From NCBI RefSeq assembly GCF_001426755.1, contig NZ_LMFJ01000001.1, positions 232,961 to 296,960 on the forward strand: a stretch of DNA of 64,000 nucleotides, in the 5' to 3' direction. The stretch comes from Aeromicrobium sp. Root495. GTDB taxonomy: Bacteria; Actinomycetota; Actinomycetes; Propionibacteriales; Nocardioidaceae. This document shows positions 1-64,000 of the stretch, piece by piece. The first letter of the stretch is position 1. The number at the start of each line of letters is the position of its first letter. The position numbers and the translations under genes are program-made. The notes beneath the pieces were generated by a model. The model saw only the letters and a list, made by a program, of their open reading frames with translations. It had not been told where the DNA came from and did not search any database.

Positions 1-48
1 CTCGGGGCCGCACCCCTTCGGGCCAGCGATCCGAACGCCCCTACCCCT

Positions 49-342
49 TCACCACTCGCGTGAGCGTTCACCGAGCGATGCGGGGGCGCCGCGCTTGTTG
101 CGGCGGCGGTTGCAGTCGAGGTGGGACGCCTCGAAGTTGCCCGGGTCCTCGGCGAGGTGGCGATGCGTCGCGAGTGGCCACCGGTGGTCGAGCGACCAGG
201 AGTCGTCGTGTGGGTAGCGGAGCGTGTAGTCGATCGGCTGGCCGCAGAGCCAGCACGGTCGCTGCTGCCGCTCGCACAGATCCCGGAACAGGGCCTTGAG
301 CTTGCGGTACCGCCGCGTCGCCCTGCCTGCGTGCTTGGCCAC
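49..342 (-). CDS. HNH endonuclease, phage packaging-type
   Basis: A 97-residue protein with an HNH fold: a CWLC zinc knuckle near residues 30-33, then LDHRWP, and a C-terminal HLDCNRRRNKR segment holding the second Cys and the Asn/His. HNH proteins of this size commonly sit beside terminase genes in phages with cohesive ends and assist genome cleavage. Its position at the leftmost end of the early operon fits that role. I chose GTG 342 because a GGGGGTG ribosome-binding site precedes it; the frame is open up to 477 but the extra residues look non-conserved. The role in packaging is inference because the terminase is outside the window. Confidence 0.75.
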   Translation of the reverse strand: MAKHAGRATRRYRKLKALFRDLCERQQRPCWLCGQPIDYTLRYPHDDSWSLDHRWPLATHRHLAEDPGNFEASHLDCNRRRNKRGAPASLGERSREW

Positions 343-365
343 GGGCCACCCCCGTACACGACGAA

Positions 366-388
366 GGCCCCACGCTGAGCGTGAGGCC
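366..388 (-). terminator. Hairpin between early operon and HNH gene
   Basis: Ten-base arms (366-375 and 379-388) pair with one G-T position around a 3-base loop, followed on the minus strand by a short TTCGT. It sits in the only sizeable gap of the left part (343-488). It may end the early operon before the HNH/terminase transcript. A TACACT hexamer at 443-438 could be a promoter for that next unit. Confidence 0.45.
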
Positions 389-488
389 GAGGTGTCGGAC
401 GCGACCCGGTTCTGGGTACACGTCGTCCGTGGTTCTGAGTGTATGCCATGCCACTCGAACGCGTGAGCGAACCTCACGGCACGGCGTG

Positions 489-683
489 TCAGGCCGACGG
501 GGCGCGCGCGTCCTCGTGAGCGGCGTAGTCCTTGAGGAACTGCACCATCGCCTCAGACAGGTACTCACCACGGCGCTCGGCCTCAGCCATCGCAGCGTCG
601 TAGGTAGCGTCGTCGCAGCGGAACGAGCGGGCCTTCTTGGGAGCGCGAGGAGCCATGCCGAACAGCGTATCTACATCCGTCAT
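489..683 (-). CDS. Small phage protein, possible ribbon-helix-helix
   Basis: A 64-residue protein starting MTDVDTLFG, rich in basic residues at the N-terminus (RAPKKARSF), then an amphipathic helix DAAMAEAERRG and a second helix LSEAMVQFLKDYAAH. This strand-helix-helix order resembles short ribbon-helix-helix DNA-binding proteins, but no family can be asserted. The start at 683 is fixed by an ATGA overlap with the stop of the upstream gene. A second Met at 656 is an alternative start. The upstream in-frame extension to 821 looks spurious. Confidence 0.6.
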   Translation of the reverse strand: MTDVDTLFGMAPRAPKKARSFRCDDATYDAAMAEAERRGEYLSEAMVQFLKDYAAHEDARAPSA

Positions 684-1006
684 GACGCACTGTGGATCAG
701 CTTCGATAGAGCGACGTTTGCCGCGAGCCAGAGCTGCTCGGCGATCTCGGCATGATGCCGGCGGTGAGCGGTCGCTCGCGGGCTGCGGTCTCCGGGCTGG
801 TCCGCCGGCAGCTTCGCCCACAATGCGCTTGCCGTGTACCAGTAGGCGGCGTTGCGCTCGATCTCCCGCAGGCGGTCACGGTCGGCCGTCGTCACCTCGT
901 CAAGCTGCACGAGCAGCTCACCGAAGCCCACGTGCGGCGGATAGCCTGCCGCGACCGAGCGGGCCTTCAAGCCTGCTTTGCACCGTTCGTGCTCGGCGGT
1001 CGTCAT
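680..1006 (-). CDS. Hypothetical prophage protein
   Basis: A 108-residue, mostly helical and charged protein (MTTAEHERCKAGLKAR at the start, a middle RDRLREIERNAAYWYTAS segment). I do not recognise a family. The start at 1006 overlaps the upstream stop as ATGA. The downstream gene again overlaps by ATGA, so all three are probably made from one mRNA by translational coupling. Confidence 0.65.
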   Translation of the reverse strand: MTTAEHERCKAGLKARSVAAGYPPHVGFGELLVQLDEVTTADRDRLREIERNAAYWYTASALWAKLPADQPGDRSPRATAHRRHHAEIAEQLWLAANVALSKLIHSAS

Positions 1007-1191
1007 CGGGCCACCTCCAAGACGGCGTCCACGATCGGACGAACTAAAGCTCGGTAGGCGGCTTTGTCGCTCTCGACAAGGTCCTCCCACTGCCAGAGCT
1101 GGCCGTCCTCGCGCTTCCGACCGGCGTCGGTGCGGTTGGCCTGCTGACGGTCGAACCAGGCGCGGGCCGCAGCCTCAAGCTCTACGATCAC
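1003..1191 (-). CDS. Small hypothetical prophage protein
   Basis: A 62-residue acidic/aromatic protein (DGQLWQWEDLVESDKAAYRALVR is its core, positions about 29-51). No known domain is recognised. Both ends are ATGA overlaps with neighbours, which supports it as a real member of the early operon rather than a chance frame. Confidence 0.6.
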   Translation of the reverse strand: MIVELEAAARAWFDRQQANRTDAGRKREDGQLWQWEDLVESDKAAYRALVRPIVDAVLEVAR

Positions 1192-1370
1192 GACGCCACC
1201 GTGAACACGGCGTTAGCCTTCGCGCGCATCCAGTGCTGCGAGCGACCGGTGCGGATGCGCACGGCGGCGGGAGTCACGTCGAGTCCGGTGATCGTTCGGA
1301 CTTTGCCGTCGACGGTGACGAGCTGGTCGCCCAGGTTCAGAGCTGCTGCAGTGGTCTGCTTCGTGGTCAT
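1188..1370 (-). CDS. Small hypothetical prophage protein
   Basis: A 60-residue protein with a compact beta-rich pattern: LGDQLVTVDGKVRTITGLD then VRIRTG, as in small SH3-like or Tudor-like barrels. That fold reading is tentative. It is the first gene after a 62-bp gap and has no good Shine-Dalgarno. A promoter-like arrangement ends 6 bases before its ATG, so it may be translated from a leaderless mRNA as well as by readthrough. Confidence 0.55.
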   Translation of the reverse strand: MTTKQTTAAALNLGDQLVTVDGKVRTITGLDVTPAAVRIRTGRSQHWMRAKANAVFTVAS

Positions 1371-1411
1371 GTCGTAACCATCTCACGTGTACATACGTTC
1401 GTCAATACGTT
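1371..1411 (-). promoter_or_regulatory. Possible internal leaderless promoter with direct repeats
   Basis: On the minus strand TTGACG (1405-1400) is followed after 17 bases by GATGGT (1382-1377), and 6 bases later by the ATG at 1370. This is the same geometry as the operon's main promoter at 13336-13308. ATACGTT occurs twice on the plus strand, at 1393-1399 and 1405-1411, 12 bp apart, and could be an operator. The -10 is weak, so this is tentative. Confidence 0.4.
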
Positions 1412-1432
1412 TGCACCTACTTTGTTGGTACG

Positions 1433-1624
1433 TCAGTTGAGCCGAGCGGCACGGTCGCGGGCGCCCGTCACGCGCAGCACGGACCTCAGGTCGTAGAGCT
1501 TCGCCTTCCACTCACTGCCCGTTGACTCGATCCCGTGCTCGTTAATGATCACGCGCACCCGCCCCTCGCTGAGGTTGAGGAACGCCGCGATCTCCTTCAC
1601 CGTCACGCCGGTGCCGCGCCTCAT
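1433..1624 (-). CDS. Small helix-turn-helix-like prophage protein
   Basis: A 63-residue protein: TVKEIAAFLNLSEGRVRVIINEHG (residues 8-31) reads as a helix-turn-helix with a wing-like LYDLRSVLRVTG after it. This pattern is seen in small MerR/excisionase-like or Mor-like DNA-binding proteins. It is the last gene before a 62-bp regulatory gap and overlaps the upstream gene by ATGA. A role in controlling the downstream block is a reasonable guess only. Confidence 0.6.
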   Translation of the reverse strand: MRRGTGVTVKEIAAFLNLSEGRVRVIINEHGIESTGSEWKAKLYDLRSVLRVTGARDRAARLN

Positions 1625-2772
1625 CGGCGGCGTCCCGGATCAGCGAGCGACGTCGGCTCGGCAGGCTTCCCGGCCGGCCCGTACATGCTGCGCAGCCACG
1701 CCTCCTGGTGCGGGGCGAGGCCCTCGGGGATCAGCTCCTTGGCCAGCTCGACCACCTGCTCGGCACGACGGGCAGCCTCGGCCCGCTCGAACTCCTCACG
1801 GACCGTCAGCCAGTACGCCTGCTGGTCGTAACGCCAGTGGCAACGGGCGCACACGTAGGTGTCCGAGGTCCCGCCCTGCTGACAGGTGCGGTGCTCGGCG
1901 TACCACTCGGGGAGGTGCTGCTCGGCGTAGCGCAGCAGATGCACCGTGGTGAAGCCCGGCTCGTCGTACCTCTTCGCCACCTTCCGAGCGGCGAGGGCGT
2001 GAGCGCACGGGAGAGGGTCGGCCGCATGGCGCTCGAGATCCCCCGCGCAACGGAAGCACGGCGCCGCCCCAGCCTCAGGCCGCACGCCGTCGTTCAGCAG
2101 GACCTCGAGCAGCGCGGCGTGACGGGCGACCTCACGCACGAAGTCCGGGAACGACTCCGTGCGCTGAGCAGCCCACGACACATGCTCGATCAGGAACTTC
2201 GCCGTCGACAGCAACGACCGGCCAGGCTCCGACGACCGCGACGACACAGGCCCCTCGTACGGAGCGCCCAGCTCGGCACGCCACACGTCCTCCCACTGCT
2301 GCAGAAGCCGACGCGTCGGCAGCGGCTCCCCACGGAGCTCGTGCGACCGATCAGCAGGACGCGACGACGCACGGAGCCCATGACGCAGCGGCTTGATCTC
2401 CGCGTCACCCTGCGACCCCGGACCAGTCAGCACGACCGCGTCACCACCAGGGATCGGCAACGCAGCGATCAGCCGGCCCGTCTTCGTCACCCCATGCAAC
2501 GCCTGATCGTCGAGATGCTTGTTCAGCCCGTACACCGACCGGAGCCGTTCCTTCGCGCTGTGAATGCACGACGGGCACGTACGCTCATGCTCGACGTGCT
2601 CCACCCCGCACACCGCGCAATGGTCCTTCGGGCACGGCAGGCACCCCCTGCACTCGGGATCATGGCCAGGCTCGTCGACGTCGGACACGACGTGTCGGCC
2701 AGGCAGCGCACGCGGCTCGTCACGACCGACGTACCGACAGTCCGGACCCAGCCCCTCAGACGCGGCGCTCAC
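1621..2772 (-). CDS. Zinc-ribbon-rich prophage protein
   Basis: A 383-residue protein with many paired cysteines: CRGCLPCPKDHCAVCGVEH and CPSC in the N-terminal 70 residues, CFRC near 243, and CARC..W near 308. These look like several zinc-binding knuckles separated by charged helical linkers. Large Cys-rich proteins of unknown function are common in actinophage early regions. It overlaps both neighbours by ATGA. I cannot assign a biochemical role; nucleic-acid binding is the most plausible. Confidence 0.65.
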   Translation of the reverse strand: MSAASEGLGPDCRYVGRDEPRALPGRHVVSDVDEPGHDPECRGCLPCPKDHCAVCGVEHVEHERTCPSCIHSAKERLRSVYGLNKHLDDQALHGVTKTGRLIAALPIPGGDAVVLTGPGSQGDAEIKPLRHGLRASSRPADRSHELRGEPLPTRRLLQQWEDVWRAELGAPYEGPVSSRSSEPGRSLLSTAKFLIEHVSWAAQRTESFPDFVREVARHAALLEVLLNDGVRPEAGAAPCFRCAGDLERHAADPLPCAHALAARKVAKRYDEPGFTTVHLLRYAEQHLPEWYAEHRTCQQGGTSDTYVCARCHWRYDQQAYWLTVREEFERAEAARRAEQVVELAKELIPEGLAPHQEAWLRSMYGPAGKPAEPTSLADPGRRR

Positions 2773-3131
2773 ATGACCACCAGACCCTGAGACCCGGCAG
2801 GGATCAGGCCACCCGAAGCGAGCCCACGGAGCCGACGAGCTCGCTGCTCACGGCACCACCACCGAAACTCGAGAAGCGCAGCCTCCCGCTGCCGCTCACC
2901 CTCAGCCACCATCCAAGCCAGGTCCTGCTGGAACGTCGTGATCTCCTCGACGGCACCCAGCACCAGTAAAGGCAGATGGACCACCGCAAAGTCGGGAACG
3001 TCGTCCCGCCGGTCCACCACAGGACCCTCGGCCTCGAGATGCCACGGGAACTCCTGACCGTCGATCGACACCACGCCCGACTCGTGGTCGATCAGCACGT
3101 GTGCCGCGAGGCTCTGGTTCGGCATGCTCAT
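2769..3131 (-). CDS. Hypothetical prophage protein
   Basis: A 120-residue protein. The N-terminal half is beta-like (VLIDHESGVVSIDGQEFPW), the centre hydrophobic (FAVVHLPLLVLGAVEEITTF) and the C-terminal third a basic helix (FRWWCREQRARRLRG). The VSIDGQEFPW-type motif recalls small phage proteins that carry an immunoglobulin-like or tail-associated beta fold, but I cannot name a family. It is coupled by ATGA overlaps on both sides. Confidence 0.6.
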   Translation of the reverse strand: MSMPNQSLAAHVLIDHESGVVSIDGQEFPWHLEAEGPVVDRRDDVPDFAVVHLPLLVLGAVEEITTFQQDLAWMVAEGERQREAALLEFRWWCREQRARRLRGLASGGLIPAGSQGLVVM

Positions 3132-3757
3132 GAGGCACCGTCCACACGGCCGAGGAAGGCAGCGATCAGCCGGTAGAGATCATCCGGGTCGCCGGTTTCC
3201 GAGGACCTGTCCATCAGCTCATCGACACCGACCGCCTCGGCCCACTCGGAGCGGGTGAGGAGCGGCTCCCAGGCGGTGATGTCGGCGTCAGTGCACCAAT
3301 CGACCCCGGCAGCGAAGGTGAACAGCCACGGGTACTGCGTGCCGGGATCTTCCAGCGTGAGAACCAGCGACTCCCCGTAGCCGTTGACCGTCGCCCGGAT
3401 CACCGCACCCGGCTCACTCGGCAGCACCGGGATTGTCGGGGTGGGGCAGCCGTCATGGTGGGCACACCGGGCGAGCGGCTTCCCGTCCTGCCAGTTCCCG
3501 ACGTAGAACAGTGAACACGGCCAGGCGTGCCCGGTTCGAGCGGGAGCGGGGTCGAGGCGGACGAGGGCGTCTTGGCCCGCGGCTCCTCCGTACTGCAGAG
3601 GCCCGCCGAACAGGAACCTCAGGAACGCCTTGACCGGGTGCCGCTGCTCGTACTCCTGTCGGGCCTTGGCCGCTTCCAGCCGGGCGAGAGCCGCCCGAGC
3701 CGACCGGTGAGCTTCGGCGAGCAGGGCCATGAACTCCTCGTGTCGCTCCGGCGTCAT
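3128..3757 (-). CDS. Hypothetical prophage protein
   Basis: A 209-residue protein with a coiled-coil-like N-terminus (residues 5-40, ALLAEAHRSARAALARLEAA), a Cys/His cluster CAHHDGC near 98-104, and a globular acidic C-terminal part. No family is recognised. It overlaps both neighbours by ATGA within the early operon. Confidence 0.6.
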   Translation of the reverse strand: MTPERHEEFMALLAEAHRSARAALARLEAAKARQEYEQRHPVKAFLRFLFGGPLQYGGAAGQDALVRLDPAPARTGHAWPCSLFYVGNWQDGKPLARCAHHDGCPTPTIPVLPSEPGAVIRATVNGYGESLVLTLEDPGTQYPWLFTFAAGVDWCTDADITAWEPLLTRSEWAEAVGVDELMDRSSETGDPDDLYRLIAAFLGRVDGAS

Positions 3758-4098
3758 CGCGGCACCTCCTGCTCAGCCACCGGCGGCTCCGAAGCCGACT
3801 GCTCGCTCTCACCACAGGTCCGGCACACCCGCATCCACTGAGCAGGGTCACGCGGGTAGGCCCACCAGCCCTCCCAATCGTGGCCGTCGATCTTGCAGCG
3901 GCGCTTGAGCGTGCACCGGTCACAGACCTGCAGGCCCTCAGTGATCGTCCAGCGCAACTCCTCGTCGACGCCGGTCACGAGGTCCTCCACCGCCGCCTCG
4001 AGCGATGGCCAGTGGGCGGTGCCCATGTCCTCAAGGAACGGGGCAGCCTCGGAGCAGTCATCGCACGTCAGCAGGACGCACGTCTCGGTGCGGATCAC
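3754..4098 (-). CDS. Cys-rich hypothetical prophage protein
   Basis: A 114-residue protein with three CxxC pairs (CDDC, CDRC, CRTC) spread over its length and a Trp-rich GHDWEGWWAYPRDPAQW segment. The spacing suggests one or two zinc ribbons. GTG 4098 is chosen because it makes a GTGA overlap with the upstream stop; the longer frame to 4152 would overlap the neighbour deeply. Confidence 0.6.
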   Translation of the reverse strand: MIRTETCVLLTCDDCSEAAPFLEDMGTAHWPSLEAAVEDLVTGVDEELRWTITEGLQVCDRCTLKRRCKIDGHDWEGWWAYPRDPAQWMRVCRTCGESEQSASEPPVAEQEVPR

Positions 4099-4655
4099 CT
4101 GCCACCCCACATCGTCGTAACAGGCAGCGCGCCCGGCTCGCCCGGCTCGCAAACTTGCAGACGTTCGTCGTCATCCCCGAGCAGCACCCACTGGTGAGCC
4201 ACCTGGTCCGGCGTGACGGCATCCTTGTCGTCCTCGCCCAGGTCGATGCCACAGATCTCGACGTCGTACCGGTTCACCTCTGAGGCGAAGGCAGTCGCGT
4301 CCTGGTGCCCCAGGCCCGTGATGTTGCTGTCCTCGTCCTCCTGAAACGGGTACGCCCAACCGCCGGCGTGCAGGTCCTCATAGGACCACTGCCCCGAGGG
4401 GCACAGCTGCCCAGACTCCGAGTCGATCAAGACAGGCGTCGGGGCGTCAGCCGGCCACTGCTGCTCCCGTATACCCTCGCCAAGGGCAGCCGAGTACGGG
4501 CACTCCCTCAGGTCGGCGTACTCCTGGACGCACTCGACACTGTGGAGCACATAGACCTTCCGCTCCGACGACACGGCTCGGGCCTGGTGCTGGGATGCGT
4601 GACGAGGCACCCCGACGATTCGCTCGATCTCGACCGGGTCTACCAGTTCGCTCAT
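4095..4655 (-). CDS. Hypothetical prophage protein
   Basis: A 186-residue acidic protein with no recognised domain. It contains VPRHASQHQARAVSSERKVYVLHS near its N-terminus and two Cys-containing loops. ATG 4655 is preceded by GAGAGG at a good distance. A GTG at 4694 would instead overlap the upstream stop as GTGA, so the true start could be 13 codons earlier. Confidence 0.55.
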   Translation of the reverse strand: MSELVDPVEIERIVGVPRHASQHQARAVSSERKVYVLHSVECVQEYADLRECPYSAALGEGIREQQWPADAPTPVLIDSESGQLCPSGQWSYEDLHAGGWAYPFQEDEDSNITGLGHQDATAFASEVNRYDVEICGIDLGEDDKDAVTPDQVAHQWVLLGDDDERLQVCEPGEPGALPVTTMWGGR

Positions 4656-4690
4656 GATGGTTACCTCTCGTGGTGGTTGTTCTGGCGCGG

Positions 4691-5173
4691 TCACAGCGGC
4701 ACCCCGTCCGCGAGGGCGTCGAGTTGATCGGAGACGCTCGCGATGGCGGCGAAGTCGTTCACGTGAATCGCCTCCGCGACCGTTCGGCCGCTGAGAAACC
4801 GGTGCGGCGAGCTGACGTACATCAGGGCGCCCGCCGCGGTGTAGAGCTCACCCAGCAGCGCCGCCAGACGCTCGACCTGGACACTGCACGTCACGAACTC
4901 GCTCTCATACGTCATGCGGTCCGTGCGCGGCACCTCGAGCGGGGTCCGGCCGCAGCACGGCATCACGCCCGAACCGACCGGCGGCCCCAGGTGCACCACC
5001 TCGCGGCCCTGGCCCTCGCTCGCGAGCCTGACCCGCTCGGCCGCCTCGACAGGCGGGAGCCAGCCAGCGGCGATGACAGCGTCAGCCGCGGCCTCAGCCC
5101 TGACCCCCGAGTACCGCTCCGCCTTGCCCCGGATGATCTCGGCCAGCTCGTCGCGCTGCGAACGGGTGCTCAT
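4691..5173 (-). CDS. Hypothetical prophage protein
   Basis: A 160-residue protein. Its N-terminal third (SQRDELAEIIRGKAERYSG...AAADAVIAAGWLPP) is a helical motif often seen in actinophage early proteins of unknown role. The C-terminal half is predicted helical, with a CCGR dipeptide pair in the middle. Start and stop overlap neighbours by ATGA. Confidence 0.6.
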   Translation of the reverse strand: MSTRSQRDELAEIIRGKAERYSGVRAEAAADAVIAAGWLPPVEAAERVRLASEGQGREVVHLGPPVGSGVMPCCGRTPLEVPRTDRMTYESEFVTCSVQVERLAALLGELYTAAGALMYVSSPHRFLSGRTVAEAIHVNDFAAIASVSDQLDALADGVPL

Positions 5174-5727
5174 GACGACTCACCCACGGCCACCACGAAC
5201 GGCGCCGCGACGCCGTTGGAGTGATGAGCAGCGGCGGCCAGCGCCTTCTCGATGCGCTCGGCGGGCCGGACACCCATGGAGTCCTGCGCGTAGAGCGCCC
5301 CAAGGGCGACCTCCTCACCGCATCCGGCCGCGGCGTAGCCGTCCAGACTCTCTCCGACCTGATAGTCGCTCGACACCTTGAAGAGTCGGCCCTCGACGCC
5401 GACGAGGAACTCCCCGCCGCGCTCGACCTCGTCCTTGCGCTGCGCGAAGCCGCCTTCCTTGAGGCAGCCGCGGACCGCGTCGATGAACGTCGTGACCATG
5501 AACCGCTCGAGCTCTTCGCGGCTCACGTGCCACGGGGGGCGAGGCAGATCGAGCGCATGGCGCAGCAGCTGTCCCATCCTGAACGACGTCGTGAAGCCGA
5601 AGACGTACCCGTCCTTGGCCCAGACCTTCTGGTCAGCCCGATGGACGATCGACCAGCCCGACGAGCCCGCGCTGTCGCCGCCGATGAACACGTCGCCTTC
5701 AGAGACGACTCCGACGATGCAGGTCAT
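5170..5727 (-). CDS. Proteasome/HslV-like Ntn hydrolase
   Basis: A 185-residue protein opening MTCIVGVVSEGDVFIGGDSAG, matching the start of proteasome beta and HslV subunits. After removal of Met the new N-terminus is Thr1. Asp sits at mature position 17 (GGDSAG) and Lys at mature position 33 (RADQK), exactly the Thr1/Asp17/Lys33 catalytic set of the family. The length fits a single Ntn fold (about 175-230 residues) without a propeptide. Such genes occur in some actinophages. The substrate is unknown, and peptidase, amidase or a purely structural role are all possible. It is translationally coupled to its neighbours, with no ATPase partner in view. Confidence 0.75.
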   Translation of the reverse strand: MTCIVGVVSEGDVFIGGDSAGSSGWSIVHRADQKVWAKDGYVFGFTTSFRMGQLLRHALDLPRPPWHVSREELERFMVTTFIDAVRGCLKEGGFAQRKDEVERGGEFLVGVEGRLFKVSSDYQVGESLDGYAAAGCGEEVALGALYAQDSMGVRPAERIEKALAAAAHHSNGVAAPFVVAVGESS

Positions 5728-6116
5728 GCGTCACCAGAGCTCTTGGCGGCCGTGGCCCAATCGCTGACGTGCCACACCCGGTACGGGTCCTCGCCGTTGC
5801 CGTGGTGAGGTGCGAACTCCCGGACGCCGTGGAGGCGGAAGAACTCGCCGGCCTCGTGGGTCTCGACGTCGCGGATGCGGTCGAAGATCCACGCCGCCCA
5901 CACGTCGCGGTTGTACGACGCCGGCGGGACGAGGAAGGAGTGGCGCACGCGGATGCGGCGGTCGAAGTTGAACGAGTCCGGGGTGTCGGACACGATGTCG
6001 AGGTTCAGGCCACCGGACCCGTCCGGCTCGACCTCGTCGCGGCGCCCGAATGTCCACCCCGGCTTGTAGGTGATCGCCGGGACCAACGGTGCGAGGTGCT
6101 CTGGGATGTAACTCAT
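5724..6116 (-). CDS. Hypothetical prophage protein
   Basis: A 130-residue protein (MSYIPEHLAPLVPAITYKPGWTF at the start, positions 1-23) with a strand-rich middle RRIRVRHSFLVPPASYN, then WAAWIFDRIRDVETHEAGEFF and a C-terminal HHGNGEDPYRVWH. I recognise it as a type repeatedly found in actinophage genomes but know no function. The start at 6116 is set by an ATGA overlap; the frame upstream to 6410 is not coding. Confidence 0.65.
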   Translation of the reverse strand: MSYIPEHLAPLVPAITYKPGWTFGRRDEVEPDGSGGLNLDIVSDTPDSFNFDRRIRVRHSFLVPPASYNRDVWAAWIFDRIRDVETHEAGEFFRLHGVREFAPHHGNGEDPYRVWHVSDWATAAKSSGDA

Positions 6117-6481
6117 GCGGCTTGCCCTTCCGTGGGGATGTAGTTGCCGTCGACGTCGAGGAGCACCAGGCCACGGCGTAGTAGGACCGGCTCGGCCGTG
6201 GGGACCTGATGGCGGCGCAGGAGCAGCCCCAGGTCGTATGACTCGGTGCGGTTGCTCTCGACCCAGCCGTGGCACCCCGTGATCCCGGAGCCGCACAGCA
6301 GTAGCCCGTTCGCGGCTGTCACGGTCTCCGGGCGCCGGTCGCCGCCCATGCCCGCCGGCCGACGGTGGTGGACCGACCAGCCCGTCCACGGGGCCCGCTG
6401 AGTCCCGCACCGCTCACAGGCCATGCCCGCACGGTTGAGGATCAGACCCCGGACCACACCGGAGAACCGAGACGCGCTCAC
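6113..6481 (-). CDS. HNH endonuclase-like protein
   Basis: A 122-residue protein with CERC near 22-25, the central VHHRRPAGMGG histidine pair, then ANGLLLCGSGITGCHGWVESNR, which is the Asn/Cys/His arm of a HNH beta-beta-alpha-metal nuclease. It is mid-operon, coupled by ATGA. Such HNH proteins in early regions may act in recombination, homing or host DNA degradation, but the exact role is unknown. Confidence 0.75.
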   Translation of the reverse strand: MSASRFSGVVRGLILNRAGMACERCGTQRAPWTGWSVHHRRPAGMGGDRRPETVTAANGLLLCGSGITGCHGWVESNRTESYDLGLLLRRHQVPTAEPVLLRRGLVLLDVDGNYIPTEGQAA

Positions 6482-6969
6482 GACGGCGCCACGTCACGAT
6501 GCTGGATGCCCGACCAGTCACGGCCACACGCCTTGCACCACGGGGGCCTGCGGTCGCGATGCTGCTTCGGCTCGTGGTCACCCGGGCACGTCGCTGCGAC
6601 ATGGTCGCGGAGCTCGCGTGCGGCCACGGCGGCGTTGGCCCGGAGCTCGTCGAGGTCAGGGCGGTATCCGGGCGGCCGGGCGGCCTGGATCTCGGCTCGC
6701 ACCTCGTTCAGCTCGGCAAGACGCTGCTCGGCCCCATGGCGTGCCAGTTTGGATTCGAGCCAGTCCGACTCGAGGACCGCGGCGGCAGCCGCCTCAGCCT
6801 CGGCCGGGGTGAGCATGACTGTGACGCCCGCTGCGTGGAGAGCCACCGACGAGGGCCCGAACGGTCGGATCAGAGCCGCACGCCGGATGATGCTCGCGAG
6901 GTGCAGCATGTCGTGCACGGCGTCCATCTCGATGGCCGCGGGATCGACGTCGCGCTGGTCGTCGCTCAC
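6478..6969 (-). CDS. Hypothetical prophage protein with C-terminal zinc knuckle
   Basis: A 163-residue protein, helical and coiled-coil-prone in the centre (residues 75-125, EQRLAELNEVRAEIQAARPP). It ends in a C..H...C..C pattern (CPGDHEPKQH...WCKACGRDW) that could bind zinc. No family is assigned. ATGA overlaps link it to both neighbours. Confidence 0.6.
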   Translation of the reverse strand: MSDDQRDVDPAAIEMDAVHDMLHLASIIRRAALIRPFGPSSVALHAAGVTVMLTPAEAEAAAAAVLESDWLESKLARHGAEQRLAELNEVRAEIQAARPPGYRPDLDELRANAAVAARELRDHVAATCPGDHEPKQHRDRRPPWCKACGRDWSGIQHRDVAPS

Positions 6970-7400
6970 GCCCCGTCACCGCTGACCATCTTCGTGATCG
7001 TCGCGTCGACGAGGTCCTCGACACCGTCGACGAGAGTCGACGGTGGCTGCTCGCCCGCGACCTCGGCCAGCTTCACCATGAAGCCCATCAGGGTGTCGAA
7101 GTGGGCTTCGAGCTCGTCGACACGAGCTCGGAGCGGCTGGGCGGGGTCGAGGTCGGACGGCATCAGGGCGTCGACACGGGCGCGGTACTCGACGGCGTCG
7201 ATCTCCGGGGCGAACGACCATGCCTCGCTGCCGTCGCCGAGGATCGCGAAGCCGCCGACCGTGCCGGACTCGTCGTCGGACGCCTCGATCGCGAGCGCGT
7301 AGCCGCGGGGGTGCAGCAGCTCGTGGTTGATGTACCAGAGGAGCCCGGACGTGCTGAGCTCGTCGAAGGAACGGGTCTGGGGTGCGGTCGTGTCAGTCAC
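6966..7400 (-). CDS. Hypothetical prophage protein
   Basis: A 144-residue acidic protein with LLWYINHELLHPRGYALAIEASD (residues 18-40), the hallmark of a small phage family of unknown function, followed by a helical C-terminal half. GTG 7400 is the start because it overlaps the upstream stop as GTGA; the in-frame extension to 7892 is out of register with real coding. Confidence 0.65.
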   Translation of the reverse strand: MTDTTAPQTRSFDELSTSGLLWYINHELLHPRGYALAIEASDDESGTVGGFAILGDGSEAWSFAPEIDAVEYRARVDALMPSDLDPAQPLRARVDELEAHFDTLMGFMVKLAEVAGEQPPSTLVDGVEDLVDATITKMVSGDGA

Positions 7401-7885
7401 AGCAGGATCTCCAAGCTTGCGTAGGTGAGGCCCTGGGCGACGAGCGCCTTCTCGAACAGGGCGATGGTCGACTCGGGGGCGCCAGGCAACTGCAGGAACC
7501 AATCGCCGGCCTGGATCTTGGCGTTCAGGACAGACCGGCCAGACAGGGGTGTGAACGCGCGGACTGCGCCCGTCCGAAGGCTCCTGCGGTGCTCGATGTC
7601 GCGGGCCTTGAGCTCGTGGCGGGCCTCGGACATCGAGCCAGCGAGGACCCACGTCCTCGGGATCCGGGTCTCGAGAGGGGCCGTCCAGTCGCGTAGCTCG
7701 GACTCGTCGACGGATCCGATGATCTCGACGAGCTGGCCGCGCAGACCGACGTTCGTGCGGAGCGTCGCGTGCCCCGGGAGACCGTTCTCGTCGCACTGCT
7801 CGACGAACACCTTGAGCTCGTCGAGCGTCATGCCGCGACGCCGGTCGTCCTTCTCGGTCAGGCGGGCCGACACCGACGACTTCAT
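7397..7885 (-). CDS. Hypothetical prophage protein
   Basis: A 162-residue protein. TLDELKVFVEQCDENGLPGHATLR (residues 20-43) is a motif seen in small phage proteins. The C-terminal part has SGRSVLNAKIQAGDWFLQLPGAPE, suggesting a ligand-binding beta fold. The function is unknown. Start 7885 overlaps the upstream gene by ATGA. Confidence 0.6.
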   Translation of the reverse strand: MKSSVSARLTEKDDRRRGMTLDELKVFVEQCDENGLPGHATLRTNVGLRGQLVEIIGSVDESELRDWTAPLETRIPRTWVLAGSMSEARHELKARDIEHRRSLRTGAVRAFTPLSGRSVLNAKIQAGDWFLQLPGAPESTIALFEKALVAQGLTYASLEILL

Positions 7886-8136
7886 GCCGCACCGTCCGCG
7901 CTGAGCTGGACCTCGCCGTACGTGAGGCCGAGACGCGTGGTGTCGGTGGCCAGGTCGTAGGTCTCTTCGACGACGGTGAGGAGTTGGCCCTTCGGGATGC
8001 CCTCGCCGGGGAGCATCGGACCCATCACGGTCCCGAGCTGGCCACGGACGTCGCCGGGGTAGTTGAGGTGCTGCACGGCCGAGGGGATCGGCAGGGCCGG
8101 GAGCTCCTCGGGAGTGCGGTCGCTTCGTCTGGTCAT
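7882..8136 (-). CDS. Small hypothetical prophage protein
   Basis: An 84-residue protein with a Pro-rich N-terminus and a beta-like C-terminal half (GQLLTVVEETYDLATDTTRLG). GAAAGGCG lies in front of its ATG and a 36-bp gap separates it from the previous gene, one of the few places where the chain of overlapping genes is interrupted. Confidence 0.6.
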   Translation of the reverse strand: MTRRSDRTPEELPALPIPSAVQHLNYPGDVRGQLGTVMGPMLPGEGIPKGQLLTVVEETYDLATDTTRLGLTYGEVQLSADGAA

Positions 8137-8172
8137 GGTCGCGCCTTTCGTGGGTTGGTGGTGCGGGGTCGT

Positions 8173-8916
8173 TCAGGAGTCGGTCGGGGTCCCTGGCTGT
8201 TCTGAGTCGGAACTGAGTACGTTCTGGGGCCCCGACCCGACCCGACCCGACCCGTGTGTGGACCCCTCGGAACTGAGTACGGCGGCGGTCTCGGGGGTCC
8301 GCTCCTCGACCGCCGGGGCGCCCATGGTTCCGGGCGGCAGGAGGCGCATTCCGGCCTCTTTGAGGGTCAGGTGGCGCTTGCGGGAGTTGCAGCCACGGCA
8401 GGCGATGACGACGTTCTCGGACGTGTTCTTGCCGCCCTTGATCACGGGCTTGATGTGGTCGTACGTCGCCCCCGCAGGGCCACGCTGGTTGCCCCAGCGG
8501 ACCTGCGAACCGCAGTAGCGGCACCGGTCCTGGTCGCGCTTCTTGATGAACGTGACGAGCTTCGTGTCACGCATCAGCGCGATGCGCATGCGCTCGGCCT
8601 CACGGTCGGCCAGGATCTTCTCGCGCAGGTCGTTGTAGTCCGTCCAGTCGTGGAACGCGTGATGCTCCCGACCCTCGACGTCGACCACGGACCACAAGCC
8701 CACCCCGACGAGCAACGCCGCCAGCTCCCGCCACCTCGAGTGCCACCTGCGCAGGACGAACGCAGAGACCAGCCCGTCGGACAACTGGTCACCTGACCAG
8801 GACCCCGCGAGTGCCCACAGACCCATGGCTGCGAGAGCGTCCGTCTCGTCCGGGCCCTCCAGGAGCCGTTGCACCTTCGGGTGGTCGTGCAGCTTGTCGT
8901 CGACCTTGAACCACAT
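8173..8916 (-). CDS. Replisome-organiser-like protein with HNH domain
   Basis: A 247-residue protein. Residues 1-100 (MWFKVDDKLHDHPKVQRL...MGLWALAGSW...WHDWTDYN-type) match the winged-helix N-terminal domain of actinophage DnaD/replisome-organiser proteins. Residues 118-175 form a HNH module (CRYCGSQV, YDHIKPVIKGG, CRGCNSRKR). The tail is a low-complexity linker in which VLSS-E/D recurs. Such proteins probably help load the host helicase at the phage origin; this is family inference. The start at 8916 shares one base with the upstream stop (TGATG). Confidence 0.7.
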   Translation of the reverse strand: MWFKVDDKLHDHPKVQRLLEGPDETDALAAMGLWALAGSWSGDQLSDGLVSAFVLRRWHSRWRELAALLVGVGLWSVVDVEGREHHAFHDWTDYNDLREKILADREAERMRIALMRDTKLVTFIKKRDQDRCRYCGSQVRWGNQRGPAGATYDHIKPVIKGGKNTSENVVIACRGCNSRKRHLTLKEAGMRLLPPGTMGAPAVEERTPETAAVLSSEGSTHGSGRVGSGPQNVLSSDSEQPGTPTDS

Positions 8917-9185
8917 CAGGCAGTCGACCCCGCAGCGCAGACGTGGGGCAGGTGCCAGTCGAGGAGTCGCATGGCGATCTCCACCGCGCGAGACCGCGTC
9001 GTGGCGAGCTCGTTGGCGATGGCATCGCACACGCGCCCAGGACGCCACGCAAAGCCGCCGACCACAGCGACCGCATGCTCGCCGATGAACGTGAGGCGTG
9101 CGGGCTGCAGCACAACGTCCTCGCCCCCAACCGCGCCTCGAGCGACGAGCACGGGAGCCTTGCAGAGCGGGCACAGCGGGTTCAT
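8916..9185 (-). CDS. Small zinc-ribbon prophage protein
   Basis: An 89-residue protein beginning MNPLCPLCKAPVLVARG, an N-terminal CPLC knuckle, then a helical body with LATTRSRAVEIAMRLLDWH and a distal HVC. It could bind zinc but has no known family. The start at 9185 overlaps the upstream stop as ATGA; the longer frame to 9542 is out-of-frame noise over the neighbour. Confidence 0.6.
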   Translation of the reverse strand: MNPLCPLCKAPVLVARGAVGGEDVVLQPARLTFIGEHAVAVVGGFAWRPGRVCDAIANELATTRSRAVEIAMRLLDWHLPHVCAAGSTA

Positions 9186-9601
9186 GAGGGGTCCTTCGGT
9201 AGGAGGTTGCTCGGGTGGGTGGCTCGGAACTTGCTCGCGCAGACGAGGCAGAGGTCCTGATGGTGAGGTCGTGCGCCGGGCGTCCCGCGGGCCCCGGCAG
9301 CGCCAGAGGTGTGGCCGGGGAACACGACGGACCGCACGTACTCCTTGCCGGCCTTCACGAGGCGTCGGCACTTCGCGCACTGGTGGTCGATGCGGCCCCT
9401 CACCAGGCGGGCGGTGTGCAGGGTGTCCCTGATCTCCGGGAGCTGCCTTGCCACCACACGGACGCTGTCCACACGCACACGTGCGAACTCGGTCCCCAGG
9501 GCCACGTCGACCTGCCAGTCCTCCGGCCGCGGCTGCACCCACACCTGGCCCTCGCGCCCGTCCTCGAGCACGACGTCATCACCGACCCTCAGGAGCGTCA
9601 T
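9182..9601 (-). CDS. Hypothetical prophage protein with zinc-binding C-terminus
   Basis: A 139-residue protein. The N-terminal 50 residues form beta strands (LLRVGDDVVLEDGREGQVWVQ). The C-terminal half has CAKCRRLVKAGKEYVRSVVFPGH and CLVCASKF, a typical two-knuckle zinc site. The start at ATG 9601 is a TGATG overlap; GTG 9604 (GTGA) is equally possible. The function is unknown. Confidence 0.6.
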   Translation of the reverse strand: MTLLRVGDDVVLEDGREGQVWVQPRPEDWQVDVALGTEFARVRVDSVRVVARQLPEIRDTLHTARLVRGRIDHQCAKCRRLVKAGKEYVRSVVFPGHTSGAAGARGTPGARPHHQDLCLVCASKFRATHPSNLLPKDPS

Positions 9602-9834
9602 CACGACCACCCCCGACGGCTCTCACGGACGTCCGAGCGGGACTTCTTACCCGACCGGACCTGCATCGGGAGGTGCCCGAAGTGGTACACGTCGCCGCAC
9701 CGGTACACCGACTGGTGATCGCCCGGGTACAGCCGCTTCATGGCCCTCTTGGCGGTCTGCTTCGACGCGTAGCCGCGCTTCCCGCAGACCACGCAGGTGC
9801 CGACCTGGCCGTTCGTCTTCGACCGGCCCGTCAT
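9601..9834 (-). CDS. Small zinc-finger-like prophage protein
   Basis: A 77-residue basic protein: GTCVVCGKRGYASKQTAKRAMKRL, then YRCGDVYHFGH, giving a C-C-C-H arrangement resembling small RNA- or DNA-binding zinc fingers with Ser/Arg-rich ends. Coupled to its neighbours by ATGA and TGATG overlaps. Confidence 0.6.
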   Translation of the reverse strand: MTGRSKTNGQVGTCVVCGKRGYASKQTAKRAMKRLYPGDHQSVYRCGDVYHFGHLPMQVRSGKKSRSDVRESRRGWS

Positions 9835-10025
9835 GACGCCCTCGGGTAGTAGACGAGACCGCGACGGACCCACGCGCCGTGGAAGGCGACCGAGACCTCG
9901 GACGACGAGTTGTTGCGACATGGCCCGCACAGCTCGTCGTCGTGCTTCGACGCAAGCCGGTTGCCGCCGCAGCTCGAGCACTTCGTCTCGATCCTGCGGC
10001 CCACACGAGGCTCCGTGGTGCTCAC
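9831..10025 (-). CDS. Small zinc-ribbon prophage protein
   Basis: A 64-residue protein with CSSCGGNRLASKHDDELCGPC (residues 16-36), a classic CxxC...CxxC ribbon, followed by a WVRRGLVYYP tail. GTG 10025 gives a GTGA overlap with the preceding stop. It resembles WhiB-unrelated small ribbon proteins seen in many actinophages; the role is unknown. Confidence 0.6.
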   Translation of the reverse strand: MSTTEPRVGRRIETKCSSCGGNRLASKHDDELCGPCRNNSSSEVSVAFHGAWVRRGLVYYPRAS

Positions 10026-10255
10026 GCCGCCTCCTCCTGCTCGACCGGTTCGGGGGTGTTCTTCGTCTGCTTGAGCCACTCGTGGAACGTGATGAGCGGG
10101 TGCTCTTCGAGGTACTCGCGGTACTCCGTCTCCCACCCGTTCGCGGTCTCGCGGGCGAGGTCCTCCTGACGGATCCGCTCCTCCTGGTAGTCGCGGACAC
10201 GACGCCGATGGAGACAGTCGGCCTTGCACTTCGTCATGCGTGGTGAGCACGGCAT
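10022..10255 (-). CDS. Small charged prophage protein
   Basis: A 77-residue, strongly charged helical protein (CKADCLHRRRVRDYQEERIRQ near residues 10-30, then WETEYREYLEEHP and FHEWLKQTKNT). It overlaps the preceding stop as TGATG at 10255. No family is recognised. Confidence 0.55.
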   Translation of the reverse strand: MPCSPRMTKCKADCLHRRRVRDYQEERIRQEDLARETANGWETEYREYLEEHPLITFHEWLKQTKNTPEPVEQEEAA

Positions 10256-10539
10256 CAGCCCCGCTCCCTTCGGACCCACTCAGCGATCTCGGGGTGCCGG
10301 TGGTCCTCAGGGACGCCGCCCGCGTACATCGCTCGGATGGCGTCGATGGCCTGCTCGCGGTGCCGGTACGTCTCGGACGGCTGGGGCACGTCGGAGCCGC
10401 GGACCGAGATCATCCAGCGGCGCGTGCGGGGGAGCTGGACGAGCTTGGAGATCGGGACCCCGCGCACCAGGACGCGCACGTCGTCATCGGTGACCGTGAT
10501 CGTGGGGCAGTCCCACGTCCCGGGCTTGACGCCGACCAT
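10255..10539 (-). CDS. Hypothetical prophage protein
   Basis: A 94-residue protein. Residues 10-50 are beta-like (TITVTDDDVRVLVRGVPISKL..RRWMISVRG) and the rest is a helix with TYRHREQAIDAIRAMYAGG. The pattern suggests a small two-layer domain, unassigned. ATG 10539 shares a base with the previous stop; GTG 10542 is an alternative. Confidence 0.55.
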   Translation of the reverse strand: MVGVKPGTWDCPTITVTDDDVRVLVRGVPISKLVQLPRTRRWMISVRGSDVPQPSETYRHREQAIDAIRAMYAGGVPEDHRHPEIAEWVRRERG

Positions 10540-11189
10540 CACGAGTCGATCCCGAGGACGCTCGCTGCCTGCTCAAGGTCGTCCCAGAGGAAGCGGTCAC
10601 CGCTGACATCCGGGTGTGCGACCTTGCGAGCTCGGCGCAACGCGCGACGGAGACTGTCAGGGTCCGTCTGCAGGTTGCGGACGTCTACGGCGATAGCTTC
10701 GGCAAGGACGGCGACCGCCTGGTCGCGAGTCATGCCCCCGAGCGGGACCCCACCGGAGCCGGCAGGCAGCGCGGCGTAGCCGGCGTACTGCTGGCCGCGG
10801 TCCGAGGCCCCGTACCGCTCGATGTCACGGAGCCGCTCGAGGGTGAGGGCCACGCCGCGGACGTTGTGCCGCCAGCCGCCCGCTGCGCTGTACGCGGGGG
10901 AGTCGAGCGCGTCGTTGCGGTAGACCAACGTCCCGTGCTCGGTCTCGAACGAGACGACCACGGCCGGCGACAGCGGCGTCTGGTTCGCCTTGAGCCCGAG
11001 CGAGTCCACGCGGATCGCACCCGGCAGGACGTCGAGCTCGATCGTGATGTCCTCGCCGCCGAGCAGCTCGACCTCACGGGCCAGCAGCTTGAGGGTGTCC
11101 TTCCACTCGGCCGAGAACTGCGACGACCGGCGATCGCCAGCGGGCCGCTGCCACGACTTGTCGCCCATCGGGCGGTACATGACCGTCAT
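10539..11189 (-). CDS. DnaJ-like (J-domain) prophage protein
   Basis: A 216-residue protein whose C-terminal 45 residues read LRRALRRARKVAHPDVSGDRFLWDDLEQAASVLG. That is helix II, the invariant HPD tripeptide (192-194) and helix III of a J-domain. The N-terminal 150 residues are a phage-specific region starting MTVMYRPMGDKSW. J-domains recruit and stimulate DnaK (Hsp70). Actinophage genomes commonly carry such proteins, annotated as DnaJ-like chaperonins, and here it probably remodels replication or capsid complexes. Unusually, the J-domain is at the C-terminus and lacks a Gly/Phe-rich segment. Confidence 0.75.
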   Translation of the reverse strand: MTVMYRPMGDKSWQRPAGDRRSSQFSAEWKDTLKLLAREVELLGGEDITIELDVLPGAIRVDSLGLKANQTPLSPAVVVSFETEHGTLVYRNDALDSPAYSAAGGWRHNVRGVALTLERLRDIERYGASDRGQQYAGYAALPAGSGGVPLGGMTRDQAVAVLAEAIAVDVRNLQTDPDSLRRALRRARKVAHPDVSGDRFLWDDLEQAASVLGIDS

Positions 11190-11386
11190 CGGGACTCCTC
11201 ATAGGCAGGGACCCCGAGGGCCTTCGCGGCGTCGGACATCGGCACATCGACCGGGAACTCGGCGCCGGGCGTGACGACGACCGTCTCGTGCTTGCCTCGG
11301 TTGAACAGGGCGATGACGTGGCGCCGGTTGAACACCTGGCTGCCGATCTGCACGAACTCGTCGCGCTCGGACGTGTACCAGCTCAT
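11186..11386 (-). CDS. Small hypothetical prophage protein
   Basis: A 66-residue protein with a beta-hairpin-like core (EFVQIGSQVFNRRHVIALFNRG, positions 10-31; KHETVVVTPG). The pattern IALFNRG...VVV resembles small phage proteins of unknown function. The start at 11386 is an ATGA overlap with the upstream gene. Confidence 0.6.
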   Translation of the reverse strand: MSWYTSERDEFVQIGSQVFNRRHVIALFNRGKHETVVVTPGAEFPVDVPMSDAAKALGVPAYEESR

Positions 11387-11670
11387 GTCCACTGGCCGTT
11401 CTTCGCGTCGATCGCGACGGCCAGCTTCACGCCCTTGCGGAGCTCCACGACCTTCCACGCCGGCTCCTGATCGAGGGCGTACTCGGCGGCGTCGATCTTG
11501 CGACCGAAGACGACGAGGTCACCGAACGAGTCAGGCAGGTAGGCCGCGAACAGGGTCTCGACCTTCCGCGGCGGCTTCGGGGGAGCGGGGCGGATGTTGC
11601 CGACCGCTTCCTCGTCGGGCTTGCGGGCGGGCTTCGAGGTGGCCTTGGTGGCGGGCTTCGAGGTGACCAT
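11383..11670 (-). CDS. Hypothetical prophage protein with basic N-terminus
   Basis: A 95-residue protein. The first 35 residues are a Lys/Pro-rich flexible arm (TSKPATKATSKPARKPDEE, PAPPKPPRK). The remainder is a compact domain with FGRKIDAAEYALDQEPAWKVVELRKG. The basic arm suggests nucleic-acid contact. The start shares a base with the upstream stop (TGATG at 11670). Confidence 0.6.
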   Translation of the reverse strand: MVTSKPATKATSKPARKPDEEAVGNIRPAPPKPPRKVETLFAAYLPDSFGDLVVFGRKIDAAEYALDQEPAWKVVELRKGVKLAVAIDAKNGQWT

Positions 11671-11894
11671 CAGATGACTCCTGGGGTGTCGGGGTGGAAC
11701 TTGGATCGGTGGATTTCGAGGAGGGTGTGCTGGTCGGCCGGGATGGTGACGCGGATCCCGTCCGGGGCCGTCGAGACCTCGGCCAGCGCGACGTGCTCGG
11801 CGCAGACCGGGCACGCGAGCGGCACCTGGCCGGTGGACGGGATCACGCCGACGCCAGCCGGCATCGGGATCACGCCGCGAGTGGCCTGGCTCAT
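11670..11894 (-). CDS. Small hypothetical prophage protein
   Basis: A 74-residue protein: a Gly/Pro-rich N-terminus, CPVCAEHVALAEVS in the middle, and a C-terminal H...H (LLEIHRSKFHPD) that together could form a C2H2 zinc finger. ATG 11894 overlaps the stop of a 34-residue upstream gene by ATGA. Confidence 0.6.
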   Translation of the reverse strand: MSQATRGVIPMPAGVGVIPSTGQVPLACPVCAEHVALAEVSTAPDGIRVTIPADQHTLLEIHRSKFHPDTPGVI

Positions 11895-11995
11895 CGCAGG
11901 TACCGCCGCTCGATCCAGCACGCCACGGCGACGCACGGGACCAGCCAGGCGCCGACCTTGAGGCCGGACAGCAGGGTGATCGTCAGGTCCGCCAC
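11891..11995 (-). CDS. 34-residue single-span membrane peptide
   Basis: A very short frame starting GTG 11995 and ending TGA 11891-11893. It encodes a hydrophobic stretch LLSGLKVGAWLVPCVAVAC followed by a positively charged end WIERRYLR, so it is probably one membrane span with an inside-facing basic tail. Its stop makes an ATGA overlap with the next gene and its start overlaps the previous gene by 13 bases, keeping the unbroken coupling of the operon. Its function is unknown; small membrane peptides of this kind can modulate host envelope or superinfection. Confidence 0.55.
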   Translation of the reverse strand: MADLTITLLSGLKVGAWLVPCVAVACWIERRYLR

Positions 11996-12138
11996 GGCGC
12001 GCTCCTCGCGAGAAGCGCGGTGGCCAGGAACATCAGGGCGGCCATGAGGAGCTGAGCGGGGAGCAGTGGGACGACGCCGGCCTGGTAGAGGGCGAACACG
12101 ACCGCGATGGCCGCGAGCAGCGCAGCGAGGCGGATCAT
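11983..12138 (-). CDS. 51-residue two-span membrane protein
   Basis: A small hydrophobic protein: IRLAALLAAIAVVFALYQAG and then LLPAQLLMAALMFLATALLA give two membrane segments joined by a short VVPLL loop, ending RSAPWRT. It has the size and topology of small phage membrane proteins, and pairs with the membrane peptide just downstream. The start at 12138 overlaps the upstream stop by ATGA. Confidence 0.6.
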   Translation of the reverse strand: MIRLAALLAAIAVVFALYQAGVVPLLPAQLLMAALMFLATALLARSAPWRT

Positions 12139-12410
12139 GCGGTCACCGGGGCCTTGCCTCGGCGACCGGCCTTCACGGTCAGGGCCTTCGCCTCGCGCTG
12201 GCACTTGTCGCAGGTGCCGAGCGGTGGGTTCTTCGGCTCGAGGCGGACACGCCACGCGTGCATGCCGCGTGAGAAGGCGATGCGGTGAGCGGTCTCGATG
12301 CTGGCTCGGCGGCCTGACTTTAGGGCGATGTGCCCGCAGTGCGCGTGCTGGAGGACGAAGACCTTGTCGGGGCGGATCAGGCCGAGGAATCTCTGCAGAG
12401 CGTCGTTCAT
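12135..12410 (-). CDS. Hypothetical prophage protein
   Basis: A 91-residue basic protein with LQHAHCGHIALKSGRRASIETAHR in the middle and a CDKCQREAKALTVK knuckle near residue 70, giving a possible C/H zinc site. AGGAGA precedes the ATG at 12410, and a 95-bp gap with a strong hairpin lies upstream. This is one of the few genes here with its own good ribosome-binding site. Confidence 0.6.
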   Translation of the reverse strand: MNDALQRFLGLIRPDKVFVLQHAHCGHIALKSGRRASIETAHRIAFSRGMHAWRVRLEPKNPPLGTCDKCQREAKALTVKAGRRGKAPVTA

Positions 12411-12435
12411 GGGGTTCTCCTGTCGGTGGAGTGGA

Positions 12436-12482
12436 GGGGGCCAGTCCGGGCGCCCCTGGCGCGCAACGTCCGGACCGCCCCC
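12436..12482 (-). promoter_or_regulatory. Large imperfect hairpin in the early operon
   Basis: 12436-12449 pairs with 12470-12482 (GGGGGC...GTCCGG against CCGGAC...GCCCCC) with one bulge, around a 20-base GC-rich loop that itself can fold. It lies in a 95-bp gap between two early genes. No U-tract follows, so it may be an attenuator or RNA-processing site rather than a simple terminator. Confidence 0.4.
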
Positions 12483-12505
12483 GGGAGGAGGAAGGTCGGT
12501 GGCGA

Positions 12506-12865
12506 CTACTCGGTGTGGAGGCCGCGGAGCTGGAAGTGCTCGGACCACTCGGGATGACCGGCGATCATCAGCCGGACGTACCGGGACGCGTAGTCGTTGT
12601 TCAGGCGGAACTCGTCACCCGTCGTCTGCCGGCCGTACTGGCGGCGGAGGACCTCGACGAAGTGCTTCACCCCGAGACGGCTACGACCGTGAGCTAGGGC
12701 GTTCTCCGTGAGGCGCTCGAGCGCGGTCAGCACCCACGGGTTCAGGGAGTGGAACGACTCGAACCGCTCCTGGATCGTGGAGCCCTTGACCCGCGGCGGG
12801 ATCACCAGCGGGCGGACGTCGAGTTCGAGCTGGTCACCGACCACATCGGCCTGCACGGCGGTCAT
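12506..12865 (-). CDS. Hypothetical prophage protein
   Basis: A 119-residue protein with LNPWVLTALERLTENALAHG and VKHFVEVLRRQYGRQTTGDEFRLNNDYASRY, conserved features of a phage family of unknown function usually found next to excisionase/repressor genes. The helical, Arg/Tyr-rich C-terminal half could contact DNA. Overlaps the excisionase-like gene by ATGA. Confidence 0.65.
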   Translation of the reverse strand: MTAVQADVVGDQLELDVRPLVIPPRVKGSTIQERFESFHSLNPWVLTALERLTENALAHGRSRLGVKHFVEVLRRQYGRQTTGDEFRLNNDYASRYVRLMIAGHPEWSEHFQLRGLHTE

Positions 12866-13059
12866 GCGGCATCACCCTCGAGCCACTCATCGAGGCGGTC
12901 GAGGCGAATGCGCCACCGGCAACCCTTCGCCTTCTGGCTGCCCTTGAGCTCACCGGACTCCAGCGCGCGGAGAACAGTCAGGTACGAGTAGCCGCTGTAC
13001 TCCGCGGCCTGCGCCGTGTCGAACCAGCGGCGGCCCTGGTGAGAGGCGAGAGAGCTCAT
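12862..13059 (-). CDS. xis: Excisionase-like winged-helix DNA-binding protein
   Basis: A 65-residue protein with the MerR/excisionase (helix_turn_helix_17) pattern: FDTAQAAEYSGYSYLTVLRALESGELKGSQKAKGCRWRIRLDRLDEWLEG. Here LTVLRALESG is the recognition helix and RWRI the wing. Proteins of this size bend DNA at attL/attR and bias integrase toward excision, or act as early regulators. Its position right after the Cro-like gene at the head of the early operon suits an excisionase. The start at 13059 is an ATGA overlap. The symbol is given by role, not by close homology. Confidence 0.65.
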   Translation of the reverse strand: MSSLASHQGRRWFDTAQAAEYSGYSYLTVLRALESGELKGSQKAKGCRWRIRLDRLDEWLEGDAA

Positions 13060-13301
13060 GCCGCGCTCCACTGCGATGCCGCCGGCGAAACGAGATCGAC
13101 GACGCTCACCTCGAGCGCCGAAGCGATCGTGAAGATCTCGTCGACCGTGAAGCCGACCCGGCCGTTGATCTTCCGAGCCAGCGTGGACCGTGCGATGCCG
13201 GTGGAGTCACTCAGATCTGCTCCGCTGATCTGCTTGCGACCCATGACCGCTCGCACCTCTGCTGCGACGGATGCCTTCACGTCGCGTCCCATTTCGAACA
13301 T
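13056..13301 (-). CDS. Cro-like HTH (XRE) protein
   Basis: An 81-residue protein with a single XRE helix-turn-helix: SGADLSDSTGIARSTLARKINGRVGFTVDEIFTIASALEV (residues 26-65). It is the first gene of the leftward operon and faces the repressor across the switch region, the expected place for a Cro-type antirepressor. Its ATG lies 6 bases after a TAACTT -10, so the mRNA is probably leaderless. A TCCCATTT half-site lies inside its first codons. Confidence 0.75.
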   Translation of the reverse strand: MFEMGRDVKASVAAEVRAVMGRKQISGADLSDSTGIARSTLARKINGRVGFTVDEIFTIASALEVSVVDLVSPAASQWSAA

Positions 13302-13384
13302 GAGACGAAGTTAGTCCCAAATGGGACACGACGCAAGGACATCTAGCCAGCGTGTTCTAAATGGGATATCTTCCCTATATGGGA
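13287..13384. promoter_or_regulatory. Lysogeny switch: two divergent promoters and TCCC/GGGA operators
   Basis: The leftward promoter is TTGCGT (13336-13331), 17-bp spacer, TAACTT (13313-13308), then 6 bases and the ATG at 13301. GTCCCAAATGGGAC (13314-13327) fills its spacer. The rightward promoter has TATCTT (13367-13372) 6 bases before ATG 13379 and a poor -35. TTCTAAATGGGA (13355-13366) abuts its -10 and TCCCTATATGGGA (13372-13384) covers the start codon. A further half-site TCCCATTT is at 13287-13294. Repressor binding would shut the leftward promoter and tune its own. Confidence 0.75.
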
Positions 13385-13804
13385 CAAGACAGCGTGGCTC
13401 GCGGAGCAGTGAACCAGCGTGCGTTGGAGTTGATACGCGACGCGTTCAAGGCGACCGACCTGACTCAGCAGCAGGTGGCAGACCGGGCAGGAATGCCGCG
13501 CTCGACACTCGCGAACTTCCTCACGACCGACCGGCCGGTCCACGTCGAGCAGCTGGTGCGGATCGCCTTTGCCCTCGGCGCAGATGCCACCGTATGGATT
13601 CGCGACCTCGAGGAAGTCCGTCGCTCGGAGGGCGCGCGCGACACGCCGGTAACCGACATCCGCGATCGTCGTCGGCGTTCTGGTAGTGCGACCGAAACGT
13701 CAGACGCTGCGGATAGAACTGAGGACCTGGAGGCGGCCGACGCCTTCCGCGCCACCGAGGAAGACATCGAGCGCGAGCAGCGAGAACTGACGGAGGAACC
13801 GTGA
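13379..13804 (+). CDS. Prophage immunity repressor (XRE family)
   Basis: A 141-residue protein. The N-terminal HTH reads LTQQQVADRAGMPRSTLANFLTTDRPV (about residues 27-53) and continues LVRIAFALGAD. A charged C-terminal arm (residues 75-141, rich in Glu/Arg/Asp) replaces a LexA-type protease domain. It is followed by an ImmA/IrrE protease, the usual partner that removes such repressors upon DNA damage. ATG 13379 is preferred because TATCTT lies 6 bases upstream and no Shine-Dalgarno exists; ATG 13361 in frame is an alternative lying in an operator. It probably binds the TCCC/GGGA sites around its promoter. Confidence 0.8.
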   Translation: MGQDSVARGAVNQRALELIRDAFKATDLTQQQVADRAGMPRSTLANFLTTDRPVHVEQLVRIAFALGADATVWIRDLEEVRRSEGARDTPVTDIRDRRRRSGSATETSDAADRTEDLEAADAFRATEEDIEREQRELTEEP

Positions 13805-14211
13805 CCACTGCCCTCATGCACGAGCTCCTTCGGCATGCCGCGGAGCTCGAGGTCGACGTTGTCCACTGCTACCTGGACGGCAAGCGCGGCTGCTACCGCA
13901 AGGGCGACGGCCTCATCCTCCTCGATCACCGACTGACCGTGGCGCAGATGGAATTTACCTTCGCCCACGAGCTCGCCCACGTCATCCACGATGACACCAG
14001 CAGCTCGCCGCGCATCGAACGCCGAGCCGACATCTATGCGTCTGGCTACGTGATCGACACCCACGCCTACAAGCAGGCCGAGTGGAGCTACGGCTGCGAC
14101 GCCGGCACCCTCGCCCGCGAGCTCAACACCACCAAGCGCGCCGTCGAGTCCTGGCGCATCTGGTACGCCGCCCGCGGCCGACAGCTCGAGCAGACAGGAG
14201 CCATCGCATGA
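13801..14211 (+). CDS. ImmA/IrrE-type metallopeptidase
   Basis: A 136-residue protein with FTFAHELAHVIH (HELAH at residues 56-60), the zinc-binding HExxH of the ImmA/IrrE (DUF955) family, with a downstream Glu-rich ERRADIYASGY that supplies the third ligand region. In ICEBs1 and related elements ImmA cleaves the ImmR repressor, and this gene follows the repressor with a GTGA overlap, so it is probably the derepression protease. A distal helix-turn-helix-like LNTTKRAVESWRIW occurs near the C-terminus. Confidence 0.85.
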   Translation: MTTALMHELLRHAAELEVDVVHCYLDGKRGCYRKGDGLILLDHRLTVAQMEFTFAHELAHVIHDDTSSSPRIERRADIYASGYVIDTHAYKQAEWSYGCDAGTLARELNTTKRAVESWRIWYAARGRQLEQTGAIA

Positions 14212-14465
14212 CCAAGCCCTACCGACACCCCGTCCCCGACGAGCAGACCTGGGCCGAGGCGCAGATGGAGAACATCTCCCGCTCGATCGTCGAGTGGCGC
14301 GTCGTGGCCGGCGGCCTCTCCAAGATCGCTCTCGACAAGAACGGCAAGGTCCTCCTGCGTGCATGCCGCCTCAACGCTGCGAGCGACCGCGACCCCGTGC
14401 TGGTCGCTCAGGACACGATCGAGACCGGCTCGCAGGTCGTGGGGGCCGACGATGAGTGGGCCTGA
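14208..14465 (+). CDS. Small hypothetical prophage protein
   Basis: An 85-residue protein (MTKPYRHPVPDEQTWAEAQM at its start) with no recognised domain. It lies between the protease and the DUF3263 gene, with an ATGA overlap at its start and a 14-base overlap at its end. It is probably part of the rightward lysogeny operon. Confidence 0.6.
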   Translation: MTKPYRHPVPDEQTWAEAQMENISRSIVEWRVVAGGLSKIALDKNGKVLLRACRLNAASDRDPVLVAQDTIETGSQVVGADDEWA

Positions 14466-14781
14466 CCGGGAGGTCTCTCTCGACCCCGCCGAGCGCGAAT
14501 CGCTGCCGCCCCGCGGCGTGCGGCACGTGCCCAGCCTCGCCGACCGCGACCGGGAGATCCTCGAGCTCGAACGGCTGTGGTGGCAGTACGCCGGTGCGAA
14601 AGAGCAGGCGATCCGCGACAAGTTCGACATGTCGGCCACGCGCTACTACCAGGTGCTGAACTCCCTCCTCGACCGCGAGGACGCCCTGGCCTTCGATCCC
14701 GTGCTCGTGAAGCGGCTCCGGCGCATGCGGGCCGAGCGCCAGCGCAGCCGGTCAGCTCGCCGCCTCGGCTTCGACGTCTGA
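14452..14781 (+). CDS. DUF3263 family protein
   Basis: A 109-residue protein matching DUF3263: DREILELERLWWQYAGAKEQAIRDKFDMSATRYYQVLNSLLDR, then LAFDPVLVKRLRRMRAERQRSR. The family is actinobacterial and looks like a helix-turn-helix protein (AKEQAIRDKFDMSATRYYQVL). Chromosomal members sit near cell-envelope genes; phage copies next to integrase may regulate integration. Its stop shares one base with the integrase start (TGATG). Confidence 0.75.
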   Translation: MSGPDREVSLDPAERESLPPRGVRHVPSLADRDREILELERLWWQYAGAKEQAIRDKFDMSATRYYQVLNSLLDREDALAFDPVLVKRLRRMRAERQRSRSARRLGFDV

Positions 14782-15896
14782 TGGCCTGGCCCGAGAAGCA
14801 ACGCAGCGGCCGATGGGCCGGCAAGTACCGCGACTCACAGGGCGTGGTTCGCAGCGCCGGCACCTTCAAGCACCGAGCCGAGGCCCTCCGCGAAGCCGGC
14901 AAGAAGGAGGTCGACACCCGACGCTCCCTCCAGCGCAACCCCGACGCTCACAAGCGGACGTGGGACTCGTGGTGCACGGAGTGGTGGGAGAGTCGCACCG
15001 TCGAGCCGGGCACCCTCGCACGCGACGCCAACCGCCGAGACGTCCACCTCATCCCGAAGTGGACCGGCATACCCCTCGGACAGATCACGAGACAAGACGT
15101 GAAGTCCTGGGCGGCCGACCTGGGACGCACCAAGCTCAGCGCGGCGACCGTGCAGCGGATCGTGCACCTCTTCTCGGCCAGCCTGAACGCCGCAGTCGAC
15201 GCCGAGATCCTCGTCGCCAACCCCGCGGCTCGCATCAAGCTGCCGCCCGTCACCCCGACGAAGAACCGCTACCTCACGCACGACGAGTACCAGGCCATCC
15301 TGGAACAGCTGCCGACCGACGACGACGAGCTCCTCGTCCAGTTCCTCACACACACCGGCATGCGCTTCGGCGAGCTGGCCGGCCTCCACTGGCACCGCCT
15401 CGACCTCAAGCGCCAGCAGGTCACAGTCGTCGACGTCTTCGACGAGGTGCAGGGCGAGATCAAGGCATACCCGAAGGGCAAGAGGGCTCGCGTCGTGCCC
15501 CTGCCCGACGACCTCGTCGTTGAGCTCGCCAAGAAGAAGCGCACAGCCGGACCGTGCCCGGTGTCGCACCGCACCGGGATCTGCCGGTCCGGGCTCGTCT
15601 TCACGACGACGGCCGGCACCGTCGTGCACCGGTCGAACTGGGCGACCGTCTTCCGCGCTGCCGTCGCGAACGCGAACCTCGGTACCGACGAGGAGCCGGT
15701 CGCGCTCGAGCACGCCACAATCCACGACCTGCGACACACCTACGCGTCCTGGCTGATTCAGAACGGCGTGTCGCTGGCTGACGTCGGCAAGCTCCTCGGC
15801 CACGTCTCACCCAGCACCACGCAGCAATACGCACACCTGGCCGAGACGGATAGGTCCGCCATCCTGCGCGCGTTGCGACCGCCAGAAGCGCGGTGA
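14781..15896 (+). CDS. int: Tyrosine-type site-specific integrase
   Basis: A 371-residue phage integrase. Residues 1-60 form an arm-binding AP2-like domain (SGRWAGKYRDSQGVVRSAGTF), 60-160 the SAM-like core-binding domain, and 165-365 the catalytic domain. The catalytic set is visible: Arg195 (TGMRFGELAGL), Lys232 or Lys234 in the beta hairpin (YPKGKRARVVPL), His315 and Arg318 (HDLRHTYASWL), His341 (LGHVSPSTTQQY) and nucleophile Tyr350. It joins phage and bacterial DNA, here at the tRNA-Lys gene about 1 kb away. ATG 14781 is chosen for the TGATG overlap; the long frame upstream is a shadow of the DUF3263 gene. Confidence 0.95.
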   Translation: MAWPEKQRSGRWAGKYRDSQGVVRSAGTFKHRAEALREAGKKEVDTRRSLQRNPDAHKRTWDSWCTEWWESRTVEPGTLARDANRRDVHLIPKWTGIPLGQITRQDVKSWAADLGRTKLSAATVQRIVHLFSASLNAAVDAEILVANPAARIKLPPVTPTKNRYLTHDEYQAILEQLPTDDDELLVQFLTHTGMRFGELAGLHWHRLDLKRQQVTVVDVFDEVQGEIKAYPKGKRARVVPLPDDLVVELAKKKRTAGPCPVSHRTGICRSGLVFTTTAGTVVHRSNWATVFRAAVANANLGTDEEPVALEHATIHDLRHTYASWLIQNGVSLADVGKLLGHVSPSTTQQYAHLAETDRSAILRALRPPEAR

Positions 15897-16023
15897 GCAC
15901 TGTGGATGAAACTGTGGAAAACGTGTGAATACCTGGGGAGAAGTCACACCCGTATGAGGCGCCTTCGTCGTCGATCTGCGCTATCGTGAGCCGCAGGACG
16001 CCTGTTGTGCCTCCTATCCAGCC

Positions 16024-16044
16024 GCGGCCCCTCTTCGGGGCCGC
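16024..16044 (+). terminator. Integrase terminator
   Basis: A perfect 8-bp stem GCGGCCCC/GGGGCCGC with a TCTTC loop is followed by TGGCGTTTCT. It lies 127 bases after the integrase stop and just before the end of the convergent DUF3800 gene, so it may serve both strands. Confidence 0.75.
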
Positions 16045-16052
16045 TGGCGTTT

Positions 16053-16751
16053 CTAGGGCTCCCAGCAGTAGTCGTGCGCGACCTGCGAGTCGATGATGTT
16101 CCAGAGGCGCTGCCGAGCTCGCCGCTCGGGACGGCGGGCGTTAGGTCGAGAGACGGCTCGGTGCTTGAGGTACGCGACGATGTCCGCGGCCTGGATCATG
16201 CGGCTCTGATCTGAGGAGATGAACTCCAGCCGATCTACGATGCGCTGCAGCTTGCTCGGGTTGTACGTCGGCGTGCCTGTCATTCGCTGCCTGTCGAGCA
16301 TCGCTCGGTGGCGGTCGTGCTGGTGGATCTCGTCGCAGGTGACGTGAGCGCGCTCGCCAATGACGCCGGCGTGCTTGTCGATCTCTTGGAAGATGTGCGT
16401 GAGCACGAGGGGGTACGGCTCGTATGCGTCGTTGTACTTCTTGGCCTGGGCCACACGATCGATGCCGCGGATGATGAACGCCACGTCGTGCTCGGCCACA
16501 ACCTGCAGCACCCGACCGGCGACCGACAGCCTCGTCGACAGGTCGACGCCGCCCCACGGGCCAGCCCCCTGGAAGATCTCGTACCCGTGCAGCTCGGCGC
16601 CGGGCTCGATGTCGTCGAAGCCGAACGCCAGGTCGGCGACCAGATCGTTGAGCGCGGCCGTCATGGACCTGCAGGTCTCGTCGTCGGCCACCGCAGCAAC
16701 CATGTAGAACCATTCGTCGCAGTACGACTCGTCGACGAAGGCTCTCAGCAC
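16053..16751 (-). CDS. DUF3800 family protein, prophage cargo
   Basis: A 232-residue protein with the DUF3800 signature: LRAFVDESYCDEWFYMVAAV at the N-terminus (FVDES), a central DEIHQHDRH segment, and SRMIQAADIVAYLKHRAV near the C-terminus. Together these supply the acidic residues of an RNase-H-like fold. DUF3800 proteins are predicted nucleases and are frequent in defence islands, prophages and integrative elements. This one lies alone between the integrase terminator and the att site, on the opposite strand, the classic location of a lysogenic-conversion or anti-phage gene. The defence role is inference. Confidence 0.8.
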   Translation of the reverse strand: MLRAFVDESYCDEWFYMVAAVADDETCRSMTAALNDLVADLAFGFDDIEPGAELHGYEIFQGAGPWGGVDLSTRLSVAGRVLQVVAEHDVAFIIRGIDRVAQAKKYNDAYEPYPLVLTHIFQEIDKHAGVIGERAHVTCDEIHQHDRHRAMLDRQRMTGTPTYNPSKLQRIVDRLEFISSDQSRMIQAADIVAYLKHRAVSRPNARRPERRARQRLWNIIDSQVAHDYCWEP

Positions 16752-16837
16752 GCCTCCATTGTGGTGGCGCGCGGCGACAGCGCGCTGACCGACGCGGCGG
16801 GGCTTGTCGAGAAGATCGGCGCGCCGTCACGGCGGGG

Positions 16838-16857
16838 TTGCCATGCATTTGCCATGC
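16838..16857. repeat. Direct repeats, candidate integrase arm sites
   Basis: TTGCCATGC occurs at 16838-16846 and again at 16849-16857, 11 bp apart (one helical turn), about 55 bp inside the element from the tRNA 3' end. This is where the P'-arm binding sites of a tyrosine integrase are expected. A partly dyadic CCTAC...GTAGG (about 16871-16888) lies between them and the core. Confidence 0.45.
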
Positions 16858-16910
16858 GGCCCGAGCCGGCCCTACCGCCTGAAGTAGGTGTTTGCGCAGG
16901 TCAGACGTAG

Positions 16911-16983
16911 TAGGCCCCGTGGGACTTGAACCCACAACCCGCGGATTAAAAGTCCGCTGCTCTGCCAGTTGAGCTAGAGGCCC
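16911..16983 (-). tRNA. tRNA-Lys (TTT anticodon), attachment site at its 3' end
   Basis: The minus strand folds as a 73-nt tRNA. Acceptor arm GGGCCTC pairs with GGGGCCT (with a G-T first pair), D arm GCTC/GAGC, anticodon stem GCGGA/TCCGC with loop CTTTTAA (anticodon TTT, Lys), T arm GTGGG TTCAAGT CCCAC, discriminator A and no encoded CCA. The prophage joins at its 3' end, so the 3' part also serves as the att core and must be regenerated by phage DNA to keep the gene intact. Confidence 0.95.
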
Positions 16984-17040
16984 TCGGCCCGGTGTGGCGA
17001 CGGGCCTTGGAGCGAGTATCGCAGAGGGCCCCCGGGTGAG

Positions 17041-17679
17041 TCAGTCCGTGGGGAGGGCGCCGACGATCCAGCGACCGACGGCGGTGACGATCTCCGACGT
17101 CAGGCCGTGGCCGCCCGGCACGCGGAGCGCGACGAGCGGGGCGTCCGACTCGTCGTCCAGGTAGCTCCAGGTGCGGGCGAGGAGCTCAGCCGGGATGACG
17201 GTGTCCTGCTCGCCGTGGGCCACGAAGACAGGAAGCTCGCTGAGCCGGCCGGGCGTGGTGGGGACTCCGGCGTCGAAGGGGAGGGTCCCGAACAGGATGG
17301 CCGCACCGGCGAACCGGGCAGGGTCGCTGAGGGCGAGGCCGCCGGCGAAGGCCGCGCCGCCGCTGAAGCCCACGAGCACCACCTGCCGGCCGGCCGGCGC
17401 GACGTCGTCGAGCCAGGTGCGGAACCAGGCCATGGTCTCCGCGAGCGACTCCGCGACCGGGCGTCCGATGCCGCGGTTGGCGAACCAGGCGAACCCGCCG
17501 CCCTCGGCGATGGGCGCGCGCACTGCGGCGTAGGCGGCCCCGACGGGAAGCAGCGGAGCGAGGCTGATGATCTCCTGCTCGTTCGAGCCACGGCCGTGCA
17601 GGAGCACGACGAGTGGGGCGTCGGGCTCGGTGGAGCCTGCGGTGGCGACGACCGGGGCGTCGAAGGTCGTGCTGGCCAT
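17041..17679 (-). CDS. Carboxylesterase / phospholipase family alpha/beta hydrolase
   Basis: A 212-residue serine hydrolase of the phospholipase/carboxylesterase (abhydrolase_2) family. It shows the oxyanion region LVVLLHGRGSNEQEI (23-37), nucleophile elbow GFSGGA with Ser106, acid Asp159 (HGEQDTVIP) and His191 (GGHG). The length is normal for the family. Relatives hydrolyse small esters and in actinomycetes often sit with MarR regulators of quinone or organic-peroxide stress. No regulator is adjacent here, but a palindrome lies just upstream of the start. It is the first host gene after the prophage junction. Confidence 0.85.
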   Translation of the reverse strand: MASTTFDAPVVATAGSTEPDAPLVVLLHGRGSNEQEIISLAPLLPVGAAYAAVRAPIAEGGGFAWFANRGIGRPVAESLAETMAWFRTWLDDVAPAGRQVVLVGFSGGAAFAGGLALSDPARFAGAAILFGTLPFDAGVPTTPGRLSELPVFVAHGEQDTVIPAELLARTWSYLDDESDAPLVALRVPGGHGLTSEIVTAVGRWIVGALPTD

Positions 17680-17697
17680 GGCGCGGCTCCTGAAGAA

Positions 17698-17713
17698 AGT
17701 TGTACGTTCAACT
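17698..17713. promoter_or_regulatory. Palindrome upstream of the esterase gene
   Basis: AGTTGTACGTTCAACT: 5-bp arms AGTTG/CAACT around six bases, centred about 26 bp upstream of the esterase start and overlapping the last codons of the DedA-like gene. TTG-N-CAA dyads of this kind are typical of MarR/DUF24-type operators; the cognate regulator is not in the window. Confidence 0.4.
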
Positions 17714-18328
17714 ACAGGGTAGCGTCCCGGGCGTCGCGACGGGCTCGACGTCCGGCGTCGGGGTGGGGTCCCCGGCGTGAGAACGTCCGTGACGAAGCAG
17801 CCACCGGACGACGACGGCGACCAGGCCGACGGTCAGGACGCCGGCGATCACCCACGGGTGCCCGAGGATGCCGCTGGCCGCGAGACCCGCGCCGGCGCCC
17901 ACCCAGACTCCCGACCAGGCCAACGCGCCCAGGACGGATGCCGCCGCGAACGCCGGGTACCGCAGGTGGGCCGCGCCGGCCACGACGGGCATGACCGTCC
18001 GGACGAGCGGCAGCAGACGGCTCGCCAGCACGGCCCAGAAGCCGCGCCGCTGCATCAGCTCGGCCGCCTTGTCCCAGCGGGCGACGCCGAGCCGGGCGAT
18101 GAGCCGCGACTCGCGCAGCCGCGTGCCGCCGAGCCGCCCCACGACGTAGCCGAGGTGGTCGCCCGCCGTCGCGCCGAGGGCCACGGCGACGCCGAGGGCG
18201 ATGAGCGCGAGATGGTCGTGAGCACCGGCTGCCAGGCCCGAGATCGCGACCTCGCCCGGGAAGAAGGCACCCAGCCCGAGACCGGACTCGGCGAGGGCGA
18301 ACGCGAAGCCGAGCAGCACCGACGTCAT
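17708..18328 (-). CDS. DedA / VTT-family membrane protein
   Basis: A 206-residue integral membrane protein with the DedA signature: F-PGEVAISGLAAG (residues 23-36), GATAGDHLGYVVGRLGG, then GFWAVLASRLLPLVRTVMPVVAGAAH, and terminal hydrophobic segments. DedA proteins scramble or flip undecaprenyl phosphate or phospholipids across the membrane. The start at 18328 overlaps the PAP2 stop as ATGA, so the two are co-translated; both handle lipid phosphates. A short Pro/Thr-rich tail ends the protein. Confidence 0.85.
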   Translation of the reverse strand: MTSVLLGFAFALAESGLGLGAFFPGEVAISGLAAGAHDHLALIALGVAVALGATAGDHLGYVVGRLGGTRLRESRLIARLGVARWDKAAELMQRRGFWAVLASRLLPLVRTVMPVVAGAAHLRYPAFAAASVLGALAWSGVWVGAGAGLAASGILGHPWVIAGVLTVGLVAVVVRWLLRHGRSHAGDPTPTPDVEPVATPGTLPCS

Positions 18329-19164
18329 GGTGACGTCTTCTGGCGTCGCTCGATGCGGCCCGACACGACGATCCCGACGGCGACGACCACGCCACCTGCA
18401 ACAGCGTCGAGGAGCCAGTGATTCCCGGTGGCCAGGACCACGAAGGTGGTGCCCGCGACGTACAGGCAGGCGAGGCCGCGCCCGACGAGACCCAGGTGTC
18501 GCCAGAGCGCCCACGCGACCCACACCGTCCAGCCGACGTGCAGCGACGGCATGGCCGCCAGCTCGTTCGTCATGTGTCCGAGCCCGGCGGGAGCCGACGC
18601 GTGCCCCGACCACCAGCCGTATGGAGCGGTGTGCGCCAGCGTGTCCAGGTAGGCGTGGCCGGACATCAGGCGCGGGGGAGCGGTCGGGATGAGCACGTAC
18701 GCGACGAGCCCGAGGGCCGAGCCGATGACGATGGCGTTCCGCGCCCGGCCGTACTCGCTGCGGTGCCAGAAGTAGAGGAAGACCAGGACGGTCGGCGTCA
18801 CGAGGTAGTGGAGGGAGGCGTACCAGAACGACATCGGCACCGAGATCTCGAGCACGGGGGTCAGCGTGCGGTTGAGCCACGCCTCCGGGTCGAGGTGGAG
18901 CAGCTGCTCGACGTGCAGGACCGATGCCGCCCGGTCACGGGCCGCGGCGAGGTCGTCGGCGGCCACGAGCCGGCTGGCGCTGTAGAAGAACCACAGTCCG
19001 GCGAGCAGGGCGATCTCACGCAGCCCGCGAGCGACCCGCAGCCGGTGCAGCGCCGCCTGGGCGACGAGAGGGAGGGCCGGGACCAGTCCGGACAGCCCCG
19101 ATCCGGGCGACGAGGGAGCCGTCGCCCGGATCGTGTCCTGCTGGTGCCCGCTGAGGGTGGACAC
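18325..19164 (-). CDS. PAP2-family membrane phosphatase
   Basis: A 279-residue polytopic protein of the PAP2 superfamily (Aur1/Ipt1-like subgroup). It has five or six hydrophobic segments, the phosphatase motif with LAAMPSLHVGWTVW and GNHWLLDAVAGG (His pair), and an upstream IPTAPPR motif. It probably dephosphorylates or transfers lipid phosphates at the outer membrane face. GTG 19164 follows AGGAAG. It lies between a MFS exporter (13-bp gap) and a DedA gene (ATGA overlap), suggesting one leftward transcript. Confidence 0.85.
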   Translation of the reverse strand: MSTLSGHQQDTIRATAPSSPGSGLSGLVPALPLVAQAALHRLRVARGLREIALLAGLWFFYSASRLVAADDLAAARDRAASVLHVEQLLHLDPEAWLNRTLTPVLEISVPMSFWYASLHYLVTPTVLVFLYFWHRSEYGRARNAIVIGSALGLVAYVLIPTAPPRLMSGHAYLDTLAHTAPYGWWSGHASAPAGLGHMTNELAAMPSLHVGWTVWVAWALWRHLGLVGRGLACLYVAGTTFVVLATGNHWLLDAVAGGVVVAVGIVVSGRIERRQKTSP

Positions 19165-19177
19165 GTCGGACCGCTTC

Positions 19178-20692
19178 CTAGTGGCCCAGCACCGGAGCGG
19201 CGTCGGGGTCGAGGAAGACGGGGCCGCTGCGGAGCAGTGCGCCGCAGAGGAGCGCGCCGACGGCGAAGATGCCGGCCGACCACCAGAACACGGTCGTGTA
19301 GCCGTGCATCGCTGCGAGCGCCTGGTTGGCTTCCGAGGGCGCCTTGCCCACGAGGTAGTCCGACGTCGCGGTGGCCGCGAACGCGCTCAGCACAGCCGTG
19401 CCGATGGAACCACCGATCTGCTGGAACGTGTTGACCGACGCGGAGGCGACGCCGGCGTGCTCCGCGTCGACGCCGGAGGTGGCCGCGCTGAAGGCCGGCG
19501 CCATGGAGAGGCCGACGCCCAGGCCGGTGATGACGAGACCCGGAAGGATGTGCGCCGCGTAGGTGCTCTCGAGGTCGAGCTGGGCGAACAGCACCATGCC
19601 GACGGCGGCCACGAGCATGCCGACCAGCACGGGGATGCGCGGGCCGATCTTCGCGACGAGCCCGGCCGAGCCCGTGGCCGTGACCATGATGCCGAGGATC
19701 ATCGGCACGAACGAGAAGCCGGTCTTGAGCGGGCTGTAGCCCAGCGTGAGCGACACGTAGTACGTGAGGAAGAGGAAGACCGCGAAGAGGCCGATGCCGA
19801 CGATGGCCACGACGAGGAACGAGCCGCCTCGCGTGCGGTCCCACACGATGTGGAGCGGGAGCAGGGGGTCGGCCACGCGGCTCTCGACGACGGCGAAGAC
19901 CGCGAGGAGCGCCAGCCCGAGCCCGATGCAGACGAGGGTCGTGGCGCTGCTCCAGCCGTCTGACTCGGCGCTCGCGAGGCCGTAGACGAAGGAGACCAGG
20001 CCGGCCACGACGACCAGGCTGCCGGGCACGTCGATGCCCTTGGCGTCCTCGGGCCGCGGCTGCTTCTTGAGCAGCAGCACCGCGCCGACGACGGCGAGGA
20101 CGGCCAGCGGGACGTTGACGTAGAGGCACCAGCGCCACGACAGGTACTCGGTGAGCGCGCCTCCGAGGATGAGGCCGATCGCGCCGCCGCCGCCGGAGAT
20201 GGCGCCGAAGATGGCGAACGCGCGGGCCCGCTCGGCCGCGTCGGTGAACGTGACGGTCAGCAGCGACAGTGCGGCCGGTGCGAGGAGCGCGCCGAAGACG
20301 CCCTGGGCCACGCGGGCGCCGACGAGCATCTCGAAGTTCTGGGCCGCGCCGCCGACCGCGGAGGCTGCGGCGAAGCCGATGAGGCCGGCGATGAACATGG
20401 GGCGGCGTCCCACGAGGTCGCTCAGGCGTCCACCGATCAGCAGGAGCGAGCCGAAGGCGAGCGCGTAGCCGGTGACGATCCACTGACGGCTGTCGTTGGA
20501 GAAGCCGAGCGACTCCTGGGCCGTGGGCAGCGCGATGTTCACGATCGTCGCGTCCAGCACCACGATGAGCTGCGCGAGCGCGATGACGCCCAGGATCAGC
20601 CAGCGGGTCGCGTGGTGCGGGTTGTCCGTGTGGTCCACGGTGTCGGGCGGGATCTCCGCCGGCGATCGGTCCGTGGTGAGGGTGTCAATCAT
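19178..20692 (-). CDS. DHA2-family MFS drug exporter
   Basis: A 504-residue major-facilitator protein with about 14 membrane segments (EmrB/QacA type). The first helix holds LDATIVNIALPTAQ, motif A is GGRLSDLVGRRPMF, and ISGGGGAIGLILGG is motif-C-like. Proton-driven efflux of drugs or hydrophobic compounds is expected. The start at ATG 20692 leaves a 129-bp divergent region with a TetR gene and a 9-bp inverted repeat, so it is very probably repressed by that TetR and induced by a substrate. Confidence 0.9.
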   Translation of the reverse strand: MIDTLTTDRSPAEIPPDTVDHTDNPHHATRWLILGVIALAQLIVVLDATIVNIALPTAQESLGFSNDSRQWIVTGYALAFGSLLLIGGRLSDLVGRRPMFIAGLIGFAAASAVGGAAQNFEMLVGARVAQGVFGALLAPAALSLLTVTFTDAAERARAFAIFGAISGGGGAIGLILGGALTEYLSWRWCLYVNVPLAVLAVVGAVLLLKKQPRPEDAKGIDVPGSLVVVAGLVSFVYGLASAESDGWSSATTLVCIGLGLALLAVFAVVESRVADPLLPLHIVWDRTRGGSFLVVAIVGIGLFAVFLFLTYYVSLTLGYSPLKTGFSFVPMILGIMVTATGSAGLVAKIGPRIPVLVGMLVAAVGMVLFAQLDLESTYAAHILPGLVITGLGVGLSMAPAFSAATSGVDAEHAGVASASVNTFQQIGGSIGTAVLSAFAATATSDYLVGKAPSEANQALAAMHGYTTVFWWSAGIFAVGALLCGALLRSGPVFLDPDAAPVLGH

Positions 20693-20720
20693 GGGTGCTC
20701 CGAAAGAAGTGGAAAGTCTG

Positions 20721-20748
20721 CTCCGGTTGACTCTACGCCCAACCGGAG
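20721..20748. promoter_or_regulatory. TetR operator between exporter and regulator genes
   Basis: CTCCGGTTG (20721-20729) and CAACCGGAG (20740-20748) are perfect 9-bp inverted arms with a 10-base spacer. A further GGAG...CTCC dyad and the half-site GCTCCGGT lie near 20790-20805, next to the tetR start. TACCAT (20810-20815) sits 6 bases before the tetR ATG. Confidence 0.7.
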
Positions 20749-20821
20749 AGATTGCTCCACTTCTGCCGTGTGATGTCCCGCACGAAACGGAGAGCTGGCT
20801 CCGGTCGCGTACCATGGCCTC

Positions 20822-21481
20822 ATGACTCCCGCGAGCGACGTGATCAGCGAGGCCGACCGGCCGCTGCGCGCCGACGCCGCCCGCAACCGCGAGCTCATCC
20901 TCGAGACCGCCGCCGTCGTGTTCGCCGAGCACGGCCTCGACGCCGGCTACGACGAGATCGCCCGCCGGGCCGGCATCGGCGTGGGCACGGTCTACCGACG
21001 GTTCCCCGAGCGGGTCGAGCTCGTGCGCGCGCTCTTCCGCTCCCGCCTCGACGAGATCGCGGCTTTCGGCGAGCAGGCCGTCCAGGAGCCCGACGGCTGG
21101 GCCGGGCTCACGTGGTTCCTCGAGCGCCTCGTGGAGCGCCAGGTCGCCGACCGCGGCCTCAAGGAGGTCATGGCCCAGACCCTCGTCGACGACCAGCAGG
21201 TCGCCGACGGCAGGAAACGGCTCGAGCTCGTCTTCGAGGGACTCGTCGAGCGGGCCCAGGCCCAGGGGACGTTGCGACCCGACGTCCGGGCCATCGACCT
21301 GGGGGTCCAGCTCGTGGCGCTCAGCGCCATCACCACCGAGGAGGAGCCCGAGCTCTGGCGCCGCTACCTGGCGCTCGCGCTCGACGGGCTCCGCGCCGGT
21401 GCCGTCACGTCGCCTCTGCCGCTCGACGCGCCCGCCGACCAGGCCGTGCCCGAGCTCATGCGCCGGATGTGTGGTCGCTGA
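20822..21481 (+). CDS. TetR-family transcriptional regulator
   Basis: A 219-residue repressor. Its N-terminal HTH reads ELILETAAVVFAEHGLDAGYDEIARRAGIGVGTVYRRFPERVEL (residues 24-67), followed by a helical ligand domain of normal length. It is divergent from the MFS exporter and shares a regulatory region containing a 9-bp inverted repeat, the usual layout of a locally acting efflux repressor. The ATG is 6 bases after TACCAT and lacks a Shine-Dalgarno, so the mRNA may be leaderless. Confidence 0.9.
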   Translation: MTPASDVISEADRPLRADAARNRELILETAAVVFAEHGLDAGYDEIARRAGIGVGTVYRRFPERVELVRALFRSRLDEIAAFGEQAVQEPDGWAGLTWFLERLVERQVADRGLKEVMAQTLVDDQQVADGRKRLELVFEGLVERAQAQGTLRPDVRAIDLGVQLVALSAITTEEEPELWRRYLALALDGLRAGAVTSPLPLDAPADQAVPELMRRMCGR

Positions 21482-21608
21482 CACACCGGACGGCAGATGT
21501 CGTTTGCGACAACTCGGTGCTCCGCCCCGGAGGCGGGGGTACCCTCGGTACGAGGCGACGCTCATTCCCCCCAGTGCGTCGTCCGCAGCCATCCCCCTGG
21601 AGCACCAC

Positions 21609-21761
21609 ATGACCCCGGAGCCGCTGGACCAGCGACTGCGCGACGACGCCGCCCTCGACGAGATCGAGACGACCAGTCGCCTCATCATCGCTGCCTCGGA
21701 GAGCGACGAGAAGCTGAGCCAGTGCGAGGTCGACCAGCTCCTCGGCCTCTCCAGCTCCTGA
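21609..21761 (+). CDS. 50-residue hypothetical protein
   Basis: A short acidic helical protein (MTPEPLDQRLRDDAALDEIE, then TSRLIIAASESDEKLSQCEVDQLLGL). GGAG lies 8-11 bases before the ATG. The sequence looks like a genuine small conserved actinobacterial protein: the composition is not random and the C-terminal LSQ-EVD-LLGL pattern resembles a folded helix pair. The function is unknown and it has no evident operon partner. Confidence 0.55.
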   Translation: MTPEPLDQRLRDDAALDEIETTSRLIIAASESDEKLSQCEVDQLLGLSSS

Positions 21762-21835
21762 GTCGGCGCGGCTCTTGCCAGGACCCGTCTGTGACGGCAG
21801 GGTTTCTGTGACGAGGCCCATAGGTGTCCGGGCGA

Positions 21836-21866
21836 TTGACAGTTCTCGCGTCCGAGGCCCTAGCAT
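21836..21866 (+). promoter_or_regulatory. Sigma-70-like promoter of the DUF47-PiT operon
   Basis: TTGACA (21836-21841) and TAGCAT (21861-21866) are 19 bp apart, 36 bp upstream of the GTG at 21902. The spacer is slightly long, which may mean activator help. CTGTGACG occurs twice just upstream (about 21789 and 21806). Confidence 0.5.
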
Positions 21867-21901
21867 TGTCTCGGCCTGACCTGACGTGACGGGAGCATGG
21901 A

Positions 21902-22519
21902 GTGCGGTTCCGCATCCGACCTGTAGAGACTTCTTTCTACGACCTCTTCGCCGAGTCGGCGAATCATCTCGTGCACGGCGCCAACCTGCTCGCGCAGATG
22001 TTGGACCCCGAGAGCGACAAGGCCGCCATCGGCGAGAAGATGCGTGAGGCCGAGCACCAGGCCGACGAGACCACGCACAGCATCGTCCGCGCGGTGAACA
22101 GCACCTTCATCACGCCGTTCGACCGCGAGGACATCTACCGCCTCGCCAGCAGCCTCGACGACGTCATGGACTTCATGGAGGAGACCGTCGACCTCGTCGG
22201 CCTCTACGAGATCTACCAGCTGCCCGCGCAGTTCGCCTCGCAGGTGGAGGTGCTGCAGCGCGCCACGCAGCTCACGGCCGAGGCCATGCCACGGCTGCGC
22301 ACCATGAAGGACCTCGAGGAGTACTGGATCGAGATCAACCGTCTCGAGAACCAGGGCGACCGTTCCTACCGACGCATCGTGGCCGACCTCTTCAGCGGCA
22401 GCTACAAGTCGCTCGAGGTGCTGAAGCTCAAGGACATCGTCGACTCGCTCGAGCACGCCATCGACGCTCTCGAGTCGGTCGCCAACACCGTGGAGCAGAT
22501 CGCGGTCAAGGAGTCCTGA
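21902..22519 (+). CDS. DUF47 / PhoU-like phosphate transport regulator
   Basis: A 205-residue, fully helical protein of the DUF47 (PhoU-like, YkaA/Pit-accessory) family: YDLFAESANHLVHGANLLAQM at the start, EAEHQADETTHSIVRAVNSTFITPFDREDIYRLASSLDDVMDF in the middle, and a mirrored second half. Members are nearly always encoded directly before a PiT transporter and modulate its activity. GTG 21902 is preceded by GGGAG; the stop is immediately followed by the PiT start. Confidence 0.9.
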   Translation: MRFRIRPVETSFYDLFAESANHLVHGANLLAQMLDPESDKAAIGEKMREAEHQADETTHSIVRAVNSTFITPFDREDIYRLASSLDDVMDFMEETVDLVGLYEIYQLPAQFASQVEVLQRATQLTAEAMPRLRTMKDLEEYWIEINRLENQGDRSYRRIVADLFSGSYKSLEVLKLKDIVDSLEHAIDALESVANTVEQIAVKES

Positions 22520-23542
22520 GTGGATCTCGTCCTGGCCCTGGTGATCATCACCGTCGGCATCGCGCTGTTCTTCGACTACACGAACGGCTTCCATGACGCG
22601 GCCAACGCGATCGCCACGTCGGTCTCCACGCGGGCCCTGACGCCGCGCATCGCGCTGACCATGGCGGCGATCCTGAACTTCGTGGGCGCCCTGCTGGGCG
22701 TCGAGGTCGCCAAGACCATCAAGGACATCCTCAAGGGCTTCGATGCCGTCGCTGCGCCCGAGCACGCCTTGACGATCGTGCTGAGCGCGCTCGTCGGCGC
22801 CATCACCTGGAACCTCATCACGTGGTACTTCGGCATCCCGTCGTCCTCGTCGCACGCGCTCATCGGCGGTCTCATCGGCGTGGGTCTGGCCGCCGGCGTC
22901 ACCGTCGACTGGGACAAGGTGATCGACAAGGTCGCCATCCCGATGATCCTCAGCCCCACCATCGGCTTCTGCGGCGCCTTCGTGGCCATGACCTCGATCA
23001 TGTGGATCTTCCGACGTCGGAACCCGCACCAGATCAACCGGGGCTTCCGCTTCGCCCAGGTGCTCTCGGCCGCCGCGCTGTCGCTGGGCCACGGCCTGCA
23101 GGACGCGCAGAAGACCATGGGCGTCATCGTGCTGGCCCTCATCGCCGGCGGCGAGCACACGGCGGCCAACGACGACATCCCGCTGTGGGTCGTCATCGCG
23201 GCCGCCAGCGCCATCTCGCTCGGCACGATGTCGGGCGGCATGCGCATCATGCGCACCATGGGTCGCCGCATCATCGCGGTCGACCCGCCACGCGGCTTCG
23301 CCGCGGAGTCCACGGCCGCCGTCGTGCTCTACGGCATGGCCATCTACGCCCACGCCCCCGTCTCCACCACGCACACCATGACGTCGGCCGTCATGGGCGC
23401 CGGCGCCACCAAGCGCTTCAGCGCCGTCCGCTGGGGCGTGGCCCGCGGCATCATCATGGCCTGGATCATCACGATCCCGGCCGCCGCGTCCGTCGGTGCC
23501 ATCACGTACTTCGTGCTCCGCGTCGTCATCCCCGGCAACTGA
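22520..23542 (+). CDS. pit: PiT-family low-affinity phosphate transporter
   Basis: A 340-residue membrane transporter of the PiT (PHO4) family. Duplicated signatures are visible: FDYTNGFHDAANAIATSVSTRAL (residues 20-42) and, in the second half, STTHTMTSAVMGAG with ...W-VARGI. It takes up metal-phosphate with protons at high phosphate, complementing the high-affinity Pst system encoded convergently. GTG 22520 directly abuts the DUF47 stop, with AAGGAG in the upstream coding end. Confidence 0.9.
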   Translation: MDLVLALVIITVGIALFFDYTNGFHDAANAIATSVSTRALTPRIALTMAAILNFVGALLGVEVAKTIKDILKGFDAVAAPEHALTIVLSALVGAITWNLITWYFGIPSSSSHALIGGLIGVGLAAGVTVDWDKVIDKVAIPMILSPTIGFCGAFVAMTSIMWIFRRRNPHQINRGFRFAQVLSAAALSLGHGLQDAQKTMGVIVLALIAGGEHTAANDDIPLWVVIAAASAISLGTMSGGMRIMRTMGRRIIAVDPPRGFAAESTAAVVLYGMAIYAHAPVSTTHTMTSAVMGAGATKRFSAVRWGVARGIIMAWIITIPAAASVGAITYFVLRVVIPGN

Positions 23543-23561
23543 CCGACCACCCGTACGCACG

Positions 23562-23593
23562 AAGGCCCCACCACGCGAACGTGGTGGGGCCTT
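23562..23593. terminator. Bidirectional terminator between pit and pstB
   Basis: A perfect 14-bp stem, AAGGCCCCACCACG paired with CGTGGTGGGGCCTT, around a CGAA loop. A A-rich/T-rich edge on each side lets it stop both convergent operons. Confidence 0.9.
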
Positions 23594-23613
23594 CTGCGTG
23601 AGCGGGTCGGGGC

Positions 23614-24393
<780 letters not shown>

Positions 24394-24410
24394 GAGTGGT
24401 CCTTTCGGCC

Positions 24411-25487
24411 TTACTTCTCGCCCTTGGGCGAGAACAGGTACGAGACGAGGCGGGCGATGAGGTTGAGCAGCATGACGATCAGGAGCAGCACGAGCGCCGC
24501 GCCCCAGGCGCGGTCGAGCGCGAACTCCGGCGGCACGCCCGGGTTGCGGATGGAGGAGTACGCGAACACCGGCAGCGTGGCCATGCGTCCGTCGAAGAGG
24601 TTGAAGTTCACCGAGTCGGTGTAGCCCGCCACGATGAGCAGCGGCGCCGTCTCACCGATCACGCGCGCGATGGCCAGCGTGATCCCGGTGACGATGCCGG
24701 CCAGGGCCGTGGGGACCACGACCTTGGAGATCGTGCGCCACTTGGGCACGCCGAGCGCGAACGCGGCCTCCCGGAGCTCGTTGGGCACCAGCTTGAGCAT
24801 CTCCTCGCACGCCCGCACCACGACCGGGATCATGAGGACCGACAGCGCCACGGAGCCGCCGATGCCCATCCGGACGCCCTCGCCGAAGAACAGCACGAAG
24901 AGGGCGTAGGCGAACAGGCCGGCGACGATGGACGGGATGCCCGTCATCACGTCGACGAGGAAGCGGATGGCCGAGGCCATGCGCTTGCCCTCGCCGTACT
25001 CGACGAGGTAGATGGAGGTGAAGAGGCCGATCGGCACGCTGATGACGGTGGCGGCGCCCGTGATGAGCAGCGTCCCGACCAGGGCGTGGTAGATGCCGCC
25101 GCCCTCGCCCACGACGTTGCGCATGGAGTAGGTGAAGAACTGCGAGCCGAGGATCGGGGCGCCCTTGCTCACGACCGTCCAGACGATGCTGGCGAGCGGG
25201 ATGAGCGCGAGGCCGAAGGCCGAGCACACGAGCAGCGTCACGAGGCGGTCGGTCGCCTTGCGGGAGCCCTCCACGACGCGCGACCAGAGCGGCAGCGCGA
25301 AGGTGACGAGCCAGCCCAGCACGACCGACTTGGCCGGTCCGAGTCCGCCGACGACCCCGAGGACGACGACCGCCAGGGCGATGCCGACGACGATGCGCGC
25401 GGCGCTCGTCGGGAGCTTGCGGCTCTCGAGGTCGTCCAGGACGTCGCGACGACGCGGGGGACGAGTGGGTTCGATGGTCGAGGTCAT
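24411..25487 (-). CDS. pstA: Phosphate ABC transporter permease PstA
   Basis: A 358-residue permease with an extra cytoplasmic and membrane N-terminal region (about 60 residues beyond the usual core), then the PstA core: [30 protein letters not shown], and the EAA loop [24 protein letters not shown]. The start at ATG 25487 shares a base with the pstC stop (TGATG). The frame upstream is only a shadow of pstC. Confidence 0.95.
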
Positions 25488-26431
25488 CAGTTGGCCCCTG
25501 AGAATTCCTTGCGACGGTCCACGATGGCCCGCGCTGCGAAGTTGACGACGAAGGTGATGACGAACAGCACGAGGCCCGACGCGATGAGCGCGTTGACCGA
25601 GAGGCCGCTGGCTTCGGGGAAGCTCAGGGCGATGTTGGCGGCGATCGTGCTGGGGTTCGTCGGGCTGATCAGGTTGAACGTGACCACGCCACTGGCCGAG
25701 AGCACCATGGCGACGGCCATGGTCTCGCCCAGCGCACGACCGAGGCCGAGCATGGCGGCCGAGACGATGCCGGACCGGGCGTAGGGGAAGATCGCGAGTC
25801 GCGCCATCTCCCAGCGCGTGGCACCGAGGGCCAGGGCGGCCTCCTGGTGCAGCCGCGGCGTCTGCAGGAAGATCTCGCGGCAGATGGCCGTGACGATGGG
25901 CAGGATCATCAGCGCGAGCACGATGGCCACGGTGAAGATCGTGCGGCCCGTGGCCGACGCGGGACCGGCGAACAGTGGGATGAATCCCAGGTTGTCCTCG
26001 AGCCACTGGTAGATCGGCACCATCTGACCGGCGAGGAAGGCGATGCCCCAGGCGCCGTAGACGACGCTCGGCACGGCGGCCAGCAGGTCGATGATGTAGC
26101 CGAAGGTGGCGCCCAGGCGGCGCGGCGCGTAGTGCGAGATGAAGAGGGCGACGCCGATGGCGACCGGCACCGCGATGATCATCGCGATCACGGCCGCGAG
26201 GAGCGTGCCGAAGACGAGCGGTCCGACGTAGGGAAGGAACCTCTCGCCGCTCTTGACCTCGTCGGGGCTGGCGGTGATGCCGGGAATGCCCTCGACCGTG
26301 AGGAAGATGGCGACGCCGGCGAGCGTCAGCAGGATGAGGAGGGCGGCGCCGTACGACAGCCCGAAGAACACACGATCACCGGGACGCTGCACGGGCTTGG
26401 TCCGGGCGTCCGGGGCGGTGGAGGTGCTCAC
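25487..26431 (-). CDS. pstC: Phosphate ABC transporter permease PstC
   Basis: A 314-residue permease with six membrane segments. Characteristic stretches are GTLLAAVIAMIIAVPVAIGVALFISHYAP, LLAAVPSVVYGAWGI and the EAA loop RLHQEAALALGATRWEMARLAIFP. Forms the membrane channel with PstA. It lies 87 bp after pstS, separated by a strong hairpin, and overlaps pstA by one base. Confidence 0.95.
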   Translation of the reverse strand: MSTSTAPDARTKPVQRPGDRVFFGLSYGAALLILLTLAGVAIFLTVEGIPGITASPDEVKSGERFLPYVGPLVFGTLLAAVIAMIIAVPVAIGVALFISHYAPRRLGATFGYIIDLLAAVPSVVYGAWGIAFLAGQMVPIYQWLEDNLGFIPLFAGPASATGRTIFTVAIVLALMILPIVTAICREIFLQTPRLHQEAALALGATRWEMARLAIFPYARSGIVSAAMLGLGRALGETMAVAMVLSASGVVTFNLISPTNPSTIAANIALSFPEASGLSVNALIASGLVLFVITFVVNFAARAIVDRRKEFSGAN

Positions 26432-26474
26432 GCGGTTCCTTCCAGTCTTTCAGGGGGTGGCGGTCCGACCACAG

Positions 26475-26512
26475 CGGTCCCGGTCCCGCCCCGAGGGGCA
26501 GGACCGGGACCG
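26475..26512 (-). promoter_or_regulatory. Hairpin between pstS and pstC
   Basis: About 17 base pairs of near-perfect stem (CGGTCCCGGTCC... against ...GGACCGGGACCG) with one mismatch and a tiny loop. No U-tract follows. In pst operons such a structure commonly protects or partially terminates the pstS message, giving more PstS than permease. Confidence 0.65.
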
Positions 26513-26518
26513 GCTGGA

Positions 26519-27619
26519 TCAGCTGGCAGCCTTGATGGTGTCGACGGCCGTCTTGACCTTGCTGGCGAAGTCGGCCGGCAGCGGCGCGTTCCCAGCGGTC
26601 TCGTTGGAGGCGGTCTGGCCCTCGTCGCTGGTGACGTAGGACAGCCACGACTTCACGAGCTCGGCGACCTTCTCGTCGGAGTAGGTCTGGCACGCGATCT
26701 GGTACGAGACCAGGACGACCGGGTACACGCCCGCCTCGGTGGACTTGCGGTCCACGTCGACAGCGAGGTCGGTGGCGTCGCGGCCCTCGACGGGGGTGGC
26801 GGAGTCGAGCACCTTGGAGGCGGCCTCGGTGGTGGGAGCGACGAAGTCGTCGCCGACCTTGATGGCGGCCTTGCTCAGCTCGCCGGCCTGGCTCTCGTCG
26901 GCGTAGCCGATCGTGCCCTGGCCGTTGGTCACGGCCTGGACGACGCCGGAGGTGCCCTCGGCAGCCTCGCCGCCCTTGACGGGCCACGTCTCCACGGCGC
27001 CACCGGTCCAGGCGCCGTCGGACGCCTGGTCGAGGTAGTCGGTGAAGTTCTTCGTGGTGCCCGAGTCGTCGCTGCGGTGCACGGGCGTGATCTTCGTGCT
27101 GGGCAGGTCGGCGTCGGGGTTGTCGGCCTTGATGGCGTCGTCGTCCCACGTGGTGATCTTGCCCTCGAAGATGGCGCCGACGGTGGCGGGCGACAGGTTG
27201 AGGTCCTTCACGCCGTCGAGGTTGAAGATGACGGCGATGGGGCTCACGTAGGTGGGCACCTCGACGACGTCGCTGGCGCACTTGTCCTTGAGCTGCTTGA
27301 GCTCGTCCTCGTCGAGGTACGAGTCCGAGCCGGCGAACTGCACGCCACCGGCGATGAGCTGCTCGCGACCGGCGCCGGAGCCCGACGGGTCGTAGTTGAC
27401 CGTCGCGTCGGGGTTGGCGGACTGGAACTTGGCCTTCCAGGCGGCCACGGCCGCTTCCTGGGAGCTGGCGCCGGCACCGTTGAGCGTGCCGGAGACTCCG
27501 TCGCTCGAGCCGCCGTCGCTGGGGGAGTCCTCGTTGCCGGCGCCACACGCGCTCAGGCCGACGAGAAGGGTGAGGGCGGCGGCCGCGGGGGCCGTCTTAC
27601 GCAGGGTGGTGCTCTTCAC
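26519..27619 (-). CDS. pstS: Phosphate-binding lipoprotein PstS
   Basis: A 366-residue extracytoplasmic binding protein. It has a lipoprotein signal peptide with lipobox LSAC (Cys25), a Ser/Asp/Gly linker, and then the phosphate-binding fold: GAGASSQEAAVAAW, YDPSGSGAGREQL, FAGSD, and VHRSDDSGTTKNFTDYL, whose Ser/Thr/Asp/Arg residues coordinate phosphate. Captures phosphate for PstCAB. It is first in its operon and preceded by a clear PHO box. Confidence 0.95.
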   Translation of the reverse strand: MKSTTLRKTAPAAAALTLLVGLSACGAGNEDSPSDGGSSDGVSGTLNGAGASSQEAAVAAWKAKFQSANPDATVNYDPSGSGAGREQLIAGGVQFAGSDSYLDEDELKQLKDKCASDVVEVPTYVSPIAVIFNLDGVKDLNLSPATVGAIFEGKITTWDDDAIKADNPDADLPSTKITPVHRSDDSGTTKNFTDYLDQASDGAWTGGAVETWPVKGGEAAEGTSGVVQAVTNGQGTIGYADESQAGELSKAAIKVGDDFVAPTTEAASKVLDSATPVEGRDATDLAVDVDRKSTEAGVYPVVLVSYQIACQTYSDEKVAELVKSWLSYVTSDEGQTASNETAGNAPLPADFASKVKTAVDTIKAAS

Positions 27620-27662
27620 GGGTGGGTCCCTCTCTGGGAATCACAGACTTCTGACGCCGGTG

Positions 27663-27717
27663 ACGCTAGGGAGCCCAGGTGACCGCGACCCGGTACGACG
27701 GTGAACGAGAGGTGAAC
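27663..27717 (-). promoter_or_regulatory. PHO box and -10 of the pstS promoter
   Basis: On the minus strand GTTCACC occurs at 27717-27711 and again at 27706-27700, exactly 11 bp apart, and GGTCACC at 27684-27678 keeps the same 11-bp register two steps on. This is the direct-repeat PHO box bound by phosphorylated PhoP in Streptomyces. TAGCGT (27668-27663) is a suitable -10, about 44 bp before the pstS ATG. Confidence 0.85.
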
Positions 27718-27799
27718 GGTCGCATAACGATCGGGTTCCGCCGCAGGTCAGCGGCCAGAAGATCTGTTCACCTGCTGTCCGGTTGACGTGACCCAGGCC

Positions 27800-28717
27800 T
27801 CAGTGGTGTGCCGGGTGAGCCAGCGGCTCGGACGCGAGGACGACGCCCTTGCGGTGGTGGATGACCACACCCTCGCCGACCTTGAGGTCGACGGCGTCGA
27901 GCCCCACCGCGTCGAAGACCCAGGGGAGCGTGGGCCGGTGCGTGCAGATGACGACGGGGCGCTTGCGCACGAGGAGACCCTCGAGCGATCGCTGCACGAA
28001 GCTGGCGCGGGTGTCCTCGCCCAGGCGGTCGTCGAGCTGCAGGAAGGTCTGGATGCTGTGGGCGAAGGGCTCGACGGTCTGGATGCAGCGCAGGGCCGGG
28101 CTCGTGACCACGCGGCGTCCGCCGAAGGCGGCCAGCGAGGCCGCGGCGGCGCGCGCCTGGTCCACGCCCGCTCGCACGAGCGGACGGTCGATGTCGTCGC
28201 CCTTCCAGTCTGCGCGGTCGGCCGCCTTGCCGTGCCGCAGCACCACGAGGGTGCGGGTCCGGTGACCGTCCTTCTCGCGCAGCGCCGAGAAGGCATCGAG
28301 GAGCTCGACGTCGTGGGAGTAGGTGAGCAGGGCCCGGGCCTCGCCGGTGCGGACCCAGCGGAGCTCGTCGACCTCACGGTTGGGCGTGAACGGCTCGTGG
28401 TCGGTGCCCACGGTGCGGGCCACCCAGTAGCTGACGCGCTTGTCGCCGCTGGCCACGCGGTACTGCGTGGCGGGCAGGGGGTGGCCCAGGCGGACGCGGA
28501 GGCCGGTCTCCTCCGCGATCTCGCGGACGGCGGTGGTGGCGAGGTCCTCGCCGGGGTCGGGCTTGCCCTTGGGGAACGTCCAGTCGTCGTAGCCGGGCCG
28601 GTGGATCACGAGGACCTCGACCTTGGGTGACTTGTCGGGCGACCGCCGGTGGGGTCCCGGGGGTCGCTTGCGCCAGACGATCCCGCCGGCGGCCGTGGTC
28701 AGCCGTTCACCTGCCAT
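27800..28717 (-). CDS. NUDIX hydrolase fused to histidine phosphatase (MutT1-type)
   Basis: A 305-residue two-domain protein. Residues 5-140 are a NUDIX hydrolase with the box GKPDPGEDLATTAVREIAEETGLRV. Residues 155-300 are a histidine phosphatase (SixA/PGM) domain with LVVLRHGKAADR and the second His in CTHRPTLP. This architecture matches mycobacterial MutT1, which converts 8-oxo-GTP and diadenosine polyphosphates. Its place between pst and ppk, as in other actinomycetes, hints at handling of pyro- or polyphosphate nucleotides. ATG 28717 is chosen; ATG 28726 or GTG 28732 remain possible. Confidence 0.85.
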   Translation of the reverse strand: MAGERLTTAAGGIVWRKRPPGPHRRSPDKSPKVEVLVIHRPGYDDWTFPKGKPDPGEDLATTAVREIAEETGLRVRLGHPLPATQYRVASGDKRVSYWVARTVGTDHEPFTPNREVDELRWVRTGEARALLTYSHDVELLDAFSALREKDGHRTRTLVVLRHGKAADRADWKGDDIDRPLVRAGVDQARAAAASLAAFGGRRVVTSPALRCIQTVEPFAHSIQTFLQLDDRLGEDTRASFVQRSLEGLLVRKRPVVICTHRPTLPWVFDAVGLDAVDLKVGEGVVIHHRKGVVLASEPLAHPAHH

Positions 28718-28757
28718 GCTGCACATTGTCACCTGTCCAGGTGACGACCAGGTGAAG
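28705..28757. promoter_or_regulatory. Clustered GTCACC/GGTGAC sites between divergent genes
   Basis: GTTCACC (28705-28711) lies 22 bp from TGTCACC (28727-28733). GGTGACG (28740-28746) and GGTGAAG (28751-28757) are 11 bp apart. The central pair forms the dyad GTCACCTGTCCAGGTGAC (28728-28745). The 11/22-bp spacing resembles PHO boxes and the region serves two divergent genes in the phosphate island. Confidence 0.5.
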
Positions 28758-28764
28758 GAGTCCC

Positions 28765-29847
28765 ATGCGTCGAGCCAGCAGCCGCCTCGCCCGGGGCGTG
28801 ACCGGCCCCGTGGGCCGGGTCGTGCTGTGCGTCGTGGTGCTCGTCGCGGCGGCCGGCGTGGCGTGGGCCTCCCAGGGCTGGCGACCGGGCGGACGGCCCG
28901 ATCTCGCCACCGCCCTGGACTCCGTCCCGAGCAACGCCCTCACCTTCAGCTTCACCGACTGGGCGCAGGTGCGCGACGTCTTCCCGTCCGACGCGTCCGA
29001 CGGTGGTCGGCTCGCGCTCGCCGCCTCCACCCGCGACGTGTCCACGCGCTCCGTCCTGGCCTCCACGGCCGAGGGCCTGCAGAAGGCCTTCGGCTGGTCC
29101 GTGGACGACCTGCGCTGGGAGGCCTTCTCCCAGTCGGCCGAGAGCAGCGTCGTGGTCACGCGGTTCGAGGACGACCTCTCCATGACCACGGTCCAGGAGG
29201 GGCTGCAGACCTCGGGCTACACGCGCGAGGGCGACACCTGGACGGCCGACGCCACCGACCTCCGTGCCGCCCAGGTGAGCGACCTCCTCGCCACCGTGCG
29301 CCTGTACCCCCGCCAGCGCCTGCTGGTGGCCAGCGACCTGGCCTCCGCCGTCAGGGCCGCCGACCGGGTGCACGACGGCCGCTCGCGCTCGCTCGCGTCC
29401 TTCCGGCCCGTCGCCGAGACCACCCAGGCGCTCGCCGGAGCAACCTCCATCTTCGTGCAGCGCGGGGTGCTGGGCTGCTCCTCCTCCGAGGTCTCCGACC
29501 CCGACGACCTCGACGCAGCCTCGGCGGCGCTCCAGCGGGTCGGCGACCTCGAGCCGTACACGGCCAGCGGCCGCGCCCTCTCCGACACCGGCCAGGAGGG
29601 CTTCGGCGGTCAGCGCCTGCAGCTCGCGATGACCTTCTCGGACCCCGACCTGGCCCGGCGTCAGCTGCCGGTCCGCGAGGCGTTGACGTCGGGACAGTTC
29701 ATCGGGCGGACCGGCCAGGTGCGGGACACCCTGCGGCTGCGGTCGGCCACGACGCAGGGCTCCACGCTGAGCCTGGACTTCGACCACGACCCCGACACCG
29801 ACACCTTCATGTCCGGGTCGGGTGCGGCCCTCTTCGCGAGCTGCTGA
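28765..29847 (+). CDS. Membrane-anchored extracytoplasmic protein of unknown function
   Basis: A 360-residue protein with one N-terminal membrane segment (VVLCVVVLVAAAGVAWA) after a basic start, so it is anchored with the rest outside. The body resembles DUF3352-like or actinobacterial secreted proteins but I cannot assign it. There are two Cys late in the chain and a Cys at the very end. GAAGGAG precedes the ATG. It is divergent from the NUDIX/phosphatase gene and convergent with ppk. The shared PHO-like control region suggests a link to phosphate stress. Confidence 0.65.
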   Translation: MRRASSRLARGVTGPVGRVVLCVVVLVAAAGVAWASQGWRPGGRPDLATALDSVPSNALTFSFTDWAQVRDVFPSDASDGGRLALAASTRDVSTRSVLASTAEGLQKAFGWSVDDLRWEAFSQSAESSVVVTRFEDDLSMTTVQEGLQTSGYTREGDTWTADATDLRAAQVSDLLATVRLYPRQRLLVASDLASAVRAADRVHDGRSRSLASFRPVAETTQALAGATSIFVQRGVLGCSSSEVSDPDDLDAASAALQRVGDLEPYTASGRALSDTGQEGFGGQRLQLAMTFSDPDLARRQLPVREALTSGQFIGRTGQVRDTLRLRSATTQGSTLSLDFDHDPDTDTFMSGSGAALFASC

Positions 29848-29856
29848 GGCCGGCGC

Positions 29857-32001
29857 TCAGGAGCGGAGGGCCCGGCGCTGGCGGGCGCGGGCGATGAGCT
29901 CTGCCTGCAGGTCGAGACCGCCCTTGTGCCGGACCCACTCGCCGTCCGCCTCGAGGTGCCACGACGTCGTGTCGTCGTCGGCGGAGGTCTCGAGGAGCGT
30001 GCCGAGCGACGCCACGTGGTCGGGCGACGGGATCTTCACGAGGACCTCGACGCGGCGGTCGAGGTTGCGGTGCATGAGGTCGGCCGAGCCGATCCAGGCC
30101 TCCGCCTCCCCGCCGCCGGAGAACCAGTAGACGCGGCTGTGCTCGAGGAACCTCCCGAGGATGCTGCGCACCCGGATGTTCTCGCTCAGTCCCGGGACCC
30201 CGGGCTTGAGGGCGCAGATGCCGCGGATCACGAGGTCGACCGGGACGCCCGCCTGGGACGCCTCGTACAGCTTGTCGATGAGCACCTCGTCGACGAGGGA
30301 GTTGACCTTGATCCGGATGCCGGACGGTCGACCGGCCCGGTGGTGGGCCACCTCGGCATCGATGCGGTCGACGAGGCCGTTGCGCAGGGCGGCGGGCGCC
30401 ACGAGCAGCTGCTCGTACCGCGTCTGCTGGGCGAAGCCGGACAGGTTGTTGAAGAGGTCGAGCAGGTCCTTCGTGATGTCGGGATCGGTGGTGAGCAGCC
30501 CGAGGTCCTCGTAGAGACGTGCCGTCTTGGGGTTGTAGTTGCCGGTGCCGAGGTGGGCGTAGCGGCGCAGCCCCTCGGGCTCGTCGCGGACCACGAGGGC
30601 CAGCTTGCAGTGCGTCTTGAGGCCGACGAGCCCGTACACGACGTGGCAGCCGGCGCGCTCGAGCTTGCGGGCCCACCGGATGTTGGCCTGCTCGTCGAAG
30701 CGGGCCTTGATCTCCACCAGGACGAGCACCTGCTTGCCCGCCCGGGCCGCGTCGATGAGCGAGTCGATGATGGGGGAGTCGCCGGAGGTCCGGTAGAGGG
30801 TCTGCTTGATGGCGAGGACCTGCGGGTCGGCAGCCGCCTGCTCGATGAACCGCTGGACGCTCGTGGCGAACGAGTCGTAGGGGTGGTGGACGAGGACGTC
30901 GCGACGACGCAGGGCGCCGAAGAGGTCGGCGGGGCTGGCGGTCTCCACCTCGGCGAGGTGCGAGTGCGTCCCGGGGATGAAGGCCTCGTACTTGTGCTCG
31001 GGACGGTCGATGTCGGCGATCTGTCCGAGGCTGCGCAGGTCGAGGGGGCCGCGCAGGCGGAACACCTCGTCCTGCTTGACGCCCAGCTCCGAGACGAGCA
31101 GGTCGAGGACCTCGTCGTCGATGTCCTCGTGCACCTCCAGGCGCACGGGCGGGCCGAAGCGTCGGCGCAGCAGCTCCTTCTCGAGCGCCTTGAGGAGGTT
31201 CTCGGCGTCGTCCTCCTCCACCTCGAGGTCCTCGTTGCGCGTGACTCGGAAGACGTGGTGCGTGACGAGCTCCATGCCCGGGAAGAGCAGGTCGAGGTGC
31301 GCGGCGATGACTTCCTCGAGCGGGATGAAGCGGTCGTCGCCGACCGGCATCCACCGGTCGATGATGGGCGGCACCTTGACGCGGGCGAAGTGGTCCTTGC
31401 CGGTCTCGGGGTTGCGCATGACGAGCGCGAGGTTGAGGGAGAGGCCGGAGATGTACGGGAACGGGTGGGCCGGGTCGACGGCCAGCGGGGTGAGCACCGG
31501 GAAGACCCGGTCGCGGTACACGGTGGCCAGGTGCGCGCGCTCCTCGCCGGTGAGGTCGGCCCAGTGCACGAGGTGGATGCCGACCTCGGCGAGGGCGGGC
31601 ACGACGTCGTCGGAGAACGCGTGGGCGTGGCGTGTCATCAGTGCGTGGCTCTCGCGCAGGCTCTGGGCCAGCACGGCCCGCGGTGCGAGTCCGCTCGTGG
31701 ACGGCACGGCCACGCCGGCAGCGATGCGTCGCTTGAGGCCCGCGACGCGGACCATGAAGAACTCGTCGAGGTTGCTCGCGAAGATCGAGAGGAACCGGAC
31801 GCGCTCCAGGAGGGGGACCTCGGGGTCCTGCGCGAGCTCGAGCACGCGCGAGTTGAAGGCGATCCAGGACAGCTCGCGGTCGAGGAAGCGGTCCTCGGGC
31901 AGCGTGCCGGCAGCGGGGTCGAAGGGCGGGTCGACATCGAACTCGTCGGGCGAGGCGGGGGCCTCGATCGGGGCGAGCTCGTCGAGATCGGACGTGTCCA
32001 C
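29857..32001 (-). CDS. ppk: Polyphosphate kinase (PPK1)
   Basis: A 714-residue enzyme that reversibly polymerises ATP gamma-phosphate into polyphosphate. All four PPK1 domains are visible: the N-terminal [20 protein letters not shown], the [18 protein letters not shown] head, [20 protein letters not shown], and the catalytic [20 protein letters not shown] with the second-site [32 protein letters not shown] 32001 is preferred: GAGGTGG lies upstream and the frame beyond (to 32046) would run into the PHO box. It is the last gene of the phosphate island. Confidence 0.95.
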
Positions 32002-32022
32002 GTGTCCATGCTTCCACCTCAG

Positions 32023-32040
32023 CGTGAACGGACCGTGAAC
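32023..32040 (-). promoter_or_regulatory. PHO box upstream of ppk
   Basis: On the minus strand GTTCACG occurs at 32040-32034 and again at 32029-32023, 11 bp apart. This is the same unit and spacing as in front of pstS. It ends 21 bp before the ppk GTG, consistent with PhoP activation of ppk as known in Streptomyces. Confidence 0.8.
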
Positions 32041-32093
32041 GAGCACTCCGTGTCGGTGCCGCGGGGCGGTCCGTGTGGGCTAGTGTCGCGCCC

Positions 32094-33137
32094 ATGGTGT
32101 CGCTGTCTTCGGTCCTCGGGGGAGTGCGTTCCGGCGCCGCCCAGGTGGTCTTCTCCCTCCCCGCGCCGGTGCTGCGCAGGCTCGCCGGCAAGCCGGTCGT
32201 CATCGACGGACGCACGCTCGACCCGGAGATGCAGCTGATCCTCGCGCTGCAGAAGGTCGAGGGCCCGGCGGCCGAGACGCTGCCCATCAGCAAGGGTCGT
32301 CGCGTCATCGCGTCCCAGAGCGCCCTGGGTGGCGGCAAGCAGCCCATCGGCGCGGTCACCGACCGGACGATCGACGGACCCGCCGGCTCCATCGGCCTGC
32401 GCTTCTACACGCCCCGCGGCCTGCACGGGCGCTCGCCGGCCCTCTTCTTCATCCATGGCGGCGGCTGGATCTACGGCGACCTCGACTCCCACGACGCGCT
32501 CTGCCGCGTGCTCGCGGAGGAGGCGCAGGTGCGTGTCGTCTCGGTCGACTACCGACTCGCCCCCGAGGCGCCGTTCCCCGCCGCCTTCGACGACGTCTGG
32601 GCCGCGTGGACCTGGGTCGTCGAGCACGCCACCGGCCTCGGCATCGACCCCGAGCGCATCGCCGTCGGCGGAGACAGCGCCGGCGGCAACCTCTCGGCCG
32701 TCATCGCCCAGGAGGCGGTGCGCACGGGCACCGCGCCTCCGGTGTTCCAGCTGCTCATCTACCCGGCCACCGACTTCGTCGAGGAGGCCCCGAGCCGCCT
32801 CACCTACGCCAAGGGCTTCTTCCTCACGAAGCAGTTCATGGACCTGGCCCGCGAGAACTACCTCGTCGGCGACGAGGACACCGCGGACCGTCGGCTCTCA
32901 CCCCTGCGGCACGACCCCACCGGGGTGGCTCCGGCCTTCGTCGTGACGGCAGGGTTCGACCCGCTCCTCGACGAGGGCGAGGCGTACGTCGAGGCCATGC
33001 GTGCTGCCGGCGTGAAGGTCGAGCACGTGCGCGAGGACGGACTCATCCACGGCTACGCCAACATGGTCGGCCTCGGCACCTCGGCGCCCAGGGCCGTCCG
33101 CCGCCTCGCCGCCGCGCTCCAGCGCGGCGTCAGCTGA
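32094..33137 (+). CDS. Alpha/beta hydrolase, HSL-type esterase
   Basis: A 347-residue esterase of the hormone-sensitive-lipase (abhydrolase_3) family: oxyanion motif FFIHGGGWIYGD, nucleophile GGDSAGGN, acid in TAGFDPLLDEG and histidine in EDGLIHGYAN. Acts on small acyl esters or lipids. Residues 1-90 form a cap region typical of actinobacterial members. ATG 32094 lies 7 bases after TAGTGT with no Shine-Dalgarno, so it is probably leaderless. It ends just before repeat cluster A. Confidence 0.9.
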   Translation: MVSLSSVLGGVRSGAAQVVFSLPAPVLRRLAGKPVVIDGRTLDPEMQLILALQKVEGPAAETLPISKGRRVIASQSALGGGKQPIGAVTDRTIDGPAGSIGLRFYTPRGLHGRSPALFFIHGGGWIYGDLDSHDALCRVLAEEAQVRVVSVDYRLAPEAPFPAAFDDVWAAWTWVVEHATGLGIDPERIAVGGDSAGGNLSAVIAQEAVRTGTAPPVFQLLIYPATDFVEEAPSRLTYAKGFFLTKQFMDLARENYLVGDEDTADRRLSPLRHDPTGVAPAFVVTAGFDPLLDEGEAYVEAMRAAGVKVEHVREDGLIHGYANMVGLGTSAPRAVRRLAAALQRGVS

Positions 33138-33161
33138 CCCCTAGGCCGGGCTATGCCCGTC

Positions 33162-33266
33162 GGGCGGTGACTTAGCGTCCGTTTCTCGTCCAGCTGAGGC
33201 TCGGAACGGACGCCAAGCCACCGCTCGCCGGGGTCGGCGGCGAAAAGGGACGCCAGCTCACCGCTC
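33162..33266. repeat. Repeat cluster A: three 24-bp units
   Basis: Unit 1 (plus) is at 33162-33185, unit 2 (inverted) at 33203-33226 and a degenerate unit 3 (inverted) at 33243-33266. The core is CGGTGACTTAGCGTCCGT or its complement. Units 1 and 2 start 41 bp apart with a 17-base spacer and can pair along nearly all 24 bases. The cluster lies between two convergent genes, and unit 3 contains the stop codon of mshD. Confidence 0.8.
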
Positions 33267-34076
33267 GGGGGTGGTGAAGAGGGTGTCGCGGGCGTGCTCG
33301 ACGAAGCCGAGCCGGTGGTAGGTCCGCAGGGCGGGCTCGTTGTCGGCCTCGACGTAGAGGTCGACGGTCCGGATGCCCTGCTCGTGCATGAACCGCAGCC
33401 CGCGAGCGGTGAGTGCCGAACCCAGGCCACCGCCGTGGGCCGAGGGGTCGACGCCCACCACGTAGACCTCTCCGAGGCGCTCACCGTCAGCGGCCTCCTC
33501 GACCTTGGTCCAGTGGAAGCCGACGACCTCGCCGTCGCGCTCGGCGACGAAGAGCCCCGCCGGGTCGAACCAGCTGCTCGAGGCCCGACGCTCGAAGTCG
33601 GCCCGGTCCATGGCGCCCTGCTCGGGGTGCGTGGCGAACGCGCGGCCGTTGACCGTCACGACGGCGTCGGTGTCCTCGGGGCGGAACGATCGCAGCGTCA
33701 CGCCGTCGGGCACGCGCTCCACGGGGGCCTCGTCGCCCAGGTCGAGTCGCAGCACGAGCAGCGTCCGGGCGGGGCTCAGGCCGGCCGACGTCGCCAGCGC
33801 CCGCGCCCCCGGCAGCTCGCCGTGGGCCCAGAACGCCGTGGCGTCCTCGACGAGCGCCCGCTCGAGCAGCTCACGCCCCACGCCCCGACGACGGTGCTCG
33901 GGATGGACGACCAGCTCGGCGGGCGAGTCCCCGAAGGCGACAGCCGCGGACACCTCGTCGACGAGGTGCAGACGCGGCACGTCGCCGGCCGCGAGGGCTA
34001 GCAGCGTGGCCTCGTTGAACGGCGCCACCCCGTCGGCGTCGTGCGCGGCGCGGGCCAGGTCATCGATGACGCTCAT
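33258..34076 (-). CDS. mshD: Mycothiol synthase MshD
   Basis: A 272-residue protein with two GNAT domains in tandem. The first has AELVVHPEHRRRGVGRELLERAL (residues 53-75); the second has FHWTKVEEAADGERLGEVYVVGVDPSAHGGGLGSALTARGL, and then LYVEADNEPALRTYHRLGF. This layout is MshD, which acetylates Cys-GlcN-Ins to finish mycothiol, the main actinobacterial thiol. The neighbourhood (glnR, phosphate genes, sulfur genes) matches mshD loci elsewhere. The last codons and stop are made of repeat unit 3. Confidence 0.9.
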   Translation of the reverse strand: MSVIDDLARAAHDADGVAPFNEATLLALAAGDVPRLHLVDEVSAAVAFGDSPAELVVHPEHRRRGVGRELLERALVEDATAFWAHGELPGARALATSAGLSPARTLLVLRLDLGDEAPVERVPDGVTLRSFRPEDTDAVVTVNGRAFATHPEQGAMDRADFERRASSSWFDPAGLFVAERDGEVVGFHWTKVEEAADGERLGEVYVVGVDPSAHGGGLGSALTARGLRFMHEQGIRTVDLYVEADNEPALRTYHRLGFVEHARDTLFTTPER

Positions 34077-34100
34077 GGCCCCATCCTGCCGCGCCGTCGG

Positions 34101-35519
34101 TCAGAGCAGCGAACGCAGGGTGTCGGCCACCTCGGCGGCCACGGCGGCCGAGAACGCCTCGGACGAGTCGTCCTCGGGCTCGGCCACGAGACGGTGCACG
34201 AAGCCGATCTCGGCCAGGTCGAACGCGCTGACGCGCTGCTGCTCGGCCATCTCGGCCGCGTGCTCGACGTCGCCGTGGACGATGGCGCTCGCGCCCTCGG
34301 GCGGCAGCGGCGACAGCCACGCGTTCTGGGCTGCGACGACCTGGTGGGCGGGCAGGAGGGCGAGCGCACCGCCGCCGCAGCCCTGCCCGAGGAGCACGGA
34401 GACCGTCGGCACCGTCATGGTGGCCATGGTGGCCAGGCAGCGAGCGATCTCGCCGGCGACCGAGCCCTGCTCGGCCTCGGGGGAGAGCTCGGCCCCCGGG
34501 GTGTCGACGACGGAGACCAGGGGCAGGCCCAGCTCGTGGGCGAGGCGCATGCCGCGTCTGGCCTCGCGCAGGGCGGCCGGCCCCATGGGCGTCTGCGCCG
34601 TCTGGCGCGACCGGTCCTGACCGATGACGACGCAGGGGACGCCGTCGAGGCGCGCCAGGGCCACGAGCATGGTGCTGTCGCGCTCGCCCTCGTCGGTGCC
34701 CTGGAGGCGGACGGTGGCGTCGCTGCCGTGACGCAGCAGCTCGCGGACCCCCGGCCGGTCCTGGCGGCGGGTGGTCTCGATGGCGTCCCACGCGGTGCCG
34801 CGCCGCTCCGCCACCTGCGTGCGGCGCGGGCGCGTGCCGTCGGTGGGTGGGTCCACCAGCAGGCCGATGGCCCGGTCGACCATGGAGGGGAGCTCCTCGG
34901 GAAGGACCACCGCGTCGATGATCCCGCGGTGGGCCAGGTTCTCGCTCACCTGCACGCCGGCCGGGAAGGGTCGACCCTCCAGGAGCTCGTAGACCTTGGG
35001 GCCGAGGAAACCCACGAGGGCGCCGGGCTCGGCCACGGTGATGTGCCCGAGCGACCCCCACGACGCGAAGACCCCGCCGGTGGTGGGATGACGCAGGTGC
35101 ACGAGGTACGGCAGATGGGCGGCCTTGTGGTCCATGAGGGCGCGGGAGATGTCGATCATCCGCACGAAGGCGGGTGTGCCCTCCTGCATGCGGGTGCCGC
35201 CCGACGCGGTGGAGGCGAGCAGCGGCAGTCCCTCGGCGGTCGCGCGGCGCACCGCCGAGACGATCCGGTCGGCCGCGGCCTGGCCGATGGAGCCGGCGAG
35301 GAACCCGAACTCGTTGATGACGAAGGCGACGGCCCGGCCGTTGACGGTGCCGCGCCCCGTGATGACCGACTCGTCGGTGCCGGCACGCTCAGCGGCCTTC
35401 TCGAGCGTGGTGCGGTACGCGTCGGAGTGCTGGGAGAGGTCGATGGGCTCGTCCCACGAGGCGAAGGACCCGTGGTCGAGCACGAGCTCGACGAGGTCGT
35501 GCGCGGAGAGTCGGGGCAC
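34101..35519 (-). CDS. Acetyl/acyl-CoA carboxylase carboxyltransferase (fused alpha/beta)
   Basis: A 472-residue carboxyltransferase joining a beta-type half (VITGRGTVNGRAVAFVINEFGFLAGSIGQAAADRIVSAVRRA, STASGGTRMQEGT) with an alpha-type half (GLPLVSVVDTPGAELSPEAEQG, VSVLLGQGCGGGALALLPAHQV). It transfers CO2 from carboxybiotin to acetyl- or acyl-CoA for fatty-acid synthesis, like mycobacterial AccD3. No biotin carboxylase partner is adjacent. The stop of glnR lies 6 bp upstream of its start, so the two may be cotranscribed. Confidence 0.85.
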   Translation of the reverse strand: MPRLSAHDLVELVLDHGSFASWDEPIDLSQHSDAYRTTLEKAAERAGTDESVITGRGTVNGRAVAFVINEFGFLAGSIGQAAADRIVSAVRRATAEGLPLLASTASGGTRMQEGTPAFVRMIDISRALMDHKAAHLPYLVHLRHPTTGGVFASWGSLGHITVAEPGALVGFLGPKVYELLEGRPFPAGVQVSENLAHRGIIDAVVLPEELPSMVDRAIGLLVDPPTDGTRPRRTQVAERRGTAWDAIETTRRQDRPGVRELLRHGSDATVRLQGTDEGERDSTMLVALARLDGVPCVVIGQDRSRQTAQTPMGPAALREARRGMRLAHELGLPLVSVVDTPGAELSPEAEQGSVAGEIARCLATMATMTVPTVSVLLGQGCGGGALALLPAHQVVAAQNAWLSPLPPEGASAIVHGDVEHAAEMAEQQRVSAFDLAEIGFVHRLVAEPEDDSSEAFSAAVAAEVADTLRSLL

Positions 35520-35525
35520 GGTGCC

Positions 35526-36254
35526 TCAGGCGCGGTGCGGGGCGCGGTTCGCCTCGTCGACGGGCTCGCGCTCGTCGCTCTTGGTGGCCACGAAGCGGTA
35601 GCCGACGTTGCGCACCGTGCCGATGAGCGTCTCGTGGTCGGTGCCGAGCTTGGCGCGGAGACGACGCACGTGGACGTCGACCGTGCGGGTGCCGCCGAAG
35701 TAGTCGTAGCCCCACACCTCCTGCAGCAGCTGCTGGCGCGTGAACACGCGGCCCGGGTGCTGGGCCAGGAACTTGAGGAGCTCGAACTCCTTGAACGTGA
35801 GGTCGAGCGTGCGGTTCTCGAGCTTGGCCGTGTAGGTGACCTCGTCGACGACGAGCCCGCTGGAGGAGATGACGTGCGACTCGGTCTCGCCCTGCTGGCC
35901 GGCGGCGAGGCGGCCGACCGCGAGGCGCAGGCGCGCGTCGAGCTCGGCGGGGCCCGCGGTGGTGAGGATGACGTCGTCCATGCCCCAGTCGGCGGCCGCG
36001 ACGGCGAGGCCGCCCTCGGTGAGGATGAGGACGAGCGGGCACTCGATGCCGGTGGTGCGGATGACGCGGGTCAGGCTGCGGACCTGGGCGAGGTCGTGGC
36101 GACCGTCGACGAGGACGGCGTCGGCCGGCGGCGCGTCGAGCAGGGCGCTGGCCTCGGCCGGGAGGATCTTGACGTGGTGCGGGAGCAGCGCGAGTGAGGG
36201 CAGCACCTCGACCGAGGACTGTGTGCTTCGGGTGAGCAGCAACAGGTGGGACAC
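35526..36254 (-). CDS. glnR: GlnR-type orphan response regulator
   Basis: A 242-residue OmpR-family regulator very close in pattern to actinobacterial GlnR, the global nitrogen regulator. The receiver domain is atypical: it keeps Asp50 (VLVDGRHDL) but lacks the acidic pair that normally binds magnesium (residues 12-13 are Gln-Ser), as in known GlnR proteins that work unphosphorylated. The C-terminal winged helix has [53 protein letters not shown] 36254 follows GGAGG at the right distance. No sensor kinase is adjacent. Confidence 0.9.
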
Positions 36255-36333
36255 GTGGTGGACCTCCGGATCCGGCAGTGAGAGACCGGGACGTCGCCGT
36301 CCGGACACCTGACTGAACCCTCAGGTTAACGGA

Positions 36334-36382
36334 TGTGACAGCCCAGTCACCAGGCTGTGACGGATGTGCGAACAACGTCACA
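36334..36382. promoter_or_regulatory. Array of GTGAC/GTCAC half-sites
   Basis: GTGACAGCCCAGTCAC (36335-36350) is a dyad with 5-bp arms. TGTGACG (36356-36362) and CGTCACA (36376-36382) form a second, wider dyad. They lie between glnR and the divergent membrane-protein gene, 52 bp from the latter's ATG. A CRP-like or other dimeric regulator could bind, but the spacing is not the standard CRP one. Confidence 0.4.
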
Positions 36383-36394
36383 CTGCCACCTGTC

Positions 36395-37216
36395 ATGCTT
36401 CTGGACGTGTCCCGCGCCTACGCATCCTTGCTGTCCTGCGTGCTCCTGGCGCTGCTGGTCCTGACGGCGTGGACCGACGAGATCGTCCTCGTGTGCGCCG
36501 CAGTCCTCCTGGTCCAGGTGCTCGTGGCCGCCGCTCCCGGCGCGGCCGACGAGCGCGGGCGGATCGTCCGGGGCCCGCGCCTGGCGCCCGCCCTGGTCGC
36601 CGGCGTGGTCTCGACCCTCGTCGCCGCCCGGCCTGACGTCCTGGCCGGTGCCGACGGTCAGCGGGCCAGCCAGATCACCTTCGTGCAGTCGGGGGTCCTG
36701 GTCGGTGTGCTTCCCGCCGTGGCGGCCGCGGTCTTCGTGGCGCTGGTGGCGCAGATGCTCCGCAGCGACGGCCGACCCCGGCTCGTCCTCTCGACCGGTC
36801 TCGCCGTGAGCCTCGCCGTGGTGGCCGCCCTGGGCTCGGGCTGGGTCAGCGCCGTGCGTGCCACCGGGGGGCCCGACGTCGTGACCGTCGTCGCCTGTGC
36901 GGCGGGCCTGGCCCTCCTCGTCTGGAACCTGCCCGGCGACCGGGTCGTGGTGGCGGGGGCCGCCGTCCTGGCCGGGGCCGTGGCGGGCGCGCTCGTGCCG
37001 CTCCTGCTCGACGACCTGCTCACGCCGTGGTTCGGCCTCGTGGTCGGTCCGGTGGCAGCCGTGGTCGCGGTGCTGGGGCAGGTCCTCGGCCGTGGCTGGT
37101 CCCGGGGGCGGTTGCACGCCGCCGAGGGATGGGGGTTCCCGGCGGCTGCGGCCGTTGCGCTCGTCGGGCCCGTGGCGCACCTCGCGGGCCAGCTGGCGAC
37201 CGCTCCGTTCGCCTAG
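36395..37216 (+). CDS. Polytopic membrane protein of unknown function
   Basis: A 273-residue, very hydrophobic protein with seven or more membrane spans (for example ASLLSCVLLALLVLTAWTD, VLVGVLPAVAAAVFVALVAQM, VVVAGAAVLAGAVAGALVPLL). No transport signature is recognised. Its position between glnR and a thioredoxin gene is where mycobacteria carry a conserved exported protein (Rv0817c), but similarity cannot be judged here. ATG 36395 is taken; GTG 36335 or GTG 36407 are other candidates. Confidence 0.6.
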   Translation: MLLDVSRAYASLLSCVLLALLVLTAWTDEIVLVCAAVLLVQVLVAAAPGAADERGRIVRGPRLAPALVAGVVSTLVAARPDVLAGADGQRASQITFVQSGVLVGVLPAVAAAVFVALVAQMLRSDGRPRLVLSTGLAVSLAVVAALGSGWVSAVRATGGPDVVTVVACAAGLALLVWNLPGDRVVVAGAAVLAGAVAGALVPLLLDDLLTPWFGLVVGPVAAVVAVLGQVLGRGWSRGRLHAAEGWGFPAAAAVALVGPVAHLAGQLATAPFA

Positions 37217-37247
37217 GCGCCCTGGGGGAGCGGGCTAGCCTGGGTCC

Positions 37248-37709
37248 ATGACCGGACTCGTGGTCCTCGTGGTGGCCCTGACGCTGAGCGTCGTCCTGGG
37301 GCTCCTCTACCAGCGACGCAACGGGCGCTTCCGTGAGACCGCGCCCACGGTCCCGGTCCCCGCCGGCCGTCCTGACGACGCGGTGCGCCTCTCGGCGCAG
37401 CAGATCGGCGTGCCGCTGGGCACCGAGGCCACGCTGGTCCAGTTCTCCACCGCGTTCTGCAGCCCGTGCCGAGCCACCAAGGCGCTGCTGTCCGACGTGG
37501 TGTCCCGTGAGACCGGCGTCGTCCACGTGGAGATCGACGCGGAGTCCCACCTCGACCTCGTGCGCGAGCTCGACATCATGCGCACGCCCACCGTGCTGGT
37601 GCTCGACCCGGCGGGCGTCGTGGTCCGGAGGGCCTCCGGCCTGCCGCGTCGCGACCAGGTCCTGACGACGCTCGCTGCCGTTCGCGCTGGCGTCGATCTC
37701 AATAAATGA
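37248..37709 (+). CDS. Membrane-anchored thioredoxin-family protein
   Basis: A 153-residue protein with an N-terminal membrane span (LVVLVVALTLSVVLGLLY) and a thioredoxin fold outside or at the membrane. The active site is CSPC (Cys71, Cys74) in FSTAFCSPCRATK and the cis-Pro is in MRTPTVLVLD. It resembles mycobacterial ThiX, encoded next to cysA2/sseC in the same neighbourhood. The ATG lies 6 bases after TAGCCT, so the mRNA is probably leaderless. Confidence 0.85.
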   Translation: MTGLVVLVVALTLSVVLGLLYQRRNGRFRETAPTVPVPAGRPDDAVRLSAQQIGVPLGTEATLVQFSTAFCSPCRATKALLSDVVSRETGVVHVEIDAESHLDLVRELDIMRTPTVLVLDPAGVVVRRASGLPRRDQVLTTLAAVRAGVDLNK

Positions 37710-37774
37710 GACGACGTTCCAGCATGCGAGACTCGGATGCGACGTCATCCGCAGGTCCCCCTACTCTGGGAGAC

Positions 37775-37855
37775 GTGTTCGAGACGACCCACCTCACGCG
37801 GCGCCGCGCAGTCGACAACTGCCGCACGCGCTCCGCGCTGTGTCGTCCCTGCTGA
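37775..37855 (+). CDS. Cys-rich leader peptide (sulfur attenuator)
   Basis: A 26-residue reading frame from GTG 37775 to TGA 37853-37855. It contains THLTRRRAVDNCR and ALCRPC, with Cys at positions 16, 23 and 26. TACTCT (37762-37767) sits 7 bases before the GTG, so translation can start at the mRNA 5' end. Short peptides with the LTRRRAVD...ALCR pattern precede sulfur-metabolism genes in many actinobacteria. Ribosome slowing at the Cys codons when cysteine is scarce would couple the downstream genes to sulfur supply. A dyad CGTCGAC/GTCGACG (37915-37930) just before the DUF4395 ribosome-binding site may be the switch. Confidence 0.75.
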   Translation: MFETTHLTRRRAVDNCRTRSALCRPC

Positions 37856-37948
37856 ACGACTGAATCGGCCCTGAGCCGTCCAGTCCGTTCACCGTCGCCC
37901 GAACCCCCACTCGTCGTCGACGTGTCGACGCATCTCCAGGAGCACCCC

Positions 37949-38395
37949 ATGCCCCGACCCACCCAGGTCGACCCGCGCGGTCTGCGCGTGGCAGCTGCCA
38001 TCACGAGCGTCGTGCTCGCGGTGGCGCTGGTCGCCCCGCAGCCCGTCGCCGTGACGCTGCTGGCCCTGCAGGCGGCGATCTTCGCGGTCAGCGCCTTCGG
38101 GGGGCTGCAGTACTCGCCGTACTCGCTGTTCTTCCGTCGGGTCGTCCGGCCGCGCCTGTCGCCCCCGGGGGACCTGGAGGACTCGCGTCCGCCCACGTTC
38201 GCGCAGGTCGTGGGTCTCGCGTTCCTGCTGGTGGCGCTGGCCGCCTACGCCGCCGGCGCCCCGACGCTCGGCCTCGTGGCCACGGCGTTCGCCCTGGTGG
38301 CCGCCGTGCTCAACGCGGCCGTCGGCCTGTGCCTGGGCTGCGAGCTGTACCTGGCCGGCCGCCGGCTGGGCCTCGGCGGCTCCGCCACCACCTGA
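37949..38395 (+). CDS. DUF4395 membrane protein
   Basis: A 148-residue membrane protein of the DUF4395 family: VDPRGLRVAAAITSVVLAVALV at the start, the conserved SPYSLFFRRVVRPRLSPPGDLEDSRPPTFAQVVG, and a final GLCLGCELYLAGRR with a CxxC. It is consistently encoded with sulfurtransferase/thioredoxin genes and may carry sulfane sulfur or electrons through the membrane (inference). AGGAG precedes ATG 37949. It follows the Cys leader peptide and is first in the operon DUF4395-sulfurtransferase-sseC. Confidence 0.85.
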   Translation: MPRPTQVDPRGLRVAAAITSVVLAVALVAPQPVAVTLLALQAAIFAVSAFGGLQYSPYSLFFRRVVRPRLSPPGDLEDSRPPTFAQVVGLAFLLVALAAYAAGAPTLGLVATAFALVAAVLNAAVGLCLGCELYLAGRRLGLGGSATT

Positions 38396-38473
38396 TCTGC
38401 ACCACCGCCCGCACCACCTTTCATCCGCTAGTCCCATCAACGCCCTTCACCGGGCAGCACACGGAGGTACACC

Positions 38474-39322
38474 ATGAGCCGCGAATCCGCGCTCGTCACC
38501 GCTGACTGGGTCGAGGAGCACCTCGGCGACCAGTCCGTCGTCCTCGTCGAGGTCGACGAGGATGCCGAGGCCTACGACAAGGGCCACATCCCCGGCGCCA
38601 TCAAGCTCGACTGGAAGAAGGACCTCCAGGACGGCGTGCGCCACGACTTCATCTCCAAGGACCGCCTCGAGGCGCTCCTGTCGGAGAAGGGCATCTCCAC
38701 GGACGACACCGTGGTCTTCTACGGCGGCAACAACAACTGGTTCGCCGCCTACGCCTACTGGTACCTCAAGTACTACGGGCACCAGGACCTGCGCCTGCTC
38801 GACGGCGGCCGCAAGAAGTGGGAGCTCGACAGCCGTGAGCTGACCACCGAGGTCCCCAGCCGCGAGGCCACCACCTACACGGCGCAGGAGCCCAACGACG
38901 ACATCCGCGCCTACCGCGACGAGGTCGTCTCCGCCATCGGCACGAAGAACCTCATCGACGTGCGCAGCCCCGACGAGTTCGCCGGTCGCCTGCTCGCCCC
39001 GGCCCACCTCCCGCAGGAGGCCGCCCAGATCGCCGGTCACATCCCCACGGCAGGCAACGTGCCGTGGAGCAAGGCCGCCAACGACGACGGCACCTTCCGC
39101 AAGGACGAGGAGCTCAAGGAGCTCTACGCCGGTGCCGGCCTGGACGAGGGCAAGGACACCATCGCCTACTGCCGCATCGGTGAGCGCAGCTCGCACACGT
39201 GGTTCGTGCTCAACGAGATCCTCGGCTACCCCAACGTCAAGAACTACGACGGCTCCTGGAGCGAGTACGGCTCGCTGCGCGGCGTTCCCGTCGCGGTCGG
39301 CGACGAGCCCGGGCAGGCCTGA
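38474..39322 (+). CDS. Thiosulfate sulfurtransferase, CysA2 type
   Basis: A 282-residue tandem-rhodanese protein. The inactive N-terminal rhodanese has HIPGAIKLDWKKDLQD; the catalytic C-terminal one has IDVRSPDEFAGR and the active-site loop CRIGERS with Cys233. Moves sulfane sulfur from thiosulfate to cyanide or protein acceptors, supplying cysteine or cofactor thiolation. GGAGG precedes its ATG. One base separates it from the sseC-type gene, as in mycobacterial cysA2-sseC2. Confidence 0.9.
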   Translation: MSRESALVTADWVEEHLGDQSVVLVEVDEDAEAYDKGHIPGAIKLDWKKDLQDGVRHDFISKDRLEALLSEKGISTDDTVVFYGGNNNWFAAYAYWYLKYYGHQDLRLLDGGRKKWELDSRELTTEVPSREATTYTAQEPNDDIRAYRDEVVSAIGTKNLIDVRSPDEFAGRLLAPAHLPQEAAQIAGHIPTAGNVPWSKAANDDGTFRKDEELKELYAGAGLDEGKDTIAYCRIGERSSHTWFVLNEILGYPNVKNYDGSWSEYGSLRGVPVAVGDEPGQA

Positions 39323-39323
39323 C

Positions 39324-39641
39324 ATGTGTGGAGCAACCAAGGGTGGGCCCAGCCTCGAGGGCGTCGACGTCGCCAACCAGTCGGTCATCCAGGGGGTGGT
39401 GCTGCGCGGCGGTGAGCCCGTCTCCAGCGCGTACGTCCGCCTGCTCGACCGGACCGGTGAGTTCACGGCCGAGGTCCCGACCTCGGCCACCGGCCAGTTC
39501 CGCTTCTTCGCCGGTCCCGGCGACTGGACGCTGCGCACGCTCGCGCCGCGCGCCGAGGCCGTGGACCAGTCCGTCGTGGCCGCTCAGGGCGTCGTCGCCG
39601 ACGTCACGATCGAGCTCGACGGAGCGCTCGCGCGCTCCTGA
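39324..39641 (+). CDS. sseC: SseC / DUF1416 family protein
   Basis: A 105-residue protein starting MCGATKGGPSLEGVDVANQS, the hallmark of DUF1416, with a carboxypeptidase-regulatory-like beta fold (VIQGVVLRGGEPVSSAYVRLLD, TGQFRFFAGPGDWTLR). The N-terminal Cys2 is conserved and probably takes part in sulfur chemistry with the adjacent sulfurtransferase. The ATG overlaps the region just after the previous stop. Confidence 0.9.
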   Translation: MCGATKGGPSLEGVDVANQSVIQGVVLRGGEPVSSAYVRLLDRTGEFTAEVPTSATGQFRFFAGPGDWTLRTLAPRAEAVDQSVVAAQGVVADVTIELDGALARS

Positions 39642-39662
39642 GCCAGCCGCAGGACAGCACGC

Positions 39663-39701
39663 AGCGAGGGGTGGCCCGTGTGACTCGGGCCACCCCTCGC
39701 T
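39663..39701 (+). terminator. Terminator of the sulfur operon
   Basis: A perfect 15-bp stem, AGCGAGGGGTGGCCC with GGGCCACCCCTCGCT, around a 9-base loop, 22 bases after the sseC stop and followed by GTGGCGTAT. Confidence 0.9.
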
Positions 39702-39827
39702 GTGGCGTATACCCCGTCGAGCGTGAGTATGCTGACGAATCACGAAGATTCCCTGCCGGGACTGCGTAGCGTTCGGAAGCCGCGGTCGTTTAACGGGCTA
39801 GGAACTCGAATGAACTGGGAGTCGTCA

Positions 39828-40409
39828 ATGAAGCGGATGCACCTTCTCGTCGCGCTGGTCCTCGCGGCGTTCGTCGCGGCCCTCGTGCCCTCGACTGCGT
39901 TCGCCGCAGACGACACGTACCCGGACCCGACCCTCTCGGTGAAGGTGCCGGGCGGCAAGCTCTACGGCGGCGACCCGGTCTCCGTCAGTGCCTCGGCCAG
40001 CGTCCGCTGCTCGCCGCTGAGCCTCACGTTCCTCGGGGACACCGTCTCCACGAAGGGCTCGAGCCTCACCAACACCTTCGACACGCCGGTCGTCAAGACC
40101 GTGACGCCCAAGAAGGTCACGGCCTCGTGCACCTACACCGACGCCAGCGGTGCCTCCGCCACCGTCACGGGCGACGCCACCGTCACTCCGGCCGCCTTCG
40201 TGGGCCCGCTCCCGGGTGCCGTCCGCTCGGCCTCCGCCACGGTCATCCTGCTGCCCCGCGCTGCCGACGACGGCGCCGACAACGGCTCCCAGGACAACGG
40301 CAACGGCATCCTGCCCAACACGGGTGGCCTGCCGTTCTGGCTGCTCATCGCCGGCGTCGTCCTCGTGCTCGGTGGCGGCGTGATCGCCACCCGTCGCCGC
40401 CGCGGCTGA
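39828..40409 (+). CDS. LPNTG cell-wall-anchored protein
   Basis: A 193-residue surface protein: signal peptide MHLLVALVLAAFVAALVPS with cleavage after AFA (about residue 26), a beta-rich Ig-like body with two Cys (61 and 101), a Gly/Asn/Asp spacer, then LPNTG (162-166), a hydrophobic span and the RRRRG tail. Sortase would join its Thr to peptidoglycan; no sortase gene is in view. GGGAG lies before ATG 39828. Located beside DUF4012 and LCP genes. Confidence 0.85.
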   Translation: MKRMHLLVALVLAAFVAALVPSTAFAADDTYPDPTLSVKVPGGKLYGGDPVSVSASASVRCSPLSLTFLGDTVSTKGSSLTNTFDTPVVKTVTPKKVTASCTYTDASGASATVTGDATVTPAAFVGPLPGAVRSASATVILLPRAADDGADNGSQDNGNGILPNTGGLPFWLLIAGVVLVLGGGVIATRRRRG

Positions 40410-40424
40410 TCCGGGCTCGCCGTC

Positions 40425-42233
40425 ATGGCCAGCCGCCGCCCCGGGCGGCAGGTCCGTCGCGTGCTCCGGCGCGTCGGGCTCGACGACGTCTCACCGCGCC
40501 AGGCCGTCACCACCACCCTGGTGACGCTCCTCCTGCTCCTCCTCGTCTTCTTCGTGTGGCAGGCCGCGCGCGCTGCCGTCGCGCTCGACCGGGCGCGTGA
40601 GCAGAGCACCACGCTCCTGCTCCAGCTCGCCCAAGGAAGCACCGACGACGCTCGAAGCACCGCGGCGCAGCTGCGCGACTCCACCGCAGACGCGCACCGC
40701 CACACCTCGGGCCCGCTGTGGGCGCTCGGCTCGCACGTCCCGGTGGTGGGCGACGACATCGGAGCCATGAGGACGGTGGCTGCCCAGCTCGACCTCATCG
40801 CCGAGGAAGCTGTCCCCCCGGTGGTCGACGTGTCCCAGAAGATCGGCATCCAGACCTTCACGCCCCGCGACGGGCGCATCGACCTCGAGGCGCTGCGGAC
40901 GCTGAGGCCCGCTCTCGACCGGGCCGACGAGGTGCTCGCCGAGGCCGACCGGCAGCTCGGCTCCATCGACACGGGGTCGCTCGTGGGACGGCTGCGCGAG
41001 CCCATCACGCGTCTGCGCTCCGACGTGGCCACGGGTGCCTTCGCGGCGTCCGCCGCCCACGACGCGGCCGACCTCCTGCCCGAGATGCTGGGCGGTGAGG
41101 GCACCAAGCGCTACCTCCTCGTGGTCCAGAACAACGCCGAGGTCCGCTCCACGGGCGGACTGCCCGGGTCGCTCTCGGTCATCACGGCCAAGCAGGGCAA
41201 GCTCTCCATGGGCAAGCAGGGCGGCACGGCCACCATCGGGATCGCCGACAAGCCGGTCGTGAAGCTCACGGCCGACGAGCAGTCGGTGTTCTCCACGGCG
41301 ATGGCCACCGACTTCCGCGACGCCAACTTCACGCCGGACTTCCCGCGGGCGGCGCAGATCGTGCGGGCCTTCGCCGACAAGGCGTTCGACACGACCTTCG
41401 ACGGCGTCATCTCGGTGGACCCGGTGACGCTCGGCTACCTGCTCGACGGCGTCGGTCCGGTCCTGCTCGACGACGGCACCCAGCTCACCGCCTCCTCGGC
41501 CGTCGACGAGCTGCTGCACGGCGTGTACCTCCGCTACGCCGACGACCTGGCGCAGCAGGACCGGGTCTTCGCCGACGCGGCCCGCAGCATCTTCGACGCG
41601 ATGGTGGGCGGCGACGCCGACGCCCAGCGCGTCGTCGAGGCGCTCGTGCGCTCGGCCCGCGAGAACCGGGTGCTCGTCTGGTCCAAGGACGACTCCATCG
41701 AGGGGGCCGTGCGGCGGACGGGTCTGTCCGGCGTGCTCCCCGGGGGACGGAAGAACCCCGCTGTCGGGGTCTACCTCAACGACTCGACGGGCGCCAAGAT
41801 GCAGTACTACCTCGAGTCCGGCTCGGCGCTGCGCTCGATCCGCTGCCTCGACGGCGACCGCCAGGTGCTCGACCTGCGCACCTCGCTCGCGTCGAGCGCC
41901 CCGGCCAACGCGAGCCGGCTGCCCGTGAGCGTCACGGGCCGCGGGACGTTCTTCCCGCGCGGGGTGCAGGGTGTCAACGTGCGGATCTTCGCGCCCCGCG
42001 GCGGGTCCATCGACGAGATCAGCATCGACGGCAAGCGGCAGACCGTCTCGGGCGGCACGCTCGACGGGCGGCAGGTCGCGGTCGTGCCGGTGCGGCTGAA
42101 GCCGGGCGAGGACGTCGCCGTCTCGGTGCGGATGACGACCGCGCCCGGCGCACCGGGTCGTGCCGTGCTCAGCACGACCCCGGGCATCCAGCCCGCCGCC
42201 AACGACGTCAGCACCCGGTCGGCCTGCGGCTGA
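40425..42233 (+). CDS. DUF4012 membrane-anchored envelope protein
   Basis: A 602-residue protein with one N-terminal membrane span (LVTLLLLLLVFFVWQAARAAVAL) and a large extracellular DUF4012 part with the family core KRYLLVVQNNAEVRSTGGLPGSLSVI and DGVISVDPVTLGYLLDGVGPV. The family is linked to exopolysaccharide or capsule loci in actinobacteria; the catalytic residues are unknown. It starts 15 bases after the LPNTG gene and is probably cotranscribed. Convergent with the LCP gene. Confidence 0.85.
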   Translation: MASRRPGRQVRRVLRRVGLDDVSPRQAVTTTLVTLLLLLLVFFVWQAARAAVALDRAREQSTTLLLQLAQGSTDDARSTAAQLRDSTADAHRHTSGPLWALGSHVPVVGDDIGAMRTVAAQLDLIAEEAVPPVVDVSQKIGIQTFTPRDGRIDLEALRTLRPALDRADEVLAEADRQLGSIDTGSLVGRLREPITRLRSDVATGAFAASAAHDAADLLPEMLGGEGTKRYLLVVQNNAEVRSTGGLPGSLSVITAKQGKLSMGKQGGTATIGIADKPVVKLTADEQSVFSTAMATDFRDANFTPDFPRAAQIVRAFADKAFDTTFDGVISVDPVTLGYLLDGVGPVLLDDGTQLTASSAVDELLHGVYLRYADDLAQQDRVFADAARSIFDAMVGGDADAQRVVEALVRSARENRVLVWSKDDSIEGAVRRTGLSGVLPGGRKNPAVGVYLNDSTGAKMQYYLESGSALRSIRCLDGDRQVLDLRTSLASSAPANASRLPVSVTGRGTFFPRGVQGVNVRIFAPRGGSIDEISIDGKRQTVSGGTLDGRQVAVVPVRLKPGEDVAVSVRMTTAPGAPGRAVLSTTPGIQPAANDVSTRSACG

Positions 42234-42255
42234 GCCGGACCTCAGGTCCGAGCGG

Positions 42256-43371
42256 TCAGCTGACTTCCTTGTCGCCGGCTAGGGCGTCGTCGGGGTAGAG
42301 CTTCATGTACTCGTCCATGCGGTCCTCGCGGAGCCCGAGCCACATGCGCTTGGACTTGAGCGGGTCGAGGTCGACGACGCTGCCGTAGACCGGCACGGTG
42401 CGGGTGTCGGCCACCGGCGCAGTGAGGAACGTGACGTCCTCGGTGGTGGTGCCGCGCAGCGACAGGGCGAGCGCACGGAGGTCGGCGGTCTCCCACTCGG
42501 CATCGATCGTCAGGTGCTTGGTGACCGCCCCCAGCGTCTTGGTGAGGCGGACCGGGTTGGACGTGACGCCCTTGGAGAGCATCTTCTTCATCATGGCGCG
42601 GATGAAGTTCTGCTGACGGGCGATGCGGTCGAAGTCGCCACGCAGGAGGCCGTAGCGGGTGCGCACGTAGGCGAGCGCCTCCTTGCCCTTGAGCGTCTGC
42701 TCGCCGGCCTTCCACTGGATCTCCTGCTTGGGGTCGTAGAACGCGCGCGGGATGAAGACGGGCACGCCCCCCACGGCGGTGGAGAGATCCTTGAAGCCCT
42801 CCCAGTCGATGATGGCGAGGTGGCTGATCCGCACGTCCGTCATGTGCTCGACGGTGCTGATGGTCCCCTTGGGGCCGTAGTACGAGAAGGCCGCGTTGAT
42901 CTTCTCCATGTGCTCGGGCTTGCCCTCGGCGTTGTACAGCATCGTGTACGTGTCGCGTGGGATGGAGGACAGGTAGACGTTCTTCCGGTCGGCCGAGATG
43001 TGCACGATCATGAGGGTGTCGCTGCGGTACTTGCCGTCGGGCCAGACAGCTGCCGCGGCGTCCTGCTCGATCGTGGTGTCCTGGCTCTCGCCCTTGATCT
43101 TCTTGCCCTTGTCCGAGCCCAGGAGCAGGATGTTGAGCGCCTTGCCCTCGTCGGGGTCGGGGCGGTCGGGGAGCGTCGTGATGCCGCCGACCTTGTCGAT
43201 CCCGCCCAGCTGGTGGTTCAGGTAGAACGCGTAGCCCGTGGCGGTGCCGAGCACCACGACGAGGGTCCCGACGATCGCCAGGACGATCTTGCGGTGCCGA
43301 CGATGGAAGGGCACGCCACCGGCCCGGCGCTGACCAGGTCCCTGGTAGCCGCGCCTCATGCGTCGCGCCAT
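42256..43371 (-). CDS. LytR-CpsA-Psr (LCP) family glycopolymer transferase
   Basis: A 371-residue type II membrane protein. After a basic cytoplasmic start and a single span (IVLAIVGTLVVVLGTATGYAFYL) comes the LCP domain: LNILLLGSD, YRSDTLMIVHISADRKNVYLSSIPRDTY and YVRTRYGLLRGDFDRIARQQNFI, whose Arg/Asp residues bind the polyprenyl pyrophosphate. LCP enzymes attach teichoic-acid-like polymers or arabinogalactan to peptidoglycan. Its neighbours DUF4012 and the tyrosine kinase fit surface-polymer assembly. Confidence 0.9.
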   Translation of the reverse strand: MARRMRRGYQGPGQRRAGGVPFHRRHRKIVLAIVGTLVVVLGTATGYAFYLNHQLGGIDKVGGITTLPDRPDPDEGKALNILLLGSDKGKKIKGESQDTTIEQDAAAAVWPDGKYRSDTLMIVHISADRKNVYLSSIPRDTYTMLYNAEGKPEHMEKINAAFSYYGPKGTISTVEHMTDVRISHLAIIDWEGFKDLSTAVGGVPVFIPRAFYDPKQEIQWKAGEQTLKGKEALAYVRTRYGLLRGDFDRIARQQNFIRAMMKKMLSKGVTSNPVRLTKTLGAVTKHLTIDAEWETADLRALALSLRGTTTEDVTFLTAPVADTRTVPVYGSVVDLDPLKSKRMWLGLREDRMDEYMKLYPDDALAGDKEVS

Positions 43372-43489
43372 CGTGCTCCGATTCGTCGAGCCCGTCGCGG
43401 ATGGCGGCAGGCAGGACTCCCCAGAATACGGGGGAATCCTGAAAGAATGGTCAGAACCAGGCCTGGGAGGGCGCGTCGAGACGCAGGTC

Positions 43490-43912
43490 TCAGAGGTCGA
43501 CGAGCAGGGTCGTGGGACCGTCGTTGACCAGGCTGACCTGCATGTCTGCGCCGAAGACCCCCGTCTCCACGTCGAGCCCGTGGGCCCGCAGCGCGGCGCA
43601 GAACGCGTCGTACAAGGGCTCTGCCACGGGTCCCGGAGCCGCCGCGGTCCACGTGGGGCGTCGGCCCTTGCGGACGTCGCCGTAGAGGGTGAACTGGCTG
43701 ACGACCAGCACCGAGCCGCTCGCCTCGACCACCGACTGCTCGTCGCGCAGGATGCGCAGGCCCGCCACCTTGTCGGCCGTGCGCCGTGCGAGAGCCGCGT
43801 CGTCGTCGTGCGTCACGCCGAGCAGGACCACCAGGCCGGGCCCGATGCGGCCGGTCTCGGTGCCGTCGGCCACGACCGAGGCCTCGCTCACCCGCTGCAC
43901 GACGGCTCTCAC
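43490..43912 (-). CDS. dtd: D-aminoacyl-tRNA deacylase
   Basis: A 140-residue DTD protein: [13 protein letters not shown] at the start, VSQFTLYGD (catalytic Ser-Gln-Phe region) and the C-terminal [10 protein letters not shown] loop are all present. It hydrolyses D-amino acids or glycine mischarged on tRNA. The length is standard. Located between the LCP gene and the divergent nitrobindin gene. Confidence 0.95.
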
Positions 43913-43962
43913 GGGGCGAGCGTAGTACGGGGCCTCACCCAGCGGCGGATAGCATGAGAGAC

Positions 43963-44490
43963 ATGCCTTTCGAGATCGCAGCGGACCTCCACCCCGACGT
44001 GCGACCCCTCACGTGGCTCGTCGGGACGTGGCAGGGCAGCGGCAAGGGTGAGTACCCCACCATCGAGTCCTTCGGCTTCGAGCAGGAGGTCGCGTTCGCT
44101 CACGACACGCGCCCGTTCCTGCACTACTTCAGCCGCACCTGGATCACCGACGAGACGGGCAAGCGCGTGCGGCCCGGGGCCATCGAGACGGGCTTCCTGC
44201 GTCCGGCCGGGCCGGCGCCCTCCGTCGAGGGCGAGGAGTCCAGCGGCATCGCCGTGGAGCTCGTGCTGGCGCACCCCACGGGCTACGCCGAGATCTGGTA
44301 CGGCGTGGCCGACGGCCCCCGCATCACGCTGGCCACCGACGTCGTGGCCCGCACCGTCACCGCCAAGGAGTACACCGCCGGCCAGCGCATGTACGGGCTG
44401 GTCGAGGGCGACCTCATGTACGCCTACGACATGGCTGCCGAGGGCCAGGAGCTGCAGTCCCACCTCTGGGGGCGTCTCGCCCGTGCCTGA
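43963..44490 (+). CDS. Nitrobindin-like heme-binding protein (DUF1794)
   Basis: A 175-residue beta-barrel protein of the nitrobindin/FABP family: [16 protein letters not shown] carries the GxWxGxG motif (21-27), and [11 protein letters not shown] near the C-terminus holds the conserved heme-ligand His167. Binds ferric heme and may isomerise peroxynitrite. TAGCAT lies 7 bases before ATG 43963, so it is probably leaderless. It overlaps the YgfZ-type gene by 8 bases. Confidence 0.9.
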
Positions 44491-45457
44491 CCTCGACGGC
44501 GCGACCGCTCGCACCAGCCCGCTGCTCCAGCTCCACGGCGCGGTGGAGGGCGACGCGCCCGACACGGGGGTCGCCGCCCACTACGGCGCCATCGGGCCCG
44601 AGCAGCGAGACCTGCTCACGGGTCGTGGCTTCGTCGACCTCTCCCACCGCGACGTCATCGACGTGACGGGCCCCGACCGCCTCACGTGGCTGCACGCGCT
44701 CACCACCCAGCACCTGGAGTCCCTGGCGCCGGGGGTCGTCACCGACGTCCTCCTGCTGAGCCCGCAGGGCCGCGTCGAGCACGCCTTCACCGGCGTCGAC
44801 GACGGCGAGACCTTCCGCGCCCACACCGAGCCCGGCGCCGCGGCCGCCCTCGTGGCCTTCCTCGACCGCATGCGCTTCATGTCGCGCGTCGAGGTGCGCG
44901 AGACGTCGGACCAGCACGCCGTGATCGGCCGCGTGGTCGACGGCACCCGTCGGTACGAGCTCGTCGCCCGCACCGAGCTGCCGTCGCTCCCCGAGCGGTT
45001 CGGCCCCCCGGCCGGGACGTGGGCCTGGGAGGCCCTGCGCATCGCCGACGGCGAGCCGCGCCTCGGTCTCGACACCGACGACCTCGCCATCCCCAACGAG
45101 CTCGGGCTGCTCGGCAGCGCTGTGCACCTGGAGAAGGGCTGCTACCGCGGCCAGGAGACGGTCGCGCGGGTCCACACGCTGGGTCGCCCCCCGCGCCGGC
45201 TCGTGCTGCTGCACCTCGACGGATCCATGGAGCACCTCCCGCCCCACGGCACCGACGTCGTCACCGACGAGGGACGCCGGGTCGGCTTCGTGGGCTCCAG
45301 CGCCCGTCACCACGAGCTCGGCCCCATCGCGCTCGCGCTCGTCAAGCGCAACGTCGACCCCGGCCTCACCCTGCTGGCCGACGGCGTGCCTGCGGCCCAG
45401 GAGGTCGTCGTCGACCCCGAGGCCGGCCTGCACGTGCGCCGAGAGCTCAGGGCATGA
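44483..45457 (+). CDS. ygfZ: YgfZ/GcvT-family folate-binding protein
   Basis: A 324-residue GcvT-fold protein with the YgfZ hallmark KGCYRGQE (in HLEKGCYRGQETVARVH). YgfZ proteins bind tetrahydrofolate and assist repair or assembly of Fe-S enzymes. GTG 44483 is within the end of the nitrobindin gene, and the stop overlaps the phosphatase start as ATGA, so three genes are coupled. The longer frame upstream is a shadow of the nitrobindin gene. Confidence 0.9.
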   Translation: MPDLDGATARTSPLLQLHGAVEGDAPDTGVAAHYGAIGPEQRDLLTGRGFVDLSHRDVIDVTGPDRLTWLHALTTQHLESLAPGVVTDVLLLSPQGRVEHAFTGVDDGETFRAHTEPGAAAALVAFLDRMRFMSRVEVRETSDQHAVIGRVVDGTRRYELVARTELPSLPERFGPPAGTWAWEALRIADGEPRLGLDTDDLAIPNELGLLGSAVHLEKGCYRGQETVARVHTLGRPPRRLVLLHLDGSMEHLPPHGTDVVTDEGRRVGFVGSSARHHELGPIALALVKRNVDPGLTLLADGVPAAQEVVVDPEAGLHVRRELRA

Positions 45458-45993
45458 GAGTCTCGCGCGCCTCGGTCCTCATGGTCTGCACGGCCAACAT
45501 CTGCCGGTCGCCGCTCATGGAGATCGCCCTGCGCAGCATGACCGACGCCACGCAGCTGGAGATCGGCAGTGCCGGGGTCCGTGGCTGGGACGCCAAGCCT
45601 GTCGACAGCATGGTGCGCCTCGAGATGGCCCGCCTCGACCTCGACCCTGAAGGTTTCTTGTCCCGTCCCCTCACCGAGCGTCACCTCGAGGGCGCCGACC
45701 TCGTGCTCACCGCCACGCGCGAGCACCGCTCCGCCGTGCTCGCCATGGAGCCCCAGGCGTTGCGGCGCACCTTCACGCTGCGCGAGTTCGACGCGCTCAC
45801 CCAGGGCGTCTCGGCCGCGTCGCTCGAGGAGCTGTGCGCCGACGCCGCGCGCCGGCGCGGCAGCGCGCCCTCGGACCAGGACGTGCCCGACCCCTTCGGC
45901 CGTGCGCCCAAGGTCCACCGTGCGGTGGCCGACCTCATCGTCGAGACCGTCACGTCGATCGCCAAGACGCTCGACGCACTGCCCCCGCGCTGA
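45454..45993 (+). CDS. Low-molecular-weight protein tyrosine phosphatase
   Basis: A 179-residue LMW-PTP: the P-loop VCTANICRSP gives Cys12 and Arg18 (CX5R) and the general acid Asp146 lies in VPDPFG. It is somewhat longer than the 150-160 norm because of a charged loop before the acid. It ends 6 bp before the end of a convergent bacterial tyrosine kinase, its likely substrate, forming a Wzb/Wzc-like pair. Confidence 0.9.
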   Translation: MRVSRASVLMVCTANICRSPLMEIALRSMTDATQLEIGSAGVRGWDAKPVDSMVRLEMARLDLDPEGFLSRPLTERHLEGADLVLTATREHRSAVLAMEPQALRRTFTLREFDALTQGVSAASLEELCADAARRRGSAPSDQDVPDPFGRAPKVHRAVADLIVETVTSIAKTLDALPPR

Positions 45994-45999
45994 CCCGCG

Positions 46000-47358
46000 T
46001 CAGCGGCGCCGGCGCCCCTTGCCGTCGTCGTAGCCGTACCCGTAGCCGTACCGGGCGGTCTCCTTCTTGGGCGACATCGAGATGATCGTGCCGAGGAGAC
46101 GGCCGCCGACCGTGGTGATGCGCTCCGAGGCCGCGCGCACCTGGTCGTGGCCGGTGCGCCCGTGCCGCACCACGAGGATGGCTCCGTCGGAGATGACCGA
46201 GAGCAGCGCGGCGTCGGCCACCGGGAGCAGCGGAGGAGCGTCGACCAGGACGATGTCGTAGCGGCGGCCCAGCTCGATGAGGACCGTCTCCATGGCCGCG
46301 GTCTGGATGATCTCCGAGGGGTTGGGCGGACGCGTGCCGCTCGTGAGGACGTCGAGGCCGGGGACGTCGGTCCCCTGCACGGCGGAGTCGAGCGGGACCT
46401 TGCCCACGAGCACGCTGGTGAGCCCCACGTTCTGCTCCGCCCCGAACACCTCGTGCAACCGGGGGCGGCGCAGGTCGCCGTCGACGAGCACGACGTTCTG
46501 GCCGGACTGGGCGAGCGAGATGGCGAGGTTGGACGCGGTGGTGGTCTTGCCCTCGCCGGCGACGCTGCTGGTGACGACGTAGACGTTGCTCACGCGGTCG
46601 ACGTCGAGGAACTGGAGGTTGGTCCGGATGATCCGCATGGCCTCGGCCCGCGGGTGCTGGTTGCTCAGCGTGGAGATGAGCGGGTGGTCGGCGACGTGAC
46701 GGTCCTGCGCGACGGCGCCGATGACCGGCGCCTTGACCTGCTCCGTGAGGGCGTCGCTGGACGTGACCGTGGCGGTGGCCAGGTTGCGCAGCGCCGCGAG
46801 GAGCAGGCCGAGCAGCAGGCCGGCCAGGCCGAACAGGACGTAGGTGCGACGTGCGTCGGGCTCGACGGGCTGCGAGGACGCCGTGCCCTCCTGGATGACG
46901 ATGGGGGAGAGCGTGGGGAGGTCCGGCGCGTCCTCGCCGGCGCGCTCGGCGGCCCGGTCCTGGTACGAGGCGATCCAGCTCACGAGCTCCTCGGCCACCT
47001 GGCCGGCGAGCTGCGCGGCCCGCTCGGGGTCGGTGGTGCGCACGACGACGCGGACGACGGAGCTGTTCCCGACGACCTCCCCCCGGACCTCGGCGTCGCC
47101 GGCGTCCTCGAGCCCGAGGGCCTTCACGGCGCGCTGCTCCAGCGCCGTCCCACCCAGCACGTGGGCGTAGGACTCGACGGCCCGTCCCGACAACGACGTG
47201 GCGGGCGAGGTGGGCTGGATGAGCACCTCCGCGCTGCCGTCGTAGCGCGTGGTCTGGCCCGACAGGACGAGGGCGGCGGCCCCCAGACCGAGGGCGCCCA
47301 GAAGCACGACGAGGGGCCACCGGCGTGCCACGGCGGTCCAGCCGGACCTCGAGGTCAT
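46000..47358 (-). CDS. Polysaccharide-biosynthesis tyrosine autokinase
   Basis: A 452-residue fused Wzz/BY-kinase. N-terminal span (PLVVLLGALGLGAAALVLSG), extracellular Wzz domain, second span (YVLFGLAGLLLGLLLAAL), then the kinase with Walker A SSVAGEGKTTTA (Lys271), Walker A' VVLVDGDLRRPRLHE and Walker B DIVLVDAPP. The tail has a Tyr cluster (YGYGYGYDD) for autophosphorylation and ends in Arg/Lys. It controls chain length and export of exopolysaccharide. Paired with the convergent tyrosine phosphatase; ManA/ManC nearby supply GDP-mannose. Confidence 0.9.
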   Translation of the reverse strand: MTSRSGWTAVARRWPLVVLLGALGLGAAALVLSGQTTRYDGSAEVLIQPTSPATSLSGRAVESYAHVLGGTALEQRAVKALGLEDAGDAEVRGEVVGNSSVVRVVVRTTDPERAAQLAGQVAEELVSWIASYQDRAAERAGEDAPDLPTLSPIVIQEGTASSQPVEPDARRTYVLFGLAGLLLGLLLAALRNLATATVTSSDALTEQVKAPVIGAVAQDRHVADHPLISTLSNQHPRAEAMRIIRTNLQFLDVDRVSNVYVVTSSVAGEGKTTTASNLAISLAQSGQNVVLVDGDLRRPRLHEVFGAEQNVGLTSVLVGKVPLDSAVQGTDVPGLDVLTSGTRPPNPSEIIQTAAMETVLIELGRRYDIVLVDAPPLLPVADAALLSVISDGAILVVRHGRTGHDQVRAASERITTVGGRLLGTIISMSPKKETARYGYGYGYDDGKGRRRR

Positions 47359-47482
47359 CGCGGGCTCCTCTGCAACGTTTTGGTGAAGTCGATACCGGTA
47401 CGGAAGAATACGGGATGCGCACGATGCCCGGAGCCGTATCCCCGCCCGTGGACCGTGCCCTTTTCTTCAGGAGCTTTTCATC

Positions 47483-49345
47483 ATGACCGAGCCGTCCGAC
47501 GCCGGTACCACCACCTTCGCCGACCTCGGCCTGACCGATTCCACGGTCGAGCTGTTGTCGGGACTCGGCTACGAGTCACCCACTCCCATCCAAGCACTCG
47601 CCGTGCCGGCCCTGCTGCAGGGTCGCGACGTCGTGGGGCTGGCGCAGACCGGGACGGGCAAGACCGCCGCCTTCGCCCTGCCCATCCTCGAGAAGATCGA
47701 TCCGTCGCGCTCGCAGACGCAGGCCCTCGTGCTCGCGCCCACGCGCGAGCTCGCCCTCCAGGTGTGCGAGGCCATGACCACGTACGCCAAGGGTCGCGGC
47801 CTGCGGATCCTCCCCGTCTACGGCGGAGCCTCCTACGGCGCCCAGCTCTCGGGCCTGAGCCGCGGTGCCCACGTCGTGGTCGGCACGCCCGGTCGTGTCA
47901 TCGACCACCTCGAGCGCAAGAGCCTCGACGTCTCCTCGCTCGAGCACCTCGTGCTCGACGAGGCCGACGAGATGCTGGCCATGGGCTTCGCGGAGGACGT
48001 CGAGCGCATCCTGGCCGACACCCCCGAGTACAAGCAGGTCGCGCTCTTCTCGGCCACCATGCCGCCGCAGATCCGCTCGCTCGCCAAGCGCTACCTGCAC
48101 GACCCGCTCGACATCGCCACCAAGGCCTCGCGGACCACCACCACCACGGTGCGCCAGCGCTGGATCCCTGTGGCCCACCACGGCAAGATCGACGCGCTCA
48201 CCCGCATCCTCGAGGTCGAGCCCGTGGGTGAGAAGACGCAGGAGGGCGCGGGCCCCGGCGGCGCCATGATCGTCTTCGTGCGCACCAAGCAGGCCACCGA
48301 GGAGCTCGCCGACAAGCTGCGCTCGCGGGGCTTCTCGGCCGCCGCCATCAACGGCGACCTCGTCCAGGCCCAGCGCGAGCGCACCGTCTCCGCGCTCAAG
48401 TCCGGCGCCATCGACATCCTCGTGGCCACCGACGTCGCCGCCCGTGGCCTCGACGTCGACCGCATCTCCTACGTCGTCAACTACGACATCCCGCACGACA
48501 CCGAGGCCTACGTCCACCGCATCGGTCGTACGGGCCGGGCCGGGCGCAGCGGCGAGGCCATCCTGTTCGTCACCCCGCGCGAGCGCCGCATGCTGTCGGC
48601 CATCGAGCGGGTGTCCGGGCGTCCCATCGAGGAGATGGGCGTGCCGAGCGTCGAGGAGGTCAACGCCCGTCGGGCCGGCCGCTTCGCGCAGGCCATCACG
48701 TCGAGCATGGGCTCGCCGCAGTTCCACGTCTTCCGCAGCCTCGTCGAGGAGTACGCCCAGGAGAACGACGTCGCCATGCTCGACGTCGCGGCGGCGCTCG
48801 CCGTCATGGGCGTCGACGACCGGGAGTTCTTCCTGCGTCCCGACCCGCCGCAGAGCAAGCGCTCCCGCGAGGAGCGTCCCGACCGTGGCGAGCGTCCCGA
48901 TCGCGGCGACCGCGCCGACCGGGCCCCCCGGCCCACCTCCGAGGGCATGGCCGCCTACCGCATCGCGGTGGGCAAGCGCCACAAGATCGGGCCGTCGTCC
49001 GTCGTGGGCGCGCTCGCCAACGAGGGCGGGCTGCGTCGGGCCGACTTCGGTCGCATCACGATCGGCATGACCCACACCATCGTGGAGCTGCCGGCCGACC
49101 TGCCCGACGCCGTGTTCGAGGCGCTGGCCAACACCCGCATCTCGGGCCGGCTCATCGACCTCAAGCCCGACGACGGGCCGCCCCAGGGCCGTCCCGCCGG
49201 CAAGCAGGGCGGCTACAAGAAGGGCGGCAAGCCCTCCGGTGGTGGCTACAAGGGCAACAAGCCGTCCGGCGGCGGCTACAAGGGTGGCGGCGACGCCGGC
49301 GGCTTCGATCGCAAGCCGCGGCACAGCAAGGGTCCGCGCGACTGA
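47483..49345 (+). CDS. DEAD-box RNA helicase (DeaD/CsdA type)
   Basis: A 620-residue helicase. Motifs are AQTGTGKTAAF (I), PTREL (Ia), DEAD within VLDEADEML (II), SAT (III), and HRIGRTGRAGRSG (VI). A charged linker of repeated R-P-D-R-G-E/D units (about 460-485) leads to a DbpA-like RNA-binding domain (YRIAVGKRHKIGPSSVVGALANEGGL). The tail is Gly/Lys-rich, with GGGYKG repeats. It unwinds structured RNA in ribosome assembly and cold growth. AGGAG precedes the ATG. Confidence 0.95.
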   Translation: MTEPSDAGTTTFADLGLTDSTVELLSGLGYESPTPIQALAVPALLQGRDVVGLAQTGTGKTAAFALPILEKIDPSRSQTQALVLAPTRELALQVCEAMTTYAKGRGLRILPVYGGASYGAQLSGLSRGAHVVVGTPGRVIDHLERKSLDVSSLEHLVLDEADEMLAMGFAEDVERILADTPEYKQVALFSATMPPQIRSLAKRYLHDPLDIATKASRTTTTTVRQRWIPVAHHGKIDALTRILEVEPVGEKTQEGAGPGGAMIVFVRTKQATEELADKLRSRGFSAAAINGDLVQAQRERTVSALKSGAIDILVATDVAARGLDVDRISYVVNYDIPHDTEAYVHRIGRTGRAGRSGEAILFVTPRERRMLSAIERVSGRPIEEMGVPSVEEVNARRAGRFAQAITSSMGSPQFHVFRSLVEEYAQENDVAMLDVAAALAVMGVDDREFFLRPDPPQSKRSREERPDRGERPDRGDRADRAPRPTSEGMAAYRIAVGKRHKIGPSSVVGALANEGGLRRADFGRITIGMTHTIVELPADLPDAVFEALANTRISGRLIDLKPDDGPPQGRPAGKQGGYKKGGKPSGGGYKGNKPSGGGYKGGGDAGGFDRKPRHSKGPRD

Positions 49346-49424
49346 CCCGGTCGTTGTCGGCCGGTGCCCGACGTCACCCCACGTCGGCGCCCGGCACGCC
49401 GGCCCCGCAGCCTAGGCTGAGGCC

Positions 49425-50609
49425 ATGAGGCCGCTCGACTGTCCGTCCCAGGACTACGACTGGGGATCGACTGACGACATCCCCGCATTCCTGCGCACCG
49501 CGTCGGGCGACCGGCCCATGGCCGAGGTCTGGATGGGCACCCACCCGCTCGGGCCGGCCATGGTCCCGGGCCCCGACGGACCCGTGTCACTGCGCGACGC
49601 GGTGGGCGAGCTGCCCTTCATGCTCAAGATCCTCGCGGCCTCCCGTCCGCTCTCCATCCAGGTCCACCCGAGCAGCGCCCTCGCGCAGGCCGGGTTCGCG
49701 GCGGAGGAGGCGGCGGGCGTCCCGTTCGACGCACCGGAACGGGTCTACAAGGACCCCCACCCCAAGCCCGAGATGGTCTACGCGCTCACCACCTTCGACA
49801 CCCTCGTGGGGTTCCGCCCCACGGCGGAGATCCTGCGGGTCCTCGCGCCGCTGCCGGTCCCTTACGTGCAGGCGCTCGCCGACGAGCTCCGGCTCAAGCC
49901 CGGCTTCGCCGGCATCGTGCGTCTCGTGGAGCAGGTCGTCACCGAGCCGCCGTCGGCCGAGGACGTCGCGGCGGTCGTGGACGCGTGCGCCGAGGCACTC
50001 GCGCAGGGGATCGACGTCAAGCGGGCGTACGCCACCGCGGTGGAGATCCAGCGGCACCACCCCGGTGACGCGGGCATCGTCCTGTCCCTCCTGCTGAACC
50101 GCCTCACGCTGCAGCCCGGCGAGGCGGCCTACCTGGGCGCGGGCATCATCCACGCCCACCTGAGCGGCATGTGTCTCGAGGTGATGGTGTCCTCGGACAA
50201 CGTCCTGCGCGCCGGCCTCACGAGCAAGCACCTGGATCCCGAGGGCCTCATCCGCTGCCTCGACCGAGGCATGTCCCGGCTCGCCCGCGTCACGCCGCGG
50301 CAGTTCGGGTTCTCCACCGACGTCTACGCGCCCGGGCTCCACGAGTTCGCGCTGTCGGTCACGCAGAGCTCACCCGCCGAGCCCGACGGAGCACTGCTGC
50401 CCGACGAGGGCCGGCGCATCCTCGTCTGCTGCGGCGGCGAGGTGGAGCTCGTCAACCGGCACGGCGAGCGGGTGTCGCTGCAGCGCGGCGACGCCGTCTA
50501 CGCCGACGAGGAGGACGGGCCCCTGCGCGCCTTCGGCACCGGCGAGGTGGCCCAGGCCTTCACGCCCGACGTCGACGCCCCCGTCACCGAGCTCACCGAC
50601 CTCGTCTGA
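49425..50609 (+). CDS. manA: Mannose-6-phosphate isomerase, class I
   Basis: A 394-residue zinc isomerase converting fructose-6-P and mannose-6-P. Type I motifs are seen: KILAASRPLSIQVHPSSALA, KPEMVYALT, and YLGAGIIHAHLSGMCLEVMVSSDNVLRAGLT, which hold the zinc ligands. TAGGCT lies 6 bases before the ATG, indicating a leaderless message. Convergent with ManC; together they feed GDP-mannose for glycans of the surrounding envelope genes. Confidence 0.95.
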   Translation: MRPLDCPSQDYDWGSTDDIPAFLRTASGDRPMAEVWMGTHPLGPAMVPGPDGPVSLRDAVGELPFMLKILAASRPLSIQVHPSSALAQAGFAAEEAAGVPFDAPERVYKDPHPKPEMVYALTTFDTLVGFRPTAEILRVLAPLPVPYVQALADELRLKPGFAGIVRLVEQVVTEPPSAEDVAAVVDACAEALAQGIDVKRAYATAVEIQRHHPGDAGIVLSLLLNRLTLQPGEAAYLGAGIIHAHLSGMCLEVMVSSDNVLRAGLTSKHLDPEGLIRCLDRGMSRLARVTPRQFGFSTDVYAPGLHEFALSVTQSSPAEPDGALLPDEGRRILVCCGGEVELVNRHGERVSLQRGDAVYADEEDGPLRAFGTGEVAQAFTPDVDAPVTELTDLV

Positions 50610-50624
50610 CCCCACCGTCTCGGG

Positions 50625-51689
50625 TCAGACCAGGTGGTCGCGCCCGGTCTCCTTGAGGAGGGCCGGGACCTCCTTGACCCGCTGCGCGAGGTCGAGCGTG
50701 GTGACGAGCAGCGCGTCGGACGTGCGGACCACCACGACGTCGCGCAGCCCCACGACGGCGATCGTGGTGCCGTCCTCGGCCCGGGCCAGGCCGTCGGCGT
50801 CGACCCACACGACGCCGTCGCTCGAGGCGCCGCCCAGCTCCTGGAGAGCGGCGAAGTCGCCGATGTCGTCCCAGTCGAAGCCGCCCGGCACCACGGCGAT
50901 GCCGCCCTCGAGGGAGACGGGCTCGGCGACGGCGTGGTCGATGGCGATCTTGGTGAGCGTGGGCCAGGCGTCGGCGAGGACCGCGGAGCGGTCGGGCCCG
51001 TCCCAGGCGGCCGCGATGGTGCGCAGGCCGGCGTGGAGCCCTGGTTGCAGGCGGGCGAGGTGGTCGAGCAGGACGTCGGTGCGGGTCACGAACATCCCCG
51101 CGTTCCAGCTGAACGTGCCGGCGTCGAGGTACGACTGCGCGGTCTGGGCGTCGGGCTTCTCGACGAACCGGACGACCGCACGGCCGTCGGGCGCGCCGTC
51201 GACGCCGAGGGCGTCACCGGCCTCGACGTAGCCGAACGCCGTGGAGGGGGAGCGGGGCGCGATGCCGATCGTGGTGACGAGACCGCTGCGCGCCACGGCC
51301 TCGGCCTGGCGGACGGCGTCCTCGAAGGCGGCGACGTCGGCGATGACGTGGTCGGCGGCGAACGACGCGATCACGGCACCCGGGCTGCGCTCCTCGATGA
51401 CGGCGGCGGCGAGGCCGATGGCGGGCATGGAGTCGCGTGGCGCCGGCTCCACGAAGAGGCTCGTGAGCCCCGGCAGCTGCTCCTGCACGAGCGCGGCGTG
51501 GGCCGGGCCGGTGACCACGTGGATGTGCTCGGGCGGCACGAAGGTGCTGAGCCGGTCCCACGTCTCCTGCAGGAGGCTCCGACCCGACCCGGTGAGGTCG
51601 AGCAGGAACTTGGGGTGCGAGCTGCGAGAGAGCGGCCAGAGGCGGGTGCCGGCGCCGCCGGCGGGGATCACGGCGTGGAGCTCGGTCAT
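50625..51689 (-). CDS. manC: Mannose-1-phosphate guanylyltransferase
   Basis: A 354-residue nucleotidyltransferase: AVIPAGGAGTRLWPLSRSSHPKFLLDL is the GTP-binding signature, with VEPAPRDSMPAIGLAA and FVEKPD as GMP-family motifs. It makes GDP-mannose from mannose-1-P and GTP. It lacks the isomerase domain of bifunctional ManC/AlgA, consistent with a separate manA next door. ATG 51689 is chosen; the very long frame reaching 52871 is a shadow of the upstream nuclease gene. Confidence 0.95.
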   Translation of the reverse strand: MTELHAVIPAGGAGTRLWPLSRSSHPKFLLDLTGSGRSLLQETWDRLSTFVPPEHIHVVTGPAHAALVQEQLPGLTSLFVEPAPRDSMPAIGLAAAVIEERSPGAVIASFAADHVIADVAAFEDAVRQAEAVARSGLVTTIGIAPRSPSTAFGYVEAGDALGVDGAPDGRAVVRFVEKPDAQTAQSYLDAGTFSWNAGMFVTRTDVLLDHLARLQPGLHAGLRTIAAAWDGPDRSAVLADAWPTLTKIAIDHAVAEPVSLEGGIAVVPGGFDWDDIGDFAALQELGGASSDGVVWVDADGLARAEDGTTIAVVGLRDVVVVRTSDALLVTTLDLAQRVKEVPALLKETGRDHLV

Positions 51690-51702
51690 GCGGACCAGGA
51701 TG

Positions 51703-53301
51703 TCACTGCAGGCCGTCCGACGTGAGCCCCGAGACCAAGGTGGTGGGCGTGGGCTCGCCCACGTCGACCTTCCGGGCATCGAGGGCCACGGTGGCCCGGA
51801 GCGCGTTGTGGTCGGACACGACGGGCGAGGCGTACCGGCCTCCGGCGAGACGGGCGAGCTGCTTCCAGCCCAGCACCTCGAACTCCTTGGACACGAAGAT
51901 GTGGTCGACGTGGGCCCCAGACCGCAGCACGGTGGTGGCGAACGTGTGGCCGGTGTTGATGTCGCGGTTGACGGGCTCGTCGGCGAGGTCGACCGCGTCG
52001 GTCTGGCCGACCTGGCGCATGATGGCGCCGGGCGAGTCCGAGGGACGGTGACGCCCCGAGTTGAAGTCGCCGGCGTAGATGATGGGCAGGTCGGCCGTGT
52101 TGATGGCCTCCATCCGGGCCACCATCCGGTTGGCCTCGCGCCGGCGCTTGCCGTCGTTGCCGTGACCGTTCTCGAGGTGGACGTCGACCACGATGAAGCG
52201 CCGACCCGTCTCGCGCAGGGCCAGCTCGGCCCACGTGGTGTTGCGACCGTCGCCGATGTCGAAGTTGCCGCCGGACAGCTGACGGAACAGCTCGGGACGG
52301 TAGAAGACGTAGCGCGCCTTGGCTCCGCCGGTGGCCCGCACGAACTGCCGCTTGCCGCCGCTGAAGATGGCGTTGGTGGTGGCGCCGACCCGCTTGCCGC
52401 CGGACTCCTGGAGGACGAAGACGTCGGCCTGGTTCTCGTTGAGGTAGTCGGCCATGACGCGGGCACGCCCCGCGTAGCCCGAGCACTTCTCGGAGCAGAC
52501 GTTCCACGTGGCGATGTTGAACGCCACCTCGCGCGGACGGGTGGTGACCGCCACCGGTGCGCCGAAGGCACCCACGGAGTCGCCACCGACGGGTCGGATG
52601 CGGAACCAGTACCGCGAGTCGGCCGAGAGTCCCTGCTGCACGAAGCCCGAGCCGGGGCCGAGCGTCCGCACAGTGGTGAGGTTCTTCGTGAACTTCTTGT
52701 CGCGCGCCACCTGCACGTCGTACTGGCGGGCGTTGGCGACGGCCTTCCAGTCGAGCCGTACGCCACCGGCCGAGCGCTTGTCGACCGAGACCTTGGCCAT
52801 GCGGGCGGGGGCGAGGCTGAAGCGCCCGGTGCGCGAGGAGGTGACGGTTCCGTCGCGCACGGCGTCGACACGGAAGAACTGCTCCTTGCCCGGCACCGAG
52901 GCCTTGAGGTCCTCGACGACCACCTTCGTGGTCCGGGACTCGACCTTGACGGTGTTCTTGGTCAGGGAGCGGTCGGCACCGACGCGGACGACGTAGTGGT
53001 CGGCGTCGTCGGCGACCTTCCAGTCGAGCTCGGCGCTCGTGGTGGAGACCTTGGTGGCCCGCAGCGCCGTGGGAGGGGCGTCGTCGGCGTCGGCGAGCGT
53101 GCGGGTGGCCCAGAGACCCCCCGCCAGCACGGCGACACCGGCCACGCCGGCCACGACCAGCCAGGCGGCGGAGAAGCGCCGCGGTCGGCGCCGGCCTCCG
53201 CCGGACGTGGTGCGGCGACGACCACCTGAGGGAGGCGGCGGCGGACCGGCTGGGCGCGTGGCCACGCGACGTCGCGCGGGCGTGCCTCTGCGGGTGACCA
53301 C
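51703..53301 (-). CDS. Membrane-anchored FN3 - endonuclease/exonuclease/phosphatase protein
   Basis: A 532-residue protein. A Pro/Arg-rich cytoplasmic start (residues 1-45), one membrane span (AAWLVVAGVAGVAVLAGGLWA), two fibronectin-III-like domains (about 75-265), then an EEP-fold hydrolase with TWNVCS, LQES, VDVHLENG, YAGDFNS and SDHNALR. These carry the Asn, Glu, His, Asp-Asn and Asp-His metal and catalytic residues. It is an extracellular phosphodiesterase or nuclease; the substrate (DNA, lipid or sugar phosphate) is unknown. Paralogue of the next two genes. Confidence 0.8.
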   Translation of the reverse strand: MVTRRGTPARRRVATRPAGPPPPPSGGRRRTTSGGGRRRPRRFSAAWLVVAGVAGVAVLAGGLWATRTLADADDAPPTALRATKVSTTSAELDWKVADDADHYVVRVGADRSLTKNTVKVESRTTKVVVEDLKASVPGKEQFFRVDAVRDGTVTSSRTGRFSLAPARMAKVSVDKRSAGGVRLDWKAVANARQYDVQVARDKKFTKNLTTVRTLGPGSGFVQQGLSADSRYWFRIRPVGGDSVGAFGAPVAVTTRPREVAFNIATWNVCSEKCSGYAGRARVMADYLNENQADVFVLQESGGKRVGATTNAIFSGGKRQFVRATGGAKARYVFYRPELFRQLSGGNFDIGDGRNTTWAELALRETGRRFIVVDVHLENGHGNDGKRRREANRMVARMEAINTADLPIIYAGDFNSGRHRPSDSPGAIMRQVGQTDAVDLADEPVNRDINTGHTFATTVLRSGAHVDHIFVSKEFEVLGWKQLARLAGGRYASPVVSDHNALRATVALDARKVDVGEPTPTTLVSGLTSDGLQ

Positions 53302-53390
53302 GGTGCTCCCTGGATGGTGCTCGAAGGATCGGGGACGGCCGGCACGCTGAGCGTGACAGGCCGTGGCCGAAGTTTACGCGAGGATCGCGC

Positions 53391-54638
53391 CTACTCGACC
53401 TGCATCCTCACGACGAGGGGGCTGTGGTCCGACCCGAGGTTCGCGTAGCGGCCGTCGGTGATGCGCTCGGCCTGGTGCCACCAGAGCACGCGGACCTGCT
53501 GCGGGACGGCCCACACGTGATCGACGTGGTCGCCCCACTGGACGCTCGTCTTGGGCGTGGTCTGCCAGTCGTTGTAGCTGTTGCGGTGCTGCCCGACGAG
53601 CTCCTGGGCCAGCTCGAAGGAGTCGGCGTAGCCCTTCTTGGCCATCTCGGTGCGGACGAAGTCGTCGGGTCGGTTGCGGTGCGAGTTGAAGTCGCCCGCG
53701 TAGACGACCGGCAGGTCCTCGGTGTTGTACTGCTTGACCTTCTCGAGGACGGCCTTGGTCTCGCGACCGCGTGAGAGCGCCGACTCCGCCTCCCTGCCGC
53801 TCACCGTCGTGGTGGTGTGGACGTCGACGATGATGAGGTGCTTCTGGGTCCGGAGGTCGATGAGCTCGGCCCACACGGCGTAGCGGGACTTGCCCGGCGT
53901 GACCGAGGCGGGGCTGGGGCCGATCTTCATCCAGCACGAGCGCACCCGGGACTCGCAGTCGAAGACGTCCGGCTGGTCGGGCAGCGTGGTCCTGCCCGGA
54001 GCGACCGAGAAGCGCGACGACCGCACGAAGAGGCGCTTGGCCGACTTGTACTCGACCTGGGTGTAGCCGGGGAGGAGGGTCGGCAGCTCGCTCGGGTCGG
54101 CGAAGTTGCTGGCGGCCTCCTGGAACGTGATCACGTCGGGGACGTACGTCTTGACCCGGTCGAGCACATGGGGTCGGCGCTGGGCCCACGTCTTGTCGCA
54201 CGGGCCCGCGTCGGAGCAGACGTTGTAGGTCATGAGCTTGAACGACGGCGGCCGTGCCGTGGTCTGGGCGGCGATCGTGCGATGCGCCTGACGGGCCGAG
54301 CGTGACCCCTTGGCCCCGCTGTTGATGCCGCGGACCTGGACCCAGTAGTCGGCGCCGGGGGCGAGCCCGGTGATCTTGGCGGCGGCGGAGGTGGTGCGGA
54401 CCCGCGGGGTACGGGAGTCGGCGACGGCCGCCCTGGAGCGGCCCACGAAGACCTCGTACCGCGTGGCTGCGGAGACCTTGCCCCACGTGATCGTGAGCGA
54501 GGTCCTGCTCGCCTTGGTGAACCAGACCAGCCCGACCTGTCCGGGCTTGGTGGCTGCCTGTGACGGCACGCCGGCGAGCATGGTCGTCGTCACGACCACC
54601 CCCACGAGCGCGCACAGCATGATGGTGCGTCGCTTCAT
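53391..54638 (-). CDS. Secreted FN3 - endonuclease/exonuclease/phosphatase protein
   Basis: A 415-residue secreted protein: signal peptide MLCALVGVVVTTTMLAGVPSQA, one FN3-like domain (about 35-125) and an EEP domain with TYNVCS, FQEAASNF, VDVHTTT, YAGDFNSHRN and GSDHSPLV. All active-site positions are kept. The ATG overlaps the stop of the upstream paralogue (ATGA), so both are translated from one mRNA. Confidence 0.8.
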   Translation of the reverse strand: MKRRTIMLCALVGVVVTTTMLAGVPSQAATKPGQVGLVWFTKASRTSLTITWGKVSAATRYEVFVGRSRAAVADSRTPRVRTTSAAAKITGLAPGADYWVQVRGINSGAKGSRSARQAHRTIAAQTTARPPSFKLMTYNVCSDAGPCDKTWAQRRPHVLDRVKTYVPDVITFQEAASNFADPSELPTLLPGYTQVEYKSAKRLFVRSSRFSVAPGRTTLPDQPDVFDCESRVRSCWMKIGPSPASVTPGKSRYAVWAELIDLRTQKHLIIVDVHTTTTVSGREAESALSRGRETKAVLEKVKQYNTEDLPVVYAGDFNSHRNRPDDFVRTEMAKKGYADSFELAQELVGQHRNSYNDWQTTPKTSVQWGDHVDHVWAVPQQVRVLWWHQAERITDGRYANLGSDHSPLVVRMQVE

Positions 54639-56398
54639 GACTTCTCCCTCAGCCCTGGCACGACCAGGACGACTCTCAGAGGATTATGGTCGCTCGCGAA
54701 CGGGGTTCTGTAGCTTTTCGCCGTTTTCATGTCGGGACGCAGCTGCCAGACCTTGACCGCGACGGAGCGCGACACCCAGACCTGGTCGACGTGGTCGCCG
54801 TTCTTGATGGGCCGCACGATGCCCTGGTTGGCGGAGTTGTACTCCGTGTTCTGCACGTCGCCGTCGGTGCGGCGGGCCACCGTGAGGGCGTTGGGGAGCT
54901 TCCGGAGCCCGAAGACCTTGGCCACGGCGTCGTAGCCGCCGGAGTACTTGCGCTGGTCGGCGTTGTCGCCGTTGGAGTTGAAGTCGCCGGCGTAGACGAC
55001 GGGCAGGTCGTCCGGGTTGAGCGCCGAGACCTGGCGCAGCAGCGTGCGCATCTGGGCCTCGCGTCGGGTGTCTCCCGTGCGGCCCTTGGCCGGCTCCAGG
55101 TGCGGGTCGACGACGATGAAGGGCGTGCGGGTGGTGCGGTCGCGCAGCTCGGCCCACACGGCGTAGCGCTTGCGCTTGGCGTCGAGCGTCAGGCCGCCGG
55201 ACCTCAGCATCGTGTACCTGGACGTGCGGTAGAAGAGCGACTTGGCGTGCAGGTAGGCGGCCCGCTTGAAACCGGGCAGCTGGGTGATGAAGTTGGTGTC
55301 CTTGTCGCCGGACTCCTGCGTGGAGAGGATGTCCGCGCGCGTGGCGCGGGCGGCCGCCCCGGCGAGCTTCTTGCGGTAGGGCCACGCCTTGACGTACCGC
55401 TCGTTCGCGGCGTCGCGGCACTTGTCCTGGCCGCACAGGTTGTAGGTGGCGAGCTGGACCGTCGCGGCGAACGTGGGCAGCGACCGGGTGACGACGGGCG
55501 AGGTCGGGCCCGCGGTGGTGCCGTTCCTGCCCCGGACCCGGATCCAGTAGCGCTGCCCGGGCACGAGCCCTGAGATCCGGGCGCGGGGCGACGTCGTGGC
55601 GACGGTGCGTCGTCCGCTCCGGAGGTCGGAGGAGGTGAAGGCCTCCACGAGGTAGCGCTCGGCGTTGCGCGCCGTGGTCCAGCTCAGGGGGATCGAGGTC
55701 GTCGTGGCCGTGCCGAGCGTCGTCGTGGTGACCGGCGCGACCGCGAGGTCGAGCTTGTAGACGACCGATCGCGTGCGGGCGTCGCTGTTGTAGGAGATGA
55801 CGTAGGCGTAGTAGTCGGTGCCGGGGCGCGAGGTGAGACCGCTGATCGTCGCCTTGAGCGCGGGTCCCTTGGCCGACGTCCGCAGGCAGCCGGTGTCGGT
55901 GGGTGCGGAGCGCAGGCACAGGACGTACGCGGTGGCGTGCGTGGCGGGCGACCAGGTGAACGTGGCGCTCGAGAGGGTCTGGGTGTGCTTCACCGAGCGG
56001 GCCGGCGTGGGGAGAGGGGCGAGCTCGACGGAACGGACGGCGGAGGTGCGGTGGCCGCTGCGGTTGTAGGCGACGAGCGTGGCGACGTAGTCGGTGCCCG
56101 TGCGCCGGGTGAGGTCGTCGAGACGGGCCCGGGTGGTGGTGAGCCGCGGGGTGCGGGCCGCGCACGCGGCGTCCTTCGCGGTGCGTCGCAGGCACACCAC
56201 GTAGCTCGTGGCGCCCTTCACGGGGGCCCACGAGAAGACGACGCTGGTGGTCCGCGGCGTGACGTGCGTCAGGACCGGACGCGAAGGAGCGGCCGCCGAG
56301 GCTGCCGGCGCGGGGACCAGGAGGGTGGCGGCGACGAGGCCCGCCACGCACGCGGCGAGGGCGGACAGACGGCCGTGGGACGGCGCACGTCGGGGCAT
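54635..56398 (-). CDS. Secreted multi-FN3 - endonuclease/exonuclease/phosphatase protein
   Basis: A 587-residue secreted protein: signal peptide (LAACVAGLVAATLLVPAPAASA), three FN3-like repeats (about 38-310; each with W-pair and TDYxAxVxxYN-type ends), then an EEP domain with TYNLCG, TQESGDKD, VVDPHLEPA, YAGDFNSNGDN and SDHNPLRVVL. The catalytic set is complete, with Asp replacing the usual first residue in the VxxH motif. First gene of the tandem trio. Confidence 0.8.
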   Translation of the reverse strand: MPRRAPSHGRLSALAACVAGLVAATLLVPAPAASAAAPSRPVLTHVTPRTTSVVFSWAPVKGATSYVVCLRRTAKDAACAARTPRLTTTRARLDDLTRRTGTDYVATLVAYNRSGHRTSAVRSVELAPLPTPARSVKHTQTLSSATFTWSPATHATAYVLCLRSAPTDTGCLRTSAKGPALKATISGLTSRPGTDYYAYVISYNSDARTRSVVYKLDLAVAPVTTTTLGTATTTSIPLSWTTARNAERYLVEAFTSSDLRSGRRTVATTSPRARISGLVPGQRYWIRVRGRNGTTAGPTSPVVTRSLPTFAATVQLATYNLCGQDKCRDAANERYVKAWPYRKKLAGAAARATRADILSTQESGDKDTNFITQLPGFKRAAYLHAKSLFYRTSRYTMLRSGGLTLDAKRKRYAVWAELRDRTTRTPFIVVDPHLEPAKGRTGDTRREAQMRTLLRQVSALNPDDLPVVYAGDFNSNGDNADQRKYSGGYDAVAKVFGLRKLPNALTVARRTDGDVQNTEYNSANQGIVRPIKNGDHVDQVWVSRSVAVKVWQLRPDMKTAKSYRTPFASDHNPLRVVLVVPGLREKS

Positions 56399-56565
56399 GG
56401 AGACACCTTGCTCATTCCGGGGCTGGTCGAGGGAAGCGCGCCCGAGTGCGCGAAACCAGGTCCGCCCAGGGTAGGCAACGATGGGACAGAAGTGAAGCGA
56501 GTGAGAAGAGTGAGTGAAGTGACGGGGTCCTTCCCGGTGGGTCCCGGGCTCCGTAGGCTGGCCCG

Positions 56566-57495
56566 ATGGACGTCGTGGCAGAGGTCGTGCGCTCAGGACT
56601 CGTCGAGAGCCGCCACCGCGGCGTGGCTGTGGGGGTCGACGCCGACGGAGAGGTCACCTGGTCGCTCGGGGACCCCAGCACGGTGGTCTTCCCGCGCTCG
56701 GCCAACAAGCCCTTCCAGGCCTTGGGGATGCTGCGCCTCGGTCTGCCGCTCGACGGCGCCGACCTCGCCCTGGCATCGGCCAGCCACTCCGCCGAGCCGT
56801 TCCACGTGGACGGCGTCCGCAGCATCCTCGTGCGGGCCGGGCTGGACGAGTCGGCCCTCCAGACGCCACCCTCCTACCCTCTCGACGGCCACGAGCACGC
56901 CGAGGTCCTGCGTCGCGGGGGCACCCGCGACCCGCTCTTCATGGACTGCTCGGGCAAGCACGCGGCCATGCTGCTGACCTGCGTGACGAACGGCTGGTCC
57001 ACGCACGACTACCTCGACCCCGAGCACCCGCTCCAGGTCGGCATCACCGAGACCTTCACCGAGCTGGTGGGCGGTCCGCCCGACGCCGTGGGGACCGACG
57101 GCTGCGGCGCTCCGCTCCTCGCCACGCCGCTGTCCCACCTCGCGCGGGGGATCGGCGCGCTGCGGCGCGGCGCGCCGGGGTCGGCGGAGGCGCGTCTCGT
57201 GAGTGCCATGACCGAGCACCCCCAGTGGGTCAGCGGGACCCGCCGCGACGACCTGGCCCTCGTGCGGGACGTCCCCGGCGCACTCGTGAAGTCCGGGGCC
57301 GAGAGCGTCCTGGTGGTGGGCCTGCCGGACGGACGGGCCTTCGCGCTCAAGATCGAGGACGGAGCGGAGCGACCGCTCTTCGTGGTGATGCGGCGGATCC
57401 TCGAGCTGCACGGTGTCGGCGCCCCCGGCCTGGTCCGCCCTCCCGTGGTGCTCGGCGGGGGGCAGCCCGTCGGCGAGGTCCGCCCGGCGTTCTAG
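56566..57495 (+). CDS. Asparaginase (type II-like, pfam06089 family)
   Basis: A 309-residue asparaginase of the actinobacterial/rhizobial family unrelated to E. coli AnsB. Motifs are VESRHRGVAVGVDADG, SANKPFQALGML, SASHSAEPFHVDGV, DCSGKHAAML and GTDGCGAPLLATPL, where the paired Ser/Lys and Cys residues form the zinc-activated active site of ReAV-type enzymes. Deamidates L-asparagine to aspartate and ammonia. ATG 56566 lies 6 bases after TAGGCT (leaderless pattern). No transporter is adjacent. Confidence 0.85.
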   Translation: MDVVAEVVRSGLVESRHRGVAVGVDADGEVTWSLGDPSTVVFPRSANKPFQALGMLRLGLPLDGADLALASASHSAEPFHVDGVRSILVRAGLDESALQTPPSYPLDGHEHAEVLRRGGTRDPLFMDCSGKHAAMLLTCVTNGWSTHDYLDPEHPLQVGITETFTELVGGPPDAVGTDGCGAPLLATPLSHLARGIGALRRGAPGSAEARLVSAMTEHPQWVSGTRRDDLALVRDVPGALVKSGAESVLVVGLPDGRAFALKIEDGAERPLFVVMRRILELHGVGAPGLVRPPVVLGGGQPVGEVRPAF

Positions 57496-57553
57496 GCGTC
57501 ACCCCCTGGTGTGACACGCAGGCGTAGCAATGTGAGGCAGTTCGCATGCTCTC

Positions 57554-57583
57554 CTGCTTGCATCTGCTTGCAAATGCAAGCAG
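57554..57583. promoter_or_regulatory. Triple CTGCTTGCA operator
   Basis: CTGCTTGCA at 57554-57562 and 57564-57572 are direct repeats 10 bp apart; TGCAAGCAG at 57575-57583 inverts the second, giving a perfect dyad with a 2-base centre. It ends 9 bases before the ATG of the HTH gene, so an autoregulatory binding site is likely. Confidence 0.75.
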
Positions 57584-57592
57584 AGTGGAGAC

Positions 57593-58003
57593 ATGGCCAA
57601 GCTGGACGTGCAGAAGACCGCCGGAGCACTCGGCGACTACCTGCGCGAGCAGCGACGTCAGGCGCAGATGTCCTTGCGACAGCTGGCCGAGGTCTCGGAG
57701 GTCTCGAACCCCTACCTCAGCCAGATCGAGCGAGGCGTGCGCCGTCCTTCGGCAGAGGTCCTGCAGCAGATCGCCAAGGCGCTGCGCATCTCGGCCGAGT
57801 CGCTGTACGTCAGGGCCGGAATCCTCGACGTCGACGAGTCGGGGGCTCGGATGGTGGAGGACGCCATCGCGCTCGACGCCCGTCTCACGGAGCGGCAGAA
57901 GACGGCTCTGCTCGACATCTACCGCTCGTTCGTGGGCGTTGAGAGCGTCTCGGACGCAGAGCTCACCGAAGTAGTCACCGAAGCCAACCAGGAGGAAGCA
58001 TGA
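57593..58003 (+). CDS. XRE-family regulator, Rv0474-like
   Basis: A 136-residue protein with a clear XRE domain: LGDYLREQRRQAQMSLRQLAEVSEVSNPYLSQIERGVRRPSAEVLQQIAKAL (residues 13-64), then a helical C-terminal part. It corresponds to mycobacterial Rv0474, encoded directly before hbhA. The GTGGAG in front of the ATG could be a weak ribosome-binding site, while three CTGCTTGCA half-sites lie immediately upstream, so it probably represses its own operon. Its stop overlaps the HbhA-like start as ATGA. Confidence 0.85.
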   Translation: MAKLDVQKTAGALGDYLREQRRQAQMSLRQLAEVSEVSNPYLSQIERGVRRPSAEVLQQIAKALRISAESLYVRAGILDVDESGARMVEDAIALDARLTERQKTALLDIYRSFVGVESVSDAELTEVVTEANQEEA

Positions 58004-58704
58004 CGATCACCGATCAGGTCAACGCCCAGATCAAGTCGCTGCTCGACGAGGTCAAGAACCTCAGCGAGACGCTCAAGAAGTTCGACGTCGACGACGTCCA
58101 GAAGAAGGCCACCGGCCTCGTCGAGGACGTGCAGTCCAAGGCCAAGGCGTCCTACGACGACTACACCTCCAAGGCCAAGTCGTCCTACGACGACCTCGTC
58201 AAGAAGGGCGAGGACTTCGTCGCCCAGGCCAAGGCGCTGAAGCTGGACGACGTCCAGAAGACCGCCGAGGGTCTCGTGGCGAGCCTGCGCAAGGACGCCA
58301 AGAAGAACATCGCCGAGGCGCGCAAGGCCGCCGAGGAGGCTGTCGCCGAGGCCCAGGCCACGGTCAGCAAGGCGTCGAAGAAGGCTCCGGCCGCCCCCAA
58401 GGCCCCCGCGGCCAAGAAGGCTCCCGCGGCCAAGAAGTCGCCGGCCAAGAAGGCCTCGGCCGCGAAGAAGACCGTGACGGCCAAGACCTCGACCGCCAAG
58501 AAGGTCGCCGAGAACAAGACGGCCGCCGCCGAGAAGGCCACCGTCAAGGCCGCCACCACTCCGGCCAAGAAGGCTCCGGCTGCGAAGAAGGCTCCCGCGG
58601 CCAAGAAGGCTCCGGCTGCGAAGAAGGCTCCGGCCGCCAAGAAGGCCCCCGCGGCCAAGAAGGCTCCGGCTGCGAAGAAGGCTCCGGCCGCCAAGAAGGC
58701 CTGA
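58000..58704 (+). CDS. HbhA-like Lys/Ala-rich surface protein
   Basis: A 234-residue protein. The N-terminal 130 residues are a long coiled coil (QIKSLLDEVKNLSETLKKFDVDDVQ...). The C-terminal 100 are Lys-Ala-Pro rich with seven exact-register KAPAAK-type units, as in mycobacterial heparin-binding haemagglutinin and histone-H1-like tails. Such tails bind sulfated glycans, DNA or ribosomes. There is no signal peptide, as in HbhA. Gene order (XRE - HbhA - DUF2516) matches Rv0474-Rv0476. Lysine methylation of the tail, known in HbhA, is possible. Confidence 0.8.
   Translation: MTITDQVNAQIKSLLDEVKNLSETLKKFDVDDVQKKATGLVEDVQSKAKASYDDYTSKAKSSYDDLVKKGEDFVAQAKALKLDDVQKTAEGLVASLRKDAKKNIAEARKAAEEAVAEAQATVSKASKKAPAAPKAPAAKKAPAAKKSPAKKASAAKKTVTAKTSTAKKVAENKTAAAEKATVKAATTPAKKAPAAKKAPAAKKAPAAKKAPAAKKAPAAKKAPAAKKAPAAKKA
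58570..58695 (+). repeat. Seven 18-bp coding tandem repeats
   Basis: Seven in-frame 18-base units of the form AAG GCN CCN GCN GCN AAG encode KAPAAK. Third positions vary among three versions (for example AAGGCTCCGGCTGCGAAG and AAGGCCCCCGCGGCCAAG), so copy number may change by slippage or recombination between like units. Confidence 0.85.
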
Positions 58705-58720
58705 TCGCCCCAGCACCACC

Positions 58721-58754
58721 ACAACGGGTCCTCCCTGACGGGAGGGCCCGTTGT
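58721..58754 (+). terminator. Terminator after the HbhA-like gene
   Basis: ACAACGGG-T-CCTCCC pairs with GGGAGG-G-CCCGTTGT (about 14 pairs, one mismatch) around a TGAC loop, 16 bases after the stop and followed by a CGTGTGTCC run. Confidence 0.8.
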
Positions 58755-58778
58755 CGTGTGTCCCGGTAGCCTTCGCAC

Positions 58779-59048
58779 ATGTCTGCCGTGCTGCCCAACC
58801 TCCTCTTCGTGATCTGGCTGGGACTCTTCGCCGTGAAGGGGTTGGCCTTCGTCGACTGCGCGGTCCGTCGCTCGGACGACTTCCAGCGGGCCCAGACGCT
58901 CCAGAAGCCGGCCTGGCTCGGCATCCTGGCCCTGGCGCTGCTCGCCGACGCCTTCGTCTCGCGCGGCAACCCCATCGGGATCTTCGCGCTCGCGGGCACC
59001 GTGGCAGCGCTCGTCTACCTCGCCCAGCTGCGAGGCAGCCAGTACTGA
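58779..59048 (+). CDS. DUF2516 small membrane protein, Rv0476-like
   Basis: An 89-residue protein with three hydrophobic stretches (NLLFVIWLGLFAVKGLAFVDC, AWLGILALALLADAFV, GIFALAGTVAALVYLAQ) and a charged loop between. Matches the DUF2516 family (mycobacterial Rv0476), which follows hbhA. The role is unknown. TAGCCT lies 6 bases before the ATG, so it is probably expressed from its own leaderless promoter after the terminator. Confidence 0.8.
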   Translation: MSAVLPNLLFVIWLGLFAVKGLAFVDCAVRRSDDFQRAQTLQKPAWLGILALALLADAFVSRGNPIGIFALAGTVAALVYLAQLRGSQY

Positions 59049-59193
59049 GGCGTTCCGTCGGGGCGCTACCCCGTCGACGATGTGCGAAACGGTCTGATCC
59101 CGACTATGGTCGAAAGGTTGTTTCCCGGCGCTCCGGGAGCGACCTGACGTTGCGAGAGACACGACTGCACTGACGAGACGGGGGCTTCTCACC

Positions 59194-60906
59194 ATGACCG
59201 ACACATCTGCACGGCCCGCCACCTGGCGGAGCCGCATCGATCCGGTGGTGTTCGGGGTCACCGGACTCTTCGCCATCGGATTCGTGGTCTGGGGGCTCGT
59301 GAGCTCCAAGAACCTGGGGTCGGCGTCGTCGTCGGCGCAGAGCTGGGTGACCACGAACACCGGCTGGTTCTTCGTGCTCTCGTCCTCGTTCTTCGTCCTG
59401 TTCGTGCTCTTCCTGGCAGCCTCCAAGTACGGCCGCATCCCGCTGGGCGCGGACGGCGAGAAGCCCGAGTTCTCCACCGTCTCCTGGATCGCCATGATGT
59501 TCAGCGCCGGCATGGGCATCGGGCTCATGTTCTGGGGCGTGGCCGAGCCGCTGACGCACTACGCCTCGCCGCCGCCCGGCACGTCGAAGCCGCAGACGGA
59601 AGAGGCGCTCCAGACGGCCATGGCCACGACGATGTTCCACTGGGGCCTCCACCCCTGGGCCATCTACGCCGTCGTGGGGATCGCCATCGCCTACAGCACG
59701 TTCCGCAAGGGACGTCCTCAGCTCATCTCGTCGGTGTTCAAGCCGCTCTTCGGTCGTCGCACCGAGGGTCCGGCCGGACGCGCCATCGACATCCTCGCCA
59801 TCTTCGCGACGCTCTTCGGCTCGGCGGCCTCGCTCGGTCTCGGCGCGCTGCAGATCGCGAGTGGGTTCAAGTTCAACGGGTGGGTCGACGGCGTCGGCAA
59901 GGCCGTGCTGGTCGGCATCATCGTGCTGCTGACCATCGCCTTCATCGCGTCGGCGATCTCCGGTATCGAGAAGGGCATCCAGTGGCTGTCCAACATCAAC
60001 ATGGTGCTGGCGCTGGCCTTGGCCTTCTTCGTGTTCGTCGCCGGACCGACGCTGCTGACCCTCAACCTGCTGCCCACGATCCTCGGCGACTACGCCACGC
60101 AGATGACCACCATGGCCTCGCGGACCGCCGCGAGCGGCAGCGACGAGATGGAGGCCTGGCTCTCGGGCTGGACCATCTTCTACTGGGCGTGGTGGGTCTC
60201 CTGGACGCCGTTCGTCGGCATGTTCATCGCGCGCATCAGCCGTGGTCGCACGATCCGCGAGTTCGTGACGGGCGTCCTGCTCGTCCCCACCCTCGTGAGC
60301 CTCGTGTGGTTCGCCGTCTTCGGCGGTGCGGGCATCGCCCAGCAGCGTGCCTCCAGCGACCTCGTCGCGCAGGACGGCTCGGTCGACTCGAACTCCGCAC
60401 TGTTCGCGCTGCTCGACCACTACCCGCTGGCCTCGATCACCACGATCCTGGTCATGGTCCTCGTGGGCATCTTCTTCGTGTCCGGTGCCGACGCCGCCTC
60501 CATCGTCATGGGGACGCTCAGCGAGCGCGGCTCCACCGAGCCCAGCAAGCCGACCGTGGTGTTCTGGGGCGCGCTCACCGGCGCCGTCGCGGCCATCATG
60601 CTGGTGATCGGCGGCGACGAGGCGTTGAACGGCTTGCAAGCCATCACGATCGTGGCGTCGTTGCCCTTCGTGCTGGTGATGGCGCTGCTCACCTTCTCGC
60701 TGTACCGGGACCTGCAGACCGACCCCGTGGTGGTGCAGCACCGCCTCGGCGTCGTGGCCATCGAGGAAGCCGTGGCCACCGGTGTGCAGGAGCACGACGG
60801 TGACTTCGCGCTCGTCGTGGAGCCGTCCGAGGCCACCGACACCGAGCACGCCGGTTCCGAGGTCACCCTGACCGAGCGGCCCGTGCGCGACGCCCCGCGC
60901 GACTGA
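59194..60906 (+). CDS. BCCT-family compatible-solute transporter
   Basis: A 570-residue transporter with 12 membrane spans: MMFSAGMGIGLMFWGVAEPLTHY (residues 106-128), MFHWGLHPWAIY, and FYWAWWVSWTPFVGMFIARISRGRTIREF, the Trp box for trimethylammonium binding. BetP/OpuD relatives import glycine betaine, choline or carnitine with sodium or protons for osmoprotection. The 75-residue C-terminal tail is acidic, unlike the basic osmosensing tail of BetP. Confidence 0.9.
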   Translation: MTDTSARPATWRSRIDPVVFGVTGLFAIGFVVWGLVSSKNLGSASSSAQSWVTTNTGWFFVLSSSFFVLFVLFLAASKYGRIPLGADGEKPEFSTVSWIAMMFSAGMGIGLMFWGVAEPLTHYASPPPGTSKPQTEEALQTAMATTMFHWGLHPWAIYAVVGIAIAYSTFRKGRPQLISSVFKPLFGRRTEGPAGRAIDILAIFATLFGSAASLGLGALQIASGFKFNGWVDGVGKAVLVGIIVLLTIAFIASAISGIEKGIQWLSNINMVLALALAFFVFVAGPTLLTLNLLPTILGDYATQMTTMASRTAASGSDEMEAWLSGWTIFYWAWWVSWTPFVGMFIARISRGRTIREFVTGVLLVPTLVSLVWFAVFGGAGIAQQRASSDLVAQDGSVDSNSALFALLDHYPLASITTILVMVLVGIFFVSGADAASIVMGTLSERGSTEPSKPTVVFWGALTGAVAAIMLVIGGDEALNGLQAITIVASLPFVLVMALLTFSLYRDLQTDPVVVQHRLGVVAIEEAVATGVQEHDGDFALVVEPSEATDTEHAGSEVTLTERPVRDAPRD

Positions 60907-60916
60907 CCGATCGCCT

Positions 60917-60955
60917 CGACGGCCCCGTCACATCTCCGGGTGGGCGGGGCCGTCG
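60917..60955. terminator. Terminator after the BCCT gene
   Basis: CGACGGCCCCG (60917-60927) and CGGGGCCGTCG (60945-60955) make a perfect 11-bp stem with a 17-base loop, shared by the convergent gene at 60985-61266. Confidence 0.8.
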
Positions 60956-60984
60956 TGCGTCGCGGCGCTGGGCGGCCCGGCCGG

Positions 60985-61266
60985 TCAGACGTCGAGGCGG
61001 CCGGGGTGGAGCCAGCGCGTGATGATGACGCGGACCGTGCTGAGGGTGGCGTCGTCACCCGTGTGGACCTGCTCCTCGACCTGCAGGAGCCGCACGAGCC
61101 AGCGGGCCGAGTCGAGGGGGTCGAGCTCGCGGTCGACGAAGCCGTCGGCCTGGGCCTGGGCGAGGAGGCCGGCGACGTCGGCCTCGAGCGCCCCGGTGGT
61201 GCCGGTGTGCCCGGCGACGACGCGATCGACGTGGTCGAGCACCTGGTCCCACGCGCTGACGTCCAT
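60985..61266 (-). CDS. Small protein resembling a TetR C-terminal domain
   Basis: A 93-residue helical protein. LEADVAGLLAQAQADGFVDRELDPLDSARWLVRLLQVEEQVHTG looks like helices 8-9 of the ligand domain of TetR/BetI-like regulators, but the DNA-binding half is missing and the upstream DNA in frame shows none. It may be a decayed regulator or a free-standing domain. It is convergent with the BCCT transporter, a family often controlled by BetI. ATG 61266 is chosen; no strong ribosome-binding site is seen. Confidence 0.5.
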   Translation of the reverse strand: MDVSAWDQVLDHVDRVVAGHTGTTGALEADVAGLLAQAQADGFVDRELDPLDSARWLVRLLQVEEQVHTGDDATLSTVRVIITRWLHPGRLDV

Positions 61267-61343
61267 GGTCGCCAGGGTAGTGCTCCGGCAGAAGAGGTCC
61301 GGCCGGGGGTGAACATCCGTTCGAATGCGCGTAGTCTGCAGGC

Positions 61344-61967
61344 GTGTACTTCCAGGCGTCGCTGCTCGACACGGCCGACGAGCCCACGCTCGGGCCGCTC
61401 GACGCCCGGCTCCAGCGGCGCCAGCTCGGCGACGGGGCCTGGGTCGACGTCCGGCCCGGGTGGGTCGACGGTGCCGACCCCTTGTTCTTGTCGCTGCAGA
61501 CCTCCGTGAGGTGGCGGGCCGAGCGTCGGGAGATGTACGACTCGGTCGTCGAGGTGCCCCGGCTGCTCGCCCACTTCGGGCCGCGCCAGGAGTGGCCCGA
61601 CCCGTCGCTCGAGGGGATGCGCTCCGCGCTGAACGATCACTACCGCGAGGAGCTGGGGGAGGACTTCGTGTCGGCGGGGCTCTGCTACTACCGCGACGGT
61701 CGCGACAGCGTGGCCTGGCACGGCGACCGCATCGGTCGGGGGCGCGAGGAGGACACCATGGTGGCCATCGTGTCGCTCGGCGCTCCACGCCGCCTGAGCC
61801 TGCGTCCCCGAGGCGGCGGCGAGCAGATCGGCTTCGTCGTCGGTCACGGCGACCTCCTGGTGATGGGCGGCTCCTGCCAGCGCACGTGGGACCACGCCGT
61901 CCTCAAGACGGCCAAGCCCGTCGGCCCCCGCATCTCCATCCAGCTCCGCCCCGCCGGCGTCGCCTGA
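61344..61967 (+). CDS. AlkB-like 2-oxoglutarate/Fe(II) dioxygenase
   Basis: A 207-residue AlkB-family protein: iron ligands His126 and Asp128 (AWHGDRIG), His184 (WDHAV), and 2-oxoglutarate Arg196 (GPRISIQLR). CYYRDGRDSVAWH is the AlkB-type substrate-side lead. It removes alkyl groups from nucleic-acid bases. GTG 61344 lies 6 bases after TAGTCT, giving a leaderless start. It is followed at once by repeat cluster B. Confidence 0.85.
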   Translation: MYFQASLLDTADEPTLGPLDARLQRRQLGDGAWVDVRPGWVDGADPLFLSLQTSVRWRAERREMYDSVVEVPRLLAHFGPRQEWPDPSLEGMRSALNDHYREELGEDFVSAGLCYYRDGRDSVAWHGDRIGRGREEDTMVAIVSLGAPRRLSLRPRGGGEQIGFVVGHGDLLVMGGSCQRTWDHAVLKTAKPVGPRISIQLRPAGVA

Positions 61968-61972
61968 CCCCC

Positions 61973-62119
61973 GAGCGGTGACGTGGCGTCCGTTCCGCCT
62001 GGCCCGAGCGTGGGGGCGGTGACTTGGCGTCCGTTTCGCCCGGCCCTGCCGTGTGGGCGGTGAGTTGGCGTCCGTTTGCAACCCCTTCGGGCCCTGAAAC
62101 GGACGCTGACCCACCGCCC
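61973..62119. repeat. Repeat cluster B: four 24-bp units
   Basis: Units at 61973, 62014 and 62055 are forward (core CGGTGACTTGGCGTCCGTTT); the fourth at 62096-62119 is inverted. Starts are exactly 41 bp apart in every step, with 17-base GC-rich spacers that differ in sequence. Units 3 and 4 can pair over most of their length. The rest of the gap to the DUF559 gene (62120-62214) shows nothing clear beyond a GATGGT hexamer. Confidence 0.85.
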
Positions 62120-62214
62120 CGAGGTCGTCCACAGGTCTCGCGCGTCCGTACGGCCCTCCACAAGCTCGATGACAGCGGTGGCTCGACCACCCAGGGCGGT
62201 CGTGGGATGGTCCT

Positions 62215-63207
62215 GTGCGCATCATCGACGAGCAGTTCCGGACCGGCCCCTTCCATCGCGAGGCCCTGCTGACCGCCGGCTACTCGGAGAAGGTCCTGCG
62301 GGGCCGCCGGTTCCGCAGGTTGTTCCCACGGGTGTGGGTGCACGTCGACCACGAGATGACGGAGGCCGACTGGATCGCTGCCGCCCGCCTCGCGATGCCG
62401 TCGGACGCCCGTGTCACCGGGGCGACGCGGCTGAGGCAGCTCGGCATCGACGTCCCGGCGGAGCGCCTCCAGTTCGTGGTGGGGCGGGACCTGCACCTCG
62501 ACCTCGACGGAATCGACCTGCACCGCACCGACCGCCTGCCTCCCTGCACCGCCGAGGGCGTCTCGCCGGCCGCCGCGTACGTGGAGCTCTGCCGCTACGC
62601 CACCGTGATGGCGGCGATCCGCATCGGGGACGAGCTCCTGCACCAGGAGCACATGACGTTGCTCGAGCTCAGGGAGCTGGTGACAACGGAGAGCTGGCGA
62701 GAGGGTGCCGCGCAGGCGCGATGGGTGAGTCGGTACCTCGATCCGCGGTCTGCGTCACCTCAGGAGTCGACGTGCCGGGCCAGGATCGTCTTCGCGGGCC
62801 TTCCGTGGCCGGTGGCCAACCTCGAGCTGCGGGCCGACGGAGTGGTCGTCGCGATCCTCGACCTGGCCTTCCCGCGCTGGAACGCCGCGGCGGAGTACGA
62901 GGGCGGGCACCACCAGACCGAACGGTCGCAGTACCTGCGCGACATCACGCGCTTCGCCGACCTCCGCGACCTCGACATCGAGTACGTCCAGATCACCAAG
63001 GAGCTGGCAAGACGACCCATCAGCATGGTGGTCGCGATCCACACGATGCTCGTGCGGTGCGGCTATGACGGCCCTGCCCCCAGCTTCGGTGCGACGTGGC
63101 GCCAGCTCCAGGAGCCGATCCCGACCGCCGTCGCCGGTCCCACGCGTCGCTCGAGCGGTGAGCCCGCGTCCGTCTGGCGCCGCGATCGGGTTCGAAACGG
63201 ACGCTGA
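62215..63207 (+). CDS. DUF559 / AbiEi-like protein with restriction-type nuclease fold
   Basis: A 330-residue protein of a multi-copy actinobacterial family. The N-terminal 100 residues (HREALLTAGYSEKVLRGRRFRRLFPRVWVH) resemble the AbiEi-type winged helix. The C-terminal DUF559/Vsr-like nuclease part reads LELRADGVVVAILDLAFPRWNAAAEYEGGHHQTERSQYLRDITRFADLRDLDIEYVQIT, with the Asp, Glu and Lys-region typical of PD-(D/E)xK enzymes. GTG 62215 is the only good start. Repeat clusters flank it on both sides, and its last 18 codons (from 63154) run through unit 1 of cluster C. The biological role is unknown. Confidence 0.75.
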   Translation: MRIIDEQFRTGPFHREALLTAGYSEKVLRGRRFRRLFPRVWVHVDHEMTEADWIAAARLAMPSDARVTGATRLRQLGIDVPAERLQFVVGRDLHLDLDGIDLHRTDRLPPCTAEGVSPAAAYVELCRYATVMAAIRIGDELLHQEHMTLLELRELVTTESWREGAAQARWVSRYLDPRSASPQESTCRARIVFAGLPWPVANLELRADGVVVAILDLAFPRWNAAAEYEGGHHQTERSQYLRDITRFADLRDLDIEYVQITKELARRPISMVVAIHTMLVRCGYDGPAPSFGATWRQLQEPIPTAVAGPTRRSSGEPASVWRRDRVRNGR

Positions 63208-63379
63208 GTCACCACCCGACGGCCGGCCCAAGCGAAACGGACGCGAAGTCACCGCCCCGCGGCCGGGCACGGGCGAAACGGACGCTGAGTCACCGCCCGA
63301 CGGCCGGCCCAAGCGGAACGGACGCTAAGTCACCGCCCCACGGCTGGGCACAGGCGGAACGGACGCCAGGTCACCGCCC
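63153..63379. repeat. Repeat cluster C: six 24-bp units, partly an 81-bp tandem
   Basis: A degenerate forward unit (63153-63176, inside the DUF559 gene) is followed by five inverted units starting at 63194, 63234, 63275, 63315 and 63356. Steps are 41, 40, 41, 40 and 41 bp. Spacers alternate: GACGGCCGGCCCAAGC occurs twice unchanged, and a CGCGGCCGGGCACGGGC-type spacer occurs in the other two gaps with three differences. The last five units thus form 2.5 copies of an 81-bp dimer. Confidence 0.85.
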
Positions 63380-63434
63380 GGGAGGTTGTTCAGGTCGCGG
63401 GGCCGGATGGGGTGGGGGCGGGGAGGATGGCGGG

Positions 63435-64000
63435 GTGACGACCCTCAGCCCCCATGCGCCGGAGCTCACGGGGCCGCGGATCATGCGTCAGACGTGGGCC
63501 GACCTCACGTTCGTCCACTGGGCGGTGGACCCGGAACGGGTCGCGCCGCTCCTGCCGGCCGGCACCCGGCCCGACGTCCTCGACGGCGCGACGTACGTCG
63601 GCCTCATCCCCTTCACGATGCGCGGCGCGGGGTTCGGTCGCGGGCCCGCCGTGCCGTGGCTCGGCACCTTCCTCGAGACCAACGTGCGGCTCTACTCCGT
63701 CGACGACGAGGGCCGCCACGGCGTGGTGTTCCGGTCGCTCGAGGCCGACCGCCTCGGCGTGAGCGTGGGCGCCCGGCTCGCCTTCGCCACGCCCTACACC
63801 TGGGCCCGGATGTCGCTCGAGCGCGACGGCGACGTCCTCGACTACCGCACCAGCCGCCGCTGGCCGACGCCGCGCGGTGCCGGCGGACGCATCGTCGTCC
63901 GTCGCGGTGCACCGATCGCCGAGCCCGACGACCTCTCGGTCTTCGTCAGTGCCCGCTTCGGTCTGCACACCCGGCACCTCGGTCGCACGTGGTGGGTGCC
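63435..64000 (+). CDS. DUF2071 (YqjF-like) protein, truncated by window end
   Basis: A frame open from GTG 63435 to the end of the window (188 codons seen). It begins TTLSPHAPELTGPRIMRQTW, with TFVHWAVDPERVAPLLPAG and YVGLIPFTMRG, the typical start of DUF2071 proteins, which adopt an acetoacetate-decarboxylase-like beta fold and have unknown function. GGGAGG lies about 9 bases before the GTG. The C-terminus lies outside the window. Confidence 0.8.
   Translation, partial: MTTLSPHAPELTGPRIMRQTWADLTFVHWAVDPERVAPLLPAGTRPDVLDGATYVGLIPFTMRGAGFGRGPAVPWLGTFLETNVRLYSVDDEGRHGVVFRSLEADRLGVSVGARLAFATPYTWARMSLERDGDVLDYRTSRRWPTPRGAGGRIVVRRGAPIAEPDDLSVFVSARFGLHTRHLGRTWWV

Follow-up and report, generated by a model that had tools for sequence, protein, structure and literature searches.

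In the window, by which we mean the whole 64,000-nucleotide stretch of DNA that was analysed, a predicted nuclease gene is bracketed by two clusters of a palindromic repeat that is also dispersed through the genome of its host (G000). Relatives of the gene, within the genus and across the Actinomycetes, are paired in the same way with repeats of their own. We consider it likely that the proteins of this family are DNA-reading nucleases, each devoted to one repeat, which it would mobilize in trans in a REPIN/RAYT-like manner although the enzyme is unrelated to RAYT. The features of the window that enter the analysis are listed below.

33162-33266: cluster A; forward arm 33164-33185, reverse arm 33203-33224, decayed arm 33243-33264.
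61344-61967, plus strand: gene for an AlkB-like 2OG-Fe(II) oxygenase (PF13532), adjoining the family gene.
61973-62119: cluster B; forward arms 61975-61996, 62016-62037 and 62057-62078, reverse arm 62096-62117.
62055-62119: hairpin module of cluster B; DNA fold -23.9 kcal/mol, z -6.4.
62215-63207, plus strand: family gene; GTG start, 330 codons, 330-residue product.
About 62755-62952, plus strand: predicted catalytic region of the C-terminal Vsr/DUF559-type nuclease domain; residues E184, D216, H233 and D243.
63153-63379: cluster C; forward arm 63155-63176, reverse arms 63194-63215, 63234-63255, 63275-63296, 63315-63336 and 63356-63377.

Arms were located on both sides of the family gene, with the forward arm of cluster C falling within its 3' end; a sequence-only reading of the window had described both the bracketing by clusters B and C and the start of C inside the gene correctly. 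The same reading took the unit to be a 24-bp repeat. The repeat is real (65 copies at three or fewer mismatches in the 3.58-Mb genome versus none for a reversed-pattern control), but it is not a simple 24-bp unit; it is a bipartite 22-nt arm, GCGGTG-N5-GCGTCCGT, that occurs in inverted pairs. In the 24 modules of G000 that were compared, two inverted arms stand 39 bp apart (start to start) with a 17-nt loop between them, and additional arms are stacked outwards at steps of 40-41 bp, giving the layouts F-F-F/R in cluster B and F/R-R-R-R-R in cluster C. Thirteen of the 22 arm positions are identical in at least 47 of the 48 arms, a conservation that is in part a selection effect, since the modules were chosen by similarity. 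The cluster B and cluster C flanks of the gene are mirror images (108-nt inverted match at 76%). The hairpin fold of cluster C is no better than that of its shuffles (z -0.55). Two other repetitive stretches were noticed in the window: at 52039-55336 on the minus strand, three related stretches (repeat families D4 and D6) read like consecutive domains of the endonuclease/exonuclease/phosphatase type, and at 58399-58701 a tandem repeat encodes a lysine/alanine-rich KAPAAKKA tail that is histone H1-like.

About 110 arms are present in the genome, almost all of them extragenic, and a looser pattern finds 113. Among arms inside clusters, all 14 fixed positions are matched by 103, with one mismatch in 18 and two mismatches in seven; this inside-cluster distribution alone was used, because the clusters were defined by near-exact arms. 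With one apparent exception the clusters are extragenic, typically 7-28 bp past a stop codon, and they are enriched between convergent genes (11/25 compared with 7/46 window gene pairs, p = 0.011), although the gene calls behind these positions came from a simple codon model and are approximate. Cluster A lies about 26 bp past the end of one gene and overlaps the end of a convergent gene; as had been observed before, it has no family gene beside it and is a dispersed module. The repeat has no Rfam family, the one sub-threshold match being what chance would give. The loops of the modules are unrelated, both in this repeat family and in that of genome G016, and the paired arms of neither show covariation; these copies are old, unless they are retained as binding sites. 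Recent whole-module copying was not seen in either.

Relatives of the window protein are present in 46 of the 49 genomes of the genus. The window's own repeat is absent beside most of them, including the 51% relative L039, which would imply that there is no pairing. That conclusion was wrong and was overturned by a de novo self-comparison of the flanks, in which nearly every relative proved to have a palindromic repeat on both sides, of a type that differs between genes. The window's repeat is thus missing because each gene has a different one. No single 24-mer can serve as a test for all of them, and every gene must be compared with the repeat that it carries. Enrichment of repeats next to DUF559 genes, the check that the sequence-only reading had proposed, was found in this way: within about 400 bp of the gene ends the hairpin density was 0.95/kb (hairpins near 47 of 74 relatives), compared with 0.05/kb in random control regions of the same genomes (one of 19). 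The best match between the upstream and downstream flanks of the same gene averaged 24.3 for the 74 relatives, against a maximum of 14.6 in 10,000 permutations. About 30 ordinary long genes of the window gave no flank matching (12.2 versus 13.5), and the nuclease gene alone among these long genes reached a score of 18 or more. An arm of the type G(C/A/G)GGT(G/A)-N-core is found on both sides in 54 of the 74 genes. Upstream, the arm closest to the gene stops about 96 bp short of the start codon; downstream, the arm runs into the 3' end of the gene in 83%. What is seen in the window is therefore the regular arrangement in this family. The flanks of the CCACC-core members (L129, L131, L135, L137, L139, L141-L146 and L149) match strongly across genomes (scores 40-75), for which a common neighbour seems likely; a tRNA in that role was not supported.

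The pairing extends beyond the genus. A family profile detected at least one member in 148 of 150 genomes from the taxonomic family of the window and in 153 of the 198 Actinomycetes genomes sampled. When 31 members belonging to other genera and families were put through the flank test, the score was 27.0 (permutation maximum 15.9), and the gene's own partner flank ranked first in 26 of them. Own-flank matching therefore beats all 10,000 permutations within the genus and outside it, which supports the REP/RAYT-like association of gene and repeat first suggested from the window, and the statistical link whose absence would have counted against that suggestion is strongly present. The arms begin with GCGGTG or GTTGATC. 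The flanking core GTTGATCNTGGAG occurs in up to 163 copies per genome in one distant genus (genomes of 5.6-7.9 Mb) and in 0-2 copies in genomes of other groups. A pair of paralogs in G268 has two repeat sub-types at its flanks, with spacings of 43 and 55 bp.

Cores taken from gene flanks only were then counted throughout the genus (49 genomes). GCACCTCTC, read from the flanks of L103 (G023) and L104 (G016), has 264 copies in G016, 125 in G023, 18 in G034 and seven or fewer elsewhere; the G034 gene L121 carries a core near GCACCTCTC. The control pattern with one base less spacing has at most five copies in any genome. GCGTCCGTT has 113 copies in G000, 39 in G016, 34 in G023, 26 in G001 and 11 or fewer elsewhere, and all four rich genomes have family genes flanked by GCGTCCGTT or a close form of it (the window gene, L128, L150 and L113). 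L150 (G023:C35:5467-7198) is a broken family gene with a 141-residue open frame to the first stop. G023 nevertheless retains 34 copies of a near variant of its repeat, which shows that loss of the gene need not remove the repeats. CCACCGTATG, read from the flanks of the 41% paralog L036 of G000, has 39 copies in that genome. G000 consequently has two paralogs whose repeat families are distinct, with arm spacings of 39 and 28 bp. Genomes with a CCACCGTATG-core gene hold more CCACCGTATG copies than others (p = 1.8e-8); the fit is imperfect, since G048 has 26 copies and no cognate gene among the genes examined. Repeat-rich genomes lacking the gene family had been named as a finding that would speak against the association; where a genome has many copies of a given core, a gene with the core is nearly always present too.

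These results bear on the reading in which the repeats are no more than terminators or REPs of the host, of an ordinary kind, and lie beside the gene by coincidence. The location past stop codons and the hairpin potential of some modules are what it would lead one to expect, but it is refuted by the permutation tests within and outside the genus, by the prediction of genome-wide repeat content from gene flanks and by the control genes without signal, and we regard it as scarcely credible.

The C-terminal part of the window protein is, on profile evidence, a predicted Vsr/DUF559-type nuclease domain. The window protein alone stayed below threshold and gave no Pfam match. Of 30 members scanned against Pfam, 15-16 matched either DUF559 or MTES_1575, a Vsr-type REase model, and the only models hit were DUF559, MTES_1575, AbiEi_1 and DUF2726. 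Profiles reach PDB entries 3hrl (E 4e-4) and 3r3p, a mobile-intron endonuclease (E 0.004). Residues E184, D216, H233 and D243 are invariant in family members across the class, and E227 is nearly so. The N-terminal part is probably a winged helix of the AbiEi-like kind, as suggested by the AbiEi_1 match of one of the 30 members together with general knowledge of AbiEi-like proteins. A structure model from two sequences had a mean pLDDT of 34, too low to be used for judging the nuclease fold. With the antitoxin AbiEi of type IV toxin-antitoxin systems the N-terminal region shares an annotation-style resemblance, whereas the C-terminal part here is a predicted nuclease. The genes next to the window gene encode AlkB-like (PF13532) and DUF2071 proteins, no gene for the AbiEii nucleotidyltransferase toxin was found beside it, and an AbiE toxin-antitoxin reading was set aside. 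The domain itself is that of the DUF559 (PF04480) and MTES_1575 (PF18741) entries, including 3hrl and 3r3p, and has the same conserved residues, acidic ones and a histidine. In those entries the domain stands alone or in a fusion, and no repeat is reported for them; in the present proteins it follows a putative N-terminal reader and is tied to dispersed palindromes.

At 16 loci the family gene adjoins the same alkB-like gene, from which we infer that it has been inherited in place. Family members (that of the window, L105, L110, L111, L117 and others) often come immediately after an alkB-like gene, and there are several species in which the family gene precedes a gene whose end reads like typA. 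Gene order thus makes the alkB/typA-like site the putative preferred or ancestral locus of the family. The AlkB-like gene at 61344-61967 is a marker of a conserved locus common to orthologs, which does not imply that it belongs to the putative system. The cores at the alkB loci differ between species (GCGTCCGTT, TGCCGTCAC, CTCGTCGAT, GCGACCTAT, GTCGCCCAT, GGGCCCAAG and others). Core similarity tracks protein similarity (Mantel rho 0.24, reached in 0 of 2000 permutations); rho is 0.26 for the N-terminal half and 0.12 for the C-terminal half, which is only a hint that the N-terminal half may be the part that reads the core.

An autonomous mobile element, IS-like or homing-endonuclease-like, would consist of the gene and its inverted flanks, with the dispersed modules as non-autonomous remnants (MITEs). 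The mirror-image flanks, with their 108-nt inverted match at 76%, and the reach of the profile to the mobile-intron endonuclease 3r3p agree with this. It is nevertheless very improbable in our view: no near-identical copies of the gene were found in G000, where the closest paralog (L036) is 41% identical, the gene occupies one place in many species, and it is free-standing rather than within an intron or intein. A syntenic 20-kb region at 87-93% identity has five clusters in G016 and one, at a common site, in G023, and neither clean insertions nor target duplication was seen between the filled and empty sites. A palindrome of another type, ACCCGTTGAGTGTGACGTTTGGACGGTGA...TCACCGTCCAAACGTCACACTCAACGGGT, is dispersed as well, being present at L254:14850-14985 (G016:C4) and at more than 20 places in G023. 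No relatives of the family were found in viral contigs.

Signs of copying come from two other repeat families. In G287, 19 units have 13 invariant outer bases per arm and a partly common loop (48% pairwise identity, compared with 33-35% for the flanks), and the units of the second repeat family of G000 have most of the loop in common. With common loops and unrelated flanks, the units of both families look like discrete copies. This matters for the main rival, in which the protein binds the repeats for a cell function (transcript ends, chromosome organization, self-recognition or repair) without mobilizing them, the arms being binding sites under selection and the flanking copies regulating the gene. 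Near-exact arms with free loops and N5 positions that do not covary in G000 would suit such binding sites, as would the clusters past stop codons and between convergent genes and the fixed position of the flanking arms, some 96 bp ahead of the start codon on one side and spanning the stop codon on the other. It accounts less well for a nuclease active site that has been kept, or for the two families with common loops, sharp borders and unrelated flanks; and where whole repeat families change core between species while the ortholog stays in place, some copying process is needed. We hold this rival to be a serious but rather unlikely explanation.

Under the preferred reading, that of a dedicated nuclease mobilizing its repeat, the protein would read the bipartite arm through an outer segment (GCGGTG in most of the genus) and a gene-specific inner core, two such arms being presented inverted at a fixed distance. 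Binding followed by cutting or nicking at the arms would let the palindromic unit be copied in trans into other extragenic sites. The gene would stay put and be inherited vertically, and the flanking repeats and scattered copies would shift specificity together with the protein. What the data establish is the pairing of gene and repeat, with its gene specificity, its dispersal and its spread over the class; of movement, only the differing presence of clusters between species was seen. That difference between G016 and G023 speaks for this reading, as does the lack of near-identical gene copies, whereas the unrelated loops and non-covarying arms of G000 and G016, the filled and empty sites that were not clean, and the CCACCGTATG copies of G048 speak against it.

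REPIN/RAYT systems consist of REP doublets and TnpA-REP, a Y1 HUH transposase (PMC3116915, PMC3733652, PMC8266576), which has been proposed to bind and cut the REPIN and let the unit be copied elsewhere (PMC3116915). Like them, the present system has extragenic palindromic doublets that keep a constant spacing and number in the tens to hundreds, and its nuclease gene lies between copies of the cognate repeat, one type per paralog, without being multiplied along with the repeat. It differs in its enzyme, a predicted Vsr/DUF559-type nuclease rather than a Y1 HUH transposase, and in its bipartite arms with a gene-specific core. There is no common GTAG or CGTC tag (CGTC occurs only within the core GCGTCCGTT), and compensatory changes are absent, since in none of the three families tested did true arm pairs do better than shuffled ones. 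Given the different enzyme, the missing tag and the lack of compensatory changes, the system is not a RAYT but would work like one. No published account of a DUF559-type nuclease paired with palindromes was found in the literature searched, which left out most subscription papers and preprints.

On balance we lean towards a broader reading, in which this is a class-wide system of Actinomycetes, independent of RAYTs, whose Vsr/DUF559-type nucleases with a winged-helix-like reader would each propagate, and co-evolve with, a private palindromic repeat, as a second, convergent origin of REP-type replicators with different chemistry. The pairing provides a function hypothesis for a very common uncharacterized nuclease family and accounts for abundant dispersed repeats in the genomes of Actinomycetes. 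It also supplies protein-site pairs from nature by the dozen, among them orthologs that share a locus but differ in core, as material on how a nuclease changes its DNA specificity. Should mobilization be demonstrated, REP-like replicators would have had two or more origins, based on unrelated enzymes.
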